From the NCBI RefSeq assembly GCF_006542275.1, contig NZ_CP041217.1, positions 4,342,501 through 4,406,500 on the forward strand: DNA of 64,000 nt, in the 5' to 3' direction. Of this stretch, positions 1 to 64,000 are shown one piece after another. This DNA is from Saccharibacillus brassicae (lineage in GTDB: Bacteria > Bacillota > Bacilli > Paenibacillales > Paenibacillaceae). A program made the translations under genes and the position numbers. The first letter of the stretch is position 1; every line of letters starts with the position of its first letter. The notes beneath the pieces were generated by a model. That model saw nothing but the letters and a program-made list of their open reading frames with translations, ran no database searches and was not told where the DNA came from.

Positions 1-191
1 TCTGGACACCGCTTATTCCGTCGACCTATCCGGCGGACGAGGTAGCCGAGTTCGGCGGGAATCAGCCGCTCGGCCGCGTCGGACAGCCGTCCGATCTCGG
101 ACCGGCTTACGTCTATCTCGCTTCGGCGGATTCGTCTTACGTGAGCGGCCAGATCCTCCACGTAAACGGCGGCGAAGTCATCGGGAGTTAA
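1..191 (+). CDS. SDR family oxidoreductase, C-terminal part (5' end outside window)
   Basis: The frame is open from base 3 to the TAA at 189-191 and encodes the last 62 residues of a short-chain dehydrogenase. It includes the conserved SDR tail (PLGRVGQPSDLGPAYVYLAS, then SGQILHVNGGEV) that packs against the NAD(P) site. The tail is closely similar, residue by residue, to the end of the next gene, so the two are tandem paralogues of the YdaD/YhdF stress-type SDR group. The catalytic half lies outside the window, so the substrate cannot be inferred. Confidence 0.9.
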   Translation, partial: WTPLIPSTYPADEVAEFGGNQPLGRVGQPSDLGPAYVYLASADSSYVSGQILHVNGGEVIGS

Positions 192-217
192 AATATTTAC
201 CTATTTTGGGTGAAACT

Positions 218-244
218 GTTTTGTCTTTTGCCGACGGTGGTAAG
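218..244 (+). promoter_or_regulatory. possible SigB-type promoter of the second SDR gene
   Basis: GTTTTG (218-223) and GTGGTAAG (237-244) are separated by 13 bp. They loosely resemble the SigB consensus GTTTAA-N12-15-GGGTAT. The homologous SDR of Bacillus subtilis, YdaD, is a general-stress protein, which motivates the call. The -10 match is imperfect. Confidence 0.25.
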
Positions 245-298
245 TATGAGACGGAAGCTGAAGACAGCCTAAGACCTACGCGAAGGGAGTTTTCGACA

Positions 299-1180
299 AT
301 GCCAACCAACGAACAGAAATCCAACGAGACAAAGCCGCAAAGTCCGCCTGCCCAACAGCTTGAGGGACACGGTTCGGAATCGGACATGACGCCAACACCG
401 GAGTATATCTCTCCGACTTATAAAGCCGCGGGCAAGCTCGAAGGCATGACCGCGATCGTGACCGGGGGAGACAGCGGGATCGGACGCGCCGTCGCCGTCC
501 ATTACGCCCGCGAAGGCGCCGACGTCGCCGTACTGTATTTCAGCGAACACGGAGACGCGGAAGAAACGAAGCGCCTCGTCGAAGCGGAAGGCCGCGAATG
601 CCTGCTGCTCGTCGGCGATCTCGGCGACGAAGCGTTCTCGCAGGAAGCGGTCAAGCGCGTAATCGAGAAGTTCGGCAAGCTCGATATCGTCGTCAACAAC
701 GCGGGCGAGCAGCATCCGCAGGAATCGTTGACCGACATTACGGCGGATCAGCTGGAGCGGACGTTCCGCACGAACATCTTCGGTATGTTCTTCCTGACCA
801 AAGCGGCGCTGCCGCACCTGAAGGAAGGCAGCTCGGTCATCAACACGACGTCGATCACCGCGTACCGCGGCAGCCCGCAGCTGCTGGACTACTCTTCGAC
901 CAAAGGCGCGATCGTGAGCTTCACCCGCTCGCTGTCCATGAACCTGGCGGAGCAGAAGATCCGGGTCAACGGCGTGGCGCCGGGTCCGATCTGGACGCCG
1001 CTCATCCCGTCGACGTTCCCGGAAGAGAAAGTCGAATCGTTCGGCGAATCGCAGCCGCTTGGCCGGATGGGTCAGCCTTCGGAGCTCGGACCGGCTTATG
1101 TGTACCTCGCTTCGTCCGACGCCTCGTACGTCAGCGGCCAGATCATTCACGTAAACGGCGGCGAAGTCGTCAACGGGTAA
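299..1180 (+). CDS. SDR family oxidoreductase (general-stress YdaD/YhdF-like)
   Basis: The product has 293 residues. It is a predicted NAD(P)-dependent short-chain dehydrogenase: the glycine-rich TGGDSGIGRA motif, NNAG, the catalytic Ser (NTTSIT) and YSSTK are all present. A hydrophilic N-terminal extension of about 50 residues is typical of the 'extended' stress SDRs such as YdaD. The ATG at 299 is preceded by AAGGGAG at a good distance; an upstream in-frame ATG at 206 has no ribosome binding site. It lies 107 bp after a tandem paralogue and ends at a shared bidirectional terminator. The substrate is unknown. Confidence 0.93.
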   Translation: MPTNEQKSNETKPQSPPAQQLEGHGSESDMTPTPEYISPTYKAAGKLEGMTAIVTGGDSGIGRAVAVHYAREGADVAVLYFSEHGDAEETKRLVEAEGRECLLLVGDLGDEAFSQEAVKRVIEKFGKLDIVVNNAGEQHPQESLTDITADQLERTFRTNIFGMFFLTKAALPHLKEGSSVINTTSITAYRGSPQLLDYSSTKGAIVSFTRSLSMNLAEQKIRVNGVAPGPIWTPLIPSTFPEEKVESFGESQPLGRMGQPSELGPAYVYLASSDASYVSGQIIHVNGGEVVNG

Positions 1181-1199
1181 GGCGATCCCGCTCCGGCGT

Positions 1200-1265
1200 A
1201 CGCTCGCGCGAATGAATAAATGAATGAACGCACGAATCCATACACGAATCAATAAATGAACGAAG
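1200..1265. repeat. degenerate GAATAAAT-type short repeats
   Basis: Several loose copies of GAATNAAT or ACGAAT-like 8-mers follow one another in the SDR 3' region. They look like slippage-derived microsatellite sequence with no clear function. Confidence 0.5.
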
Positions 1266-1310
1266 CTCAAACAGAACGAAAAGAAGCCCGAACCCAATAG
1301 GCAACGGCAA

Positions 1311-1355
1311 AAAAACGTCCCGGTTTTGCGCATGCGCGCGAAGCCGGGACGTTTT
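1311..1355. terminator. bidirectional intrinsic terminator between SDR and YfbR-like genes
   Basis: The stem AACGTCCCGG (1314-1323) pairs with CCGGGACGTT (1344-1353). An A-run lies on the left and a T-run on the right, so it can serve both convergent genes. Confidence 0.85.
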
Positions 1356-1385
1356 GGGTGTGCCGCACACACAGAATCGCGGCGT

Positions 1386-2018
1386 TTAGCGAATCTCGGG
1401 CCGATCGGCCTGTTCGCCCATCTGCGTGGACAGCTCGTCGAGCGTCATCTCGAACGCCGGAGCGAGGTGCTTGAGGAAGTATTCGACTTCCGGCATGGCC
1501 GATTCGGCCAGCTTCTCTTCGGTCTGCTGCTTGGCTACCGCGAACTCGCGGTTGCCGGCCGCGACTTCCCACGCGCACTTGAGATACGCGTCGATCCGGT
1601 CGGCCGCTTTGACGTAGGCATGCAGCTGCTTGTCTTCCTCGCTCGGTTCGGTCGTGCCGATCAGCGCGGCGTAGACCGGCTGAAGCGGTTCGGGCGCCAT
1701 ATCGGTCAAGCGCTGCGCGCCCATCTGTTCGATCAGGCGGAAATTGTTCAGCAGCGTCTCGTTATGATGTTTGACGGGAGTCGGAATATCGCCGGTGAAC
1801 ACTTCCGGCGCGTCGTGGAACAGGGCAAGCGTCGCGGCGCGGTCGGCGTTGAGCGACTTGCCGTACAGTTCGTTGCCGATCGTGCACAGCAGATGCGACA
1901 GCAGGGCCACGTGATACGAATGCTCGGCGACGTTTTCGGTCATCGTGCTGCGCATGAGGCTCCAGCGTTTGATATGCTTCAGACGGTATAAATAAGCGGA
2001 GAACGGATAAGTGGTCAA
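1386..2018 (-). CDS. YfbR-like HD-domain 5'-deoxynucleotidase
   Basis: HD-superfamily phosphohydrolase of 210 residues, predicted to dephosphorylate 5'-deoxynucleoside monophosphates. With a TTG start at 2018, Arg18-Trp19, His33 and His68-Asp69 fall at the same numbers as the active-site residues of E. coli YfbR, and AAAGGG sits 8 nt upstream. A GTG three codons earlier (2027) is possible but abuts the ribosome binding site. FHDAPEVFTGDIPTPVK is the HD motif and YVKAADRIDAYLKC the distal metal-ligand segment. The gene is monocistronic and converges on the SDR gene. Confidence 0.9.
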   Translation of the reverse strand: MTTYPFSAYLYRLKHIKRWSLMRSTMTENVAEHSYHVALLSHLLCTIGNELYGKSLNADRAATLALFHDAPEVFTGDIPTPVKHHNETLLNNFRLIEQMGAQRLTDMAPEPLQPVYAALIGTTEPSEEDKQLHAYVKAADRIDAYLKCAWEVAAGNREFAVAKQQTEEKLAESAMPEVEYFLKHLAPAFEMTLDELSTQMGEQADRPEIR

Positions 2019-2165
2019 TGGAGGCACCCTTTCTTTTGCGCGGTCGGCGACTTTCGGCCGTTGGACTTTGTGGTAAGATGGGAAGACACGTTATCCATTA
2101 TAGCAAACCGGAAAGGAAGGAAAGCAAGTGGAAACTGCAGGATTCGAGCGCGAGGGCGTTCTTTT

Positions 2166-3140
2166 ATGAGAAAAAGGGCTCTTGCGTTCAGCAGTTGGGT
2201 AGACCGGGGCATGTTCTGGATTACGCCGCTGATGCTCGTTATGGGCCTGATTTTTTCCAAACCTTTTCTTCCGTTCGTTCCCGCCATTCCGTATCTGTTC
2301 GCGTATATCACGTTCGTGATGGGCGTCGGCTGCGGCCGGGAACATCTCAAGCATGTATTCGCGCGGCCGATGCCGATCATTCTGACGCTTGCGCTGAGCC
2401 ATCTGGTCGCGCCGCTTGCGGCGTTTGCGCTCGGAAGCGTGCTGTTCGGCGCCCATTCGCCGTATACGGTCGGACTCGTGCTGTTCACGATCATCCCGCT
2501 CGGCGTGTCGTCGGTGCTCTGGATCGAGCTGTCCGGCGGCAGTCTGGCGCTTGGACTTGCGATGGTGCTGCTCGATTCGGCGCTCAGCCCGATCGTCGTG
2601 CCGGGCTTGATCCAGCTCTTTTTCGGGACGGCGCTCTCTTTCGATACACTCGGCTTGATGCGCGACCTGCTGCTGATGGTCGTCGTGCCGACCGCGCTCG
2701 GCGTCGTCATCTACGAACGGTCCGGCGGCACGTTCAAACAAAAGGCCGGCCCGATTCTGCTGCCGATCTCCAAAGTTTTTTTCATGCTCGTCATTTTGCT
2801 GAACGCCGCCGGCATTGCGCCTTACGCGTACGAGCTGCGCGGCGATCTGGTGTCGGTCATTCCGGCGGTGCTGCTGCTCGTGGCGTTCGGCTACGTGCTC
2901 GGCTATTACGCGCCGCTGCTGCTGCGTCAGCGGACGCCCGAGCTGTCGATCACCGTCTCGTTCGCGGCCGGCATGCGCAATAACTCGCTCGGCCTCGTGC
3001 TTGCGCTCGGCTACTTCTCGCCGCAGGCCGCCGTGCCGGTCGTGCTCGCGATTCTCGTGCAGCAGCCGCTCGCGACGCTGCACCAATTCGTTTTACGCAA
3101 ATTCAAACCGTACCCGCTGAAGGAGAGCCTGCATTCATGA
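2166..3140 (+). CDS. BASS/SBF-family (bile acid:sodium symporter-like) transporter
   Basis: Integral membrane protein of 324 residues with about ten hydrophobic segments and the SBF-like fold signature (GVGCGREHL region, ALSHLVAPLAAF, SFAAGMRNNSLGL in the crossover helices). Members of this superfamily move organic anions with Na+, and distant relatives (ACR3) export arsenite; the substrate here is unknown. The ATG at 2166 has GAGGG upstream. The stop codon overlaps the phoR start by 4 nt (ATGA), so it is translationally coupled to a phosphate-type sensor kinase, an unusual partner. Confidence 0.85.
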   Translation: MRKRALAFSSWVDRGMFWITPLMLVMGLIFSKPFLPFVPAIPYLFAYITFVMGVGCGREHLKHVFARPMPIILTLALSHLVAPLAAFALGSVLFGAHSPYTVGLVLFTIIPLGVSSVLWIELSGGSLALGLAMVLLDSALSPIVVPGLIQLFFGTALSFDTLGLMRDLLLMVVVPTALGVVIYERSGGTFKQKAGPILLPISKVFFMLVILLNAAGIAPYAYELRGDLVSVIPAVLLLVAFGYVLGYYAPLLLRQRTPELSITVSFAAGMRNNSLGLVLALGYFSPQAAVPVVLAILVQQPLATLHQFVLRKFKPYPLKESLHS

Positions 3141-4939
3141 AACCGTTTCGTTCTCGCCTGACCCTGATTTTGCTGCTGCTTGTCGGCGTTTCGGTCTTGG
3201 CCGCCGGCTTGACGATGGCCAAAGTGTTCCGCGATTCCCATATCCACTCGCTGGAAGAATATATGGGGCGCGAGATTTCGCTGCTCGAAGACCTGCTCGA
3301 GCTGCCGGCCCTGCCGGAAGGAAGCGCCAGCACGCCCGCGATTTTCGAAGACGAAGCCCGGCGGCTGGCCCAGCTGACCGATTCGCGGGTCACTTTCGTG
3401 GACCGGGAAGGACGGGTCATCGGCGATTCGCAGAGCGATCCGTCTTCGATGGACAACCATCTGGACCGCGAAGAGATCCGCACATCGCGGCCGGACCGGC
3501 CGGGGCACTCGGTCCGCTACAGCGACACGCTCGGCCGCGACATGCTGTACGTGGCCGCTCCGATCGTCTCGGACGGCGGCTTCGACGGGTATATCCGGCT
3601 GTCCATGAGCCTTGCGATCGTCGAAGAAGGACTGCAGCGCGGCTGGATCATCATGGGCAGCGCGCTCGTCGTGCTGTTCCTGATCGCGGCGGCGGTCAGC
3701 TACCGGCTGGCCAAAGGGCTGACCCGCCCGATCGAACATATTATGGATACGGCGAACCGGATCTCGAAGCTCGATTACGACGCGAGGGTCGGTCCGATGC
3801 GCCGCGACGAGATCGGCCAGCTCGGCGCTTCGATCGACAACATGGCCGACAGCCTGCAGGCGCAGATGCTGACGATTCGCGACAACGAGAGTCTGCTGCA
3901 GAACGTGCTCGACAACATGACCGGCGGCATCATCATGGTCGACGAGCAGGAGAACATCGGCCTCGTCAACCGGCAGGCGCAGCGGATGCTGGGCATCCGG
4001 TCGGACCGCGTCGTCGGACGTCCTTATGTGGAGCTGAAACGGTTCTACGAGCTGACGCGCTTCATTGAAGAAGGATTGCAGCGCAAAGTGCGCATGCACG
4101 ACGAATTGACACTGTTCGTGCCGGAAGAACGGCTCATTACGCTCGACGGGGTGCCGATGACGGTGCGGGACAAGTCGTACCACGGCATGCTGTTCCTGTT
4201 CCAGGACATCTCCGATATTCGCCGGCTCGAACGGATGCGCAGCGAATTCGTCGCCAACGTGTCCCACGAGCTCAAGACGCCGGTCGCCGCCGTTCAGGGC
4301 TTTGCGGAGACGCTGCTGGCCGGCGGGGTCAAAGACGAAGAAACGGCGCGTTCGTTCCTCAAGATCATCTACGACGAGGGTGACCGGCTCAACCGGCTGA
4401 TCGGCGATATTCTCGATTTGTCCAAAATCGAATCCCGCCGCATCCAGCTCGATTACGCGCCGGTGCATGTGCTGACGCTGTTCGAATCGGTGAGCAAAGT
4501 GCTTGAGGGGGCGGCCGAACACAAGCGGATCGAGATTCGGCTCAACGTGCCGGAGGAGCTGTTCATCGAAGCGGACGAAGACCGGCTGCGGCAAATTTTT
4601 ATCAACCTGGTCGGCAACGGGGTGAGCTATACGCCGGAAGGCGGACGGATCGTCATCAAGGTCGAAGAGTTCGCGGACGGGGAATACGAAGACGAGCGGG
4701 TACGGTTCAGCATCGTGGACAACGGAATCGGCATTCCCAAAAAAGATCTGCCGCGCATTTTCGAACGGTTCTACCGGGTGGACAAAGCGCGTTCGAGAAG
4801 TTCGGGCGGAACGGGGCTCGGCCTGTCGATCGTCAAACATCTGGTCGAACTGCACCGCGGCTCGATCTCGGTCGAGAGCGAACTCGGCGTCGGCAGCACT
4901 TTTAGCGTCGAACTGCCGGTGCTTCAGGAAAATCCGTAA
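3137..4939 (+). CDS. phoR: PhoR/PnpS-type phosphate sensor histidine kinase
   Basis: 600 residues. TM1 is near residues 8-29, followed by an extracytoplasmic sensing region, TM2 near 170-193, HAMP, PAS (NVLDNMTGGIIMVDEQEN), a dimerisation domain with phospho-acceptor His377 in FVANVSHELKTPVAAV, and an ATPase domain with DNGIGIP and GGTGLGLSIVKHL. It should autophosphorylate under phosphate limitation and pass phosphate to PhoP, encoded 142 bp downstream. The order phoR-phoP is the reverse of B. subtilis. Assignment to phosphate rather than WalK-like sensing rests on the Pho boxes, pstB and phoU nearby. Confidence 0.88.
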   Translation: MKPFRSRLTLILLLLVGVSVLAAGLTMAKVFRDSHIHSLEEYMGREISLLEDLLELPALPEGSASTPAIFEDEARRLAQLTDSRVTFVDREGRVIGDSQSDPSSMDNHLDREEIRTSRPDRPGHSVRYSDTLGRDMLYVAAPIVSDGGFDGYIRLSMSLAIVEEGLQRGWIIMGSALVVLFLIAAAVSYRLAKGLTRPIEHIMDTANRISKLDYDARVGPMRRDEIGQLGASIDNMADSLQAQMLTIRDNESLLQNVLDNMTGGIIMVDEQENIGLVNRQAQRMLGIRSDRVVGRPYVELKRFYELTRFIEEGLQRKVRMHDELTLFVPEERLITLDGVPMTVRDKSYHGMLFLFQDISDIRRLERMRSEFVANVSHELKTPVAAVQGFAETLLAGGVKDEETARSFLKIIYDEGDRLNRLIGDILDLSKIESRRIQLDYAPVHVLTLFESVSKVLEGAAEHKRIEIRLNVPEELFIEADEDRLRQIFINLVGNGVSYTPEGGRIVIKVEEFADGEYEDERVRFSIVDNGIGIPKKDLPRIFERFYRVDKARSRSSGGTGLGLSIVKHLVELHRGSISVESELGVGSTFSVELPVLQENP

Positions 4940-4942
4940 TTT

Positions 4943-4974
4943 TTTACACAGCGTTAACAATGCCATGATATGCT
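4943..4974 (+). promoter_or_regulatory. Pho box and promoter in front of phoP
   Basis: TTTACA (4943-4948) and TTAACA (4954-4959) are PhoP half-sites exactly 11 bp apart. A -10-like TATGCT at 4969-4974 starts 15 bp after the last half-site, the same spacing seen in front of pstB. This gives phoP its own autoregulated promoter behind phoR. Confidence 0.7.
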
Positions 4975-5081
4975 GATGTAGGTCAAAAAAAGGCGGGGTA
5001 CAAATCTGTCGATTCATGCCGCAAGGCGACGCAGGCATTGGACACACACGCCGCAGGCAAATGAAATGGGGGATCGAGCCA

Positions 5082-5816
5082 ATGGCTAGGAAATTGCTCG
5101 TCATCGAAGACGAGCCTACGCTGTCCCGGTTGATTTCATACAATCTGTCCCAGGACGGTTACGAGGTCGTGCTCGAAGAACACGGCACGGGCGGATACGA
5201 ACGGGCACGCAAGGAAGCGTTCGATTTGATCCTGCTCGATTTGATGCTGCCCGGCATGAGCGGAATCGAGATTCTGGAGAAGCTGCGCACGTCCGGCGTC
5301 AAGACGCCGATCGTCATCTTGACCGCGAAGAACGCGGAAGAAGATATCGTGCTCGGGCTCAAGCTCGGCGCGGACGATTATATTACGAAACCGTTTGGCG
5401 TATCCGAGATGCTGGCTCGCGTAGGCGCGGTGATCCGGCGCACGTCGGGCGAAGAGACGGAATACGCGGCTCCGACCGCGTCCGAATCGAAGATCAGCCT
5501 CGGAGCGTTAACCATTTATCCGGATAAATACGAAGTGACGCTCGGTCAGCAGTCGATCAATCTGCGGCCCAAAGAATTCGAAGTGCTGCTGTATCTGGCA
5601 CGCAAGCCGGGCGTCGTCATGACGCGCGACGATCTGATGAACGCCGTATGGGGCTTCGACTACATCGGCGGTCAGCGCACCGTCGACGTCCACGTCAGCT
5701 CCCTGCGCAAGAAATTGGAACTCGATCCGGGTTCGGTGCATATCGACTCGATCCGGGGCGTCGGCTACAAGCTCGTCGTGGCCCAAGCCAAAGCGGACTC
5801 CAGATCTTCCCTTTAA
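5082..5816 (+). CDS. phoP: PhoP-type OmpR-family response regulator
   Basis: 244 residues. The receiver domain has acidic residues near 10-11, phospho-acceptor Asp53 ([10 protein letters not shown]) and the Lys of DDYITKPFG. It is followed by an acidic linker and an OmpR/PhoB winged helix with [17 protein letters not shown] and [22 protein letters not shown] lies 9 nt before the ATG. Paired with PhoR it should bind TTAACA-type direct repeats, which are present upstream of itself, the next gene and pstB. Its terminator hairpin overlaps the stop codon. Confidence 0.9.
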
Positions 5817-5839
5817 GGGAAGGTCGGAGTCTTTTTTTT
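5796..5839 (+). terminator. intrinsic terminator of phoP
   Basis: GACTCC..CTTCCC pairs with GGGAAG..GGAGTC around a TTTAA loop, followed by a run of T. The hairpin begins inside the last codons of phoP. Confidence 0.8.
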
Positions 5840-5846
5840 ATGTCTT

Positions 5847-5900
5847 TTTACCTAGTATTAACAGTGCGTTGACACGCGGGGAACGGCACGGGCATACAAT
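5847..5900 (+). promoter_or_regulatory. three-unit Pho box and promoter of the soluble chemoreceptor-like gene
   Basis: TTTACC (5847), TTAACA (5858) and TTGACA (5869) form three half-sites phased by 11 bp. A -10 TACAAT at 5895-5900 starts 26 bp after the last one, which is 15 + 11 and so in phase with the phoP and pstB promoters. Confidence 0.75.
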
Positions 5901-5931
5901 AGAAGAAAAAGCGACAGGGGGACAACCTTTC

Positions 5932-7689
5932 ATGCCGGGAGCGGGGACTTTGGAAAGGGAAGAGTTGGTTCAAAAGACTCAGTCTGAAAAGGAAGTCATG
6001 CAGGAAAACAAGGAATCGATCGGTCGGGCAGGGGCGCCCGCCGAACAAAGGTCCGGATTGGGCGACGATTTGGGCGCCGTTCCGGCTGCGCCTGCGGCGG
6101 GCGGCGAAGAGCGCAGGCCGGTAGAGGAGGCGGCGGACCATTCGCCGCAGCAGACGACGGCCGCAGCGGATACGCCGGTGGAGCAGACCGCGGTGCAGGA
6201 GCAGGCGCAGCCTGTGCCGGCTGCATTTGCGAAGGCTGCAAAGCCTGCAAAGGCACTACCGGCCGCAATCACTGCGCCGGTCGAGCGGCAGGCAAAGGCC
6301 GAGCCGGCCGCACGGAGTAAGGTTCAACCGTCGGTGCCGTCGCGGCCTGCCGAACCGCGGGCCGCCGTTTCTTCGCCGCGCGCCGAACCGGCCGCTGCCG
6401 CAGCTGCGCCGCGCCGCGAATCGCGGCCCGCGCTTCCCGCCGCCAAGCCCGCCGCCGAACTTCGGCGCCTGCCCGTTCCCGCGTCCCCGAAATCGGTTTC
6501 CGCGATTTCGCCCGCCGCAATTCCATCCGCGGCGGCATCTGCGCCGGCCCTGCCTACGCCCGCCGCGTCCACATCCGCCGCGCCCGTGCCGGCCCTGCCC
6601 ACGCCCGCAGTCGCCGCCGAGCCCGAGCTCAAGCTGGCCGATTACTCCCGGCCCGCGCCGATCATCGGGCCGGAGCTGACCTGCTTCGAAGCGCTGCAGG
6701 TGTTCAAGCGCGAACCCGGCGCTCCCTGCGTCGTCGTATGCTCGCCGGACGGACGGCCGACGCTGCTGTTGATGCGCGATGCGTTCTATCGCAAATTGAC
6801 GGGACGTTTCGCGCCGGAGCTGTTCTACGACCGTCCCGTCGCGCAGGCGGCCGGCATCGAGCCGCTGACGGCGGACTGCGGAACGCCGCCCGCGGAACTG
6901 ATCGATATCGCCCTGACGCGGGGCGACGAATCGTTCGCCGACTGCGTCGTGCTGACGCGCGAGGAACGCTGCGAAGGCGTGCTGACCGTGCGCGACCTGA
7001 TTCGCATGTCGCGCGACCTGCAGGAGCGCTCCGCGCGCGAGCGGCAGGAGCAGATTGCCGGCAGCCGCTTCGTGCTGGACGGCGTATCGGGGTCGCTGTC
7101 CGAGATCCACGCGGCGGCGGGCGGCGCCCTGAGCGAAGCGGCGCGCATGAACCGCCGCACGGAAGAAGGGCGCCGTGCGCTGTCCGAAGCGGGACAGGCG
7201 TTCGCCGAAGCGTCGGAAGCGATCGCCGGTCAGCGGGGAGCGATCGGCGACATGCTGGACTGCGCCCGGGAGATCGCGCAGGCGACCGGCTCGATCCGCG
7301 GCATCGCCGGCACGAGCTCGCTGCTGGCGCTGAACGCTTCGATCGAAGCGGCGCGCGCCGGAGAAGCCGGCCGGGGCTTCGCGGTCGTCGCCGGCGAAGT
7401 CCGGGCGCTGGCGGAATCGACCCGCCGGCTCTCGGACGAGATCGGCAGCCTGCTCGAGCGGATGAACGCGCTCAGTCTGGGCGCGGCGAGCGGCATGGAA
7501 GAAGCCGAGACGCGTATTCGCGGCGCGGCGGGCCGGATGGGAGCCGCGGACGACGAATTCCGCGAAGTGTCGGCATCGGCGCGCGGCTCCGAGGAAGGCG
7601 GCCGGTTTACGTTCGGATTGACGGAAAGCGCCCTGCGCGAAGTCGGGGCTGTTCGGCAGACGTTGGAAAGTTCGTTGGAGAGCCGGTAA
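5932..7689 (+). CDS. soluble methyl-accepting chemotaxis-like protein with CBS-like region, Pho-regulated
   Basis: 585 residues with no membrane segment. Residues 1 to about 225 are a Pro/Ala/Glu-rich, probably disordered segment. About 230-365 resembles a CBS pair ([20 protein letters not shown] and [19 protein letters not shown]). About 380-585 is a methyl-accepting signalling domain with the hairpin tip [20 protein letters not shown], although the usual ADQTN before the tip is AGTSS. AGGGGG lies 10 nt before the ATG. Placement between phoP and pstB behind a three-unit Pho box implies phosphate-starvation expression. Its role, chemotaxis or other signalling, cannot be told from sequence. 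Confidence 0.82.
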
Positions 7690-7718
7690 ATCGGGTTTTG
7701 AAGCATGTCTCGGTAAAT

Positions 7719-7772
7719 TTTACGCTGCGTTTACATTTCTTCTTAATGCCTTTAACATTCCGGCGATAAACT
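7719..7772 (+). promoter_or_regulatory. Pho boxes and promoter of pstB-phoU
   Basis: TTTACG (7719), TTTACA (7730), a degenerate TCTTAA (7741) and TTAACA (7752) are phased by exactly 11 bp. A -10-like TAAACT starts at 7767, 15 bp after the last unit. Confidence 0.78.
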
Positions 7773-7805
7773 GGCTTGAGGAGAACCGCGAAGGAGACTC
7801 AGAAG

Positions 7806-8561
7806 ATGCAACCCATTATTCGTACCGAAAACCTGGATCTGTATTACGAACAGTTTCATGCGCTCAAGAACGTCAACCTGGATATTCCCGAGAAAGCCGC
7901 GACTGCCTTCATCGGTCCGTCGGGCTGCGGCAAGTCTACGCTGCTCCGGACATTGAACCGAATGAACGACCAGATCGCGGGCACGCGAATCGAAGGGCTC
8001 GTATCGCTCGCGGGAGACGACATCTACGATAAAAACATGGAAGTGGAATCGCTGCGCAAACGCGTGGGCATGGTGTTCCAGCAGCCGAATCCTTTTCCCA
8101 AGTCGATTTACGAGAACGTCGCGTACGGCCCGCGCCTCAAAGGCATCCGCGGCAAGAAGGAACTGGACGAGATCGTCGAAGAAAGCCTCAAGCAGGCGGC
8201 GCTGTGGGACGAAGTGAAAGACCTGCAGAAGCATTCGGCTTTCGGGCTGTCCGGCGGTCAGCAGCAGCGCCTGTGCATCGCGCGCGCCCTTGCCGTCAAG
8301 CCCGACGTTCTGCTGATGGACGAATCGACGTCCGCGCTCGACCCGATCTCGACGGCGAAGATCGAAGAGCTGATCCGCGAAATCAAGCATCGCTACACGA
8401 TCGTTATGGTCACGCATAATATGCACCAGGCAGCACGTGTTTCCGACAAAACGGTCTTTTTCCTTAACGGCGAAGTCGTCGAAGCGGCGGAAACGAAAAC
8501 TTTATTTTCCACGCCGGAAGATTCACGCACGGAAGATTACATTTCCGGCCGGTTTGGTTAA
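7806..8561 (+). CDS. pstB: phosphate ABC transporter ATP-binding protein PstB
   Basis: 251-residue ABC ATPase that energises high-affinity phosphate import with PstSCA at the inner face of the membrane. It has Walker [10 protein letters not shown] (37-45), the PstB-diagnostic Q-loop [18 protein letters not shown], signature LSGGQQQR, Walker B VLLMDES and switch [18 protein letters not shown] lies 9 nt before the ATG at 7806. The gene pairs with phoU 26 bp downstream and has its own Pho boxes. pstS, pstC and pstA are not in the window, so this pstB-phoU unit is separated from the permease genes. Confidence 0.96.
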
Positions 8562-8587
8562 TCAACAATAAAGGAGGTCGTTTCGAT

Positions 8588-9247
8588 ATGGTCCGCAGAA
8601 CAGACTTTGACTCAGGATTGAACCAGCTTCGCGAACTGCTTATCCGTATGGGTAATCGCATGGACGAAGCATTGAAGGAAGCGGTCGAATCGCTCAAGAA
8701 CGACGACCTGGCCCAGGCCGAAGGCGTCATCCGCCGCGACGGCGAGCTGAACGCGCTGGAAGAAGAGATTTTGGAACTCGGCTCGCAGCTCATCATCACG
8801 CAGCAGCCCGTCGCCAAAGACCTTCGCCGCATCATCGTCGCATTCAAGATTTCCAGCGACCTGGAGCGCATGGGCGACCTGGCCCGCGACATCGCGAAAG
8901 TGACGATTCGCCTGGACGGCCAGCATACGGTCAAGCCGCTGGTCGACATTCCGCGCATGGCCGAGATTTCTTCGAGCATGATCTCGGAATCGCTGCGTTC
9001 GTACATGGACGAAAATACGGATCTGGCTTACAAAATGGCCAAAGACGACGACGAAGTGGACGAACTGTACGGCTCCATGCTGCGCGAGCTGTACACGCTG
9101 CTGATCGACAATCCGGAATCGGCTCCGCAGATGATGCTGATTCAGATGGTCGGCCGCTACATCGAACGGATCGCCGACCATGCGACGAACATCGGGGAGA
9201 ACGTCGTGTTTCTCGTGACCGGACACCGTCCGGACCTCAACTCCTGA
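8588..9247 (+). CDS. phoU: phosphate signalling regulator PhoU
   Basis: 219 residues. Two three-helix PhoU repeats each carry the metal-binding acidic pattern (DLERMGDLARDIAKV in repeat 1, YIERIADHATNIGENVVF in repeat 2). PhoU links the Pst transporter to PhoR and damps the Pho response when phosphate is plentiful. An AAGGAGGT ribosome binding site precedes the ATG. It is co-transcribed with pstB and followed by a strong terminator. B. subtilis 168 lacks phoU, so phosphate signalling here is closer to that of clostridia or E. coli. Confidence 0.95.
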   Translation: MVRRTDFDSGLNQLRELLIRMGNRMDEALKEAVESLKNDDLAQAEGVIRRDGELNALEEEILELGSQLIITQQPVAKDLRRIIVAFKISSDLERMGDLARDIAKVTIRLDGQHTVKPLVDIPRMAEISSSMISESLRSYMDENTDLAYKMAKDDDEVDELYGSMLRELYTLLIDNPESAPQMMLIQMVGRYIERIADHATNIGENVVFLVTGHRPDLNS

Positions 9248-9269
9248 TTGATCGCGCCATGCACGAACC

Positions 9270-9312
9270 GAACGCTTTTTCCGGCCTTTGCTGCCGGAGG
9301 AAGCGTTTTTTG
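9270..9312 (+). terminator. intrinsic terminator of pstB-phoU
   Basis: AACGCTT..TCCGGC pairs with GCCGGA..AAGCGTT, followed by TTTTT. Confidence 0.82.
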
Positions 9313-9427
9313 CTGCGAACGAGCCGCGGAAGCCGCCTGATTTTGCCTGCCCGTTTGCTTCCGGGTCCGGGATGGGTAAAAGGGGGAAAGGAACAAATCG
9401 CAAGCTGCGAGGAAGGAAGGATTTGCG

Positions 9428-10456
9428 ATGGACAATACCGGTCTTCCGCTTATACATAAGAGATCGTCCGATACCGAAGACAGCCGCGAATGGCGCTGGT
9501 ACCGTTTCGCCGACCATGCGGAAGCAAGCAGCCACCCGGACTGCATCCGCGACGAAGATACGGCCCGCTGGCTGGCGGACTCGACGGCGCGGACGCACAG
9601 CCGGACGCTGGCCATGACCCGGCCTCACCGGGGCGGCGACAATGTGCTCAACGGAACGCTTACGCTCGACATGACGCCGGACAAGCGCGATAACAATCTG
9701 CTGCTGCATTATTTCGTCAAAAAAGATCGGCTTATTCTCGTCGGCGGAAAAAATGCGGCGCTGACGCGCACGGACGAAGACGAACTGGTCGAAGCGATGC
9801 TGTCGTGCGCTGCGCCGGTCGAAGCGCTGTTGATGCTGCTGAGCGAGATTTTGGAATTCTTTTTTATCCAGTCCGATACGTTCGAACAGCACCTGCACGA
9901 GCTCGAAGAGCGGATGCGCTACCGCAACGACCGGCGCATCCTGCAGCAGACCGTCAACCTGCGCAATGATCTGACGTACTGGAATGCCCAGATCATCCCG
10001 ATCAAGGAGATCCGTTACGCTTCCGAAGAGACGTTCCGCCGGGAGCTGGAACATTCGGACGGCAAGCACGTGCTCGACCTGCGGCTGCGCCGGATCGGCA
10101 TGCTTCAGCGCGAGTACGACGAAGAACTCGATTCGCTGCTGCGGGTGGACGAGAACGTCACGAATTACCGCTCCAACGACATCATGAAGGCGCTGACCGT
10201 CTATACCGTCCTGCTGACGCCGACGACCGCGCTTGGCGCGATCTGGGGGATGAACTTCGAGCATATGCCGGAACTGTCCTGGCCGCTCGGCTACGCGTTT
10301 TCGCTTGCGGTCATTCTCTCGGCGACGGGAGCGACCTACTGGTGGCTCAAGAAAAGAGGGCTGACGGAAGACATCCTCAGCATGAACATGAAGCCGGGCA
10401 GCGGAAACGAACGGGCACGCGCGGGCAAAAAAAAGAAAAAGGAAGCCGAGTCCTGA
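9428..10456 (+). CDS. corA: CorA-family divalent cation transporter
   Basis: 342 residues, predicted Mg2+/Co2+ channel of the CorA/MIT family. A long cytoplasmic alpha/beta and helical funnel (about 1-275) leads to two C-terminal membrane helices. The selectivity motif GMN (GAIWGMNFEHMPE) closes the first helix. The tail is short and very lysine-rich. AAGGAAGGA precedes the ATG. It is separated from phoU by a terminator and from polA by another, so it is probably monocistronic. Divergence in the N-terminal half means the ion preference is uncertain. Confidence 0.88.
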   Translation: MDNTGLPLIHKRSSDTEDSREWRWYRFADHAEASSHPDCIRDEDTARWLADSTARTHSRTLAMTRPHRGGDNVLNGTLTLDMTPDKRDNNLLLHYFVKKDRLILVGGKNAALTRTDEDELVEAMLSCAAPVEALLMLLSEILEFFFIQSDTFEQHLHELEERMRYRNDRRILQQTVNLRNDLTYWNAQIIPIKEIRYASEETFRRELEHSDGKHVLDLRLRRIGMLQREYDEELDSLLRVDENVTNYRSNDIMKALTVYTVLLTPTTALGAIWGMNFEHMPELSWPLGYAFSLAVILSATGATYWWLKKRGLTEDILSMNMKPGSGNERARAGKKKKKEAES

Positions 10457-10525
10457 GCGGCGGCGCGCGGAAGCTTTGGCCGAGGGGCAGGCGCTTTCTT
10501 TTTCCGATAAAAAAAGGGGCTTTTT

Positions 10526-10560
10526 AGCCGGACTTTCGCGCAGGCGGCGTTCGGCTTTTT
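10526..10560 (+). terminator. intrinsic terminator of corA
   Basis: AGCCGGAC pairs with GTTCGGCT (one G-U pair), followed by TTTTT. Confidence 0.65.
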
Positions 10561-10615
10561 GTTCGTTTAATGGTATGATAGACAAACGAAGAAGACACCC
10601 AAGCGGAGGTTTTAC

Positions 10616-13309
10616 ATGACTAAATTAATGATGATCGACGGCAACAATTTGATCTACCGGGCATTCTACGGCATCACCGCCCCGCTCCAGACGGCCGACG
10701 GACGGCCGACCAACGCGGTCTACGGATTCATGCTGATGCTGCTGCGCCTGCTGCAGGACGAGAAGCCGACGCATATCCTCGTCACGTTCGACGCGGGCAA
10801 GGTGACGTTCCGCCACGAGACGTTCAGCGAGTACAAAGCGGGCCGCCAGAAGACGCCGCCCGAGCTGAGCACGCAGTTCCCGCTGCTCAAGGAACTGATC
10901 GAAGCGCTCGGCATCAAGCAGTACGAACTGGCCAACTACGAAGCCGACGACATCATGGGGACGCTGGCCCGGCTGGCCGACGAACAAGAGTGCGAGACGA
11001 TTATCGTCAGCGGCGACCAGGACGTGCTGCAGCTGGCATCGGCGCATGTGCGCATCAACCTGCTCAAGGGCAAAGGAGTCGGCGACGTGCTGCCGCACGG
11101 ACCGGAGCAGATTATGGAACGGTTCGGGCTCACTCCCCTGCAGATCATCGATCTCAAGGGATTGATGGGCGATTCGTCCGACAATATCCCCGGCGTGCCG
11201 GGCGTCGGCGAGAAGACGGCGCTCAAGCTGCTGCACGAGTACGGCAGCGTGGAGAACCTGCTGGAGAACACGGACAAGCTGAAAGGCAAACTCAAAGAGC
11301 GTATCGAAGACAATAAGGAAAGCGCCCTGCTGAGCAAAAAGTTGGCTACGATCTTCCGCGAAGTGCCGCTGCCGCTGGAATGGGACGAACTGGCTTACGG
11401 CGGCGCGGACCGCGAAGCCGCGGTGCCGGTGCTGCGCCAGCTGCAGTTCAACTCGCTGATCGAGAAGATCCCGTATGCGGACGGCGAAGACGGGGCGGAG
11501 ACGGACGAAGATCCGTTTGCCGAACCCGCTCCCAAGGCGGCCGACCGTCCGCCGCTCGACGTGCGGATCGCGGACGAGGACACACTCGGCGAGCTGGCGG
11601 AATTCCTGCCGCGCGTCAGCGTGATCCATGCGGAGACGCACGGGGACAATCCGCACCACGCGGAGCTTGTCGGACTGATGCTGCACGGGGAAGAACGTTA
11701 CGATTACGTGCCGTTCGAACTGCTCAAATCGCCCCAAGCCGCGCCGATTCTGGAATGGCTGGAAGATCCGGAAGCGCCCAAGAACGGCTATGACCTGCAT
11801 CGGCTCGACCTCGTGCTGCACTGGCACGGGATCGCTTTCGCGGGAGCGGCGTTCGATTCGCAGCTTGCGGCGTATCTGATCGATCCGACGGAGACGGCGA
11901 CGAACGTCAGCGGCCTGGCCGTCAAGTACGAACTGCCGGCGCTGACCGAAGACGACGAAGTGTACGGGCGCGGCGCTAAGTTCGCCTGGCCGGAAGCGGA
12001 GACGCTGGCCGCGCATTCGGCGCGCAAAGCCGAAGCGATCGAAGCGATCATTCCGAAGCAGCGCGAGCTGCTGGAACGCTTCGAGATGAACCGCCTGTTC
12101 TTCGAGCTGGAGATGCCGCTGTCGCGCATTCTGGCCGATATGGAGAAGCAGGGTATCGCGGTCAATCCGGAAGATCTGGAGAAGCTGGGCGGCGAATTCG
12201 AGATCGAGATCAAGCGGCTGCAATCGGAGATCTACGCTCATGCCGGCATGGAGTTCAATATCAATTCCACGCGCCAGCTCGGCGAGATCCTGTTCGACAA
12301 GCTGGGACTGCCGGCCAAAAAGAAGACCAAAACGGGCTATTCGACCGACGCCAAAGTGCTGGAAGAATTGGCGCCGCAGCATGAAATCGTGCAGATCATT
12401 TTGCAGTACCGCCAGCTGGCGAAGCTGCAGTCCACTTATATCGAAGGCCTGCTCAAGGAAATCCGTCCGGAGACGCGCAAGGTGCATACGTATTACCGCC
12501 AGGCGCTGACCGCGACCGGCCGGCTGAGCAGCCAGTATCCGAACCTCCAGAACATTCCGATCCGTCTGGAAGAAGGACGCAAGATCCGCAAAGCGTTTGT
12601 GCCGTCGGAACCGGGCTGGACGATTCTGGCCGCCGACTATTCGCAGATCGAACTGCGCGTGCTGGCGCATATTTCCGACGACGCGGGCTTGAAGGACGCG
12701 TTCCTGCACGACATGGACATCCATACGAAAACGGCGATGGACGTGTTCGGCGTGACCAGGGAAGAAGTCGATTCGAATATGCGCCGTTCGGCCAAAGCGG
12801 TCAACTTCGGTATCGTCTACGGGATCAGCGATTACGGATTGTCGCAGAACCTCGGTATTACCCGGGCGGAAGCGGCGAACTTCATCGAGCAGTATTTTGC
12901 CGTCTTCCAGGGCGTGCAGCAGTACATGCACGATATCGTCGAAGAAGCCAAAAAAGACGGATTCGTCAAAACGATGCTCGAACGCCGCCGATATTTGCCG
13001 GAGATTCACGCGAAGAACTTCGCGCTGCGTTCGTTCGCCGAACGGACCGCGATGAATACGCCGATCCAGGGCACCGCGGCCGATATTATCAAGCTTGCGA
13101 TGGTGCAGGTCGACGCCGTGCTGAACGAACGCGGCCTGAAAAGCCGCATGCTGCTTCAGGTACACGATGAATTGGTATTCGAAGTGCCGGAAGACGAACT
13201 GGAATTGATGAAGACACTCGTGCCGGAGACGATGGAAGGCGCGCTCAAGCTGTCCGTGCCGCTCAAAGCGGACGTAAGTTTCGGGGCGAACTGGTACGAA
13301 GCCAAATAA
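10616..13309 (+). CDS. polA: DNA polymerase I
   Basis: 897 residues. There is an N-terminal 5'-3' exonuclease (MMIDGNNLIYRAFYG, YEADDIMGTLA, GDSSDNIPGVPGVGEKTA), a degenerate 3'-5' exonuclease region, and a family A polymerase with motif A DYSQIELRVLAHIS, motif B RRSAKAVNFGIVYGISDYG and motif C QVHDELVFEV. The proofreading DxE is HAETH here (first Asp replaced), so proofreading is probably lost, as in other Bacillales enzymes. It acts in Okazaki fragment processing and excision repair. AGCGGAGG precedes the ATG. mutM follows 42 bp downstream, the usual Firmicute repair-operon order. Confidence 0.97.
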   Translation: MTKLMMIDGNNLIYRAFYGITAPLQTADGRPTNAVYGFMLMLLRLLQDEKPTHILVTFDAGKVTFRHETFSEYKAGRQKTPPELSTQFPLLKELIEALGIKQYELANYEADDIMGTLARLADEQECETIIVSGDQDVLQLASAHVRINLLKGKGVGDVLPHGPEQIMERFGLTPLQIIDLKGLMGDSSDNIPGVPGVGEKTALKLLHEYGSVENLLENTDKLKGKLKERIEDNKESALLSKKLATIFREVPLPLEWDELAYGGADREAAVPVLRQLQFNSLIEKIPYADGEDGAETDEDPFAEPAPKAADRPPLDVRIADEDTLGELAEFLPRVSVIHAETHGDNPHHAELVGLMLHGEERYDYVPFELLKSPQAAPILEWLEDPEAPKNGYDLHRLDLVLHWHGIAFAGAAFDSQLAAYLIDPTETATNVSGLAVKYELPALTEDDEVYGRGAKFAWPEAETLAAHSARKAEAIEAIIPKQRELLERFEMNRLFFELEMPLSRILADMEKQGIAVNPEDLEKLGGEFEIEIKRLQSEIYAHAGMEFNINSTRQLGEILFDKLGLPAKKKTKTGYSTDAKVLEELAPQHEIVQIILQYRQLAKLQSTYIEGLLKEIRPETRKVHTYYRQALTATGRLSSQYPNLQNIPIRLEEGRKIRKAFVPSEPGWTILAADYSQIELRVLAHISDDAGLKDAFLHDMDIHTKTAMDVFGVTREEVDSNMRRSAKAVNFGIVYGISDYGLSQNLGITRAEAANFIEQYFAVFQGVQQYMHDIVEEAKKDGFVKTMLERRRYLPEIHAKNFALRSFAERTAMNTPIQGTAADIIKLAMVQVDAVLNERGLKSRMLLQVHDELVFEVPEDELELMKTLVPETMEGALKLSVPLKADVSFGANWYEAK

Positions 13310-13351
13310 AAAATAAACGGTATATGCCCTTTAAGGAAAGGTGAGACAAGC

Positions 13352-14200
13352 ATGCCCGAATTACCCGAAGTCGAAACCGTCAAGCGGACGCTCAACGCGC
13401 TTGTCGCCGGAAAGGAAATTCGCAGCGTAACCGTATCGCTGCCGCGCATCGTGCGGCGTCCGGAAGATCCGCTGCTGTTCGCGGCGCTGCTGGAAGGCCA
13501 GACGATCGGAAGTATCGAACGGAGCGGCAAATTTCTGCGCTTCAATCTCGACGGATGGGTGATCGTGTCCCATCTGCGCATGGAAGGCCGTTACGGCCTG
13601 TACGACTCGGCCGATCCGGTCGAGAAGCATACGCATGTCATTTTCCATTTTACCGACGGAACGGAACTGCGCTATCGCGACGTCCGGCAGTTCGGCACGA
13701 TGGATCTGCTGCCGTCGGGCGAAGAATTCGCGGGCGCGCCGCTGCACAAGCTCGGCCTTGAGCCGCTGGCGCCGGAATTTACGGCCGAAGCGCTCGGGAA
13801 GAAGCTGGCCGGCAAGAAGACCCGGCTGAAGACGGTGCTGCTCAATCAGGAAGTCGTCGCCGGGATCGGCAACATCTACGTCGACGAGACGCTGTTTCGC
13901 GCCAAGCTGCACCCGGAACGCGCCGCGGGCAGCCTGAAGCCGGACGAGCTTGAACGGCTGCACCGCTGCATCGTCGATATTTTGACCGAAGCGGTCGCGG
14001 CCGGCGGATCGTCGGTCAAATCGTACGTCAACGGGCAGGGCGAATCCGGCTCGTTCCAGGATCAGCACCGGATCTACGGCCGCAAAGGCCAGCCCTGCCA
14101 CGACTGCGGCACGCCGATCGAGCGTATCGTCGTCGGCGGCCGCGGCACGCATTACTGCCCGCAGTGCCAGCCGGCGGGCCAAGGAGGGACCGAGGCATGA
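13352..14200 (+). CDS. mutM: formamidopyrimidine-DNA glycosylase (Fpg)
   Basis: 282 residues. The mature N-terminus PELPEVETVKRTL supplies the catalytic Pro2/Glu3 that excise 8-oxoguanine and FaPy lesions with beta,delta-lyase activity. NQEVVAGIGNIYVDE is the helix-two-turn-helix, and the C-terminal zinc finger is CHDCGTPIERIVVGGRG followed by YCPQC. AAGGAAAGGTGA precedes the ATG. Its stop overlaps the coaE start by 4 nt. Length and motifs are standard. Confidence 0.97.
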   Translation: MPELPEVETVKRTLNALVAGKEIRSVTVSLPRIVRRPEDPLLFAALLEGQTIGSIERSGKFLRFNLDGWVIVSHLRMEGRYGLYDSADPVEKHTHVIFHFTDGTELRYRDVRQFGTMDLLPSGEEFAGAPLHKLGLEPLAPEFTAEALGKKLAGKKTRLKTVLLNQEVVAGIGNIYVDETLFRAKLHPERAAGSLKPDELERLHRCIVDILTEAVAAGGSSVKSYVNGQGESGSFQDQHRIYGRKGQPCHDCGTPIERIVVGGRGTHYCPQCQPAGQGGTEA

Positions 14201-14793
14201 GAATCGGATTGACCGGAGGCATCGCGACCGGCAAAAGCACCGTGTCGCGGATGCTGCAGGCCCGGGGCGTGCACGTCGTCGACGCCGACGTCATCGCGCG
14301 GGACGTGATGAATCCGGGGCAGCCGCTGCTCGGCGCGGTCGCCAGCCGCTTCGGGGCGGAGTTCCTGCTCCCCGAAGGCGGGTTGGACCGCCGCCGCATG
14401 GCGGAGCATATCTTCAACCGCCCGGAAGAGCGCGCGGCATTGAACGCGATCGTCCATCCGGCGATCCGCGCCGAGATCCGCCGGCAGGTCGACGAGCGCG
14501 AAGCCGCCGATCCGAACGCGATCGTGGCGGCCGATATTCCGCTGCTGTACGAATCGGGCCTTGAAGAGCTGTACGAGCGGATCGTTGTCGTGTACGTGCC
14601 GCGCGAACTTCAGCTGACGCGCCTGATCCGGCGCGACGGCTTGTCGCCCGAGCAGGCGCAGAGCCGGCTGAACGCCCAGCTCGATATCGAAGACAAAAAG
14701 CGCAGAGCCGATTACGTCATCGACAACAGCGGCACGCCCGAAGAGACGGAGCGGCAGGTCGCGAGCCTGCTGGAGAGTCTGGAGTCGCGATGA
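14197..14793 (+). CDS. coaE: dephospho-CoA kinase
   Basis: 198 residues. It catalyses the last step of coenzyme A synthesis, phosphorylating the 3'-OH of dephospho-CoA. P-loop GGIATGKST lies near the N-terminus (8-16), followed by VVDADVIARDV, the lid region and LNAQLDIEDKKRRADYVIDN. AAGGAGGG sits inside the mutM end before the ATG at 14197. It overlaps mutM upstream and the lytic transglycosylase downstream by 4 nt each, so the three are translationally coupled. Confidence 0.96.
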   Translation: MRIGLTGGIATGKSTVSRMLQARGVHVVDADVIARDVMNPGQPLLGAVASRFGAEFLLPEGGLDRRRMAEHIFNRPEERAALNAIVHPAIRAEIRRQVDEREAADPNAIVAADIPLLYESGLEELYERIVVVYVPRELQLTRLIRRDGLSPEQAQSRLNAQLDIEDKKRRADYVIDNSGTPEETERQVASLLESLESR

Positions 14794-15350
14794 GAACGCT
14801 CAAGAAAAGATTCGTGCTGCCGCTGTTCCTGCTCGTGCTGGCTGCGCTCTTTTTCAACAGCGGATGGATGGCCTGGGTGTATCCGATCGGCTACAAGGAA
14901 GAGATCCGCGAACAGTCGAAGTCGTACGATATCGATCCGTTTCTGATCGCTTCGATCATCCGGGTCGAGACGAACTTCAAGCCGAGCAAGGAATCCCGCG
15001 TCGGCGCGCTGGGGATTATGCAGCTTATGCCGGATACGGCGGATTGGGCGATCGAGCAGGGCAAGCTGCCGGAAGCGACGCTTGAGCGGATCAAGCACGA
15101 ACCGGATACGAACATCCGGATCGGCACGTGGTATTTGCGCAATTTGACGGACCAGTTCGGCGACAATCGCCTGGCCGTTATGGCCGCCTACAACGCCGGG
15201 CCGGGCAACGTGAGAAAGTGGATGAAGGAAGGCACGTGGGACGGAACGCTCGAAAATGTGCGGGATATTCCGATCGGGGAGACCCGGCACTATGTACAGC
15301 GGGTCATTTACTATTATAATCAGTATACGAAGGTGTACGAGACGTTCTGA
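14790..15350 (+). CDS. membrane-anchored lytic transglycosylase (SLT domain)
   Basis: 186 residues. One N-terminal membrane helix (about 7-27) leads into an exported SLT/goose-lysozyme-like domain. The catalytic Glu is in IIRVETNFKPSKESR, followed by GALGIMQLMPDTADW and MAAYNAGPGNVRKW. It cleaves peptidoglycan glycan strands with 1,6-anhydro product formation. The start overlaps the coaE stop. Presence between coaE and nrdR is common in Paenibacillaceae and Bacillaceae. Confidence 0.93.
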   Translation: MRTLKKRFVLPLFLLVLAALFFNSGWMAWVYPIGYKEEIREQSKSYDIDPFLIASIIRVETNFKPSKESRVGALGIMQLMPDTADWAIEQGKLPEATLERIKHEPDTNIRIGTWYLRNLTDQFGDNRLAVMAAYNAGPGNVRKWMKEGTWDGTLENVRDIPIGETRHYVQRVIYYYNQYTKVYETF

Positions 15351-15404
15351 ATCGGAAGCGGCAGAGAGGGTCCCGGCTGCCTGTAGAAAGGAAGTGAAAC
15401 TCGT

Positions 15405-15875
15405 TTGAAATGCCCTTATTGCGACTATAGCGGAACGAGAGTGCTGGATTCGAGACCGGCTAACGAAAACAAATCGATCCGCAGGCGGCGCGAATGCGAG
15501 AGCTGCGGCCGGAGATTCACGACGTTCGAGATGGTGGAAGAGACGCCGCTGATCGTGATCAAAAAAGACGGCAGCCGCGAGGAATTCAGCCGCGACAAAA
15601 TTTTGCGCGGGCTGATCCGTGCCTGCGAGAAGCGTCCGGTGTCGGTCGAACAGTTGGAGACGATCGTGTCCCGCGTCGAGCGCTCGCTGCGCAACACGGC
15701 CGTGGCCGAGATCGAGAGCCGCCATATCGGCGAGCAGGTCATGCAGGAATTGTATCCGGTCGACGAAGTCGCCTACGTGCGCTTCGCTTCCGTGTACCGG
15801 CAGTTCAAAGACATCAACATGTTCATGAAAGAACTCAAGACGCTGCTGTCGAGAGACGGCGAAATGGAGCGTTGA
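15405..15875 (+). CDS. nrdR: transcriptional repressor NrdR
   Basis: 156 residues. The start is TTG at 15405, chosen because NrdR proteins begin directly with the zinc ribbon (here [16 protein letters not shown] .. [12 protein letters not shown]). An ATP-cone domain follows ([20 protein letters not shown]) and senses dATP/ATP. It represses ribonucleotide reductase genes through NrdR boxes; none of those genes is in this window. AAAGGAAGTG lies upstream. It is the last gene of the polA cluster and is followed by a terminator. Confidence 0.97.
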
Positions 15876-15919
15876 ACGTTCGACGTTGCAAGAGCATGGA
15901 TTCGTAGGCTTGACCGCAA

Positions 15920-15959
15920 AGCGTCCGTTTTCCCGATCGGGAACAACGGACGTTTTTTT
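15920..15959 (+). terminator. intrinsic terminator after nrdR
   Basis: CGTCCGTT pairs with AACGGACG around a GC-rich loop, followed by TTTTTTT. Confidence 0.88.
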
Positions 15960-15998
15960 GCCTTATTTTAAAAAAAGGATATACAACACAACTGTTAC

Positions 15999-16022
15999 AG
16001 TGTACTATTTAAGTATAACACT
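15999..16022. promoter_or_regulatory. candidate operator of the YtrA-type GntR regulator
   Basis: AGTGT (15999-16003) and ACACT (16018-16022) form an inverted repeat with a 14-bp spacer that itself holds TACT/AGTA symmetry. It lies in the AT-rich leader 127 bp before the gntR gene. YtrA-family operators are of the AGTGTA-N-TACACT type, so autoregulation is plausible. Confidence 0.5.
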
Positions 16023-16148
16023 AGTACATGGGAATAAAGAAAAGGCGTGTATCCGTATATCCGTATAGGCGTTATTCGAAGTCCGGCATGAATGAACAGG
16101 AGCTGCGCCGTGAAGCGACCGGCCTGCGGAAAGGTGTGAACGTCAAAC

Positions 16149-16535
16149 GTGACGATCGAATTCGATAACCGTCTGCCGATTTATTTGCAGATCATGAATG
16201 ATATCAAGCGGCAGATCGTAACCGGCAAGCTCGGACCGGGAGAGAAGATGCCTTCGGTGCGCGAGTTGGCGTCCGAGCTGAAGATCAATCCGAACACGAT
16301 TCAGCGTACGTTCCAGGAGCTTGAGCGCGAAGGCATCGCCGAGAGCCGCCGGGGATTGGGACGATTCGTGACAAGCGAGGATGAGAAAATTATGAGCATC
16401 AAAAAAGAAATGGCGTCCGAACTGCTGGAACATTTTATCGGCGGGATGCGGGAGCTTGGGTTCGACCCGGAACATATCGTGCAAATCGTGTCCGAATCGG
16501 TAGAAGACGGGCAGAAGGAAACGGGAGGGCGTTAA
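16149..16535 (+). CDS. GntR-family transcriptional regulator, YtrA subfamily
   Basis: 128 residues. The N-terminal winged helix of the GntR type (LPIYLQIMNDIKRQIVTGKL, LKINPNTIQRTFQELEREG) is followed by only a short helical dimerisation tail, which defines the YtrA subfamily. Start GTG at 16149. Such regulators normally repress the ABC transporter encoded with them, and the next gene starts 1 bp after the stop. The inducer is unknown; in B. subtilis YtrA responds to cell-wall antibiotics. Confidence 0.9.
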   Translation: MTIEFDNRLPIYLQIMNDIKRQIVTGKLGPGEKMPSVRELASELKINPNTIQRTFQELEREGIAESRRGLGRFVTSEDEKIMSIKKEMASELLEHFIGGMRELGFDPEHIVQIVSESVEDGQKETGGR

Positions 16536-16536
16536 C

Positions 16537-17238
16537 GTGGAACCATTGCTCAAAGTCGAAGCACTTCACAAAAGATACGGGAACAAGACGGCGCTGCGCG
16601 AAGTTTCGCTGCAGATCGAGCCGGGGCGGATTGTCGGTCTGGTCGGCAGCAACGGAAGCGGCAAATCGACGCTGATGCGTATCGTCGCCGGGCTGCTGAT
16701 GCCCGAGTCCGGCAGCGTGCGTATTCGGGGACATCGGCCCGGGACACGCTCCAAATCGCTCGTGTCGTTCATGCCGGATCATCCGTCGTTCGAATCGTGG
16801 ATGACCGTGGCCGATGCCTTGAAGTTCCAGCAGGATTTCTTCGCCGATTTCGATACGGACAAATCAGAGCGCATGCTGGAGTTTATGCGGCTGTCGCGTT
16901 CGGACAAGATCGCGTCGCTGTCCAAAGGCATGCAGGAGCGGCTTCAGCTTACGCTGGCCTTGTCGCGCCGGGCCGCGCTGTACCTGCTCGACGAGCCGAT
17001 CGGCGGCGTCGACCCGGTCGCCCGCGACCATATTCTCGATGCGCTGATCGAGTTCTACGAAGAAGACAGCAGCGTCATCGTATCCACGCATCTCATTGCC
17101 GATATCGAACGCATCTTTGACGAGGTGCTGATGATCCGAGGCGGCAGCCTGATCCTGCAGGGAGACGCCGAACAGATCCGTCTGACTTCCGGTAAAAGTA
17201 TCGATCAACTTTTTAAGGAGATGTATGCCGAATGTTAA
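16537..17238 (+). CDS. ABC transporter ATP-binding protein (YtrB-like)
   Basis: 233 residues. Walker A is GSNGSGKST, the Q-loop region is SFMPDHPSFESWMTV, and the signature LSKGMQERLQLTLAL has SKG in place of SGG, typical of the YtrB/EcsA group. Walker B is LYLLDEPIGGVDP and the switch STHLIADIE. Start GTG, preceded by GGGAGGG. It sits between the GntR regulator and a membrane protein whose start overlaps its end by 7 nt, so it is likely half of a small exporter or sensing transporter. Confidence 0.93.
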   Translation: MEPLLKVEALHKRYGNKTALREVSLQIEPGRIVGLVGSNGSGKSTLMRIVAGLLMPESGSVRIRGHRPGTRSKSLVSFMPDHPSFESWMTVADALKFQQDFFADFDTDKSERMLEFMRLSRSDKIASLSKGMQERLQLTLALSRRAALYLLDEPIGGVDPVARDHILDALIEFYEEDSSVIVSTHLIADIERIFDEVLMIRGGSLILQGDAEQIRLTSGKSIDQLFKEMYAEC

Positions 17239-18002
17239 ACTTGTTGAAATACGATTTGAAGCGCGATGCTTTCGTTCTGCTCGGCGTGGCGGCCGCCCTG
17301 ATTCTGGTGCAGCTCTCTATTGAAGTCGGAGGCCGGTCCCTGGCTGAACCGGTCGGTAATCGATTCGGGCTGGTCCTGCTTACGTACCTGCTGGCAGCGA
17401 TTGTGCTGCTTATGCTGGCCTGCCGAAGTTTTCGGGAAAATATCCGCTTATCCGGTCGTCGACTGCTGCCGCTCGGCAGCCTGAATTATGTCGGCTCCGC
17501 TGCGCTGTACGCCCTGCTGAACGGAGCGGCGCTGCTGCTGCTCGCCGGTCTGCACACCTTGTATTACCGGCAGACCGGACTGCTGAACGAACTTCAACAG
17601 CAGGGGTATATCTCGATCGGCAGCGTTGATGTTCATGCTTCTACGGCGTGGACGGTCTTCCTGGCAGGGCTCAGTATAACGTGGTCGGTGATCCTGCTGC
17701 TGTCCGTCATTTTTCTGGTCATTTCCGTTACGGAAAGTTTGCAGGCCAAATCGAAGAACCTGATCGGCATCCTGATCTTTTTCGCGATTGGCTTGGTTCT
17801 GACCGTGATCGAAAGCGCGTTGTTCGGCAGCAGTGCCAGCCATGCGATTCCGCAGCTGAATACCGAGGGTCCGGCCATGCTGTGGATGCAGGCTCGGGGA
17901 TTGAACGCAGGCTGGGTCGCTTTCTTGTTCGAGCTTGCGGTCATTGCGGCATTCGTAACGCTGACTGCCCGCTTGATCGACCGCAAAGTCAAAATTGCAT
18001 AA
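17232..18002 (+). CDS. ABC transporter permease-like membrane protein
   Basis: 256 residues with about six hydrophobic helices (for example VAAALILVQLSIEV, VLLTYLLAAIVLLMLAC, ILLLSVIFLVISV, LIGILIFFAIGLVL). The first residues (MLNLLKYDLKRD) match the start of ABC-2 type membrane subunits partnered with YtrB-like ATPases. The ATG lies inside the end of the ATPase gene, preceded by AAGGAGATG. The transported substrate is unknown. A strong terminator ends the three-gene operon. Confidence 0.82.
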   Translation: MLNLLKYDLKRDAFVLLGVAAALILVQLSIEVGGRSLAEPVGNRFGLVLLTYLLAAIVLLMLACRSFRENIRLSGRRLLPLGSLNYVGSAALYALLNGAALLLLAGLHTLYYRQTGLLNELQQQGYISIGSVDVHASTAWTVFLAGLSITWSVILLLSVIFLVISVTESLQAKSKNLIGILIFFAIGLVLTVIESALFGSSASHAIPQLNTEGPAMLWMQARGLNAGWVAFLFELAVIAAFVTLTARLIDRKVKIA

Positions 18003-18076
18003 ACGGATTTGAACCGTGCAGGCGAAAAAAGAAAACAAACGGCCTATCAAGCGGACAGGTTCCCGAAAAATCGCAT

Positions 18077-18121
18077 AAAAAAGCCCCCCTTCGAATCTTT
18101 CCGGTTCGAAAGGGGGCTTTT
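18077..18121. terminator. intrinsic terminator of the GntR-ABC operon
   Basis: AAGCCCCC..TTCGAA pairs with TTCGAA..GGGGGCTT with flanking A and T runs. It is strong and potentially bidirectional. Confidence 0.9.
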
Positions 18122-18161
18122 GGTGTTAATCGTAAAAGACGCAAATAATAATGAAATAAAA

Positions 18162-18204
18162 AACATCTTTCGCGGTTGATTTCCAGCGGGAAAGATGTTA
18201 TACT
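18162..18204 (+). promoter_or_regulatory. sigma-A promoter covered by a 10-bp inverted repeat, upstream of the sigma factor gene
   Basis: TTGATT (18176-18181) and TATACT (18199-18204) are 17 bp apart, a near-ideal sigma-A promoter. AACATCTTTC (18162-18171) and GAAAGATGTT (18190-18199) form a perfect inverted repeat that brackets the -35 and reaches the -10. A repressor site or a hairpin could use it. The leader to the sigma gene is about 165 nt and AT-rich. It contains a second small hairpin, CCTTTA/TAAAGG, near 18310-18336. Confidence 0.6.
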
Positions 18205-18371
18205 AATAGCTGTCCGTAATTTAGTTGTTATAAACAAATATATTAAAATCATAGCACGTATTGATTTTATTGTCAAATCATATTTGCGTTAAATATTAGA
18301 AAAAAAAGCCTTTAACCATTTCTGATGGATAAAGGATTAAACTTCATTTTCTGTTGGAAGGGGAAATAGAT

Positions 18372-19262
18372 ATGGATCGAAACTTGGAAACCGAATCCGC
18401 TCAGATTCCGGAAGAAGCCGTTCTAACCGGCGCGGGAAGCGACGACTCCGTACGGATGTACCTCAAAGAAATCGGGCGTACGCCCCTGCTGTCCGCGAAC
18501 GAAGAAATTTCTCTGGCGGAACGGATCGTGGAAGGGGACGAAGAAGCGAAGCGCCGGCTGGCCGAAGCCAATCTTCGTCTCGTCGTAAGTATTGCCCGTC
18601 GTTACGTGGGCCGCGGCATGATGCTGCTTGACCTGATTCAGGAAGGCAACATGGGCCTGATCAAAGCGGTAGAGAAGTTCGACCATACCAAAGGCTTCAA
18701 ATTCAGCACGTACGCGACATGGTGGATTCGCCAGGCGATCACCCGCGCATTGGCCGACCAGGCCCGGACGATCCGTATTCCGGTACACATGGTCGAAACG
18801 ATGAACAAGTTTATGCGTGTCTCGCGTCAGATGCTGCAGGAACTCGGCCGCGAACCTTCGGTCGAAGAACTTGCCAAAGCGATGGAGATGACCGAAGAGA
18901 AAATTCGCGACATCATGAAGATCGCGCAGGACCCGGTCTCGATCGAGACGCCGATCGGCGACGAACAGGATTCCAAGCTGGGCGACTTTATCGAAGACAA
19001 GGAAGCGATCGCGCCTTCGAAGTTCGCCGAAGCGGGCCTGCTGCGCGAACAGCTCGAAGAAGTGCTCGATACGCTGACCGAGCGTGAAGAGAACGTGCTG
19101 CGTCTGCGTTTTGGCCTGGAAGACGGCCGGGCGCGCACGCTCGAAGAAGTGGGCAAAGAGTTCGGCGTAACCCGCGAACGGATTCGCCAGATCGAAGCCA
19201 AAGCGCTGCGCAAGCTGAGACATCCGAGCCGGAGCAAGATCCTCAAAGGGTATCTGGAATAG
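18372..19262 (+). CDS. RpoD-like sigma-70 factor lacking region 1.1
   Basis: 296 residues. Region 1.2 ([19 protein letters not shown]), regions 2.1-2.4 ([39 protein letters not shown]), region 3 and region 4.2 ([20 protein letters not shown]) are essentially those of SigA, so it should read -35/-10 promoters of the SigA type. The acidic N-terminal region 1.1 of primary sigma factors is missing: only about 26 residues precede region 1.2, and SigA is usually some 370 residues. There is no dnaG neighbour. It is best read as a second, group 2 sigma factor. GGAAGGGG precedes the ATG. Confidence 0.88.
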
Positions 19263-19294
19263 TCGCTGCGGCGGCAACCTTAATCGGAATATTC

Positions 19295-19325
19295 AAGACC
19301 GGAACGTTTCGTTCCGGTCTTTTTG
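19295..19325 (+). terminator. intrinsic terminator of the sigma factor gene
   Basis: AGACCGGAAC pairs with GTTCCGGTCT, followed by TTTT. Confidence 0.88.
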
Positions 19326-19458
19326 CGCGTTCGGACACGGAAAAGAGTACAGAAGGTTGCGAAAGGTGCAGAAATGTTGGAGATGCGACATAGGCCGGAA
19401 GACGACAACCCATTTACAATAAAAAAAGGAAGCCATTTCAATATCGGGAGGGAAAGAC

Positions 19459-21123
19459 TTGGGAAATCGAAGACGCGGAATCCAAGCCGGACTGCTGGCG
19501 TTATGCGCAGGCTTGATACTGAGCGGCTGCGGGGGCGCCGGCAGTGAGCAGAGTGCGGAGTCGCCTATTGTTGAAAACGCATACAAAGAAAAATACGAGC
19601 CGCCTGTAACGATCACGACCGCCTGGGGCATCAACCCGATTGCCAAGTTCAAAAACGGGGAAACGATCGAAAACAACGTGGCGACCCGGTGGGCCCGGGA
19701 ACAATTCGGCATCGAGATCAAATCGCTGTGGTCCGTGACGGATACGAACAACGCGTTCACGACCAAAATGCGGCTGTCGCTGTCTTCCGGGCAGGAGATG
19801 CCGGAGATCGTAACCGTCGGCGACGATCTGCTGGCGCAGGACCTGATCGACTCCGGCATGTATCAGGAAGCCGGCCCGCTGTTCGACAAATACGCGTCCG
19901 ACACGTGGAAAAAGGCGATGGAGCTCGATCCGAACATCTGGAATCCGTATACGCGCGACGGCAAAAGAATGGGTATTCCGATTCTCGATTACGCGTATAA
20001 CAACGATTATCTGCTGTGGATTCGCCAGGACTGGCTGGACAAGCTGAAGCTTGGCACGCCCAAGACGCTGGACGAATTGGAAACGGTCATGGAAGCGTTC
20101 AAAAACGACAATCCCGACGGCTTGGCGCCCGACCAGGTCGTCCCGCTCAGCATCGGATTCAAGACGACAATGAACACGTGGATGGGCGATCCGTCCTGGG
20201 TGTTCGGCGCTTACGGCACGCTGCCGCAGCAGTGGAACGCGGGCGCGGACGGCAGGCTGGAATACGGCTCGGTCAATCCGGCGATGAAGCCGGGTCTGAC
20301 GAAGCTGGCCGACTGGTTGGCCAAAGGTTACATTCCGCAGGAAGCGGCGCTCTGGGACGAGAACAAAACGGCCGAGCCGGCCGTCGCCGGGACCGCCGGC
20401 ATCATTCCGGGCCCGTACTGGATGAGCGGCTGGCCGCTGCAGGACACGGTGAAGAACGCGCCGAACGCCGTATGGAAACCGATTGGCATTCCGAGCGGTC
20501 CCGAAGGCCAAGCGATGAGACACGGCACCGAGTTTTCCAACGGCGTCATTTTGATCAAAAAAGACATGGCGCATCCGGAAGCTTTTTTCACCTACCAGAA
20601 TTACCTGTTTGACCACTACGCCGATCCCGAGCCGGGCAGCCCGTACGATTACGGCCTGTTCGAAGGCTACGATTACCAGCTTGACGCCCAGGGCCAGCCG
20701 ATTCCGGGCGAAGAGATCGACGGCGGATACGTCAACGTAACGCTGTACCTGCTTGTGCATGACGGCGCGCGTATTCCCGATGCCCAGATGAAAGCGCTGC
20801 TGAGTCTGGCCGACGGCAAAGAACCGGTAAGCAAAATCGAGAAAGACGTCGCGCTCAACTACGGGGCGGAAACGCCGGCGGCGGCCAAAGTGCTGCTGAG
20901 CCAGGAAAACAGCTCGCACAAAAACCGGTTTACCGGCCCGGCGACCGACACGATGAAATCGAAGCTGGACTATCTGAACAAAATGGAAAATCAGGTGTTC
21001 AACGAAATGATTTACGGCAAAAGCCCGGTCGACGCGTTCGATGCGTTCGTCCAGTCCTGGAAGTCGGGCGGCGGCGATACGATCACGCAGGAAGTCAACG
21101 AATGGTACGACGGCGTCAAATAA
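19459..21123 (+). CDS. extracellular solute-binding lipoprotein (LplA-like, sugar ABC type)
   Basis: 554 residues. The signal peptide ends in lipobox LSGC with the lipidated Cys at residue 24. The mature protein has the large type 1 solute-binding fold of the LplA/AlgQ group (about 500 residues), predicted to capture oligosaccharides outside the membrane. Start is TTG at 19459 after GGGAGGGAAAG. No permease or ATPase gene is adjacent, so it must use a transporter encoded elsewhere. The two galactanase genes directly downstream suggest galacto-oligosaccharides as ligand (inference). Confidence 0.88.
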   Translation: MGNRRRGIQAGLLALCAGLILSGCGGAGSEQSAESPIVENAYKEKYEPPVTITTAWGINPIAKFKNGETIENNVATRWAREQFGIEIKSLWSVTDTNNAFTTKMRLSLSSGQEMPEIVTVGDDLLAQDLIDSGMYQEAGPLFDKYASDTWKKAMELDPNIWNPYTRDGKRMGIPILDYAYNNDYLLWIRQDWLDKLKLGTPKTLDELETVMEAFKNDNPDGLAPDQVVPLSIGFKTTMNTWMGDPSWVFGAYGTLPQQWNAGADGRLEYGSVNPAMKPGLTKLADWLAKGYIPQEAALWDENKTAEPAVAGTAGIIPGPYWMSGWPLQDTVKNAPNAVWKPIGIPSGPEGQAMRHGTEFSNGVILIKKDMAHPEAFFTYQNYLFDHYADPEPGSPYDYGLFEGYDYQLDAQGQPIPGEEIDGGYVNVTLYLLVHDGARIPDAQMKALLSLADGKEPVSKIEKDVALNYGAETPAAAKVLLSQENSSHKNRFTGPATDTMKSKLDYLNKMENQVFNEMIYGKSPVDAFDAFVQSWKSGGGDTITQEVNEWYDGVK

Positions 21124-21172
21124 AGACAGTCGGACCGATTCTGCAAACGGAAGGAAGAAAGGAAGAGTGGGC

Positions 21173-22249
21173 ATGCGCAAAAAAGAATTTATCATGGGAA
21201 TGGATCTTTCTTTTATGGACGAAATCGAGCAGGGCGGCGGACGTTATTACGATGCCGAGGGCGAGGAACGCGAGCTGCTCGAACTGCTGGCGGCAAGCGG
21301 CGTCAACGCCGCGCGGCTGCGCATCTGGAACGATCCGGCAGGCGGCTTCTGCAATCTCGAACGCACGGTCGCCGTGGCCCGGCGGATCAAGCGGCAGGGA
21401 CTGGACTTTCTGCTCGATTTCCATTATTCCGACAAATGGGCCGATCCGGCGAACCAGTGGAAACCGGCAGCGTGGGAAACGCTCTCGTATGAAGAATTGG
21501 GGCAGGCGGTCCACGATTATACGGCGGACGTGCTGGAGGCGCTCAAGCAGGCCGACGCCCTGCCGGATACGGTGCAGGTCGGCAACGAGATTACGCCGGG
21601 CCTGCTGTGGAACGAAGGGCGGGTCGACGGCGAAGGCTTCGATACCGACGAGCAGTGGAGCCGGTTCGCCGGACTGGTCAAGCGCGGCATCGAAGCGGTG
21701 CGCGCGGCAAGCCCGGATATCGCGGTCATGATCCATATCGACCGGGGCGGCGATAACGCTTCCAGCCGCAAGTTCTTCGACCGGTTCGCGGAACTCGGCG
21801 TCGATTACGATGTGATCGGCCAATCGTTCTATCCGTGGTGGCATGGCACGCTTGAAGACCTGCGGCTCAACCTGCACGACCTCGCCCATCGTTACGGCAA
21901 GCCGATCAACGTGGTGGAGACCGCTTACCCGTGGACGCTGGAAGAACCGGCCGGCTCGAAATGGGTCATGAACGGCCGGGAAGGGCTGCTTCCGCTGCCG
22001 GAATATCCGGCTTCGGTCGACGGGCAGCGGCGTTATCTGGACAAACTGATACAGATCGTGCGCGAAGTGCCGGGCGGATTGGGCGAAGGGTTCTACTATT
22101 GGGAGCCGGCCTGGATTCCGTCGCAGCCGGAGTGGTCGGTCGGCCATCCGAACAACTGGGCCAATCTGACGATGTTCGATTTCGGCGGCAGGATGCTGGA
22201 TTCGTTCGCGGCGCTGAGTCCGAGCCTCGCCGACCGGGCGAAGCGATAG
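21173..22249 (+). CDS. GH53 endo-beta-1,4-galactanase, cytoplasmic form
   Basis: 358 residues of glycoside hydrolase family 53. The acid/base is Glu139 in QVGNEITPG and the nucleophile Glu249 in NVVETAYPW; LDFHYSDKWADP is the family hallmark. There is no signal peptide or membrane segment, so it should act in the cytoplasm, probably on imported galacto-oligosaccharides. It begins 50 bp after the solute-binding protein gene, and a secreted paralogue follows. The ATG at 21173 has GGAAGAG upstream; an ATG at 21194 is an alternative. Confidence 0.9.
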   Translation: MRKKEFIMGMDLSFMDEIEQGGGRYYDAEGEERELLELLAASGVNAARLRIWNDPAGGFCNLERTVAVARRIKRQGLDFLLDFHYSDKWADPANQWKPAAWETLSYEELGQAVHDYTADVLEALKQADALPDTVQVGNEITPGLLWNEGRVDGEGFDTDEQWSRFAGLVKRGIEAVRAASPDIAVMIHIDRGGDNASSRKFFDRFAELGVDYDVIGQSFYPWWHGTLEDLRLNLHDLAHRYGKPINVVETAYPWTLEEPAGSKWVMNGREGLLPLPEYPASVDGQRRYLDKLIQIVREVPGGLGEGFYYWEPAWIPSQPEWSVGHPNNWANLTMFDFGGRMLDSFAALSPSLADRAKR

Positions 22250-22342
22250 TTTGAACGGGGAAAAGACCGCAACATCGCCGTCCGTAAGCGCGCATGCCGC
22301 GGCTTGCGGGCGAGCTTGCACCGATCGGGAGGTTGTCTGTTT

Positions 22343-23404
22343 ATGGGAAAAAGAACATCGATTCGCGCCGCGGCACTGACGCTGCTGTGCGCCCTGCTTC
22401 TGCTGTCGAGCTGGAACGTCGGCGGACCGAATACGGCTTCGGCCGCCGTGCCGGCGTTTGCCAAAGGCGCCGACATCAGCTGGGTAGCGGGACTGGAAGC
22501 GAAGGGACAGACTTGGAAAGACAAGACCGGCAAGACCAAAGACATTTTGCAAATTCTGCGCGACGATTACCAGATCAATTCGGTCCGTATCCGCGTATGG
22601 GTCAATCCGAACATGAGCGATTACGCCAGCGGCTACCTGAACGCGGACAAAGCGGCGGATCTTGCGGCGCGCGCCAAAAAGCTCGGCATGAGCGTCATGC
22701 TGACGCTGCATTACAGCGATTCGTGGGCCGACCCGGGGCAGCAGACCAAGCCTTACGCCTGGCAGAGCTTCAACTTCACGCAGCTGATGGACGCGGTCTG
22801 GAGCCATACGGTCTACGTCATGAACACGATGAAAAATAAAGGCGTGACGCCGGACTGGGTACAGATCGGCAACGAGACGAGCGACGGCATGCTGTGGCCC
22901 GACGGCCGCGCTTCCCAGGGCGGAATGAAAAATTACGCCTGGCTGGTGAATACCGGCCACAACGCGGTCAAATCGGTCAGCAGCGGCACCAAGACGATCG
23001 TCCATCTCGCGAGCGGCCACGATTCGGCGCTGTTCGAATGGAATATCGGCGGCCTGATCGCAAACGGCGCCACATTCGACATGGTCGCGATGTCGCTCTA
23101 CCCGACGACGTCCGACTGGCAGGCAAAAGTCAATCAGGCGGTGCAGAACGCGAATAACATCGTCGCCAAATCTAACAAAGACGTGATCGTGACGGAGATC
23201 GGACTGGACTACAATCAGGCCGCCGTCACCAAAAGCTTCATCGCAGACATCAAGCAGAAGATGCGCAGCCTGCCAAACGGCCGGGGCAAAGGCGTCTTCT
23301 ACTGGGAACCGGAAGCGCCTCCGGGCTACAACGGCGGCTACAACAAAGGCGCCTGGGGCAGCGACGGCAAACCGACGCAGGCGCTGGAAGGCTTCTTGAA
23401 TTAA
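22343..23404 (+). CDS. GH53 endo-beta-1,4-galactanase, secreted
   Basis: 353 residues. A signal peptide with a long Leu/Ala core and a likely cleavage after ASAA (about residue 36) precedes a GH53 domain. It has LHYSDSWADPGQ, acid/base Glu in QIGNETSDG and nucleophile Glu in VIVTEIGLDY, and ends with the family's VFYWEPEAPPGY. It should cut type I galactan or arabinogalactan outside the cell and feed the lipoprotein and the intracellular GH53. GGGAGG lies 10 nt before the ATG. A strong terminator follows. Confidence 0.93.
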   Translation: MGKRTSIRAAALTLLCALLLLSSWNVGGPNTASAAVPAFAKGADISWVAGLEAKGQTWKDKTGKTKDILQILRDDYQINSVRIRVWVNPNMSDYASGYLNADKAADLAARAKKLGMSVMLTLHYSDSWADPGQQTKPYAWQSFNFTQLMDAVWSHTVYVMNTMKNKGVTPDWVQIGNETSDGMLWPDGRASQGGMKNYAWLVNTGHNAVKSVSSGTKTIVHLASGHDSALFEWNIGGLIANGATFDMVAMSLYPTTSDWQAKVNQAVQNANNIVAKSNKDVIVTEIGLDYNQAAVTKSFIADIKQKMRSLPNGRGKGVFYWEPEAPPGYNGGYNKGAWGSDGKPTQALEGFLN

Positions 23405-23418
23405 AAAGAAACGCGCCG

Positions 23419-23449
23419 ACCGGCCCCTGCCGAACAAGGGGCCGGTTTT
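23419..23449 (+). terminator. intrinsic terminator of the galactanase cluster
   Basis: ACCGGCCCC pairs with GGGGCCGGT, followed by TTT. Confidence 0.8.
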
Positions 23450-23486
23450 GCGCGCGGGAAGCGACGGTGCCCGGCCGAAGCGCCAT

Positions 23487-23969
23487 CTAATGGATAAGGT
23501 CCGCGAATACGGCCTGTGCCGCCGAAGCCAGGTGCTGCGGCGCAAGTTTGACCTGCAGCCCGATTTTTCCGGCGCTGACGGCGACATGCTGCAGTTCTTC
23601 GCCGGCGGCTGCGATAAACGTCGGGAAATGCTTTTTCATCCCGATCGGCGAGCAGCCGCCGCGCACGTAGCCGGTCCACGGCTGAAGGTCTTTCAGCGGC
23701 AGCATTTCGATTTTTTTGACGCCGGCGGCGCGGGCCGCTTTTTTGAGGTCAAGTTCTTCGCCGACCGGAATAACGAACACGTACCCGCTGCTGCCCGCAT
23801 GGGCGACGAGCGTTTTGAACACCGATTCCGGCGCCAGCCCTATTTTGTCCGCGACGGCCGTACCGTGAACCTGTCCGTCTTCGTTGTCGTAACGCAAAAT
23901 TTCGTAGGGGATGCCCAGTTCGTCCAGCCTGCGCATCGCGTTCGTTTTGTGGATTTTCGGAGCGGCCAT
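23487..23969 (-). CDS. ybaK: YbaK/EbsC-type Cys-tRNA(Pro) deacylase
   Basis: 160 residues. It trans-edits mischarged aminoacyl-tRNA, mainly Cys-tRNA(Pro). The catalytic-lysine motif appears as VFKTLVAH, the substrate pocket as YVFVIPVGEELDLKK, and YVRGGCSPIGMKK is diagnostic for YbaK. The ATG at 23969 has AAGGAGG 9 nt upstream; the longer open frame upstream has no ribosome binding site. It is single and divergent from htpG. Confidence 0.93.
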   Translation of the reverse strand: MAAPKIHKTNAMRRLDELGIPYEILRYDNEDGQVHGTAVADKIGLAPESVFKTLVAHAGSSGYVFVIPVGEELDLKKAARAAGVKKIEMLPLKDLQPWTGYVRGGCSPIGMKKHFPTFIAAAGEELQHVAVSAGKIGLQVKLAPQHLASAAQAVFADLIH

Positions 23970-24058
23970 TTCCGTATGCCTCCTTGCATTTTTCAGATGT
24001 ATTCTATTGTAGCGAACCGATCGGGAAGGCGCAAAATTTATGATCGGAGTGTCGTTTC

Positions 24059-24087
24059 TTGACATGAAATTTCAACAGTGCTATAAA
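24059..24087 (+). promoter_or_regulatory. sigma-A promoter of htpG
   Basis: TTGACA (24059-24064) and TATAAA (24082-24087) are separated by exactly 17 bp, a near-consensus promoter. The predicted start site falls just before the CIRCE element. Confidence 0.9.
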
Positions 24088-24097
24088 TGGAATTGGA

Positions 24098-24124
24098 TTA
24101 GCACTCCGGCAAAACGAGTGCTAA
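24098..24124. promoter_or_regulatory. CIRCE element (HrcA operator) in front of htpG
   Basis: TTAGCACTC (24098-24106), a 9-bp spacer and GAGTGCTAA (24116-24124) match the CIRCE consensus perfectly. The position at the transcription start is the classical site of HrcA repression. HrcA, GroESL and DnaK are encoded elsewhere. Confidence 0.97.
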
Positions 24125-24200
24125 CAACGAAACGGGCGCACCTGCGAAGGAGCGTGCCCGACCATTTAAAAATCGGACTTTATCGGAGGGAAAATCACGC

Positions 24201-26081
24201 ATGGAAAAGAAGCAGTTCCAGGCCGAATCGAAACGCCTGCTCGAAATGATGATCAACTCCATCTACACGCAAAAGGAAATCTTTCTGCGCGAACTGATTT
24301 CGAACTCAAGCGACGCCATCGACAAAATCTATTACCGCGCGCTGACCGACGAGAACCTGTCGTTCGACCCGGATCAGTACTACATTAAATTGTCCGTCGA
24401 CAAAGAGAACCGCACGCTGACGCTGACCGATACCGGCATCGGCATGACGCGCGAAGACCTGGAGAACAATCTCGGCGTCATCGCCAAAAGCGGATCGCTT
24501 GCTTTTAAAAAGGAAAACGAAGCCAAAGACGGCCACGATATTATCGGCCAATTCGGCGTCGGCTTCTACTCGGCGTTTATGGTCGCGGACCATGTGGCCG
24601 TCACGAGCCGCGCGCTGGGCGAAGACCAGGCTTACAAATGGGAATCCGACGGCGCGGACGGCTACACGATCGCACCGGCGGACAAAGCCGAAGTCGGCAC
24701 GCAGATCGTTCTGACGATCAAGACCGATACGGAAGAAGAGAGCTACGAAGAATATCTCGACGCTTACCGCCTGCGCTCGATCGTCAAGAAATATTCCGAC
24801 TTTATCCGCTATCCGATCAAGATGGACAACACCGTCCGTGTTCCCAAAGAAGAGGCCGAAGGAGAATTCGACGAGCGGATCGAAGAAGAACAGGTCAACA
24901 GCATGGTGCCGATCTGGCGCAAAAACAAAAGCGAGCTGACCGAAGCGGACTACGAAAACTTCTATGCCGAGAAGCATTACGGATTCGACAAGCCGCTCTC
25001 GCATGTGCATATCAACGCCGACGGCGCCGTCGTGTACCGCTCGATCCTGTTTATCCCGGAGACGCCTCCGTTCGATTTCTATTCCCGCGAATACGAAAAA
25101 GGGCTGGAACTGTATGCCAACGGCGTGCTGATCATGAACAAATGCGCCGACCTGCTGCCGGACTATTTCGGGTTCGTCAAAGGGATGGTCGATTCCGAGA
25201 GCCTGTCGCTGAACATTTCCCGGGAAATGCTCCAGCATGACCGCCAGCTCAAACTGATCGCCAAAAATATCGAAAGCAAAATCAAAAGCCAGCTCAAATC
25301 GCTGCAAAAAGACGACCGCGAGAAGTACGACAAGTTCTTCGAAGCGTTCGGCCGCCAACTGAAATACGGCGTGTACAGCGATTACGGCACGCACAAGGAC
25401 GCCCTGCAGGATCTGCTCATGTTCTACTCTTCGACCGAGAAGAAGCTGGTCACGCTGGACGAATACGTCTCCCGCATGCCGGAAGAGCAAAAGTATATCT
25501 ACTACGCGGCCGGCGCATCCCATTCGCGGATCGAGAAGCTGCCGCAGACCGAAATGGTCGCGGACAAAGGCTACGAAATTTTGTACTTCACCGACGATAT
25601 CGACGAGTTCGCGGTCAAAGTGCTGCTGTCTTACAAGGAAAAAGAATTCCGCTCCGTCTCTTCGGGCGATCTCGGCATCGAAGAGACCGAAGAAGAGAAG
25701 CAGGATGAAGCGGAAGCGGCGGGCGACCAGGAGCTGTTCGAATACATGAAGACCCGCCTGGCGGGCAAAGTCTCGAACGTGCGCGCTTCCAAGCGTCTGC
25801 GCTCGCACCCGGTCTGCCTGAGCTCCGACGGCGAAGTGTCGATCGAGATGGAGAAAATTCTCAGCATGATGCCGGACAACCCGAACGTCAAAGCGGACAA
25901 AGTGCTGGAAGTGAACGTCAACCACGACGTGTTCGCTTCGCTCAAGTCTTCGCTGGAAGGCGACAAGTCCAAGCTGGACCTGTACACGGACCTGCTGTAC
26001 AACCAGGCGCTGTTGATCGAAGGACTGCCGATCGAAGATCCGGTCGAGTTTACGAATCAGATGTGTAAAATTATGGTGTGA
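24201..26081 (+). CDS. htpG: molecular chaperone HtpG (Hsp90)
   Basis: 626 residues. The N-terminal GHKL ATPase domain carries [22 protein letters not shown] and [15 protein letters not shown]. The middle domain carries the catalytic Arg segment ([15 protein letters not shown]), and a C-terminal dimerisation domain follows. It is an ATP-driven chaperone for late folding in the cytoplasm. CGGAGGG precedes the ATG. Expression should be heat-inducible through HrcA, because a perfect CIRCE follows the promoter. Confidence 0.97.
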
Positions 26082-26132
26082 GGGGGAAAAGATCGGTCGG
26101 CTCCGGGAAAGATCGGTTTCGGTCGCTGTTTC

Positions 26133-26173
26133 GATCGGGAAGCTGAATTGGATTTCAAGGAGGCTTCCCGATC
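26133..26173. repeat. 11-bp inverted repeat downstream of htpG
   Basis: GATCGGGAAGC (26133-26143) and GCTTCCCGATC (26163-26173) are perfectly complementary, but no T-run follows. It may be mRNA 3' structure rather than a terminator. Confidence 0.55.
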
Positions 26174-26275
26174 TCAAAGGCGAACACTGTCGTTCCTGCA
26201 CCGATCTTTCCCTCCGCCGCCCGATCTTTTCTTGGATTGGAAAGGGAAGAGACCAAACATAAGAGCGGGAAAGAT

Positions 26276-26314
26276 GAAAACGGGCCAGTTTCCTTCGGGA
26301 AACGGTCCGTTTTG
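26276..26314 (+). terminator. probable htpG terminator hairpin
   Basis: AAACGG..GTTTCC, loop TTCG, GGAAAC..CCGTTTT. The stem is long with a TTCG tetraloop but the T-tract is short. Confidence 0.55.
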
Positions 26315-26535
26315 TTGTGGGCAGGGCACAGGGAGAAGGGCCGAGAGAGAGAAAAAGAGAGAAAAAGAGAGGGAAAGGGAAAGGGAAAGGGAAAGGGAAA
26401 GGGAAAGAGCAAGGGCGACAGGATGGGAAAGGAGCGAGGGAGGGGGACCGATGAAGAGGGACCGAGAGGGAAAGGGCGAGCGGGAAAAGGGGAGCGGGAG
26501 GGAGATCTGGAGGGAGATCGGGGGGGTAACCGGGA
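26315..26535. repeat. long polypurine tract with (GGGAAA)6
   Basis: The + strand is almost wholly G and A from about 26325 to 26530. It contains two GAGAGAAAAA-type repeats (26345-26370) and six perfect GGGAAA units (26371-26406). Reading frames through it give only Glu/Lys/Arg/Gly low-complexity peptides, so it is not regarded as coding. Such tracts can form triplex or G-quadruplex structures. Confidence 0.85.
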
Positions 26536-26610
26536 TTTTTCGGCTCATTCAGCGAAAACCCGGACGTAAGCCCCCGGGGTTTTTTAGGGAAACGGCAGGC
26601 TGTGGGACCA

Positions 26611-26639
26611 AAGCCTATCGGTCGGGAGAGGCTTTTTTT
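26611..26639 (+). terminator. intrinsic terminator
   Basis: AAGCCT pairs with AGGCTT around a GC-rich loop, followed by TTTTT. It isolates the next gene from the polypurine region. Confidence 0.6.
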
Positions 26640-26705
26640 GGCGGATGATTTCTCCTATACTGGAAGCAATTAAGAGACGACAGCAACAGAAGGGAGACCA
26701 TCCGC

Positions 26706-27287
26706 ATGAGTTTGATGAGACAGGCCGTGCTCGGACCGAACGAATCCCGGAGGACGGGTTCGCATTTGTCGGCGGCGCAGAGGTTGATCGATTACTACCT
26801 GCTGCCGGTCGAAAAAGAACATTGGAGCTTCAGCAAGCAGATGATCCATCTGGAGCGTTATGCGGGCGGAGGTGGAGGCGGATTCGAGCGGGCGTCTTCG
26901 AGGCTCCGGCTCGCGGATTGCGCGCTGCACGGATTGTCGCTGACGATTCTGCTGCTGCTTCTGGGCACGGCGGGACTTGATCTGGTCTGGCCCGGGCTTG
27001 AACTGCGCGAAGCGGTCCTGTCCGCCGTCGGAGCCAATCTCGAAGCGGTCCTGCTTGCGGTGGCGGCGCTGCTCATGCTTGTGATCGCTTTGATGGGCGT
27101 GCGGCGTTCGCTCGGCCGGGAGCAGGAAGACCATCTGGTGCTGCTGTGGCAGCGCGTGCTGGAAGTCGTGAATCCCGCGCTCGATATGCCGGCGGGCTCG
27201 CCGTACGAACTGTCCGAAGCGCTAAACGAATGGATGAACCGCCAGACGGCCAGAGACGACGAGGCCAATCCGGACGCGACTTCTTGA
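26706..27287 (+). CDS. hypothetical membrane protein with two helices
   Basis: 193 residues; no family recognised. The N-terminal part is hydrophilic (QRLIDYYLLPVEKEHWSFSK). A Gly run is followed by two hydrophobic segments near residues 77-100 (LTILLLLLGTAGLDLVW) and 113-133 (LLAVAALLMLVIALMG). The tail is acidic and cytoplasm-like. AGAAGGGAGA precedes the ATG. It lies 273 bp upstream of the SNF2 helicase gene with no obvious link. Confidence 0.7.
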   Translation: MSLMRQAVLGPNESRRTGSHLSAAQRLIDYYLLPVEKEHWSFSKQMIHLERYAGGGGGGFERASSRLRLADCALHGLSLTILLLLLGTAGLDLVWPGLELREAVLSAVGANLEAVLLAVAALLMLVIALMGVRRSLGREQEDHLVLLWQRVLEVVNPALDMPAGSPYELSEALNEWMNRQTARDDEANPDATS

Positions 27288-27560
27288 AGCCGGACAAAGA
27301 CATACATAGATGAATGTACGGCGGACGAGCAGAATCCGCGCTGCGAACGTCACGCTTTTTTGGGGTAAAATCGGAGTGTTAGGCGGATGTCGGAATCGAA
27401 AGCTTTCATTGTTTTTTTTCGCCAGCGGAACGGTGCCAACGCGAGCAGGATTCGCGGCGGCGCCGTTTTTGCTGTGCGCGGGGCGAAAAGCGAACGGCAT
27501 GCAAACGGTACGGGCTTCTGGTACACTGGGACTCAGACTATACGCAATGGGGGAAGGGCA

Positions 27561-30500
27561 TTGAGAGAACGATCGGCGGAGGAGAGATGGAACGAACGGA
27601 TGATCAAATCGCTGTGCGGCGCCGGTCCGTATCGCAAAGGGGAAGCACTGTTTCACGCGGGCAAAGCGGAAGTAATCCGGCTGCCGGAAGAAGGCCCGGG
27701 CGTGTACGAAGCTTATGTGCGCGACGGCGATTCGCTGCATCTGACGCTGCGCTTCGGAGCGGACGACGGGATTTTCGCGGAGTGCGATTGTTCGGCCGGA
27801 TTCGCGTTCGAACGCTGCTGCAAGCATACGGCCGCGGCGCTGCTGCAGCTGCTGCATCTGCGGCGGGAAGGCCGACCGGCGAACGCCGGAAGACCGGAAG
27901 CCGAAGCGCCCGGGCCGGAGACGGCTGCGGGTTCTCGATCGGAACGGGCGTCAGAGCGGCCGACTGCGGAGGCGGCGGGAACGGTGGAATCGGTGGGACC
28001 AGTCGATTCGGTCGATTCGGTCGATCCGTCCGATTCGGGCGATCCTGTCGATCCTGTCGATCCGGCCGGAACTGCCGGCGCGGTTCGGAACAACGCGGGG
28101 GCGGCATCCGCAGGGCCTAAGCGAAGCGGTCCTCCGCGCGGCGTCTCTGACGCGGCGGAACGCCCCGAAGACCGGCTCGTCGGGCGGGTAATGGACTTGT
28201 TCCGCCAGCAGCCGAGAGCGCTGGCCGGATCGCGGGCGATCTTCGAATCGCGCCGGGAGCTGACAGCGGAATTCGGGGTCGCGCCGTATCCGCACGGCCC
28301 GCGCCGGGGACTGCTCGGCATCGAGCTTCGGGTCGGCTTCGATCGGACGTACGCCGTGCCGGACATCCGTGAATTTCTGGCGCGCTTCGAACGGGGCGAG
28401 AGCTATTCGTTCTCGCGCCATTTCGCGTACGATCCGTCGCGCGACTGCTTCGGCCTGCGCGACGATGCCGTGCTGCTGCGTCTGGCCGAGATTCGGCGCA
28501 GCGAGAAGATGCAGCGCGCTTCGGCCGGCGCGCTCTACACGGGCGAGATCGGCGATCCGCCGTCGCTGCCCCTGCCGCCGCACGCCTGGGACGGACTGCT
28601 GCCGCTGCTGCGGGAAGCGCCGTTCTCGGCCGTTCGCGGCGGAAGCCGGACGCATCCCGGCGTCGAATTGTCGACAGAGCCGCTGCCGCTGCGCTTCGAA
28701 TTCCGGCGCGCCGGGGAAGCGGATCGATCGCTGATCATGATTGCGCGCGGCATGGCCGATACGCTCGTGCTGGAAGCATACGGCCTGACGCTGCATGCGG
28801 GCAAGTTCTACCGCCTCGGAGCGGCGGAAGCCCGGCGGTTGGCCGATTTGCAGCGGATTCTGCGCGCGGAAGAAGAGGCGGGCGGCAGTGCGGAGAGTAT
28901 GCGCATTCCCGAGGAACAGGTCGAAGCGTTCATGGAAGAAGTCGTACCGGGCCTCATGAAGCTCGGCGACGTGTTCATGGATCACAGCGTATCCGATGAG
29001 GTCGTGCGGATTCCGCTTGAAGCCCGCGTCTATCTGGACCGGGTCGGCGACCGCCTGCTCGCCGGGCTGGAATTCCAGTACGGCGATATCCAGATCAATC
29101 CGCTGGAGCGCGCGGAGCGGCGGCGCGGCGAGAGCCGTATTCTCGTACGCGAAGGCGGCAAAGAACTTCAAATCCTGGAGCTGATGGAAAACGCGGGCTT
29201 TACCCGAACGGAGAGCGGGTATTACATGCAGGCGGAAGAACGGGAATTTACGTTTCTCCATACGATCGTGCCGCATCTGGAGCAGCTCGCGAAAGTGTAC
29301 GCGACTACGTCGGTCAAGGAACGGGTCATCGCGGTCCACGCGCCGCCCCGAATCTCGGCGCAGTTCGACGAACGCTCCAACTGGCTGGAATTCCGCTTCG
29401 AGATCGACGGCATTCCCGAAGCGGAGATCCGCGAAGCGATTGCGGCGCTGCAGGACAAGCGCCGCTATTACCGGCTGCGCAGCGGCGCGCTGCTGCCGCT
29501 GGAGACGCAGGCGTTCCGCACGCTGCTGGAATTCCTCAACGGCAGCCGCCCTTTTCTGCCGGACGAAGATTCCGCTTCCTTCCGCGTGCCGGTCGCCGAA
29601 GGGCTGCACCTGCTCGCCGAAGCGGCGAGCGGCGCGGACGGCGGCCCGATCCGGCCGGACCGCAAGCTGCGGCGGCTGCTGGACAGCCTGCGCAGCCCGG
29701 ACCTGCTCGATTTCCCGCTGCCGGAATCGATGGAGACCGTGCTGCGCGATTACCAGCAGACCGGCTACCGCTGGCTGAAGACGCTGGCCCATTACCGGCT
29801 CGGCGGGGTACTTGCCGACGACATGGGCCTCGGCAAGACGGTGCAGAGCATCGCGTACCTGCTGTCGGTGCTGCCGGAGATCCGGCAGAGCGGCCGTCCC
29901 GCGCTGATCGTCGCGCCGGCTTCGCTGCTGTACAACTGGCGCAGCGAGCTGGAACGCTTCGCGCCGCAGATCCGCGCCGCGGTCGCCGACGGCACGAGAG
30001 CCGAACGCGAAGCGCTATTCGCGCCGGGCGGAGCCGGGCAGACGGACGTATGGATCGTCTCGTATCCGCTGCTGCGCCGCGATCTGCCGCATTACGAAGC
30101 GATGGAGCTGCATACGCTCGTGCTCGACGAGGCGCAGGCGATCAAGAATCCGGACACGCAGACGGCCCGTGCGGTCAAAGCGCTGCGCGCCGGCTTCCGC
30201 TTCGCGCTGACCGGCACGCCGATCGAGAACTCGCTCGAAGAGCTGCGCTCCGTGTTCGACGCGGTCCTGCCGGGGCTGTACCCGGACCGGCGAAAGTTCG
30301 CGGAGCTGACGCGCGAACGCATCGCGCAGCGGGCGCGGCCGTTCCTGCTGCGCCGGCTCAAGTCCGACGTGCTCCGCGAGCTGCCGGAGAAGATCGAGTC
30401 GATCCGGGTGACGGAGCTGCTGCCCGAACAGAAAAGGCTGTACGCGGCCCATCTCGCGAAGCTGCGCTACGAGACGCTGGAGCATCTGGACAACAGCGCA

Positions 30501-31115
30501 GAACTTGGCCGCAGCCGGCTGCAGTTTCTGGCCGGCTTGACCCGGCTGCGCCAGATCTGCTGCCATCCGGCGCTGTTCGTCGACGGATACGCCGGCCGTT
30601 CGGCCAAGTTCGAGCAGCTGCTCGAAACGTTGGAAGAATGCCGCCGCGCCGGGCGCCGGGTGCTCGTCTTTTCGCAGTTTACCGAGATGCTGGGACTGAT
30701 CCGGCGCGAGCTCGGCTTCCGGGACATGCCGTTCTTCTACCTTGACGGCAGCACGCCTCCGAGCGAGCGTCTGGAGCTGTGCGACCGGTTCAACGCGGGA
30801 GACAAAGACGTGTTCCTCATCTCGCTCAAAGCCGGAGGGACCGGGCTCAATCTGACCGGCGCCGACACGGTCATCCTGTACGATCTGTGGTGGAATCCCG
30901 CCGTGGAACGGCAGGCCGAAGACCGGGCGCACCGGATGGGGCAGACGAAGGTCGTGCAGGTAATCCGTCTGGTGGCGAAAGGCACGGTCGAAGACAAGAT
31001 GCACGAGCTTCAGCGGAAAAAAGCGGCTTTGATCGACGACGTGATCCGTCCCGGCGAAGACAGTCTCACGTCGCTGACCGATGCCGATCTGCTGGACCTG
31101 CTGCGCGAAGAATAA
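27561..31115 (+). CDS. SWIM zinc-finger SNF2/Rad54-type helicase
   Basis: 1184 residues from the TTG at 27561, which has GGGGG 7 nt upstream; an ATG at 27600 is an alternative. A SWIM zinc finger near residues 75-90 (CDCSAGFAFERCCKH) is followed by an acidic Asp/Val/Pro low-complexity linker and a bacterial SNF2-associated domain. The helicase core has Walker A DDMGLGKT (about 752), LDEAQAIKNP (about 855), and motifs V-VI GGTGLNLTGADTVI and EDRAHRMGQTK. The family translocates on duplex DNA or remodels protein-DNA complexes; its exact role in Firmicutes is not settled. It is a single-gene unit with its own terminator. Confidence 0.92.
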   Translation: MRERSAEERWNERMIKSLCGAGPYRKGEALFHAGKAEVIRLPEEGPGVYEAYVRDGDSLHLTLRFGADDGIFAECDCSAGFAFERCCKHTAAALLQLLHLRREGRPANAGRPEAEAPGPETAAGSRSERASERPTAEAAGTVESVGPVDSVDSVDPSDSGDPVDPVDPAGTAGAVRNNAGAASAGPKRSGPPRGVSDAAERPEDRLVGRVMDLFRQQPRALAGSRAIFESRRELTAEFGVAPYPHGPRRGLLGIELRVGFDRTYAVPDIREFLARFERGESYSFSRHFAYDPSRDCFGLRDDAVLLRLAEIRRSEKMQRASAGALYTGEIGDPPSLPLPPHAWDGLLPLLREAPFSAVRGGSRTHPGVELSTEPLPLRFEFRRAGEADRSLIMIARGMADTLVLEAYGLTLHAGKFYRLGAAEARRLADLQRILRAEEEAGGSAESMRIPEEQVEAFMEEVVPGLMKLGDVFMDHSVSDEVVRIPLEARVYLDRVGDRLLAGLEFQYGDIQINPLERAERRRGESRILVREGGKELQILELMENAGFTRTESGYYMQAEEREFTFLHTIVPHLEQLAKVYATTSVKERVIAVHAPPRISAQFDERSNWLEFRFEIDGIPEAEIREAIAALQDKRRYYRLRSGALLPLETQAFRTLLEFLNGSRPFLPDEDSASFRVPVAEGLHLLAEAASGADGGPIRPDRKLRRLLDSLRSPDLLDFPLPESMETVLRDYQQTGYRWLKTLAHYRLGGVLADDMGLGKTVQSIAYLLSVLPEIRQSGRPALIVAPASLLYNWRSELERFAPQIRAAVADGTRAEREALFAPGGAGQTDVWIVSYPLLRRDLPHYEAMELHTLVLDEAQAIKNPDTQTARAVKALRAGFRFALTGTPIENSLEELRSVFDAVLPGLYPDRRKFAELTRERIAQRARPFLLRRLKSDVLRELPEKIESIRVTELLPEQKRLYAAHLAKLRYETLEHLDNSAELGRSRLQFLAGLTRLRQICCHPALFVDGYAGRSAKFEQLLETLEECRRAGRRVLVFSQFTEMLGLIRRELGFRDMPFFYLDGSTPPSERLELCDRFNAGDKDVFLISLKAGGTGLNLTGADTVILYDLWWNPAVERQAEDRAHRMGQTKVVQVIRLVAKGTVEDKMHELQRKKAALIDDVIRPGEDSLTSLTDADLLDLLREE

Positions 31116-31122
31116 CGAACAA

Positions 31123-31153
31123 GGCGGCGCGTATACGCGCCGTCCTGTTTTTG
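31123..31153 (+). terminator. intrinsic terminator of the SNF2 gene
   Basis: GGCGGCGCG pairs imperfectly with CGCGCCGTCC around TATA, followed by a short T-run (GTTTTT). Confidence 0.65.
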
Positions 31154-31245
31154 TATGCGCCGGGGAATGCTGCCGGGGAAGCTGCGCTTTGAGCCGATCC
31201 ACAGGCTCCGTTTGCGAGCGATGCATCTGCGCCGGGAGACGCCAA

Positions 31246-32958
31246 TCAGATTTTGAAGCGTTCGATCGAAGTCTGCAAATCCTGGGCCAGCTTGCTGAGG
31301 TAAGCGGCCGAACCCGTCACTTCCTGCACCGAAGCAAGCTGCTCGTCGGCTGCCGCGGCGACGCTTTGCGACATGTCTTTGGCGCTTCCGGCGATGACCG
31401 CCGTCGATTCGACCGTCGCGAGCACCTGCTCGGAGCTGGCCGACATTTCTTCCGTGACGGCCGACACTTCGTGCAGCTGCACGGACAAGTGGCGGGTGCT
31501 GCTCATAATGCCGTCGAACACGCGGGACACGTCGCTCATGACGACGCGGCCGTTCTCGGCCTGATTGCGGCTGAGTTCCATGCCCTGGAACGCGATCTTC
31601 GTCTCCGACTGGATGTCCTGGATCAGGCCCGAGACGCTGGCCGACGATTCCTGCGTTTGCTCGGCCAATTTTTTCACTTCGGCCGCGACAACGGCGAAGC
31701 CGCGTCCTTCTTCGCCGGCCCGCGCCGCTTCGATCGCCGCGTTCAGCGACAGCAGGCTCGTCTGTTCGGCGATCGCTTTGATCGTGTCCGTGATGTCGCC
31801 GATGCTGGCCGATTTTTCGTTCAGCGACGTGACAACTTCCGACAGGCTGCCGATCGAGCGGTGGATTTGTTCCATTTCGCGGATCGCTTCTTCCAGCTTG
31901 TCGTGGCCGCTGGCGACGTTCCGCTCGGAATCTTGCGAATCCGCGGCCAGTTCGCTCGCCGATTCGGCGATCCGCTGAATACCGATATTCATCTCTTCCA
32001 TCGTGCGGCTGATTTCGGCCGTGCCGCGAGCCTGGGATTCCGTGCCCGAGCTGATGTCCTGGATCTGTCCGGCAATATGCTGCGTAGTCTGCGCGCTCTG
32101 CTCGGAACTTGCGAGCAGCTGCTCGGAACTTGCGGCCAGCGTCACGGCATTTTCGGCAATGCGTTTGACCAGGCCGCTCAGCGATTGCACCATCGTATTA
32201 TAGGAGCGGGTCAGCGCGCCGGCTTCGTCCCGGTACAGATGCGTGCCGACCGAAGTGAAGTCGCCGTCCGCAGCCTGCTCCATCAAATGCTGCAAATCGC
32301 GGATCGGTCGCGTGATGGAGCGGATAATGAACAGCGAGAGCAGGATCAGTACGACTACCGCCGTGGTCACGCTGATGATGCTGACCGTTTTGGACACGGC
32401 GCCGGCCTGGATATTTTCTTCGTTGCTTTGTTTGGCAGCCGCTTCGGCCAGATCGGCCAGTTGAACGTACAGCGCTTCGGTTTCGATTTTTTTCGGTTCC
32501 AGCTTGGTGAGATACAGCTGATACGCTTCAGACGTGCGGTTGTCCAGCGCCGCATTCGCGACTTCGTCTTCGAATGACCGGAGTTCTTTGCGGGAACCCA
32601 TCACCGTATCGTAAATGGCTTGTTCTTCCGCGTTCAAATCGAAATCTTTGTATGAGGTAAGCAGTTTGGAATTCGTTTCGAACGTCGCCTGGAAATGTTC
32701 GTTGAGAGCCCGGTTTTCTTCGGGGCCTTCGTTGATGATCATCTGCAGCATATCGGCCATGATACGATTGAAGTTGGTAATGACTTGATTGATCGATTTG
32801 ACCTTCATCAGGCTTTCTTCATACATGACGCGGGAATTGGCCGTCATCTGATTCACATACACAAAGCTTACGGTGCCGACCAGCAGCAGAAAAATGATCG
32901 CCGCCGCGTTCAAAACGAAAAGTTTGGAACGCAATTTGAGGTTATGAAAAATTCGCAT
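31246..32958 (-). CDS. transmembrane methyl-accepting chemotaxis protein
   Basis: 570 residues. TM1 (about 11-34) is followed by a four-helix-bundle extracellular sensor, TM2 (about 190-212), HAMP ([20 protein letters not shown]), and a methyl-accepting signalling domain with the tip [20 protein letters not shown]. It should signal to CheW/CheA from the membrane; the ligand is unknown. GGAGGAC precedes the ATG. It converges with the SNF2 gene and is not in an operon with che genes. Confidence 0.93.
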
Positions 32959-33119
32959 AAGATTTGTCCTCCGTTTGTTGGAATAGGTTGTCTGCCGAGC
33001 TTGAAAGCGCGTTCTAAAGCTGATACCTCATTTATCGGCATATTTCGACAGGTTATAAGGAAGCCGGATAGGAATGATGTCTTAATTTCCCTTTTTAAAC
33101 CGGACTATTTTGGCATAGG

Positions 33120-33143
33120 AAAAAGGGCATCCGGAGATGCCCT
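33120..33143 (-). terminator. intrinsic terminator of the Gfo/Idh gene
   Basis: On the minus strand GGGCATC pairs with GATGCCC, followed by TTTTT. Confidence 0.75.
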
Positions 33144-33188
33144 CAAGTCTTCCAAGGTATCTACTGTCGCAAGTTCCGGAGCGATACG

Positions 33189-34190
33189 TCAAGCATCCGG
33201 CCAAGCGGCATCCGCGGCGAATACGAGACCCGCATCCACTCTGGCCTGCTCAGCGACTTCCATCACGAGGACGGAATGGCGCAGCGCCTGCAGGCAGTTG
33301 TCCCATTCCCCGGCTGCGTACATCGCGGCAAACGCCCGAAACTCGCCGACCATATGATTGCCTGGCACGTCGAACGTAAAAGTCTGTTCCCCGTCCGGCG
33401 TCTTGAGCGTGACCGGGCTGCACAGATTCGGCGGACCGTCCACCCGGATGCTACCGCGCTCGCCCTGAATAAGCGTGAAGCTGTCCCCGTCGGAGTCTTT
33501 GGCAGCGCAGCAGGCGGCGGCGAAGCCGTCGTAAGACAGCGTCAGCACGCCGGACGTGTCGATGCCGTTGGGCCCGAACCGGCCGATATAGCGCACTTCG
33601 TCCGGGCGGCCGAACAAACCGATCGCCAGATGCAGATTGTAAATGTTGAGATCGTACAGCGCGCCTCCGGCCAACGCGGGATCGAAAGCGGGCAGGATTC
33701 GGCCTTCCAGATAATCGCCGTAACGGCTGGAGCGTTTGGAGAAGCTGCTCTGCACGAGCCGGATCGGCCCGATCTGCGGCAGCAGCTCGCGCACGCGCGC
33801 ATAATCCGGCGAATACGGCGTCACGACCGCTTCGAACAGATACCGCCCCGCCTGCTCCGCCAGCCGCAGCAGGTCGCGCGCTTCCGCGGCGGTGGAGGTG
33901 AACGGTTTTTCGACAAAAACATGCTTACCGGCTTGCAGCGCACGCTTCGCGTAGTCGTAGTGCAGACTGTTGACAATGCCGATGTAGACGAACTTCACCG
34001 CCGGGTCTTCCAGCATCCGGTCGTAGTCGGTATGGACGGTGTCGATCCCGAAGCGCTCGGCCAGTTCTTGTCCGGCCGCGAGGCTGCGCTCCCGTACACT
34101 GATGGCGGTGACGTTCGCGCCTTCGACTTCCCGCAGCGCTTCCAGAGCCACCCGCACGATCATGCCGCTGCCCGCTATTCCGATATTCAT
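33189..34190 (-). CDS. Gfo/Idh/MocA-family oxidoreductase
   Basis: 333 residues. The N-terminal Rossmann domain is MNIGIAGSGMIVRVALEAL, with the EKP motif (GKHVFVEKPF) and a C-terminal alpha/beta substrate domain containing LAGGALYDLNIYNLHLAIGL. It is a predicted NAD(P)-dependent sugar or polyol oxidoreductase with substrate undetermined. AAGAGG lies 8 nt before the ATG at 34190; a longer upstream open frame has no ribosome binding site. It is divergent from an RpiR-type sugar-phosphate regulator, which probably controls it. Confidence 0.92.
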   Translation of the reverse strand: MNIGIAGSGMIVRVALEALREVEGANVTAISVRERSLAAGQELAERFGIDTVHTDYDRMLEDPAVKFVYIGIVNSLHYDYAKRALQAGKHVFVEKPFTSTAAEARDLLRLAEQAGRYLFEAVVTPYSPDYARVRELLPQIGPIRLVQSSFSKRSSRYGDYLEGRILPAFDPALAGGALYDLNIYNLHLAIGLFGRPDEVRYIGRFGPNGIDTSGVLTLSYDGFAAACCAAKDSDGDSFTLIQGERGSIRVDGPPNLCSPVTLKTPDGEQTFTFDVPGNHMVGEFRAFAAMYAAGEWDNCLQALRHSVLVMEVAEQARVDAGLVFAADAAWPDA

Positions 34191-34241
34191 CCTAAATTCC
34201 TCTTTTCCGTAAATGGATATTCGAGCTGTTTCGATTCGATC

Positions 34242-34266
34242 GGTTCCAATCCGTTCCAATTTGAAC
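34242..34266. promoter_or_regulatory. inverted/direct repeat between the divergent Gfo/Idh and rpiR genes
   Basis: GGTTC and GAACC bracket two direct copies of GTTCCAAT. The element lies in the shared 229-bp promoter region and is a candidate RpiR operator. Confidence 0.4.
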
Positions 34267-34419
34267 CGAAGCCGTACGCCCAGTATAGACGGTTCGCGGC
34301 GATTGTAGGGCGGTACGCACAACCTTATAATGGAGGTACAAGTTAACGGCTCCGCAGATCGTCTGCGCGTACTTGAAGTACGGAACAGGCCGGAATCGGT
34401 ATGGGAAAAGAGGGAGATC

Positions 34420-35271
34420 ATGCTGCTTGAACAACTGCGCCGCGCCGACAAATGGTCCGGAAGCGAGCGGGCGATCGCGGACTACGTGCTTGAACATCGG
34501 GAAAAGGTGCTCGGCATGACGATCCGCCAACTGTCGGAAGCGACGTATTCATCGAATCCGACTATCGTGCGGTTATGCCGGAAGCTCGGGGTCAGCGGGT
34601 TTCGCGAATTCAAAATCGTGCTGTCTTCGGAATTCGAGCGTACGGCGGGGCGGGAAGAGGTCGACGCGAACCTGCCTTTTCGGAATCGGCACAGCTCGGC
34701 CGTCATCGCGGGCAATATCGCCGAATTGACGCAGTCGACGATTCGGGAAGCGGCGGAACTGCTCGGCGGAGAGCGGCTGGATAAGGCTGCGGCTATGCTC
34801 GGTGCGGCGCGAGGCGTCTACCTGTTCGCGGCGGGGGACTCGATGGTGCGGGCACTCGGCCTGCAGGGCAAGCTGCTGAAGATCAACCGTCCGGTGCAGA
34901 TCAGCAGCCTGATGCAGGAACAGGGCTACCACGCATACAACGCGTCGGCCGGCGATTGCGCCGTGTTCGTCACGTATGGAGGCCTTCAAGCGGGCTACGC
35001 GGACTATGCGGCCGAGATGAAGAGCAAAGGGGTGGGGCTGATCGCCGTTACCGCGAACAGCGAAGGCCGCCTGGCCGCGTTATGCGACGTCGTGCTGCCG
35101 CTGCCGATCGCCGAAGAGCCGATGGCGAAGATCGGGACGTTCTCGTCCCAGATCGCGATCGATTATGTGCTGAACGTACTGTATTCATGCGTGTTCAATC
35201 TGCGTTACGAGGAAAATTTCGCAATCAAGCAGTCGGCGCAGGCTTACGTGGAGGGGATCGATCCTTTTTGA
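34420..35271 (+). CDS. RpiR-family (MurR-like) transcriptional regulator
   Basis: 283 residues. The N-terminal HTH_6 domain (SERAIADYVLEHREKVLGMT, TYSSNPTIVRLCRKLG) is followed by a SIS sugar-phosphate-binding domain (GVYLFAAGDSMVRALGL, FVTYGGLQ). In place of the usual Ser-rich S/T patch the loop reads TYGG. It is predicted to sense a phosphosugar and control the divergent oxidoreductase. The ATG at 34420 is preceded by AGGGAG. It is followed by a strong bidirectional terminator. Confidence 0.92.
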   Translation: MLLEQLRRADKWSGSERAIADYVLEHREKVLGMTIRQLSEATYSSNPTIVRLCRKLGVSGFREFKIVLSSEFERTAGREEVDANLPFRNRHSSAVIAGNIAELTQSTIREAAELLGGERLDKAAAMLGAARGVYLFAAGDSMVRALGLQGKLLKINRPVQISSLMQEQGYHAYNASAGDCAVFVTYGGLQAGYADYAAEMKSKGVGLIAVTANSEGRLAALCDVVLPLPIAEEPMAKIGTFSSQIAIDYVLNVLYSCVFNLRYEENFAIKQSAQAYVEGIDPF

Positions 35272-35327
35272 TCGCCGCAGCGTGACCCATGCAGCAAAAT
35301 ACGTGTACAGCCATATACCCGTAAGGC

Positions 35328-35375
35328 AAAAAAAGCTGTTCCCGAACCGGTTGCCGGTCGGGAACAGCTTTTTTA
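35328..35375. terminator. bidirectional intrinsic terminator between rpiR-type gene and clpE
   Basis: AAAAAAGCTGTTCCCGA pairs with TCGGGAACAGCTTTTTT around a GC-rich loop; A-run and T-run serve both strands. Confidence 0.92.
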
Positions 35376-35432
35376 TCAACTTGGATATCGAGTCGTTCGG
35401 GTCTACTTACTGGGTGTGCCTACTTGGCCGGA

Positions 35433-37625
35433 TTACTGTTCTTTGCGCAGTACGGCGGACATGGCGGCCGGCGCTTCGTCGGCGCGGGTCACTTGAATCC
35501 GGTCTTCGTCGAGCGTCACGCGGATCGCCGTTACGTCTTCTTCGTCAAGCAGCAGGTCGGTGATGCCGTCTTCCACATGCTGTTGAATCATGCGGCGAAG
35601 CGGACGGGCACCGAAAGCCGGATCGTAGCCGAGTTCCGCCAGTTTGCGTTTGGCTTCGTCGGTCACTTCGACTTGAATGCCGCGCGCCGACAGGTTGGCC
35701 GAGATTTCGCCCAGCATGTTGTCGACGATAACGATCAGGTCTTCTTCCTTGAGCGAAGCGAACGGCACGATGCCGTCGAATCGGTTCAGGAACTCGGGCC
35801 GGAAGTACTGGCCGAGCGAGCCGAGAATCGAACGCGTCTCTTCGGTCTTGGCCGTGAAGCCCATCGTGATCTTCTTCTCGGCGGCCGAGCCGGCATTCGA
35901 GGTCATGATGATGACCGTGTCTTTGAAGCTGACCGTCCGGCCCTGGCTGTCGGTCAAGCGGCCGTCTTCCATCACCTGAAGGAACATGTGCTGCACGTCC
36001 GGGTGGGCTTTCTCGATCTCGTCGAGCAGGATGATGCTGTACGGATTGCGGCGCACTTTCTCTGTCAGCTGTCCGGCTTCTTCATGGCCGACGTAGCCCG
36101 GAGGCGAGCCGATCAGCTTGGACACGGAGTGGCGTTCCATATACTCGCTCATGTCGAGGCGGATCATCGATTCGCTGCTGCCGAACAGTTCGTCCGCGAG
36201 CGCTTTGGACAGTTCGGTCTTGCCGACGCCGGTCGGTCCGACGAACAGGAAGGACGCGATCGGCTTGCCGCTGCTGCGCAGTCCGGCCCGTCCGCGGCGA
36301 ACCGCTTTGGACACTTTGTCGACCGCTTCGGTCTGGCCGATGACGCGGCTTTCCAGACGGGCGGACAAGTTCTTCATCTTGCCGCGTTCGTCGGCCTGCA
36401 GCTTGCCGACCGGAATGCCGGTCTTGCGTTCGATAATGGCCTGAATATCTTCGACAGACACTTCAAGCACGTCTTCGCCGGAAGGTTCGCCGTTCAGCCG
36501 CGCGTTCAGGCCGGCTTCTTCGTCGCGCAGCTTGGCGGCGCGTTCGTAGTCTTCTTCGCGGGCCGCCGCGTCTTTCTCGAGCTTGATCTGCTCCAGGCGC
36601 GTTTTGATCTCGTCGCTGCCGCCGGTCGAAGCGCGCAGGTTCAGCTTCGCGCCGGATTCGTCCAGCAGGTCGATCGCTTTGTCGGGCAGGAAACGATCCT
36701 GCACGTAGCGGCTCGACAAGCGTACGCACGCTTCAAGCGTCTCGTCGGAGTAGCGGACGCCGTGGAACTGCTCGTATTTCGGACGCAGTCCTTTGAGAAT
36801 AAGAATCGTCTCTTCGGCGGTCGGTTCGTTCACGATAACCGGCTGGAAGCGGCGTTCGAGCGCGGCGTCTTTTTCGATATGGCGGTATTCCTTGAGCGTG
36901 GTCGCGCCGATGACCTGCAGCTCGCCGCGCGACAGGGCCGGCTTGAGGATATTGCCCGCGTCCATCGAACCTTCCGCAGAACCCGCACCGACGAGCAGAT
37001 GAATCTCGTCGATGAACAGCAGGACGTTGTCGCGCTGTTCCAGCTCGGCGATCAGCTGTTTGATCTTCTCTTCGAACTGTCCGCGGATGCCGGTTCCGGC
37101 TACGAGCGAAGCGACGTCCAGCGAATACACTTCCTTGTTCAGCAGCTTGGACGGCACCTGGCCTTCCGTAATGCGCAGCGCGAGCCCTTCGGCGATCGCC
37201 GTCTTGCCGACGCCCGGTTCGCCGATCAGGACCGGATTGTTTTTGTTCCGGCGATTGAGGATTTCGATCACGCGGTCGATTTCTTCGTCACGGCCGATGA
37301 CCGTATCGATCTTGCCGCCGCGAGCCGCGTCGTTCAGATTGCGTCCGAGCTGGTCGAGCAGGCCGCCGCCGCGTTTGCCGCCCTGGGCGGAAGGCTGCGC
37401 GGAGCGCTGCGAAGCGCCGTTCGACGCTTGATTCGACTGCATGAAGCCGCGGAACATTTCTTCGAACGGGGAAGGACCGGAAGAGCCGAAGCCCGCCGTG
37501 AATGGCACGCCGCCGTTGACTTTGGCATAGCAGTCTTCGCACAGGAACATTTTCTCGGATTTATTGTTAATCGTGAGGCTGAGACCGACGGTTGCTTGAT
37601 TCTGGTTACAGTGTTGACAGCGCAT
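35433..37625 (-). CDS. clpE: ATP-dependent Clp protease ATPase ClpE
   Basis: 730 residues. The N-terminal zinc finger (Cys3, Cys6, Cys29, Cys32) distinguishes ClpE from ClpC. AAA-1 has GEPGVGKTA and [12 protein letters not shown], a UVR coiled-coil follows ([19 protein letters not shown]), and AAA-2 has GPTGVGKTE. The ClpP-docking tripeptide is MGF ([10 protein letters not shown]). It unfolds misfolded proteins for ClpP. AAAGGGG lies 9 nt before the ATG. A CtsR box overlaps the promoter, so it is stress-inducible. The gene stands alone, without ctsR-mcsAB. Confidence 0.95.
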
Positions 37626-37715
37626 GAAGGCATGCCCCTTTCAAATGTGAGTTTATAGGTTTGGATAGATGATAATGAAGTCGGCAAAGTCAAAAGTTTG
37701 ATCTTTTGCTCTGAC

Positions 37716-37762
37716 TTTGACTTTCTTTGACCTTATTATACCGCATCTACATCCAGAGTCAA
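37716..37762 (-). promoter_or_regulatory. clpE promoter with CtsR operator
   Basis: On the minus strand TTGACT (37762-37757), 16 bp and TATAAT (37740-37735) form a near-consensus promoter. Immediately downstream GGTCAAA-GAA-AGTCAAA (37732-37716) is a perfect CtsR heptad direct repeat. A looser AGTCAAA copy lies near 37688-37694. Confidence 0.93.
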
Positions 37763-37847
37763 TAGTTTTTCGGTTATTTTTAGTAAGTTTGTTGTGAAAG
37801 GTGGAATAAGGGGCATTAGACTCACGAAAAGACTTAACGCTGCGCGC

Positions 37848-37888
37848 CAAAAAGCCGCTTCGCCCGGAAGAACCGGGGAAGCGGCTGT
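37848..37888 (-). terminator. intrinsic terminator of the bgl operon
   Basis: On the minus strand AGCCGCTTCCCCGG pairs with CCGGGCGAAGCGGCT, followed by TTTTT. It lies about 170 nt downstream of the bglA stop codon. Confidence 0.8.
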
Positions 37889-38054
37889 TCGCGCGGAACC
37901 GCGCAGGAGAAACGTCGAGCGGACGTGTCGAGGCGCCGAGCGGAGACAAGCAAAGTATCGGGGAACTGCCGGTCGGATCGGATCGGATCGAGACGGGCGG
38001 CACACCGATCCGGCCGCCGACCACGCGGCCGATCCCTCCGCGTCGTACCCGGTC

Positions 38055-39536
<1,482 letters not shown>

Positions 39537-39615
39537 TTATTTTTCCTCCTCGGTAAGTTGGGAATCGTAAGGTCGGGATCGTAAGGTCAGGTCGGAATCG
39601 GACAGTCGCGACAGG

Positions 39616-41538
<1,923 letters not shown>

Positions 41539-41586
41539 TTATTCGGCAGATGGTCACCCGTGAAAAAGATAAACGAAAAAGCATAT

Positions 41587-41667
41587 AAAAAAGGCAAGAC
41601 CGAGGAAGCGCGCGTCCCGGGAGGACCTGCTTCCTGTCGGTCTCGCCTGCATTACCAGTCACGATCC
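41587..41667 (-). promoter_or_regulatory. RAT antiterminator and overlapping terminator in front of bglP
   Basis: On the minus strand a 29-nt RAT runs from 41667 to 41639, beginning GGATCGTGACTGGTAATGC and ending GGCGAGACC. Its 3' part also forms the left arm of a terminator hairpin (AGGCGAGACCGACAGGAAGC with GCTTCCTCGGTCTTGCCT) followed by TTTTTT at 41592-41587. The two folds are mutually exclusive, the hallmark of LicT/BglG control. Confidence 0.93.
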
Positions 41668-41733
41668 GTCATTTTATGAAGTTGGACGTTAGCTTGAGCA
41701 CGCTGGCTTGACCGACATAGGGGAAACGCCGCT

Positions 41734-42570
41734 TCAGGGCGCCGATTCCCGGGTCACGCGGTGGATATGCAGCGTCAGGTACAGCTTTTCTTCGTCAGGC
41801 AGTTCAAGCTGCAAGTATTTCTCCACTTTGAGCATGCAGCCGTACGCCCGCTTGTATTTCGATTTAACCTGCTGCAGCAGAAAATCGTCTTCCAGTTCGC
41901 CGCGGCCCGAACTTCCGATCCGCTCGAAAAAAAAACGCAGATGGGTGACGAACCGTTCGTAGCTGATCGATTGTTCGTCCGGCGACGTACCGTACGTGTA
42001 TTTGATGATGTTCAGGATGTCGCTGATCTTCCCGGCCTGGTCGGCCGCGCTTTGCGTCCGGCGGGCGACAGGGTCGATCTGCGCGTTGATCAGATGCATC
42101 GCGACGTTCGCCGCTTCGTCTTCCGGCAGTTTTTTGCCCAGCGACTCTTCAATGAACGCCAGCGCTTTGCGGCCGATCGCGAATTCTTTCGGATAGATGC
42201 GCCGGATTTCCCAGATTAGCGGATTGGTCGTCGTAATCCCTTCGTCCAGCAGTTTCAGCGCGTTGTTCATGTGGTCGGTGAGCGTGACGTACACGTAATC
42301 GCTCAGCGGGACGTCCAGCATGTTTTTGCCGTATTCGATAATGTCGTAGCATAAGGAGATGTATTCGGGCGGCACGTCTTCCAGCAAAAGCTTGAACTTT
42401 TCCGAAGCGTCCTGCTGTTGAAGCACGAAAATCTTCTCGACAAGGTCGCGGTCTACCGGTTCGCCGATTTTCCTCTTGAACGCGATGCCCCGTCCGACGA
42501 CGACGAATTCGCTTTTGCCATTGTCGCTTGCGATGATGGCGTTGTTGTTGAAAATTTTCTGGATAATCAA
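41734..42570 (-). CDS. licT: LicT/BglG-family transcriptional antiterminator
   Basis: 278 residues. The N-terminal RNA-binding CAT domain (MIIQKIFNNNAIIASDNG) is followed by two PTS regulation domains with conserved His residues (VTLTDHMNNALK; NVAMHLINAQ, YERFVTHLRFFFERI). The TTG start at 42570 has AAGGAGG upstream. Its RNA targets are seen both in its own leader and in the bglP leader, so it auto-activates and activates bglPA when beta-glucosides relieve EII-mediated phosphorylation. Confidence 0.96.
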   Translation of the reverse strand: MIIQKIFNNNAIIASDNGKSEFVVVGRGIAFKRKIGEPVDRDLVEKIFVLQQQDASEKFKLLLEDVPPEYISLCYDIIEYGKNMLDVPLSDYVYVTLTDHMNNALKLLDEGITTTNPLIWEIRRIYPKEFAIGRKALAFIEESLGKKLPEDEAANVAMHLINAQIDPVARRTQSAADQAGKISDILNIIKYTYGTSPDEQSISYERFVTHLRFFFERIGSSGRGELEDDFLLQQVKSKYKRAYGCMLKVEKYLQLELPDEEKLYLTLHIHRVTRESAP

Positions 42571-42610
42571 CGGCTGCCCTCCTTATCCGGCGAAATCATC
42601 AAACGGGTAA

Positions 42611-42624
42611 GATAAGCGCTTACA
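42611..42624. promoter_or_regulatory. cre-like (CcpA) site in the licT leader
   Basis: GATAAGCGCTTACA; read on the minus strand, TGTAAGCGCTTATC matches 12 of 14 positions of the cre consensus TGWAANCGNTNWCA. It lies between the RAT module and licT, where CcpA could act as a roadblock. Confidence 0.45.
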
Positions 42625-42635
42625 TCTGTGAAACG

Positions 42636-42725
42636 AAAAAAGGGACGGTTACGGCGAGAAGGCAAAACCCAGCACATGTACTTGACGCACATGCAGCGGG
42701 TTTTGCCTTCTTCAGTAACAATCCC
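42636..42725 (-). promoter_or_regulatory. RAT antiterminator and overlapping terminator in front of licT
   Basis: On the minus strand the RAT spans 42724-42699, starting GGATTGTTACTG and ending GGCAAAACC. The same bases form the left arm of a long imperfect hairpin closing at GTCCC and followed by TTTTTT (42641-42636). licT is therefore itself under antitermination. Confidence 0.92.
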
Positions 42726-42731
42726 AAGGCC

Positions 42732-42760
42732 ATCATAGCAAGAAGCGGAACGTTTGACAA
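42732..42760 (-). promoter_or_regulatory. sigma-A promoter of the licT-bglP-bglA operon
   Basis: On the minus strand TTGTCA (42760-42755), 17 bp and TATGAT (42737-42732). The RAT starts only a few bases after the expected start site. Confidence 0.82.
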
Positions 42761-42815
42761 GAGAAAAGTATGCGCTTTCTTTTAGGGCTTTTCCGAGAAC
42801 GTTTTTGATCGGATA

Positions 42816-43694
42816 TCAGGAAAAAGAAGCGGGATCGGCGTCGCCCGGCGCGCTGCCGGGTTCGTGCATCAGGCGCCGCAGCTTGGATTCCGTCGTCGTG
42901 CCGGCTGCCGGCGTGTAGATGCTCAGGCGCAGGTCTTCCTGCCCCGACATGCCGAGCGACGTCAGCTCGTAGACCATCTTGCCCGCTTTCGCATGGCGGA
43001 ATTCCAGATGGACTTCGGGCGCGTAGCTGACCTGGCCGTGCTCCCACATGTCGCGGAATTCCGGGTAGCCGGCCGTCATCTCGGCGAGGAACAGGTTGTA
43101 CCAGCCGTCGCCTACGTGGCGGCCGTAGTAGGAACGGAACAGCGACAGGAAGCCGCTGGCGAACTGTTCCCAGTTCACGGCCAGCCGGCGGAATTCCCGG
43201 CGGGCGAACAGCAGCCGGATCATGTTGCGCTCTTCGGCGGGAATCCGCTCGAAATCGAGAAACACGAACGAAGCCGCTTCGTTCCACGCCACGATGTTGC
43301 ACATCCGGTCGGAGACGATGACGGGGCAGTACGTCAGCTCGTCGATGATCGTGCGCAGCGCGGGCGGGATCGGCGCCGCCGCCGATTCCGACAGACGCGC
43401 GGCAGCTCCGCCGTCCGCGGCCAGCGAATACAAATACCGGCGTTCGTCGGCGTTCAGGCGAAGCGCGGCCGCGACGCAGTCGAGCACCGACGGGGACGCC
43501 TGGATGTCCCGGCCCTGTTCGAGCCAGGTGTACCAGGTTGTGCTGACGCCGGCGAGCTGCGCGACTTCTTCGCGGCGCAGGCCCGGCGTCCGGCGCCGCG
43601 TACCCGCGGGCAGGCCGGCCGATTCGGGCGAAATTTTGGCGCGCTGGCTTTTGAGAAAAGCGGACAGCGCTTGAAGACGGGCAGCGGAATGCAT
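42816..43694 (-). CDS. XRE-family regulator with MmyB-like ligand-binding domain
   Basis: 292 residues. An N-terminal Cro/C1-type HTH (RRTPGLRREEVAQLAGVSTT, YTWLEQGRDIQASPSVLDCV) is followed by the PAS-like MmyB/MLTR_LBD domain (TYCPVIVSDRMCNIVAWNEA, LTSLGMSGQEDLRLSIYTPA). The HTH-MmyB architecture is widespread in actinobacteria and Firmicutes. From memory, a crystallised member of this domain family carried a fatty acid, which would fit its divergent neighbour fabF. AGGAGG lies 7 nt before the ATG. Its own target is not proven. Confidence 0.9.
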   Translation of the reverse strand: MHSAARLQALSAFLKSQRAKISPESAGLPAGTRRRTPGLRREEVAQLAGVSTTWYTWLEQGRDIQASPSVLDCVAAALRLNADERRYLYSLAADGGAAARLSESAAAPIPPALRTIIDELTYCPVIVSDRMCNIVAWNEAASFVFLDFERIPAEERNMIRLLFARREFRRLAVNWEQFASGFLSLFRSYYGRHVGDGWYNLFLAEMTAGYPEFRDMWEHGQVSYAPEVHLEFRHAKAGKMVYELTSLGMSGQEDLRLSIYTPAAGTTTESKLRRLMHEPGSAPGDADPASFS

Positions 43695-43732
43695 CGGTCA
43701 TCCTCCTTCGGAATCCGGTAAACAGGCAGTTC

Positions 43733-43746
43733 TTATACCCGTATAA
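43733..43746. promoter_or_regulatory. perfect palindrome between mmyB-like regulator and fabF
   Basis: TTATACCCGTATAA lies in the 159-bp divergent promoter region, 39 bp before the regulator start codon. It is the best candidate operator for the XRE protein. Confidence 0.5.
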
Positions 43747-43853
43747 ACGGTAACTTGTACTAGGATAGTTTCCGTGACAGTATAGCGGTACGGGAAGCTT
43801 CCGACAAGGGCGGCTTTCGATTTTAATCAGAAACCGAGAGGGGAAAGCCGCAA

Positions 43854-45092
43854 ATGGAAAGAGTCGTTATTACGGGTATGGGCGTCGTCACGCCGCTTGG
43901 CAGCGGAGTCGAGACCTTTTGGTCGAAGCTGGTCGCCGGGCAGTCGGGGGTGCGGTCGATCGAAGCGTTCGACGCAAGCCGGCACAAAGCGAAGATCGCC
44001 GGGGAAGTGCGGGATTTCGACGGAGCGGCGCTGCTTGGCGCCAAAGAAGCGCGCAAGCTGGACCGCTTCTGCCAGTTCGCTCTGGCCGCGGCCGACGAGG
44101 CGGTGCAGCAATCGGAACTCGATCTGGCACGCACCGACCGGGAGCGGATGGGTGTCTACGTCGGATCGGGCACCGGAGGGATCGGGACGCTGATGGAGCA
44201 GGCCGGCGTGCTGGACGCCCGCGGGCCGGGCCGGGTCAGCCCGATGCTCGTGCCGGCGATGATCGTCAACATGGCCGCCGCGCTGATCAGTATCCGCTAC
44301 GGGGCGCTCGGCCCGTCGATGTCTCCGGTCACCGCGTGTTCGATCGGCAACACGGCGATCGGCGAAGCGTTTTACCAGATTCAGGCGGGCCGTTCGGACG
44401 TCATGCTCGCGGGCGGCAGCGAAGCGGCGGTGACGGAGATCGCGCTGGCCAGCTTCTCGAACGCAACCGCGCTGTCGACCCGCAGCGACGCTCCGCAGCA
44501 GGCGAGCCGGCCGTTCGAAGCGGACCGCGACGGGTTCGTCATGGCGGAAGGCGCCGGCATTCTGGTGCTGGAATCGCTGAGCCATGCGCAGGAGCGGGGA
44601 GCCGCCATCCTCGGCGAGGTGATCGGCTACGGAGCGAGCTCGGACGCGTACCATATGGTGGCGACGCCGGAAGACGGCAACGGAGCGGCCCGCGCGATGC
44701 GAACGGCACTGAGAGAAGCGAACATCGCGCCCGCGGAGATCGACGTGATCAGCGCCCATGCGACGAGCACCGTGCTGGGTGACCGTTCGGAGACCGCCGC
44801 GATCAAATCGGTATTCGGCCAAGACGCGTACCGCATTCCGGTGACGGCCAACAAGTCGATGACCGGCCATATGCTCGGCGCGTCGGGCGCGGTGGAAGCG
44901 GTCGCGCTCGTCAAGTCGCTGCAGACGGGCCTTATCCCGCCGACGATCAATCTGGAGCAGGCCGATCCGCTGTGCGATCTCGATTACACCGCGGGCACAG
45001 CAAGACAGGCAGAGCTTTCGATCGGCATTTCGAACTCATTCGGGTTCGGCGGGCATAATTCGGCGATTGTGTTGAGAAAATACGAGAACTAA
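43854..45092 (+). CDS. fabF: 3-oxoacyl-[acyl-carrier-protein] synthase II
   Basis: 412 residues. Thiolase-fold condensing enzyme that elongates acyl-ACP with malonyl-ACP. Cys162 is in SPVTACSIGN, and the two His are in SAHATSTVLGD and NKSMTGHMLG, giving the Cys-His-His triad of KAS I/II. It ends in SIGISNSFGFGGHN. GAGGGGAAAG precedes the ATG. It stands alone, without fabH, acpP or fabG nearby, so it is probably an additional copy separate from the main fab cluster, possibly under the divergent MmyB-like regulator. Confidence 0.94.
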   Translation: MERVVITGMGVVTPLGSGVETFWSKLVAGQSGVRSIEAFDASRHKAKIAGEVRDFDGAALLGAKEARKLDRFCQFALAAADEAVQQSELDLARTDRERMGVYVGSGTGGIGTLMEQAGVLDARGPGRVSPMLVPAMIVNMAAALISIRYGALGPSMSPVTACSIGNTAIGEAFYQIQAGRSDVMLAGGSEAAVTEIALASFSNATALSTRSDAPQQASRPFEADRDGFVMAEGAGILVLESLSHAQERGAAILGEVIGYGASSDAYHMVATPEDGNGAARAMRTALREANIAPAEIDVISAHATSTVLGDRSETAAIKSVFGQDAYRIPVTANKSMTGHMLGASGAVEAVALVKSLQTGLIPPTINLEQADPLCDLDYTAGTARQAELSIGISNSFGFGGHNSAIVLRKYEN

Positions 45093-45109
45093 GAGGGCCC
45101 GAACGCTTC

Positions 45110-45459
45110 TCATTCCGGCGATTTCCAATAACACTTCAACTTGAGCAGCTCCGAAATCGGTCCGTTTCCGGCCTGCGACAAAAAGGTTGCGACCTCCGAT
45201 TTGAAAGTGACTTCCGCAAACTCCACTTCAATCTCGCTGAGGTCGTAATGCCTTGCTCGTTAAGGGATTTGGCAATTCTGCCGCTGCCGTATCCGTCGTG
45301 TTTGACCCAATCGAATATTTGTCTAACGCAAGCGGCTTGAACGTCATCAAGGGCAAGGGCCATAAGGGCTTTGCCTTTTTTATTTGTGAGTCCCGAATTT
45401 ACGAGGGCATAACCGAAAGGAGCGCTGCCGCCGCGATAGGGTACACGAGCCCAAATCAT
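45110..45459 (-). pseudogene. remnant of a large serine recombinase joined to a second gene fragment
   Basis: From 45459 the minus strand encodes a piece of the recombinase domain of large serine integrases (PYRGGSAPFGYALVNSGLT, QIFDWVKHDGYGSGRIAKSL, NEQGITT). The catalytic resolvase domain and the C-terminal zinc region are both missing. From about 45247 down to a TGA at 45110-45112 another frame reads plausibly protein-like (YDLSEIEVEFAEVTFKSEVA, then ELLKLKCYWKSPE), as if a deletion joined two gene ends. It lies directly beside tRNA-Ala, a usual integration site, and is best read as the scar of an excised or decayed element. Confidence 0.7.
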
Positions 45460-45488
45460 GAACCTTTTGGATACGGTCGTTTAGGGTG

Positions 45489-45517
45489 TTGACTCGGCAA
45501 CTCGTCTGTGGTATATT
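45489..45517 (+). promoter_or_regulatory. promoter of tRNA-Ala
   Basis: TTGACT (45489-45494), 17 bp, TATATT (45512-45517); the tRNA begins 24 bp downstream. Confidence 0.85.
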
Positions 45518-45541
45518 ATTTCTTGTGAGAAAAATAAACGC

Positions 45542-45614
45542 GGGGCCTTAGCTCAGCTGGGAGAGCGCGTCGCTGGCAGCGACGAGGTCAGGGGTTCGAG
45601 CCCCCTAGGCTCCA
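45542..45614 (+). tRNA. tRNA-Ala (anticodon GGC)
   Basis: 73 nt. The acceptor GGGGCCT pairs with AGGCTCC (one G-U), with D-arm AGCTCAGCTGGGAGAGC, an anticodon stem closing on loop CTGGCAG (anticodon GGC), and T-arm with GGTTCGAGCC. The discriminator is A; CCA is not encoded. Confidence 0.97.
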
Positions 45615-45634
45615 TAATAGCTACACAGCAAGAC

Positions 45635-45672
45635 AAGCCGGTAAAGGGCCTTAATCCTTTATCGGCTTTTTT
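45635..45672 (+). terminator. terminator of tRNA-Ala
   Basis: AAGCCG..TAAAGG pairs with CCTTTA..CGGCTT, followed by TTTT. Confidence 0.85.
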
Positions 45673-45818
45673 ATTTGCCATCACGACTGGATAAACCGGT
45701 TTCGGTCTGTCAAAATAGAAAGTGCAGATCACGCTTTCAGCATTTGCGAGACAGGCGAAAGGGAGGCGGGAAGCCCGACCTAAGCCTACTTTCAGCTAAC
45801 GAAGGAGAGAAACTCATC

Positions 45819-46982
45819 ATGGCACAATTCGATCACTTAAAGGCGCTGCTCCGCTCTTTTCCGGAGACCGGCCCTGCCGGCGGCGCCTGCATGATCGCCC
45901 AGGGCGGCGAGGTCGTATATGAACATTATTTCGGGCAGGCCAACGTGGAAAAAGGGATCGATACCGGACCTGATACGGTCTTCCGGCTCTATTCGATGAC
46001 GAAGGTGATCGTCTGCGCCGCGGCTCTGATCTTGTTCGAGCGGGGCAAGTTCCTGCTCAATGAGCCGCTGCACCGGTATTTGCCGGAATTCGAACACGTC
46101 CGCAAGACGGTGACGAGTCCGACCGGACAGGTTCATACCGAACCGGTGCAAAATCCGATTCTGATCCGGCACGCGTTCGGCATGATGACCGGGCATCCGT
46201 ACCCGTACGGCGAATCGCTGTCGGTGCGCGAGCTGACGCGGCTGCGCGGGGAACTGCGCGAGCGGACCGGCGGACTTTACACGCTGCGCGACGAGATTCG
46301 GGCGACGGCTCAGGCGCCGCTCATGTTCGAGCCGGGTACGCATTGGCTGTACGGATACGGGCATGACCTGGTCGCGGGGCTGATCGAAGTCATTTCGGGC
46401 AAAAGGATCGGACAGTTTTTGCAGGACGAGATTTTCGGGCCGCTCGGCATGACCGATACGGGCTACCGCTACCGGGGCGATATCGAAGAGCGGATGGCGG
46501 TGATGTACGAACGGGCGGAAGACGGCACGCTGACGCCGGCATCCGGCGAGATGGATATGCTGCATCGTCCCGACGCGACGTTGGAATTGGGCGGGCAGGG
46601 GCTGTACGCGACGACGCGCGACTATCTCAAGTTCGCAAGCATGATGGCCGCCGGAGGAACGCTGAACGGCGTACGCATTCTCGGCCGCCATACGATCGAC
46701 CTGATGCGGACCAATCATCTGGACGAGAGGCAGATGCAAGACTTCGGCGGCTCGTATTCGGCCGGCTACGGCTACGGTCTCGGCGTGCGCACGCTCGTCG
46801 ACCGGGCAGCGGGCGGCAGCAATAGTCCGCTCGGCGAGTTCGGCTGGACCGGCATGGCCGGCACGTGGACTTCGATCTCGCCGGAGCACAATACGGCGAT
46901 CGTCTACATGCACCAGATGCTGCCGAACATGGAAGAACATTATCATCTGCGCGTGCGGGCCGCAGCTTACGGGGCGCTGTAG
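45819..46982 (+). CDS. serine hydrolase, beta-lactamase class C-like
   Basis: 387 residues of the penicillin-binding-protein/class C fold. The nucleophile motif is S59-M-T-K62 (RLYSMTKVIV), a Tyr motif YGYGHD replaces YxN, and the third motif is WTG (EFGWTGMAGTW). This set is typical of esterase-like family members (EstB, LovD type) rather than true AmpC enzymes. There is no signal peptide, so it should be cytoplasmic. GAAGGAGAG precedes the ATG at 45819. The substrate is unknown. Confidence 0.88.
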   Translation: MAQFDHLKALLRSFPETGPAGGACMIAQGGEVVYEHYFGQANVEKGIDTGPDTVFRLYSMTKVIVCAAALILFERGKFLLNEPLHRYLPEFEHVRKTVTSPTGQVHTEPVQNPILIRHAFGMMTGHPYPYGESLSVRELTRLRGELRERTGGLYTLRDEIRATAQAPLMFEPGTHWLYGYGHDLVAGLIEVISGKRIGQFLQDEIFGPLGMTDTGYRYRGDIEERMAVMYERAEDGTLTPASGEMDMLHRPDATLELGGQGLYATTRDYLKFASMMAAGGTLNGVRILGRHTIDLMRTNHLDERQMQDFGGSYSAGYGYGLGVRTLVDRAAGGSNSPLGEFGWTGMAGTWTSISPEHNTAIVYMHQMLPNMEEHYHLRVRAAAYGAL

Positions 46983-47097
46983 CGGAACGTTGCAGGGCAA
47001 GGCGAAACGAAGCGGAGCCAACTCGAAGTCGATTCGAAGCCAAATGAAGCCGATCTCAAGCCGAAGTGGGAAAAAAGCTGGCGCCCTTTTATCCAAC

Positions 47098-47141
47098 GTT
47101 CAGCGCGATTTCAGATTGTTTTCAGGTTGGGCGATTAAGAT
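47098..47141 (+). promoter_or_regulatory. 11-bp-phased TTTCAG direct repeats and -10, unit 1
   Basis: GTTCAG (47098), TTTCAG (47109) and TTTCAG (47120) are exactly 11 bp apart, the geometry of an OmpR-family regulator site. A -10-like TAAGAT (47136-47141) starts 16 bp after the last repeat. No -35 hexamer is at the normal distance, implying activator dependence. Confidence 0.6.
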
Positions 47142-47147
47142 GTAATC

Positions 47148-47206
47148 AATCCCCTCTACACATAGAGTTTGACCCCGGCGACGCCACGCTGCCGGGGTCC
47201 TTTTTT
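47148..47206 (+). ncRNA. predicted csRNA-like small RNA, copy 1
   Basis: The predicted start is about 7 nt after the -10. An unpaired 5' segment contains CCCCTCT (47151-47157), able to pair with GAGGGG-type ribosome binding sites. The intrinsic terminator is GACCCCGGC/GCCGGGGTC (47171-47199) with TTTTTT. Estimated length is near 60 nt, with no open frame. The layout resembles the cia-dependent small RNAs of streptococci, which have a CiaR repeat promoter, anti-SD segment and terminator. This is prediction only. Confidence 0.45.
47171..47206 (+). terminator. intrinsic terminator of small-RNA unit 1
   Basis: Perfect 9-bp stem GACCCCGGC/GCCGGGGTC, then C and TTTTTT. Confidence 0.9.
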
Positions 47207-47287
47207 CGTCCGGACGCGGAGGGGTCAGACCTACTCCTGAGCAATCAGAATTCATCGTCATCGCGAATCGCCGCAAAAGTCACGAAT

Positions 47288-47342
47288 TTTAAGCCAATCT
47301 TTAACTTGGCATCAGGTTGCTTTCAGCTTGAACGGTTATTCT
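47288..47342 (+). promoter_or_regulatory. 11-bp-phased direct repeats and -10, unit 2
   Basis: TTTAAG (47288), CTTTAA (47299), CATCAG (47310) and TTTCAG (47321) keep the 11-bp phase approximately or exactly. The -10-like TATTCT starts at 47337, again 16 bp after the last repeat. Spacing is identical to unit 1, 201 bp upstream. Confidence 0.55.
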
Positions 47343-47348
47343 AGGTTC

Positions 47349-47408
47349 AACCCCTCTTAACCAGATCTAAGACACACCCGGCGGAGCCACCCCGCCGGGC
47401 CTTTTTTT
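47349..47408 (+). ncRNA. predicted csRNA-like small RNA, copy 2
   Basis: CCCCTCT recurs at 47351-47357, within the first few nucleotides of the predicted transcript. The terminator is CCCGGCGG/CCGCCGGG (47377-47399) followed by CCTTTTTTT. The rest of the sequence has diverged from copy 1, so the promoter repeats, the CCCCTCT segment and the terminator are the conserved parts. Confidence 0.45.
47377..47408 (+). terminator. intrinsic terminator of small-RNA unit 2
   Basis: Perfect 8-bp stem CCCGGCGG/CCGCCGGG, then CC and seven T. Confidence 0.9.
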
Positions 47409-47456
47409 GCCTGCCGCCGGCTATCCGCCTCTGACGCTCACTCGGCTTGGCTTCCG

Positions 47457-47641
47457 CTAACGAACCCTAACCACGCTATTTCAGCCTTTTCGGCTTTTTC
47501 GGGCAACCTAACGAATCGTCAGCACGCTATTTGAGCGTAGACGCCGCTTTTCGCCCATAAACAAGCCAATAGCGCTCTGACGATTCGTTACAGAAGCAAA
47601 AAGCGCAAAAACCCGACATTAGCGATACGAGGATTCGTTAG
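47457..47641. repeat. four-copy interspersed palindromic repeat (REP-like)
   Basis: Two copies in + orientation (47457-47484, 47508-47535) and two in - orientation (47567-47590, 47617-47641) share a core of the form TAACGAA..CAG..ACGCTATT. The inner pair forms a 23-bp inverted repeat with only two mismatches around a 30-bp loop. It resembles a REP/BIME-type mosaic element. Confidence 0.75.
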
Positions 47642-47703
47642 AGTTCGCCTACCCGCCTACCCGCCATCCCGCCACCCTATAAGCCAATCCCCCCCGAATA
47701 CGC

Positions 47704-47742
47704 CAAAAAACCGAACCGCGAAGATCCGGTTCGGTCTCTTTT
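47704..47742 (-). terminator. minus-strand intrinsic terminator
   Basis: On the minus strand ACCGAACCG pairs with CGGTTCGGT, followed by TTTTT. It probably ends the AI-2E family transcript after a 3' region of about 250 nt. Confidence 0.8.
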
Positions 47743-47773
47743 CCATACAAAAAGCTGTCGTATTAAGCAGCAG

Positions 47774-47878
47774 CGGAGGCAGAAATTCAGTGAAAAACGC
47801 TTTTGAACCCGGAAAGCTCCTCGTTCAATCCCATCCACTTTCCGGGTGAGACCGCGTTTTGAACGAATTTCTGCCGCA
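47774..47878. repeat. long imperfect inverted repeat
   Basis: Outer arms GGCAGAAATTC (47778-47788) and GAATTTCTGCC (47865-47875), and inner arms ACCCGGAAAG and CTTTCCGGGT, are complementary, with AAAACGC/GCGTTTT in between. This gives a hairpin of roughly 35 pairs with internal loops. It lies in the predicted 3' region of the AI-2E transcript and may be a MITE-like relic or structured RNA. Confidence 0.7.
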
Positions 47879-47880
47879 GC

Positions 47881-47970
47881 GTCACCCGAGGCACTCTGCC
47901 CGCAGTCGCGACCCGCGGCACTCTCCCGCAGTTGTGACCCGCGCCTCGGCACTACGCCACTCTCCGCGCA
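47881..47970. repeat. imperfect tandem repeat of about 27 bp, three copies
   Basis: Units of the type GACCCGNGGCACTCTNCCGC follow one another, the third with an insertion. It is non-coding and short. Confidence 0.55.
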
Positions 47971-47991
47971 GCCCCGGCAGTCGTCAACCCT

Positions 47992-49086
47992 TCACTGCAC
48001 CGTAGGCGGCATAGCCGGCGGTTCGTTCTTTTTGGCCGGCGTGCCCGGAGGGGCTTTGGCGCCCGGTTCCAGCGGGACTTCCAGGATGTCGAGCAGGAAG
48101 ATGAAGATCGGCACGCCGACGATCAGGCCCCAGGCGCCGAGGAAATGCTCGCCCAGCAGCAGGATGAGGAACGTGAAGAAGATCGGCAGATGCGTTTTGT
48201 TCGACATGAATTTCGGATTCAGGATGTACGCTTCGAACGCATGCAGCACGACGATCATGATCAGGATGTACAGGATCATCTTGAAGCCGCCGATGTTGAA
48301 CGCGATCGCGCACAGCGGAACGAGCGAGATGATGACGCCCATGACCGGCACGAGGCCGAGCAGGAAGATCATGAGCCACAGCGCGAACAGGTTCGGGAAG
48401 CCGAGAATCCACAGGAACACGAGCGACAGCAGCGAGTTCGTCAACGAGATCATGAACTGCACTTCAAGCACTTTGCCGAACGACGACACGAACTTGCGGC
48501 CGAAGTATTCCAGCTCCGTGAAGAAGTAGGCGGCTTTGCTGTAGCGGAATTTGGACATGAGCGACGACACTTTGTCTTTTTCCAGATTGAAGAATAAACT
48601 CAGGATAAAGGCGATAAACAGGTTCAGGCTCCATTTGCCGATATCGCTCAGCGTGTGCAGAATGAAATCGAAACCGCCTTCGACGTAGCTCGCAATATCG
48701 AACTCCTTGACGGAATTCATGATGTAGCGCGTAAACGCATTGTCCGGCAGCGCCAGGTTCGACAGATTGTTATAGAACGAGATGACCTGGGTGATCAGCT
48801 GCTGGATCTCGTAAATGAAGACGGGCAAATACCGGTATACCCCGAATCCGAGCGCGAAGACCAGCAGGGCATAAGTGAAGAGCAGGACGATTTTGTTGTT
48901 GATCTTGATGCGGTCCGTGCCTTTTCGAATAAAACGGTGCAGACGGTTCATGAGATAGGTGAGGATAAAAGTAATCAGCAGCATACTGAGCATGCTCCGA
49001 AGCATCAGGAGCAGCACGACGGCCAGAATGAGCGCCAGCGCCCTGCGAATGCCCGGAATGTAGAAAAAATCTCTAAGGGCCTTCAT
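47992..49086 (-). CDS. AI-2E family transporter (YdiK/TqsA-like membrane protein)
   Basis: 364 residues. Several hydrophobic helices (ALALILAVVLLLMLRSML, SLLSLVFLWILGF, MIFLLGLVPVMGVIISLVPL, ILYILIMIVVLHAFEAYIL) match the AI-2E/UPF0118 permease family. Members include the AI-2 exporter TqsA and Na+/H+ antiporters; the substrate here is unknown. The tail is Pro/Ala/Lys-rich. AAGGAGAG is about 12 nt before the ATG, slightly far. It is divergent from the Cys-rich small protein gene. Confidence 0.9.
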   Translation of the reverse strand: MKALRDFFYIPGIRRALALILAVVLLLMLRSMLSMLLITFILTYLMNRLHRFIRKGTDRIKINNKIVLLFTYALLVFALGFGVYRYLPVFIYEIQQLITQVISFYNNLSNLALPDNAFTRYIMNSVKEFDIASYVEGGFDFILHTLSDIGKWSLNLFIAFILSLFFNLEKDKVSSLMSKFRYSKAAYFFTELEYFGRKFVSSFGKVLEVQFMISLTNSLLSLVFLWILGFPNLFALWLMIFLLGLVPVMGVIISLVPLCAIAFNIGGFKMILYILIMIVVLHAFEAYILNPKFMSNKTHLPIFFTFLILLLGEHFLGAWGLIVGVPIFIFLLDILEVPLEPGAKAPPGTPAKKNEPPAMPPTVQ

Positions 49087-49266
49087 GAAATCACGGTTCT
49101 CTCCTTCGGAATCAGACTTGGCTTTGCTTCGGAAACGGATTCGCGAAACAAATCTATATCTCCCAGTTTAGAGGTTGGTCGCCTGTAAATGCAAGAACGG
49201 ATATAATGATCGTGGATGCCCGAATCATTCACGAATAAGCGAAGCAAGTCGGAAGGAGAAAAGACC

Positions 49267-49548
49267 GTGCGCGACAACAATCGAACATGCCGAAGCTGCG
49301 GGGACGAATTCGCGGTCAACGATCGCCAGATGGAGCGTCTGCTGGCCTCGCCGGCTTTTGCACCGGAGCTGAGAGTGCCGCAGGACCAGTACGAAGCGCG
49401 GCTCGCCGCCTGCGAAGCGTGTCCCAAATTCCAGGGAGGTACGACCTGCATGCTGTGCGGCTGCCTCGTTCCCGTAATTGCCTATTTAAAAAGCAAAAAC
49501 TGCCCTTATCCCGGTCTTGACCGGTGGGCAGCCGCTGCACCTACTTAA
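49267..49548 (+). CDS. small Cys-rich zinc-ribbon-like protein (DUF6171-type)
   Basis: 93 residues from the GTG at 49267, which has AAGGAGAAAAG upstream. Three Cys clusters ([26 protein letters not shown]) and the C-terminal [13 protein letters not shown] suggest a compact zinc-binding fold found in small Bacillales proteins of unknown function. An earlier in-frame ATG (49216) lacks a ribosome binding site. Its 3' end overlaps the convergent chemoreceptor gene by 4 nt. Confidence 0.8.
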
Positions 49549-50390
49549 CGAACCGATTCGTGGTAACGGGTCATGCTGCCGGCGAGATCCTGCATCGATT
49601 CGCCGGTCTGCTGCAGCCGTTCGATTACGTCCGTGAACGTCGTCACGAGATCGGCCTGCTCCTGCGACGAAGCGACGATCTGCGAGATCTCGTTTTCCAT
49701 GACGCGGATCGAATCCTGAACGTCTTTGAGCGCGATCTCGATATCGGCGGTCGCGCTTTTGGAATGGACGGCAAGCTTGCGCACTTCGGTGGCGACGACG
49801 CCGAAGCCGGCGCCCAGCTCGCCGACGCGCGCGGCTTCAATGGCGGCGTTGAGACCGAGCATGTTCGTCTGATCCGAAATTTCCTTGATCAGCGTCGCGA
49901 CACTGTTGATCTTGACCGATTTTTGCACGGCGGTCTTCGTGTTCGTCAGGATCTGTTCGCTCGTCGCCTGCATTTCCTGCGCGTGGGCCGCTACATGCTG
50001 CACCATCTCCACCAGGTTGTCGGCGATCGAACGGTTATCGGCGGCGATACTTTTGAGCTTCTCCTGGTTGGTCTGGTCGTAGGTCACGGTCAGGATCGCC
50101 GCGACTTCGTCTTGTTCGAGCAGCGGGATGATAACCGCGTGCAGCGGATAGCCGTAGCCGAAAGCTTCGGCCGGGTATTCGGCGAGAATAGGCTGCTTGC
50201 TGCCTTTGAGTACGCTGAAGTTCTCGAAGCCGGGATAGAGCGCGTCTCCGGTCTTCAGACCGAGATCGAAATTGCCCGACTGCACATAATAGAGAATATG
50301 CGTATGGTCGTAAATGGTGATGGCCGTGTTTTCGCGCATCATTTGACTCAAATAAGGGACAACCTGAATCATGGAATCAACGATAGTCAT
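49545..50390 (-). CDS. soluble chemoreceptor-like protein (YfmS-like)
   Basis: About 281 residues with no membrane helix. The N-terminal 140 residues form a globular PAS/cache-like sensor ([38 protein letters not shown]). The C-terminal half is a short methyl-accepting domain with tip [20 protein letters not shown]. Soluble transducers such as B. subtilis YfmS have this architecture. The start is uncertain: ATG 50390 or GTG 50402, since the AAAGG upstream is badly spaced for either. The ligand is unknown. Confidence 0.87.
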
Positions 50391-50780
50391 GCTTGCGTTC
50401 ACGTTCCTTTCTGTATGGGCAAAACGGCGGATAAGTGTCTTCCGGGTAACGTCACAATCAAGTACAGGCGAATATTCCTGAGTCCTTCGTATCAATCGAA
50501 TATAGAGATAGTTGCTCGAAAATTCAATGGAAAAGTGGTTAAATGTCGAAAGTTAGTGACAAAGCACTAGTTGGGTTACAATTCGAAACCGTTTTTCACC
50601 ACGTGTAAGCGATTTAATGAAGATTGGGGCATGTCTGTAAAAGAAAACGTCAAAACACAGCGCCAAAAGAACATGAACAAACCCTCCGCAGCCATGCGGA
50701 GGGTCAAAAGCGTCCTTGTTCGATTCCGTTCGATTCGATTCCATTTCGTTCAGGTCAGATTCATTCCGCTTCCATCACGT
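50391..50780. other. intergenic region between the soluble chemoreceptor and the nitrite transporter gene
   Basis: This stretch contains the chemoreceptor promoter area, AT-rich for about 180 bp, and the minus-strand terminator listed separately. No gene is seen. Confidence 0.7.
50677..50708 (-). terminator. terminator of the nirBD-nirC operon
   Basis: On the minus strand CCCTCCGCA pairs with TGCGGAGGG, followed by TTTGTT. The stem is strong and the T-run weak. Confidence 0.65.
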
Positions 50781-51608
50781 TCAGGAAGCGGAACGGGTAT
50801 CCGCCTGCGCCGAATCCTGCGCTTCCGGCCGCGCTTTGCGTACCGGGGACACGGTCCAGTAGGCGCCGGCCACGAACACGGCTCCGCCGACGATATTGCC
50901 GAGCGTGACGGGAATCATGTTGTGCAGCCAGCCGGCCAAAGTAATCGTCGCCGGGTGGCCCGGCAGCATGAGCGCCGTGCTGAGCAGCGTCATGTTGGCG
51001 ACGCTGTGCTCGTAGCCGCTTGCGATGAAAGCGAACAGGCACCACCAGATCAGCATAATTTTCGCGGCTTCGTTCGTCGTCCGGCTGGCCATCCAGATCG
51101 CCAGACAGACGAGCCAGTTGCAGAGGATGCCGCGGAAAAACAGTTCCATGACGGGCAGGCTCATTTTTTTGGCGGCGGCGGCGAAGATCAGATGTTCCGG
51201 CGCGATATTTTTGAACAGCCCGGTTCCGAGCACGAGCAGGCCGACGATGACGGCGCCCGCCAGATTACCGAGAAATACGAGCGTCCAGTTTTTGCCGAGG
51301 TCTTTGACCGAAGTGCGACGGGCCAGCGTGGAAGCGGTGAAGAACATGTTGTTGCCGGTAAACAGCTCCGAGCCGGCGAAGATGACGAGCGTGAGCGCGA
51401 TCCCGAACGAGGCGCCCATGATCAGCGACTGGAACGGCGATTGGATCGCGGCGAGCGGAGCGCCCAGCGAGAAGATCAGAATGATACCGAGACCGACATA
51501 GGCACCGGCAAGAACGGCGCTGATCAGATAGCGGAGCGGGTGTTCATTCATGAAATCCCTTTTTTTGACTGCGGCTTCGACGAGGGAACGTACACTTTCG
51601 GTAAACAT
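50781..51608 (-). CDS. formate/nitrite transporter family protein (NirC-like)
   Basis: 275 residues, six-helix FNT channel. LIMGASFGIALTLVIFAGSELFTGN carries the conserved SELFTGN loop, and NWLVCLAIWMA and SVANM follow the family pattern. As the third gene after nirB and nirD it should bring nitrite into the cell for reduction, or release excess. AGGAGG precedes the ATG. The gene lies 70 bp after nirD. Confidence 0.93.
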   Translation of the reverse strand: MFTESVRSLVEAAVKKRDFMNEHPLRYLISAVLAGAYVGLGIILIFSLGAPLAAIQSPFQSLIMGASFGIALTLVIFAGSELFTGNNMFFTASTLARRTSVKDLGKNWTLVFLGNLAGAVIVGLLVLGTGLFKNIAPEHLIFAAAAKKMSLPVMELFFRGILCNWLVCLAIWMASRTTNEAAKIMLIWWCLFAFIASGYEHSVANMTLLSTALMLPGHPATITLAGWLHNMIPVTLGNIVGGAVFVAGAYWTVSPVRKARPEAQDSAQADTRSAS

Positions 51609-51678
51609 GAGATCGGCCTCCTGGCATGCAAATGGGCAAAACGGGCGAACGCAGCAGACGTTTTGTACCTTGTCGACA

Positions 51679-52038
51679 CTAAGAGTTGAAAGGGTACTGG
51701 TTCGGGAAGAGAACGACCCGGCCGTCTGCGACCTCGACGCGGAACGTCCGGACCTGACCGGTATCGGGCTGCTGCACGAGTCCGGTCTTCAGATCGATTT
51801 TCCAATCGTACAGCGGATCGTAAATATAATGGCCGGAGACGATCGCTTCGGCAAGCGGCCCGCCTTTGGGATGGGGATTGCGGTTCTCGACGGCGTAGAA
51901 TTGGTCGTCCGACGTGCGGAAGACGGCAAGCTCGGTGTTGTCGACGAGGAAAACGCGGCCGATGCGGCTCGGGAAACGGTCGACGGAGTCAAGAACGATC
52001 GGCGTCGTACCGGCAAAAACGTTCGATGGATAGGTCAT
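51679..52038 (-). CDS. nirD: nitrite reductase small subunit NirD, Rieske-like fold with cluster ligands lost
   Basis: 119 residues. The Rieske-type beta fold is recognisable (NRNPHPKGGPLAEAIVSGHY, YDPLYDWKIDLKTG). At the places of the CxH and CxxH ligands it has NPH and DPLYDW, so three of the four [2Fe-2S] ligands are absent. It should act as the structural partner of NirB in NADH-dependent nitrite reduction to ammonium. AGGAG lies 7 nt before the ATG. It begins 50 bp after nirB. Confidence 0.93.
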   Translation of the reverse strand: MTYPSNVFAGTTPIVLDSVDRFPSRIGRVFLVDNTELAVFRTSDDQFYAVENRNPHPKGGPLAEAIVSGHYIYDPLYDWKIDLKTGLVQQPDTGQVRTFRVEVADGRVVLFPNQYPFNS

Positions 52039-52088
52039 GGTCAAGCTCCTCTCGGGATCGGTTGATCGGTTGGCCGTTACGCGGACAG

Positions 52089-54527
52089 TTACGCCTGCGG
52101 CAGAGCCGGCGCGGCGGTCTCGAACAATTCGCTGCGCAGTTTTTTGTCGTTGAGCACTTGTTTCCACGGATCTTCCACGAACGTCAGCGCATATTCGATA
52201 TCGTCGATCAATTTGCGGCGGTTATCGGCATCCGCAACCGTTTTGGCGTAGATGTCTTCCAGGCCGATCCGTTCGACCCATTCCGACGTCCGTTCCAGAT
52301 AGTTGCCGGTCTCGCGGTAATACTGCATGACGGCGGCGACCGTATCGGTCAGTTCCTGGTCCGTTTTCACTTTGCAGAGCGAGTCGGCCAGCCGGGCCTT
52401 GATCCCGCCGTTGCCGCCGATAAACACTTCCCAGCCGCCGTCGTTGCCGACGATGCCGATGTCTTTGGTGCACGATTCGGCGCAGTTGCGGGGGCAGCCG
52501 TTAACGGCGATCTTGAATTTGGCCGGAAAATCGAGCCGTTCGAACTTGCGTTCGAGCATGGCGCCGACGGCCAGCGAATCCTGCGTGCCGAAGCGGCAGA
52601 ACTGCGAACCGACGCACGTCTTGACCGTCCGCAGCGATTTGGCGTACGCATAGCCCGAAGGCATGTCCAGCTCTTCCCATACTTTCGGCAAATCTTCCTT
52701 CTGCACGCCGATCAGGTCGAGCCGCTGTCCGCCGGTCACTTTGACCGCTTTGACGTTGTATTTGACCGACACATCGGCGATTTTCTTGAGGTCTTCCGGT
52801 GTCGTCACGCCGCCGTACATTCTCGGAACGACCGTGTACGTGCCGTCTTTCTGAATGTTGGCGTTCATGCGTTCGTTGACGAAGCGCGATTCTTTCTCGT
52901 CTTTGTGTTCGCCCGGGTAGATGACGCCCAGATAGTAGTTGACGGCCGGCCGGCACTTGGAGCAGCCTTCCGCGTTATGCCAGTCGAGTACATGCATGAC
53001 TTCTTTGGTCGTCCGCAGCCCTTTTTCCTTGATGCCGGCCACGATCTCCTGACGGCTCAGCGGGGTGCAGCCGCAGATGCCGGTCTTGACCGTCTGCTTG
53101 AAGCCGTCGCCGAGAACGAAGCTCAGAATCTGTTCGACGACCGGCTTGCAGCCGCCGCACGAACCGGTCGCGCCGGTGCACGCTTTGATTTCGTCGACCG
53201 TCGTCAGTCCTTGTTCGGTGATCGCGTCGACGATGACTTTTTTGGTGACGCCTTTGCAGCCGCAGACGATTTCGTCGTCGGCCATTTTCTCTACCGCGGC
53301 CGTTTTCGATTTGCCGCTGCCGCAGTGGCCGGTGCCCATCAGGTCGCCGTAGATTTCGTCGTTCATTTCGGTGCGTTCGCGGACGTATTTTTGCAGCGAA
53401 GCGGATTCCGTCACGTCGCCGAACAGCACGGCGCCGACGATTTTGCCTTGATCGAGCAGTATTTTTTTGTAGGTGCGTTTCCATTCGTCTTTGGCCGAGA
53501 TGACGGTGTGCTGCGGCGTCTCGATAAATTCGCCGGCCGAGAACACGTCCACGCCCGAAATTTTGAGCTTGGTCGACGTGATCGAACCGCCGTAGCCTGC
53601 CGTGTCGATACCGCAAATATGTTTGGCGAGGACGCTGCCCTGCTCGAACAGCGGAGCGACGAGGCCGTAGCAGACGCCGCGGTGTTCCGCGCATTCGCCG
53701 ACCGAGTAGACGTCCGGCGCGGACGTGCGCATGAAGTCGTCGACGAGGATGCCGCGATTCGTGTCGATGCCGCTGACTTCGCCGATCTGCTTGTTCGGCC
53801 GAATGCCGACCGCCATGACGACGAATTCGGCTTCCAGTTCTTCGCCGTCCGTGAACACGAGCTTGCGCACGCGGTGGTCGCCGGTCATCTCGGCTGTCGA
53901 TTTGCCCATCGCGAACTTGATGCCTTGGCGTTCCAGCTCGGTCTTGAGCATGGCGGAAGCCTGGCTGTCGAGCTGGCGTTCCATCAGGTCGTTCATCAGA
54001 TGGACGACGGTCACGTCCATGCCGAGGCCGACGAGCCCTTTGGCCGCTTCGAGCCCGAGCAGTCCGCCGCCGATGACGGCCGCTTTCTTGTACTGCTTCG
54101 CCGCGTCCAGCATCCGGTCGCAGTCGGCGATATCGCGGAAGCCGACGACGCCTTCGCGGTCGCTGCCGGGAATCGGAAGCATAAGCGAATTGGAGCCGGT
54201 CGCGATCAGCAGCTTGTCGTACGCCTGCGTCAGGCCGGTATCGGTGAGCACTGTTTTGCCGACCGTATCGATCTGCGTCACCGTCGTGTTCGTATGCAGC
54301 GCGATGCCGTTTTCCTCGTACCAGCTCCAGTCGTTCAGCACGATGTCTTCGAGCTTTTTGCTGCCTTCGAGCACGTACGAGAGCATGATCCGGTTATAGT
54401 TGGGATGCGGTTCGCTGCCGAAAACGGTAATGTCGAACCGGTCGGTCAGCTTGAGAATCTGTTCCAGCGTATTGATGCCGGCCATGCCGTTGCCGATGAC
54501 GATCAGCTTTTGTTTGACGGTGTTCAT
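52089..54527 (-). CDS. nirB: NAD(P)H-dependent nitrite reductase large subunit NirB
   Basis: 812 residues. An N-terminal FAD/NAD module (KLIVIGNGMAGINTLEQI, AAVIGGGLLGLEAAKGLVGL) is followed by two BFD-type Cys clusters (VCGCKGVT .. CTGATGSCGGC; CGCTPLS .. EGCSKCRP). The sulfite/nitrite reductase domain has siroheme-4Fe4S ligands in SQFCRFGTQ and NGCPRNCAES. It reduces nitrite to ammonium in the cytoplasm. AAGGAGG precedes the ATG. It heads the nirB-nirD-nirC operon, behind an Fnr-like site. Confidence 0.97.
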   Translation of the reverse strand: MNTVKQKLIVIGNGMAGINTLEQILKLTDRFDITVFGSEPHPNYNRIMLSYVLEGSKKLEDIVLNDWSWYEENGIALHTNTTVTQIDTVGKTVLTDTGLTQAYDKLLIATGSNSLMLPIPGSDREGVVGFRDIADCDRMLDAAKQYKKAAVIGGGLLGLEAAKGLVGLGMDVTVVHLMNDLMERQLDSQASAMLKTELERQGIKFAMGKSTAEMTGDHRVRKLVFTDGEELEAEFVVMAVGIRPNKQIGEVSGIDTNRGILVDDFMRTSAPDVYSVGECAEHRGVCYGLVAPLFEQGSVLAKHICGIDTAGYGGSITSTKLKISGVDVFSAGEFIETPQHTVISAKDEWKRTYKKILLDQGKIVGAVLFGDVTESASLQKYVRERTEMNDEIYGDLMGTGHCGSGKSKTAAVEKMADDEIVCGCKGVTKKVIVDAITEQGLTTVDEIKACTGATGSCGGCKPVVEQILSFVLGDGFKQTVKTGICGCTPLSRQEIVAGIKEKGLRTTKEVMHVLDWHNAEGCSKCRPAVNYYLGVIYPGEHKDEKESRFVNERMNANIQKDGTYTVVPRMYGGVTTPEDLKKIADVSVKYNVKAVKVTGGQRLDLIGVQKEDLPKVWEELDMPSGYAYAKSLRTVKTCVGSQFCRFGTQDSLAVGAMLERKFERLDFPAKFKIAVNGCPRNCAESCTKDIGIVGNDGGWEVFIGGNGGIKARLADSLCKVKTDQELTDTVAAVMQYYRETGNYLERTSEWVERIGLEDIYAKTVADADNRRKLIDDIEYALTFVEDPWKQVLNDKKLRSELFETAAPALPQA

Positions 54528-54743
54528 GAGGAAAAGCCTCCTTGGCGTTTGAATTCGGATGAAGGGAAGATCGCGGCCCGCGTGCGTGCGTCGTATCGGC
54601 CGTCAGGCGGCGGGGCAGGGGTGCTGCGGATCGGCGATCTTCCAGTAATGTGAACTTATTCACAACGTAATTTGCAGGAAAGGGCGGGGCCGGAATATCC
54701 GGTAAGCCGCCGCTATTTCAAATTTGATCTACCTTGCATCCTC

Positions 54744-54749
54744 ATTATA
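54744..54749 (-). promoter_or_regulatory. -10 element of the nir operon promoter
   Basis: TATAAT on the minus strand. The -35 position holds only a weak hexamer, which fits activator dependence. Confidence 0.6.
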
Positions 54750-54782
54750 GGAGAACGCGATTGAAGAGGTTGGTGATCGTAA

Positions 54783-54808
54783 TCACATTTAATGTGAAAT
54801 ATTTCACT
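54783..54808. promoter_or_regulatory. Fnr-like site with overlapping palindrome upstream of nirB
   Basis: TGTGAAATATTTCACT (54793-54808) has the TGTGA-N6-TCACT form of Bacillus Fnr sites. An overlapping palindrome TCACATTTAATGTGA spans 54783-54797. The site centre lies about 63 bp before the predicted nirB start, a normal activator position. NsrR or another regulator could use the palindrome instead. Confidence 0.6.
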
Positions 54809-54909
54809 TGAAAAAGTCACAATTCGGTACAGGGAGATTGTGCGCGGAAAACGATCATGCGGAAGAAGTGTGATAAGGTTGGAATATGGAAAAAAGAGGG
54901 GGAAACGGT

Positions 54910-55689
54910 ATGGCGTGGACGTACACGGAATCCGGTCCGATCGACGCTCCGCTGCTGCTGTTCGTGCACGGCGGCGGGGTCGGCGGTTGGATGTGGGATC
55001 GGCAGGTCGAGCATTTTCGGCATGCGCACTGCCTGGTACCGGAATGGTCGGAGCAGGACGGAACGGGGGAAGACGAACTTTTTACTATCGAAAAAAGCGC
55101 GGAAGCCTTGATCCGGCTTGCCGAACGAAAAAGCGCCGGTCGGCCGATCGTGGCCGTCGGCTTCTCGCTCGGCGCCCAGATCGTCATGCAGATGATGAGC
55201 GATCGTCCGGACCTGCTGAGCGGCGCCATGCTGGGCAGCGGTTCGATCTATCCGGCGTCGCTTGCGCGTCCGCTGGTCGGGCCGCTGATCTCGCTGTTCT
55301 ACTCGCTGATGCGCAGCCGCAAATTCGCGGCGCTGCAAGCCCGAAGCTTGTACGTGCCGGGCGAACAATTCGATACGTATTATGCGCACAGCCTCGGGAT
55401 CAGCCGTGCCGGGCTGATCCGAACGGTGCGGGAAAGTCTCGGCTACCGGCTGCCGGCCGGCTTTGCCTATTCGACGGCGCGCCTTCTCGTGACCGTCGGC
55501 GAAGAGGAAAGCGGCTCGATGCGCCGCTCGGCGCGGGATCTCGCACAGATGCGCGCCGGGTCGGAACTTGTCGTGCGGCCCGGTATCGGACACGGATTTT
55601 CGCTCGCGCAGCCGGAAGCGTTCAACGCACTGCTCGCGCGGTGGCTGGAGGAAGGCGGGCTGCTGCCGCGGCGCGGGAGCGGGCGCTGA
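54910..55689 (+). CDS. alpha/beta-hydrolase
   Basis: 259 residues. The oxyanion-hole motif is VHGGGVGGWMWDRQ, the nucleophile elbow GFSLG, and the catalytic His is in RPGIGHGFSLAQPE; the acid is probably in the TVGEEESGSMRRSA strand. This is a serine hydrolase of unknown substrate. The ATG at 54910 has GAGGGGG 7 nt upstream; an ATG at 54886 is a weaker alternative. It is divergent from nirB. Confidence 0.87.
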   Translation: MAWTYTESGPIDAPLLLFVHGGGVGGWMWDRQVEHFRHAHCLVPEWSEQDGTGEDELFTIEKSAEALIRLAERKSAGRPIVAVGFSLGAQIVMQMMSDRPDLLSGAMLGSGSIYPASLARPLVGPLISLFYSLMRSRKFAALQARSLYVPGEQFDTYYAHSLGISRAGLIRTVRESLGYRLPAGFAYSTARLLVTVGEEESGSMRRSARDLAQMRAGSELVVRPGIGHGFSLAQPEAFNALLARWLEEGGLLPRRGSGR

Positions 55690-55747
55690 ACCCGGCCGGG
55701 CCGGCGGAAGTTCGGCTTGCATTTTCCCAAACCGGCACTTAAACTAA

Positions 55748-55763
55748 ACTTGTACGTACAATT
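55748..55763. promoter_or_regulatory. AraR operator upstream of araR
   Basis: ACTTGTACGTACAATT carries the TTGTACGTACAA palindrome of the Bacillus AraR box (ATTTGTACGTACAAAT). It lies about 110 bp before araR and indicates autorepression. Confidence 0.85.
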
Positions 55764-55872
55764 AAGCTTGAGAGCGCTATCTTAGGATCGCTTTCCGGGT
55801 GCGCCCGGCAGATGCCGGAGACTGCCGGCCCGCACCGGATACGAACGCAAATACAGACCGAGGTGAATCAGG

Positions 55873-56979
55873 ATGAACAAACGGCTTCCCAAATACATGA
55901 TCTTGAAAAACGAACTGTTAAGTTGGATCGAAAGCGGCCGATTGGTGCCCGGCGGACAAGTGCCGTCGGAGAACGAGATCGCCGAGCAGTTCTCGCTCAG
56001 CCGCCAGACGGTGCGCCAGGCGTTCTCCGAACTCGAACGCCAGGGGCTGCTGGAACGGGTGCAGGGCAAAGGCACGTTCGTGCGCAGCGCCGGCATCCGC
56101 GAAGAAGCGGCGCAGCCGCGGACGATCGGCATCGTCACGACGTACATCTCCGATTATATTTTCCCGCATATCGTGCGGGGCGCCGAAGCCGAGCTGCGCA
56201 GCCGCGGCTATCGGCTGCTGCTTGCAAGCACCGACAACGACAAGGAGAAAGAGATGGAATGCCTGCGCCTTATGCTGAGCGAACCGCTCAGCGGGCTGAT
56301 CATCGAGCCGACCAAAAGCGCCGAAGGCAATCCCAACCTGCCGTTCTACCTGTCGATGCAGTCGAGAAACCTGCCGTTCCTCATGATCAACGAACGCTAC
56401 CGCGAACTGGAAGTGCCGTGTCTCAAAGTGGACGACGAACTCGGCGGCTCGACCGCGGCCCGGTATTTGATCGGGCAGGGGCATACGCGGATCGCCGGCT
56501 TTTTCAAAACGGACGATCTGCAGGGCGTCAACCGGCTGCGCGGCTTCATGCACGCCCACCGCGAAGCGGGCATTCCGCTGCTGCCCGAGCATGTCGTGAC
56601 GTACGCGACGGGGCAAAAAGGCGAACTGCCGCTTCGGCGCGTGCGCGAACTGCTCGCTTCGCCGAACCGGCCGACGGCGCTCGTCGCCTATAACGACGAA
56701 CTGGCCGTACCGCTCATGAATGCGGCGCGCGAGCTCGGACTGTCCGTGCCGGGCGACGTGTCGGTCGTCGGCTTCGACGATTCGGCGCTCGCGCTCGCTT
56801 CCGGCGTGCCGCTGACGACGCTGACGCATCCGAAGGAAGAAATGGGCCGGGAAGCGGCCCGGCGGCTGATCGCCATGATCGAGAGCGGCGCTTCGGGTTC
56901 GGCCGTCGAATACGAAGACGTCGTCTACGCGCCGGAATTGGTCGAACGGAGTTCGGCGGCCAAGCCTCGGCGGGGGTGA
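55873..56979 (+). CDS. araR: arabinose-responsive repressor AraR (GntR HTH + LacI-type domain)
   Basis: 368 residues. A GntR winged helix (about 1-70, LPKYMILKNELLSWIESGRL, FSLSRQTVRQAFSELERQGL) is fused to a periplasmic-binding-like sensor (about 80-350, TIGIVTTYISDYIFPHIVRG, ALVAYNDELAVPLMNAAREL). This chimera is diagnostic of AraR, which releases DNA on binding L-arabinose. An AraR box lies upstream. No ara metabolic genes are in the window, though arabinogalactan-degrading GH53 genes are about 33 kb away. Confidence 0.93.
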   Translation: MNKRLPKYMILKNELLSWIESGRLVPGGQVPSENEIAEQFSLSRQTVRQAFSELERQGLLERVQGKGTFVRSAGIREEAAQPRTIGIVTTYISDYIFPHIVRGAEAELRSRGYRLLLASTDNDKEKEMECLRLMLSEPLSGLIIEPTKSAEGNPNLPFYLSMQSRNLPFLMINERYRELEVPCLKVDDELGGSTAARYLIGQGHTRIAGFFKTDDLQGVNRLRGFMHAHREAGIPLLPEHVVTYATGQKGELPLRRVRELLASPNRPTALVAYNDELAVPLMNAARELGLSVPGDVSVVGFDDSALALASGVPLTTLTHPKEEMGREAARRLIAMIESGASGSAVEYEDVVYAPELVERSSAAKPRRG

Positions 56980-57541
56980 CGGGGCGGCGGGCGGTCATGT
57001 TGACTTTTTGTGCACATTTTCCGCTCAAAAACCGTATTCTGCGCAAAATGTTGACTTGATGCACACATTTTTCGCGAAAAAGCCCGATTTCCGGCCTAAC
57101 AGGCAGAAAATGCTGACCCCATGCACACATTTCCTGTTCACGGCCCTCATTCCACCTGAAATGTTGACTTTTTGTGCACATTTTCCGCTCAAAAACCGTA
57201 TTCTGCGCAAAATGTTGACTTAATGCGCACATTTTTCGCGAAAAAGCCCGATTTCCGGCCCAACAGGCAGAAAATGCTGACCAAATGCACACATTTTCTG
57301 TTCACGTCCCTGATTTCGCTTGAAATGTTGACTTTCGGTACGCATTTGCCGGATAAGACTTCCCGATACGGCTGCCGGCTCCCTTTTCCGGCAAAGCGGC
57401 AGGGCAACAAGACGAAGGCCAAAAGAGCATGCCGCGTTCCCTTTGGCACGGTATGCGAACTTTCTTGCCAAAAGGCTTGCAATCTGCCTGCCGGCTATGC
57501 TATATTATTTGGGCAGGGCAAAAAGCCCAGCCAACTATTAT
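56980..57541. other. intergenic region between araR and tRNA-Leu
   Basis: 562 bp occupied mainly by the satellite-like repeat. The last 190 bp are unique and include the tRNA-Leu promoter area, with a -10-like TATATT near 57502. Confidence 0.75.
56997..57350. repeat. seven-unit satellite-like repeat arranged as a 164-bp tandem duplication
   Basis: Units starting ATGTTGAC or ATGCTGAC begin at 56997, 57048, 57110, 57161, 57212, 57274 and 57325. The steps are 51, 62, 51, 51, 62, 51, so a block of three units (164 bp) is duplicated almost exactly and a degenerate seventh unit follows. Each unit holds a conserved 25-bp stretch with GCACACATTTT or close variants. No protein gene on either strand is credible. 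Confidence 0.9.
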
Positions 57542-57625
<84 letters not shown>

Positions 57626-57640
57626 TCTCGTTTCATCGAA

Positions 57641-57679
57641 GAACCGTCGGTTTCCTTTAGGGAAATCGGCGGTTTTTTT
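57641..57679 (+). terminator. terminator after tRNA-Leu
   Basis: AACCG..CGGTTTCC pairs with GGGAAATCGGCGGTT, followed by TTTTT. Two direct copies of GCGTATTCGAACGT follow (57679-57712). Confidence 0.75.
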
Positions 57680-57922
57680 GCGTATTCGAACGTGGGTTTT
57701 GCGTATTCGAACGTTTTTTTCCGGCGTTCCCGATCTCGCACTTCCGCCCGGAACCGCCCGTTTCCGACTCTTGCCCGACTCACTCTCCATAACTGCCTGC
57801 TGATTTCTTTTGCAGCGAATGAGGTAAAGATACCGAGACGACGGATCGGCTGCCGATCCCGTCCGGAAGACGAACCGAATTCGCAGGGCAATCCGTACGA
57901 AACGCCAAGGAGGAACGCCAGC

Positions 57923-60481
57923 ATGAGTATATCGCATCAGTCCCATTCATCCGAACCCGATCTCGATCCGCGGAATATGATTCGCGTCCGCGGAGCCAGC
58001 GAGAATAATTTACGAAACGTCGACCTCGACATCCCGCGCGACGCGCTTGTCGTGTTTACCGGCGTGTCCGGTTCGGGCAAATCGTCGCTCGCATTCGGCA
58101 CACTGTACGCCGAAGCGCAGCGGCGCTACCTGGAGTCCGTCGCGCCGTATGCCAGACGGCTGATCCAGCAGGCCGGCACGCCGCAGGTCGAGAGCATCGA
58201 AGGGCTGCCGCCCGCGGTCGGGCTTCAACAGCAGCGCAGCGTGCCGCAGGAGCGCTCCACCGTGGGCAGCCTGACGGCCATCTCCAACGTGCTGCGCATG
58301 ATGTATGCGCGCGCCGGCGATTATCCGGTCGGACAGCCGGTGCTGTACGCCGAAGATTTTTCGCCCAATACGCCGCAGGGAGCCTGCCCCGAATGCCAGG
58401 GGCTCGGCCGGATCTACGACGCGACCGAAGCGTCGATGGTGCCCGATCCGAGCTTGAGCATCCGCCAGCGGGCGATCGCTTCGTGGCCGGGCGCCTGGCA
58501 CGGGCAGAACCTGCGCGACATCCTGATCTCGCTCGGTTACGACGTGGATAAGCCGTGGCGGGAACTGCCGCAGTCCGATCGCGACTGGATTTTGTTTACC
58601 GAAGAGAAGCCGTCCGCTCCGGTGTACCCGGATCTCGATTACGAGCAGATTCAGGAAGCGATCCGTTCCGGGCGCAAGCACGATTATATGGGCAATTATA
58701 CCGGCGCACGCCGCCAACTGCTTCATATGTACGCTTCCGCCGACAATCCGGGCCGCCGCCAGCGGCTCGAACCTTATCTGGTCGTCGGTCCCTGCCCGCT
58801 CTGCCACGGCAAAAGATTGAAGCCGGAAGCGCTCTCCGTCACGTTCGGGGGAATGGACATCGCGGACCTGTTCCGGCTGCCCGTAACCGAGCTGCAGCGC
58901 AGGCTTGAAGAAGCCGTGCAGGCGCACGAGTCGCCGAAGGCCGATTCCGCGCATCGGAGAGCGACGGAAAAAGCGCTGATCGCCCGGCGGCTGGTCGAAG
59001 ACGCGGCGGGGCGGCTGGATCGGCTGATCGCGATCGGCGTCGGCCATCTGTCGCTCGACCGCCCGGCGCCGACGCTGTCTTCGGGCGAGCTGCAGCGGCT
59101 GCGCCTGGCGACGCAGCTGATCTCGAAGCTGTTCGGGGTCGTGTACGTGCTGGACGAACCGTCGGCCGGTCTGCACCCCGCCGACGGCGAAGCGCTGCTG
59201 GAGTCGCTTGCGGCGCTGCGCGACGCGGGCAACTCCGTGTTCGTCGTCGAACACAATCTCGACATCATGAAGCAGGCGCAGTGGCTGGTCGATATCGGCC
59301 CCGAAGCGGGCGAACGCGGAGGGCAAGTGCTGTACAGCGGCCCGCCGGCCGGCCTGGCGGACGTGGAACGTTCGATCACGCGGCGGTATCTGTTCGCGGA
59401 TTCCGCTTCCGTGCTCCGCGAACGCCGGACGCCGGAAGGCTGGCTGAAGCTGAACCGGGTCTCCTACAATAATCTCAACGAATTGGACGTCGAGATTCCG
59501 CTCGGCTGCCTGACCGCCGTGACTGGCGTGTCCGGTTCCGGCAAGTCCAGCCTGATCTCCGGCGCGCTGCCGGCGCTGCTGGCGCCGCATCTGGGCAATC
59601 TGCCGGCCGAACCGGCGGAAGAAGGCGAGGAAGAACAGCCGGGCGAGATTTCGGGCGAAGCCGGAGGCGATCTCGATTCCCTGCGCCGCCTCGTACGGAT
59701 CGACCAGAAGCCGATCGGTCGCACGCCGCGCTCGAATCTGGCGACGTACACCGGATTGTTCGATCACGTCCGCAAACTGTACGCCGACGCGCCGCTTTCC
59801 CGGGAGCGGGGCTACAAAGCGGGCCGCTTTTCTTTTAATGTGGCGGCCGGACGCTGCCCGTCCTGCGAAGGGCAGGGCTTCGTCCAGATCGAGCTGATGT
59901 TCCTGTCGAGCCTGTACGTGCCGTGCCCGGAATGCGGCGGAGCGCGCTACAATGCCGAGACGCTCGAAGTGACGTGGAACGATCTGACGATCGCGGACGT
60001 GCTGGCGCTGACCGTGGAAGAAGCGGTAGACGTCTTCGCGCAGCAGCCGGCTATCTCGCGGCCGCTGTCGGTGCTGCTCGATCTCGGACTCGGCTACCTG
60101 AAGCTCGGCCAGCCCGCGACGGAGCTGTCCGGCGGCGAATCGCAGCGGATCAAGCTTGCGGCCGAACTGCAGCGCACGCAGCGCGGCCGGACGCTGTATC
60201 TGCTGGACGAGCCGACCAATGGCCTGCATCCGGTTGATGCCGACCGCCTGCTGCGCCATCTGGACGCGCTCGTGCGCGCCGGCCATACGGTGATCATGGT
60301 CGAGCACAATATGCGGATCGCGGCCCAGGCCGACTGGATGATCGATATCGGTCCCGGAGCGGCCGCGGAAGGCGGCACCGTCGTGGCGGCCGGCACGCCG
60401 ACGGAGGTGTCGGCTTCCGGGCGCAGCCGGACGGCGCCGTACCTGCTCGAACATCTTGCTTCGGATTCGTCCGCCAGCTGA
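57923..60481 (+). CDS. UvrA2-like excinuclease ATPase (no UvrB-binding domain)
   Basis: 852 residues against about 950 for UvrA. Two ABC modules have Walker A GVSGSGKSS at 47-55 and again in the second half, signatures LSSGELQRLRLA and LSGGESQRIKLA, and four zinc-type CxxC clusters (CPECQGLG, CPLCHGKR, CPSCEGQG, CPECGGAR). The segment that binds UvrB in canonical UvrA is absent after the first RSTVGSLTAI motif. Such UvrA2/DrrC-like proteins are linked to tolerance of DNA-binding drugs. AAGGAGG precedes the ATG. It is a single gene. Confidence 0.9.
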   Translation: MSISHQSHSSEPDLDPRNMIRVRGASENNLRNVDLDIPRDALVVFTGVSGSGKSSLAFGTLYAEAQRRYLESVAPYARRLIQQAGTPQVESIEGLPPAVGLQQQRSVPQERSTVGSLTAISNVLRMMYARAGDYPVGQPVLYAEDFSPNTPQGACPECQGLGRIYDATEASMVPDPSLSIRQRAIASWPGAWHGQNLRDILISLGYDVDKPWRELPQSDRDWILFTEEKPSAPVYPDLDYEQIQEAIRSGRKHDYMGNYTGARRQLLHMYASADNPGRRQRLEPYLVVGPCPLCHGKRLKPEALSVTFGGMDIADLFRLPVTELQRRLEEAVQAHESPKADSAHRRATEKALIARRLVEDAAGRLDRLIAIGVGHLSLDRPAPTLSSGELQRLRLATQLISKLFGVVYVLDEPSAGLHPADGEALLESLAALRDAGNSVFVVEHNLDIMKQAQWLVDIGPEAGERGGQVLYSGPPAGLADVERSITRRYLFADSASVLRERRTPEGWLKLNRVSYNNLNELDVEIPLGCLTAVTGVSGSGKSSLISGALPALLAPHLGNLPAEPAEEGEEEQPGEISGEAGGDLDSLRRLVRIDQKPIGRTPRSNLATYTGLFDHVRKLYADAPLSRERGYKAGRFSFNVAAGRCPSCEGQGFVQIELMFLSSLYVPCPECGGARYNAETLEVTWNDLTIADVLALTVEEAVDVFAQQPAISRPLSVLLDLGLGYLKLGQPATELSGGESQRIKLAAELQRTQRGRTLYLLDEPTNGLHPVDADRLLRHLDALVRAGHTVIMVEHNMRIAAQADWMIDIGPGAAAEGGTVVAAGTPTEVSASGRSRTAPYLLEHLASDSSAS

Positions 60482-60646
60482 TGCCGAGGCAAGCCGCCGA
60501 CTATTTTACACAGATTGGGCGGCAGGTGATACAAGTTAGCTTCTTCGGGGTAATAGAGTAAGGTGAAGACGAAGGAGAACACGGCCTGGCCGGTGCATCA
60601 CACCTTTCCCAAGTCGATTTGTCCAATTCCAAGGAGGTCGAATGTT

Positions 60647-61270
60647 ATGAGTAAAGCACTTGAAGCTGAGAAAAGAACCGGTTTTAAACGTTCCGATATG
60701 AGAGAATTGCGCGAGAGCGGACGCGTTCCGGCTGTCGTGTACGGCAAGAAAGCGGACGGCATCCCCGTTCACGTTGATGCGAAGGATCTGCAGCGTCACG
60801 TGCAGCGCGGCGGCGCTGACATCTTCTCGCTGAATGTCAAAGGCGGTTCGGCATCGCAGGTCATGATCAAAGACGTGCAGCGCCTTAACGGACGTATCAT
60901 TCACGCCGACTTCATTCAGATCGACAAGAACACGCCGATTCGCGCAACGATCGCGGTCGATTATCAAGGCGAAGCCAAAGGATCGAAAGAAGGCGGCATT
61001 TTCCAAATCCAGGCGAACGAACTGGAAGTCGAAGCGCTGCCGAACGACCTGCCGCAATCGCTCGAAATCGATGTCACGCATCTGGAAATCGGCGACAAGC
61101 TGACAGCAGCCGACATCAAGCTCGACGATAACGTGAAGCTGATCTCTTCGGAAGAAGAAATCCTGGCATCCGTCGTTCTGCCGCAGCTTGAAGAAGAGCC
61201 GGAAGCGACAGACGAAGAAGCCGAAGTGGCTCCTGAGCGCGTAGGCGACGAAGAGAAAACAGAAGAATAA
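60647..61270 (+). CDS. rplY: 50S ribosomal protein L25, long (TL5/Ctc) form
   Basis: 207 residues. The N-terminal 5S-rRNA-binding L25 domain (SGRVPAVVYGKKADGIPVHV, VQRLNGRIIHADFIQID) is followed by the TL5 C-terminal domain and an acidic tail, as in the general-stress protein Ctc. It binds 5S rRNA in the large subunit. AAGGAGG precedes the ATG at 60647. A strong terminator follows, so it is monocistronic. B. subtilis ctc is SigB-dependent; a GGGTAA at 60548-60553 may be part of such a promoter, but its -35 is weak. Confidence 0.96.
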   Translation: MSKALEAEKRTGFKRSDMRELRESGRVPAVVYGKKADGIPVHVDAKDLQRHVQRGGADIFSLNVKGGSASQVMIKDVQRLNGRIIHADFIQIDKNTPIRATIAVDYQGEAKGSKEGGIFQIQANELEVEALPNDLPQSLEIDVTHLEIGDKLTAADIKLDDNVKLISSEEEILASVVLPQLEEEPEATDEEAEVAPERVGDEEKTEE

Positions 61271-61317
61271 GAAAGATTCGGGCATTAACCCGCCTTGTCT
61301 GTTCTTGACCTTCGGAG

Positions 61318-61359
61318 AACCGCTTTCCTTTACGGGAAAGCGGTTTTCTTTTTTTTTGC
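61318..61359 (+). terminator. intrinsic terminator of rplY
   Basis: AACCGCTTTCC pairs with GGGAAAGCGGTT, followed by a long T-run. Confidence 0.93.
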
Positions 61360-61545
61360 GCAAAATCGTGGTTCCCGTCCAATTCATGCTTTTTCACAGG
61401 TGGGATCTTTTTACTTTATTTACCTTTTATTGTTTCGGAAGGAAAAAAGCGCGGTTAAAAAAGGATAGATGCCATTTAGATAGCTGTCGTAAACAGCTTA
61501 TCGGATCCAACAGCAGTCGAATTCGCAGCGAAAGGAGGTGAATCG

Positions 61546-63090
61546 ATGAGAAAATGGATAATGACGATCTGCTTGTCGATGGCCGGCTTTTTTATTTTTC
61601 AAACGCCGGACGTACAAGCGAGATCAACCCCCGTACTTCTGGACCATGTGCTTAAAGGAGCGGTTGATGCGGTCGACCAAACGGTCGGCGGCGTATCCGA
61701 TTCGGTCAATCAGACAGTAAACGGCGTGACAGGCACGCTGGAGCAAACGGTAAACGGAACCTTAACTCAGACGCAGCAGGCCGTTCGGGAGACGTTGGAC
61801 ACGACGGGAGAAGCAGCCGGGGGGCTGCTTATGCCGGTCACCCAACCGACAGCCGACACGGTCGAACAAGTAGTCAATACAGTCGAACAGGTCGTGCAGG
61901 ACACGAATGGGCTTGTACGAGAAAGCGTAGACATTCCTATGAATACGCTTCCACAAGTGACAGAAGCATTAAACGGCAAGGCTGCCGATCCTGTAGGCAC
62001 ATTGCTGGAAGAAACGGGGCAGGTAGTCAAAACGGTCGATCGCACGGTTCAAAACGCGGTCGAACAAGCCGGTCAAGTCGTCGGCAGCGTCGGCGAGGTG
62101 ACGGAAGGCGTCGGCGGCACGGTAGGAGGGATCGTGCAGAAGACGACCGAAGCCGTGCAGGAAGCGGTCAAGCCGGTTACCGATCCGGGCGGCGGCAAGC
62201 CGGTCGTTCCGGTATCGCCTACGCCTACAGCGCCTACCACGCCCAAGCCGCCGGTCCCGGTACAGCCGCCGCAGGTCGACGATCAAGATCAAGATCCGGG
62301 CGATACGCCTGCCGGCCAGACGCCCGCGGTACCTGCGCCGCCTTCGCGGACAGCGGACCCGGTCGCGCCGAACGGCAGTTCCGTGTTCACGCAGCCGGAT
62401 TCGAATTCGCAGCCGGTCACGGAAGTGATCGCGCCGTCGCAGCAGCCTGCGACATCGGCCGTGGTCGTTGACGTTGACCGACCGGCGAACGCCGAATCCG
62501 GTACGCCGAACGTCCCGGTTATGCCGGACGCGGCGCAGGCGGATAACAGCCTTGCAGTCGCTCCGGGGCAGGAAGTGACGGCTTCGGCCGCCCGCTTGAC
62601 GGACGTGCCCGATCCCGCGCCGAAGCCGAGCAGCGCTGCGGCCGCAGCAGGGATGACGGGAGAAGAGCCGACTTTTTCAGACCCGGAAACGGAATTGGAA
62701 ACTGTCGGAGAGGACCCGGCCAATTCTTCCGCGGCGAACGCCGCAGCAGAAGACGCGGCAGATCCGTCGGACGCGGATCTTGAGAGCGCCCCGCAGACAG
62801 GTACGGAAGCGGCGCAGCCGCTGGCAAAACGAGCCGGACGTGCGGATCTTCCGCCTGCGCTGCCGGGACTCTTGACGGATAGCGCTGCTGCGCGCGGCGT
62901 CTCCGGCTCTCCGCAGGGAGGGTCCGGTTCCGCCGGGCCGCAGCCTCCGATCGCGCAGCTGCATACCGGATTCGATCCGGTCGCGGCGACGACGCTGTAC
63001 CGGCTCAAAGCCGTTTCCGACACGGAAGGCAGCCAATGGATTAACGCTCCGCCTTTTTCGCCGCCGAAACAAGCTCCCTTTTTGACGTAA
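61546..63090 (+). CDS. secreted low-complexity protein, unknown function
   Basis: 514 residues; no family recognised. The signal peptide ends near AQA or VQA (about residue 24). Residues 30-210 are Val/Thr/Gln/Asn-rich with amphipathic repeats of the form QTVNGV, VEQVVNTVEQVV and VQNAVEQAGQVV, likely helical. Residues 215-460 are Pro/Ala/Glu/Ser-rich and disordered. There is no LPxTG anchor, SLH domain or C-terminal membrane helix. AAAGGAGGTG precedes the ATG. The next gene starts 30 bp downstream and also encodes a secreted repeat protein, so the pair may form one extracellular or surface structure. Confidence 0.82.
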   Translation: MRKWIMTICLSMAGFFIFQTPDVQARSTPVLLDHVLKGAVDAVDQTVGGVSDSVNQTVNGVTGTLEQTVNGTLTQTQQAVRETLDTTGEAAGGLLMPVTQPTADTVEQVVNTVEQVVQDTNGLVRESVDIPMNTLPQVTEALNGKAADPVGTLLEETGQVVKTVDRTVQNAVEQAGQVVGSVGEVTEGVGGTVGGIVQKTTEAVQEAVKPVTDPGGGKPVVPVSPTPTAPTTPKPPVPVQPPQVDDQDQDPGDTPAGQTPAVPAPPSRTADPVAPNGSSVFTQPDSNSQPVTEVIAPSQQPATSAVVVDVDRPANAESGTPNVPVMPDAAQADNSLAVAPGQEVTASAARLTDVPDPAPKPSSAAAAAGMTGEEPTFSDPETELETVGEDPANSSAANAAAEDAADPSDADLESAPQTGTEAAQPLAKRAGRADLPPALPGLLTDSAAARGVSGSPQGGSGSAGPQPPIAQLHTGFDPVAATTLYRLKAVSDTEGSQWINAPPFSPPKQAPFLT

Positions 63091-63120
63091 AAATCAAAAA
63101 ATTAAAAGGGAGCGATACAC

Positions 63121-64000
63121 ATGAAAAAGACGGTAAAAGCACTTTGGACGACAGGATTTGCGGCAGCCCTTCTCGCAGCAACGCAAGGCCAGGTCTCGGC
63201 GGAAGAAACGGCGACCCCGGTTCACGCCGAGTCGCGCACCGAAAGCCAGTCCCTGCTCAATCTGAACGCGGACGGCCTGATCGGCGAAACGCTGCACGTC
63301 GGCGTGCTGGAGAGCGCGCAGACCGCGGCTTCCGCGGCACCGCCGACATCCGGCGAGACGATCAGCCAGGACTACGACGCATTGGTAAACGTGGATCTGG
63401 ACGAAGTGCTGGGCGAGAGCGTCCACGTCGGCGTCTTGGAGAACGAAGAAGCGACGATGACTTCCGGGGCGACGGGCACGAACGGTTCGACCGGAACGAC
63501 GGGCGGAACCGCGCCTGGAACCACGACGACCAGCGAAAAGAACGCCGACGCGCTGGTGAATGTGGATCTCGACGAAGTGCTGGGAGAAAGCGTGCACGTC
63601 GGCGTCTTGGAAAACGAAGAAGCGACGACGACTTCCGAGGCGACGGGCGCGAACGGTTCGACCGGAACGACGGGCGGAATCGCGACTGGAACCACAACGA
63701 CCAGCGAAAAGAACGCCGACGCGCTGGTGAACGTGGATCTGGACGAAGTGCTGGGAGAAAGCGTGCACGTCGGCGTTCTGGAAAACGAAGAAGCGACGAC
63801 GAATTCCGGGACAACGGGCACGAACGGTTCGACCGGAACGACGGGCGGAATCGCGACTGGAACCACGACGACCAGCGAAAAGAACGCCGACGCGCTGGTG
63901 AACGTGGATCTGGACGAAGTGCTGGGAGAAAGCGTGCATGTCGGCGTTCTGGAAAACGAAGAAGCGACGACTACTTCCGAGGCGACGGGTACGAACGGTT
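63121..64000 (+). CDS. secreted tandem-repeat protein (3' end outside window)
   Basis: The open frame runs from the ATG at 63121, preceded by AAAAGGGAGCG, to the window end, at least 293 residues. A signal peptide (MKKTVKALWTTGFAAALLAA.. with likely cleavage after VSA) is followed by a first divergent motif (LLNLNADGLIGETLHVGVLE). At least four copies of a 57-residue repeat follow, with core ALVNVDLDEVLGESVHVGVL and a Thr/Gly-rich linker. No known domain is recognised. It is probably co-transcribed with the preceding secreted protein. Confidence 0.85.
   Translation, partial: MKKTVKALWTTGFAAALLAATQGQVSAEETATPVHAESRTESQSLLNLNADGLIGETLHVGVLESAQTAASAAPPTSGETISQDYDALVNVDLDEVLGESVHVGVLENEEATMTSGATGTNGSTGTTGGTAPGTTTTSEKNADALVNVDLDEVLGESVHVGVLENEEATTTSEATGANGSTGTTGGIATGTTTTSEKNADALVNVDLDEVLGESVHVGVLENEEATTNSGTTGTNGSTGTTGGIATGTTTTSEKNADALVNVDLDEVLGESVHVGVLENEEATTTSEATGTNG
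63379..64000 (+). repeat. 171-bp tandem repeat within the secreted protein gene
   Basis: The codons for ALVNVDLDEVLGES begin at 63379, 63550, 63721 and 63892, exactly 171 bp (57 codons) apart. The nucleotide sequence is highly conserved between copies, mainly in the last three, pointing to recent expansion. Confidence 0.95.

Follow-up and report, generated by a model that had tools for sequence, protein, structure and literature searches.

A candidate family of very short, C-rich small RNAs with four-box direct-repeat promoters in Paenibacillus and its relatives

The window, that is, the whole 64-kb stretch of DNA analysed here, contains two units 201 bp apart, each consisting of four boxes, a -10 element, the string CCCCTCT and an intrinsic terminator, which bears out the sequence-only reading that had described the pair. 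The boxes start at 47087, 47098, 47109 and 47120 in unit 1 and at 47288, 47299, 47310 and 47321 in unit 2. The 11-bp step proposed for the repeats proved exact, and the array was extended to four boxes per unit, the distal ones being degenerate in both. The features of the two units are as follows.

47087-47125 (+): unit 1 operator, with boxes TTTTAT (47087-47092), GTTCAG (47098-47103), TTTCAG (47109-47114) and TTTCAG (47120-47125)
47136-47141 (+): unit 1 -10 element, TAAGAT (TTAAGAT), beginning 16 bp downstream of the first base of the last box
47148-47206 (+): predicted small RNA 1, about 59 nt, its start deduced from the -10 spacing; a training row
47151-47157 (+): CCCCTCT, candidate anti-Shine-Dalgarno seed of RNA 1
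47154-47167 (+): small 5' hairpin of RNA 1 (CUCUA/UAGAG), with poor support across the family
47171-47206 (+): unit 1 intrinsic terminator, stem 47171-47199, T-run to 47206
47288-47326 (+): unit 2 operator, with boxes TTTAAG (47288-47293), CTTTAA (47299-47304), CATCAG (47310-47315) and TTTCAG (47321-47326)
47337-47342 (+): unit 2 -10 element, TATTCT, likewise beginning 16 bp downstream of the first base of the last box
47349-47408 (+): predicted small RNA 2, about 59 nt; a training row
47351-47357 (+): CCCCTCT, candidate anti-Shine-Dalgarno seed of RNA 2
47377-47408 (+): unit 2 intrinsic terminator, stem 47377-47399, T-run to 47408

Both predicted RNAs surpass all 200 dinucleotide shuffles in folding stability (z of -4.5 and -4.2), largely because of the terminator. 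A simple consensus scan of the window listed neither promoter and, of the two terminators, that of unit 2 only, and its terminator count for the region was not above that of shuffles (6 vs 6.5). Model R3, which covers promoters only and represents the second class described below, gave just two matches in the 64 kb, exactly at the two promoters (E values of 1.2e-4 and 1e-3) and spanning the two proximal boxes and the -10 only (model positions 25-56 and 23-55 of 56); R3 was built without the window rows, but its rows were found with R1, a covariance model from 15 units of the genus that includes them. An imperfect inverted repeat (47219-47233 and 47342-47356; 80% over 15 nt), in which GAGGGGTC directly after terminator 1 matches the complement of the 5' end of unit 2, may be chance. 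Further upstream, a reverse-strand open reading frame (45136-45459, -) resembles, by eye, a serine-recombinase fragment and lies near a tRNA-Ala gene (45542-45614); it is perhaps the remnant of an integrated element.

Comparison with related genomes identified the parts of the unit that are conserved. Specifically, 52 promoters, including both window operators as training rows of the promoter model, align without a gap over 54 columns, and the boxes across the family read TTMAK. A run of at least four C starts 63-67 bases into the unit in 118 of 124 distinct units, a count made after dropping four spurious R1 matches (L044, L045, L049 and L051) and partly circular, since R1 includes the C-run. 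With the RNA start set 2 nt before it, the C-run is predicted to be unpaired with a probability above 0.8 in 105 of these 118 units and below 0.5 in none of the 118, and the median predicted RNA length is 59 nt. The sequence supports the earlier proposal that the C-rich 5' end, here predicted to be exposed, could pair with G-rich ribosome binding sites. When R3 was applied to ten genomes, 27 of the 29 matches examined, of 50 listed, led into a C-run and a T-run, the two failures being weak partial matches; this check is less circular than that with R1, yet mostly training rows were examined and the R3 rows were themselves R1 matches. Among the R3 matches that were not training rows, five of seven led into a C-run and a T-run, one an earlier R1 match.

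The covariation that had been suggested as a check is strong in the terminator stem, where 97.8% of cells are paired and all nine of nine pairs have changed on both sides (in 61 distinct rows fitted to the model, four of them spurious), and weak in the small 5' hairpin, which retains pairs in 37-69% of cells and was on that ground rejected as a family feature. The sequence-only reading had named conservation of the terminators alone as an outcome that would speak against it; repeats, C-run and terminator are instead kept together in the relatives. The sequence supports the interpretation of the two units as paired small RNA genes.

The family extends well beyond the window. A DNA search with both units found matches in 9 of 98 genomes, the window's own included, all of one genus, with the tandem pair present in the window's genome (G000) and in G005, G010, G013 and G015, the second unit being degenerate in G014. 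R1 matched all 16 genomes of the genus, with 2-5 copies each, 163 of 197 genomes of the family and 154 of 198 sampled genomes of the order, the last set partly overlapping the family genomes. In a class sample, which also yields a false-positive rate for R1, 25 of 250 genomes matched, of which 22 belong to the window's family and 3, out of 228, lie beyond it with weak matches (E values of 2e-4 to 8e-4); among the rows listed, the smaller part of the total, those beyond the family are marked as the same class. Two further copies occur in the window's genome, a third at G000:C1:665445-665563 and a fourth, more distant, at G000:C1:4583668-4583795. In a named genome collection, the exact class I pattern occurs in 23 stretches, every title being Paenibacillus. 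The box pair alone is uninformative, since the forward and reverse count in the window's genome (28) is not above that of a backwards control (33): two of the three exact TTTCAG-N5-TTTCAG occurrences (118577 and 118588) are one simple TTTTTCAGGTC repeat lacking a C-run, and among 25 occurrences with one mismatch, one is the third small RNA copy, one is unit 1 and several overlap long frames.

The copies adjoin differing genes in 20 loci inspected by eye, which fits the expectation for trans-acting RNAs. Rfam scans covering the window together with 24 loci returned zero families at gathering score over any unit, with a few overlaps far below threshold; in the same scans the model of LhrC, presumably held in Rfam, had no match over the units at threshold, the sub-threshold matches being to other families, and a match to RsaE was likewise absent. 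A survey of P. riograndensis SBR5 reported 27 intergenic small RNAs, three of them annotated by Rfam, as given in PMC5670726, and our search of the open-access literature found no earlier description of the present family. The units apparently form an undescribed family, of which the genomes of Paenibacillus and its relatives carry several copies. In G006, a tandem pair of this family has BsrC (RF01410; L069:164-251), a small RNA known from B. subtilis, at a distance of about 1 kb.

A second promoter-only model (R2), searched against the genus, drew attention to a candidate regulator. Of its sites outside the small RNA units, 20 regions were read, and in six of them the site is flanked by a divergent gene for an OmpR-type regulator on one side and by GT2 or YkcB-like genes on the other; these six are in G000 (the window's genome), G005, G007, G010, G014 and G015. 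The regulator open frame of the window's genome is at G000:C1:425686-426414. In relatives the regulator has a kinase gene as its neighbour, which Pfam confirmed in G007. The other regions comprise four before the gene of a small secreted-looking protein (by eye), two that precede only a YkcB-like gene (that in the window's genome having an E value of 0.01 and a gene identified by Pfam), two upstream of a MerR-like gene and one upstream of a chemoreceptor-like gene (by eye), two at a Fur-like palindrome and two that lack a clear assignment (by eye); some of these non-regulator sites, before unrelated genes, score as well as the regulator site, and two score better. In G008, a weak R2 site (E value of 0.18) precedes VTC, DUF4956 and Cthe_2159 genes (Pfam; L190:1606-5463), which are possibly under the same system. 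Two genomes also carry an intergenic unit (L173:2284-2420, at G000:C1:2078283, and L189:1671-1800) in which 11-bp TTCAT/TTTAAG boxes are followed by TGATAATCATTATCA, a palindrome resembling a Fur site, and by a terminator-like hairpin, the copy in the window's genome carrying CCACCTCC; an Rfam match was not found for this unit, possibly an iron-regulated small RNA.

Orthologues of the regulator (E value of 1e-60 or better) were present in 21 of 30 genomes, at 23 loci, and an 11-bp box pair lies within 260 bp before the aligned regulator gene at 16 of these 23, whereas shuffles lead one to expect 0.56 and a control stretch within the gene gave 0 of 23. The seven loci that lack the pair are six of one genus, which carry TTCAG and, 11 bp on, TTCAA, barely outside the pair rule, and a distant paralogue, L214. 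The boxes at the regulator locus, like the family, its promoter architecture, C-run and terminator, are read directly from the DNA. Among solved structures (PDB only), the nearest relative of the regulator of the window's genome is PhoP of Mycobacterium tuberculosis (E value of 1.4e-58), followed by PrrA (6e-44); one orthologue, L180, reached the cut-off of none of the 25 NCBIfam models listed, of 102 matched. PhoP is reported to bind a directly repeated 7-bp motif whose copies are strictly 4 bp apart, and to bind more tightly when three or four motifs stand in a row (PMC4832192), a repeat geometry that equals the 11-bp register of the unit boxes. Of six named PhoP base contacts (N212, V213, E215, S216, Y217 and Y220), three are identical in the alignment (N, E, Y), the others changing from V to I, S to V and Y to S. 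The sequence supports an OmpR-type operator built of direct repeats in an 11-bp register, as had been proposed, and the class I regulator is most likely an M. tuberculosis PhoP-like response regulator.

Judged by the first box, which reads TGT instead of TT, 40 of the 124 units belong to a second class, with the pattern TGTAAY-N5-TGTAAT followed by TTCAT-type boxes, although many second boxes read TGAAAT; the window units are class I. The window's genome holds both classes: class I at window positions 47087 and 47288 and at G000:C1:665445, and class II at G000:C1:4583668. The promoter of this last copy (L093:1669-1796) is composite, with TGTAAC-N5-TGAAAT upstream of TTTCAG and TTAAG boxes, in keeping with the composite promoters generally, in which two TGTAA-type boxes precede two TTCAG/TTAAG boxes. 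In eight genomes that have the small RNAs and in which the regulator was not found at an E value of 1e-60, the units read comprise 19 of class II and 1 of class I; where the regulator is present, in 14 genomes, they comprise 17 of class I and 14 of class II, two of the three G047 units counted as class I being hybrids. A class I unit was read in 10 of the 14 genomes with the regulator versus 1 of the 8 without (Fisher p = 0.024, which overstates the association because the genomes are related), in a table that leaves out the window's genus and one class I-rich genus and covers part of the units; in the remaining 4 of the 14, class II units only were read. This co-occurrence supports assigning class I to the PhoP-like regulator, and shows too that such an assignment does not explain everything.

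Two broader models can be envisioned for the second class. Under the first, which we put forward tentatively and consider possible though rather doubtful, an order-wide small RNA family would have kept its RNA constant while the four-box 11-bp operator was handed between regulators, PhoP-like in class I and WalR-type in class II where the PhoP-like regulator is missing, with composites joining both. Under the second, which appears unlikely, another or an additional regulator would control the family: WalR or a close relative would bind class II, alone or with the PhoP-like protein, and the class I promoters of the window would be derived. The frequency of class II, its predominance in genomes that yielded no PhoP-like regulator, and the perfect match of 13 of the 124 units to TGTWAH-N5-TGTWAH, printed as the WalR site in PMC6624279, all point in this direction. 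The perfect pattern is absent from the window units, which are class I; the TGAAAT reading of many class II second boxes departs from it, and nearly all of the class II promoter matches examined lead to a small RNA-like C-run and terminator, unlike what would be expected of a WalR regulon.

That the units are csRNAs, driven by a CiaRH orthologue and homologous to those of streptococci, is improbable. The sequence-only reading had drawn this parallel, and the TTTAAG/TTTCAG boxes at 11 bp do resemble the TTTAAG-N5-TTTAAG operator as given in PMC8186281, the units also being intergenic, short, terminator-ended and present in several copies. The exact TTTAAG-N5-TTTAAG is nevertheless absent from both units, the best matches occur in Paenibacillus-type genomes and the few class-sample genomes matched beyond the family (3/228) match weakly. 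CiaR as the regulator gains no support here, the candidate regulator with matching boxes being nearest to M. tuberculosis PhoP in a comparison that contained no CiaR sequence.

Also distinctly improbable is an Rsm/Csr-like decoy, in which the C-run would titrate a protein instead of pairing with mRNAs. Several short copies sharing one motif would suit such a role, but CsrA recognises GGA rather than C-runs. In addition, the UCCC motifs of other Gram-positive small RNAs bind Shine-Dalgarno sequences, as described in PMC4132741. For pairing with mRNAs, a search of the genus for AGAGGGGWT-N1-8-ATG returned recurrent candidate ribosome binding sites, the best at a quinol-oxidase-subunit-II-like lipoprotein gene (by eye), where the string AGAGGGGATCYACATG occurs in at least 9 of 16 genomes (six read). 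The 5' end of RNA 1 has nine bases complementary to the ribosome binding site string of this gene, AGAGGGGATCYAC-ATG in L269 (G000:C1:1728673) and relatives; the next candidate is an ABC-type lipoprotein gene. As ribosome binding sites favour an AGAGGGG-type string anyway and the backwards control is an unfair null, we claim no target.

Pho boxes, too, are 11-bp direct repeats of an OmpR-type regulator, and the same small RNA genes might on this layout be driven by a B. subtilis-type PhoP of the phosphate (Pho) regulon. We regard this as very improbable and rejected a Pho regulon operator: the pstS promoters were found and scanned and their boxes differ, the repeats upstream of pstS in the genus reading TTTACA (by eye) and the best four-box matrix score in 16 pstS regions being -4.8, against a training minimum of 19.9. 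Least probable of all, the units would not be genes but repeated terminators or an attenuator leader belonging to a neighbour, the promoters being chance resemblances, a view to which the strong conservation of the terminator and the failure of the consensus scan to list either promoter might lend colour, but boxes, -10 and C-run are conserved along with the terminators, the copies stand beside differing genes (by eye) and promoter-only matches lead into a C-run and terminator.

Our results suggest, as the probable reading, that the units encode multicopy, paralogous, redundant, trans-acting anti-Shine-Dalgarno small RNAs of about 59 nt, of which class I would be driven by an M. tuberculosis PhoP-like two-component regulator and form the repressing arm of an envelope response. 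From the sequence features we infer transcription, regulator binding, an envelope signal, anti-Shine-Dalgarno pairing and targets, in the following scheme. Activated OmpR-type response regulators would align on the four 11-bp boxes, which would substitute for a -35, and bring RNA polymerase to the -10; the RNA would start at or beside a run of four to six C and end at the strong terminator; and the C-run, remaining single-stranded, would pair with the G-rich ribosome binding sites of several mRNAs and block their translation. The envelope signal would act through the PhoP-like regulator on the class I small RNAs and, because the regulator gene with similar boxes diverges from envelope glycosyltransferase genes, the small RNAs would be the repressing arm of the response. 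If this is so, Paenibacillus and its relatives own a conserved, several-copy set of very short small RNAs driven by a two-component system, an envelope two-component system gains a testable small RNA arm, and a parallel emerges between the PhoP-like regulators of Paenibacillus relatives and those of mycobacteria. The family would also offer a series for the study of operator change with a retained RNA and, if the operator was indeed handed between regulators, a natural series of regulator exchange on one small RNA output.

Several known systems invite comparison. RoxS is a C-rich, Shine-Dalgarno-binding small RNA of Firmicutes. RsaE and FsrA, named in PMC4132741, are of the same kind, and the present RNAs would resemble all three if the pairing that we propose takes place. 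LhrC of Listeria comes in several copies, depends on LisRK, is induced by envelope stress and binds its targets through UCCC motifs (PMC4132741); multiple copies, two-component dependence and a C-rich target-binding motif are predicted here from sequence as well. By contrast, the CU-rich motifs of LhrC number three and are placed in loops and single strands and, according to PMC4132741, a consensus site for LisR was not known, whereas the present units have one 5'-terminal C-run, a four-box operator and an RNA of about 59 nt. The csRNAs, several small RNAs transcribed from strong promoters with a TTTAAG-N5-TTTAAG operator (csRNA1 being 93 nt; PMC8186281), share the direct-repeat operator with 11-bp geometry and the multiplicity of small RNAs; the units described here differ in their four boxes, the C-run at the extreme 5' end, the shorter RNA and the associated regulator, whose nearest solved relative is PhoP of M. 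tuberculosis. In that species, Mcr7 is a PhoP-dependent non-coding RNA predicted to cover the tatC ribosome binding site (PMC4038636), and a small RNA driven by a PhoP-type regulator is what we propose here; Mcr7, as described in the same source, is about 350 nt long and confined to the M. tuberculosis complex. On the best reading, the family would work in the manner of the csRNAs, of LhrC and, as regards the regulator, of Mcr7, yet is to be filed under none of them.
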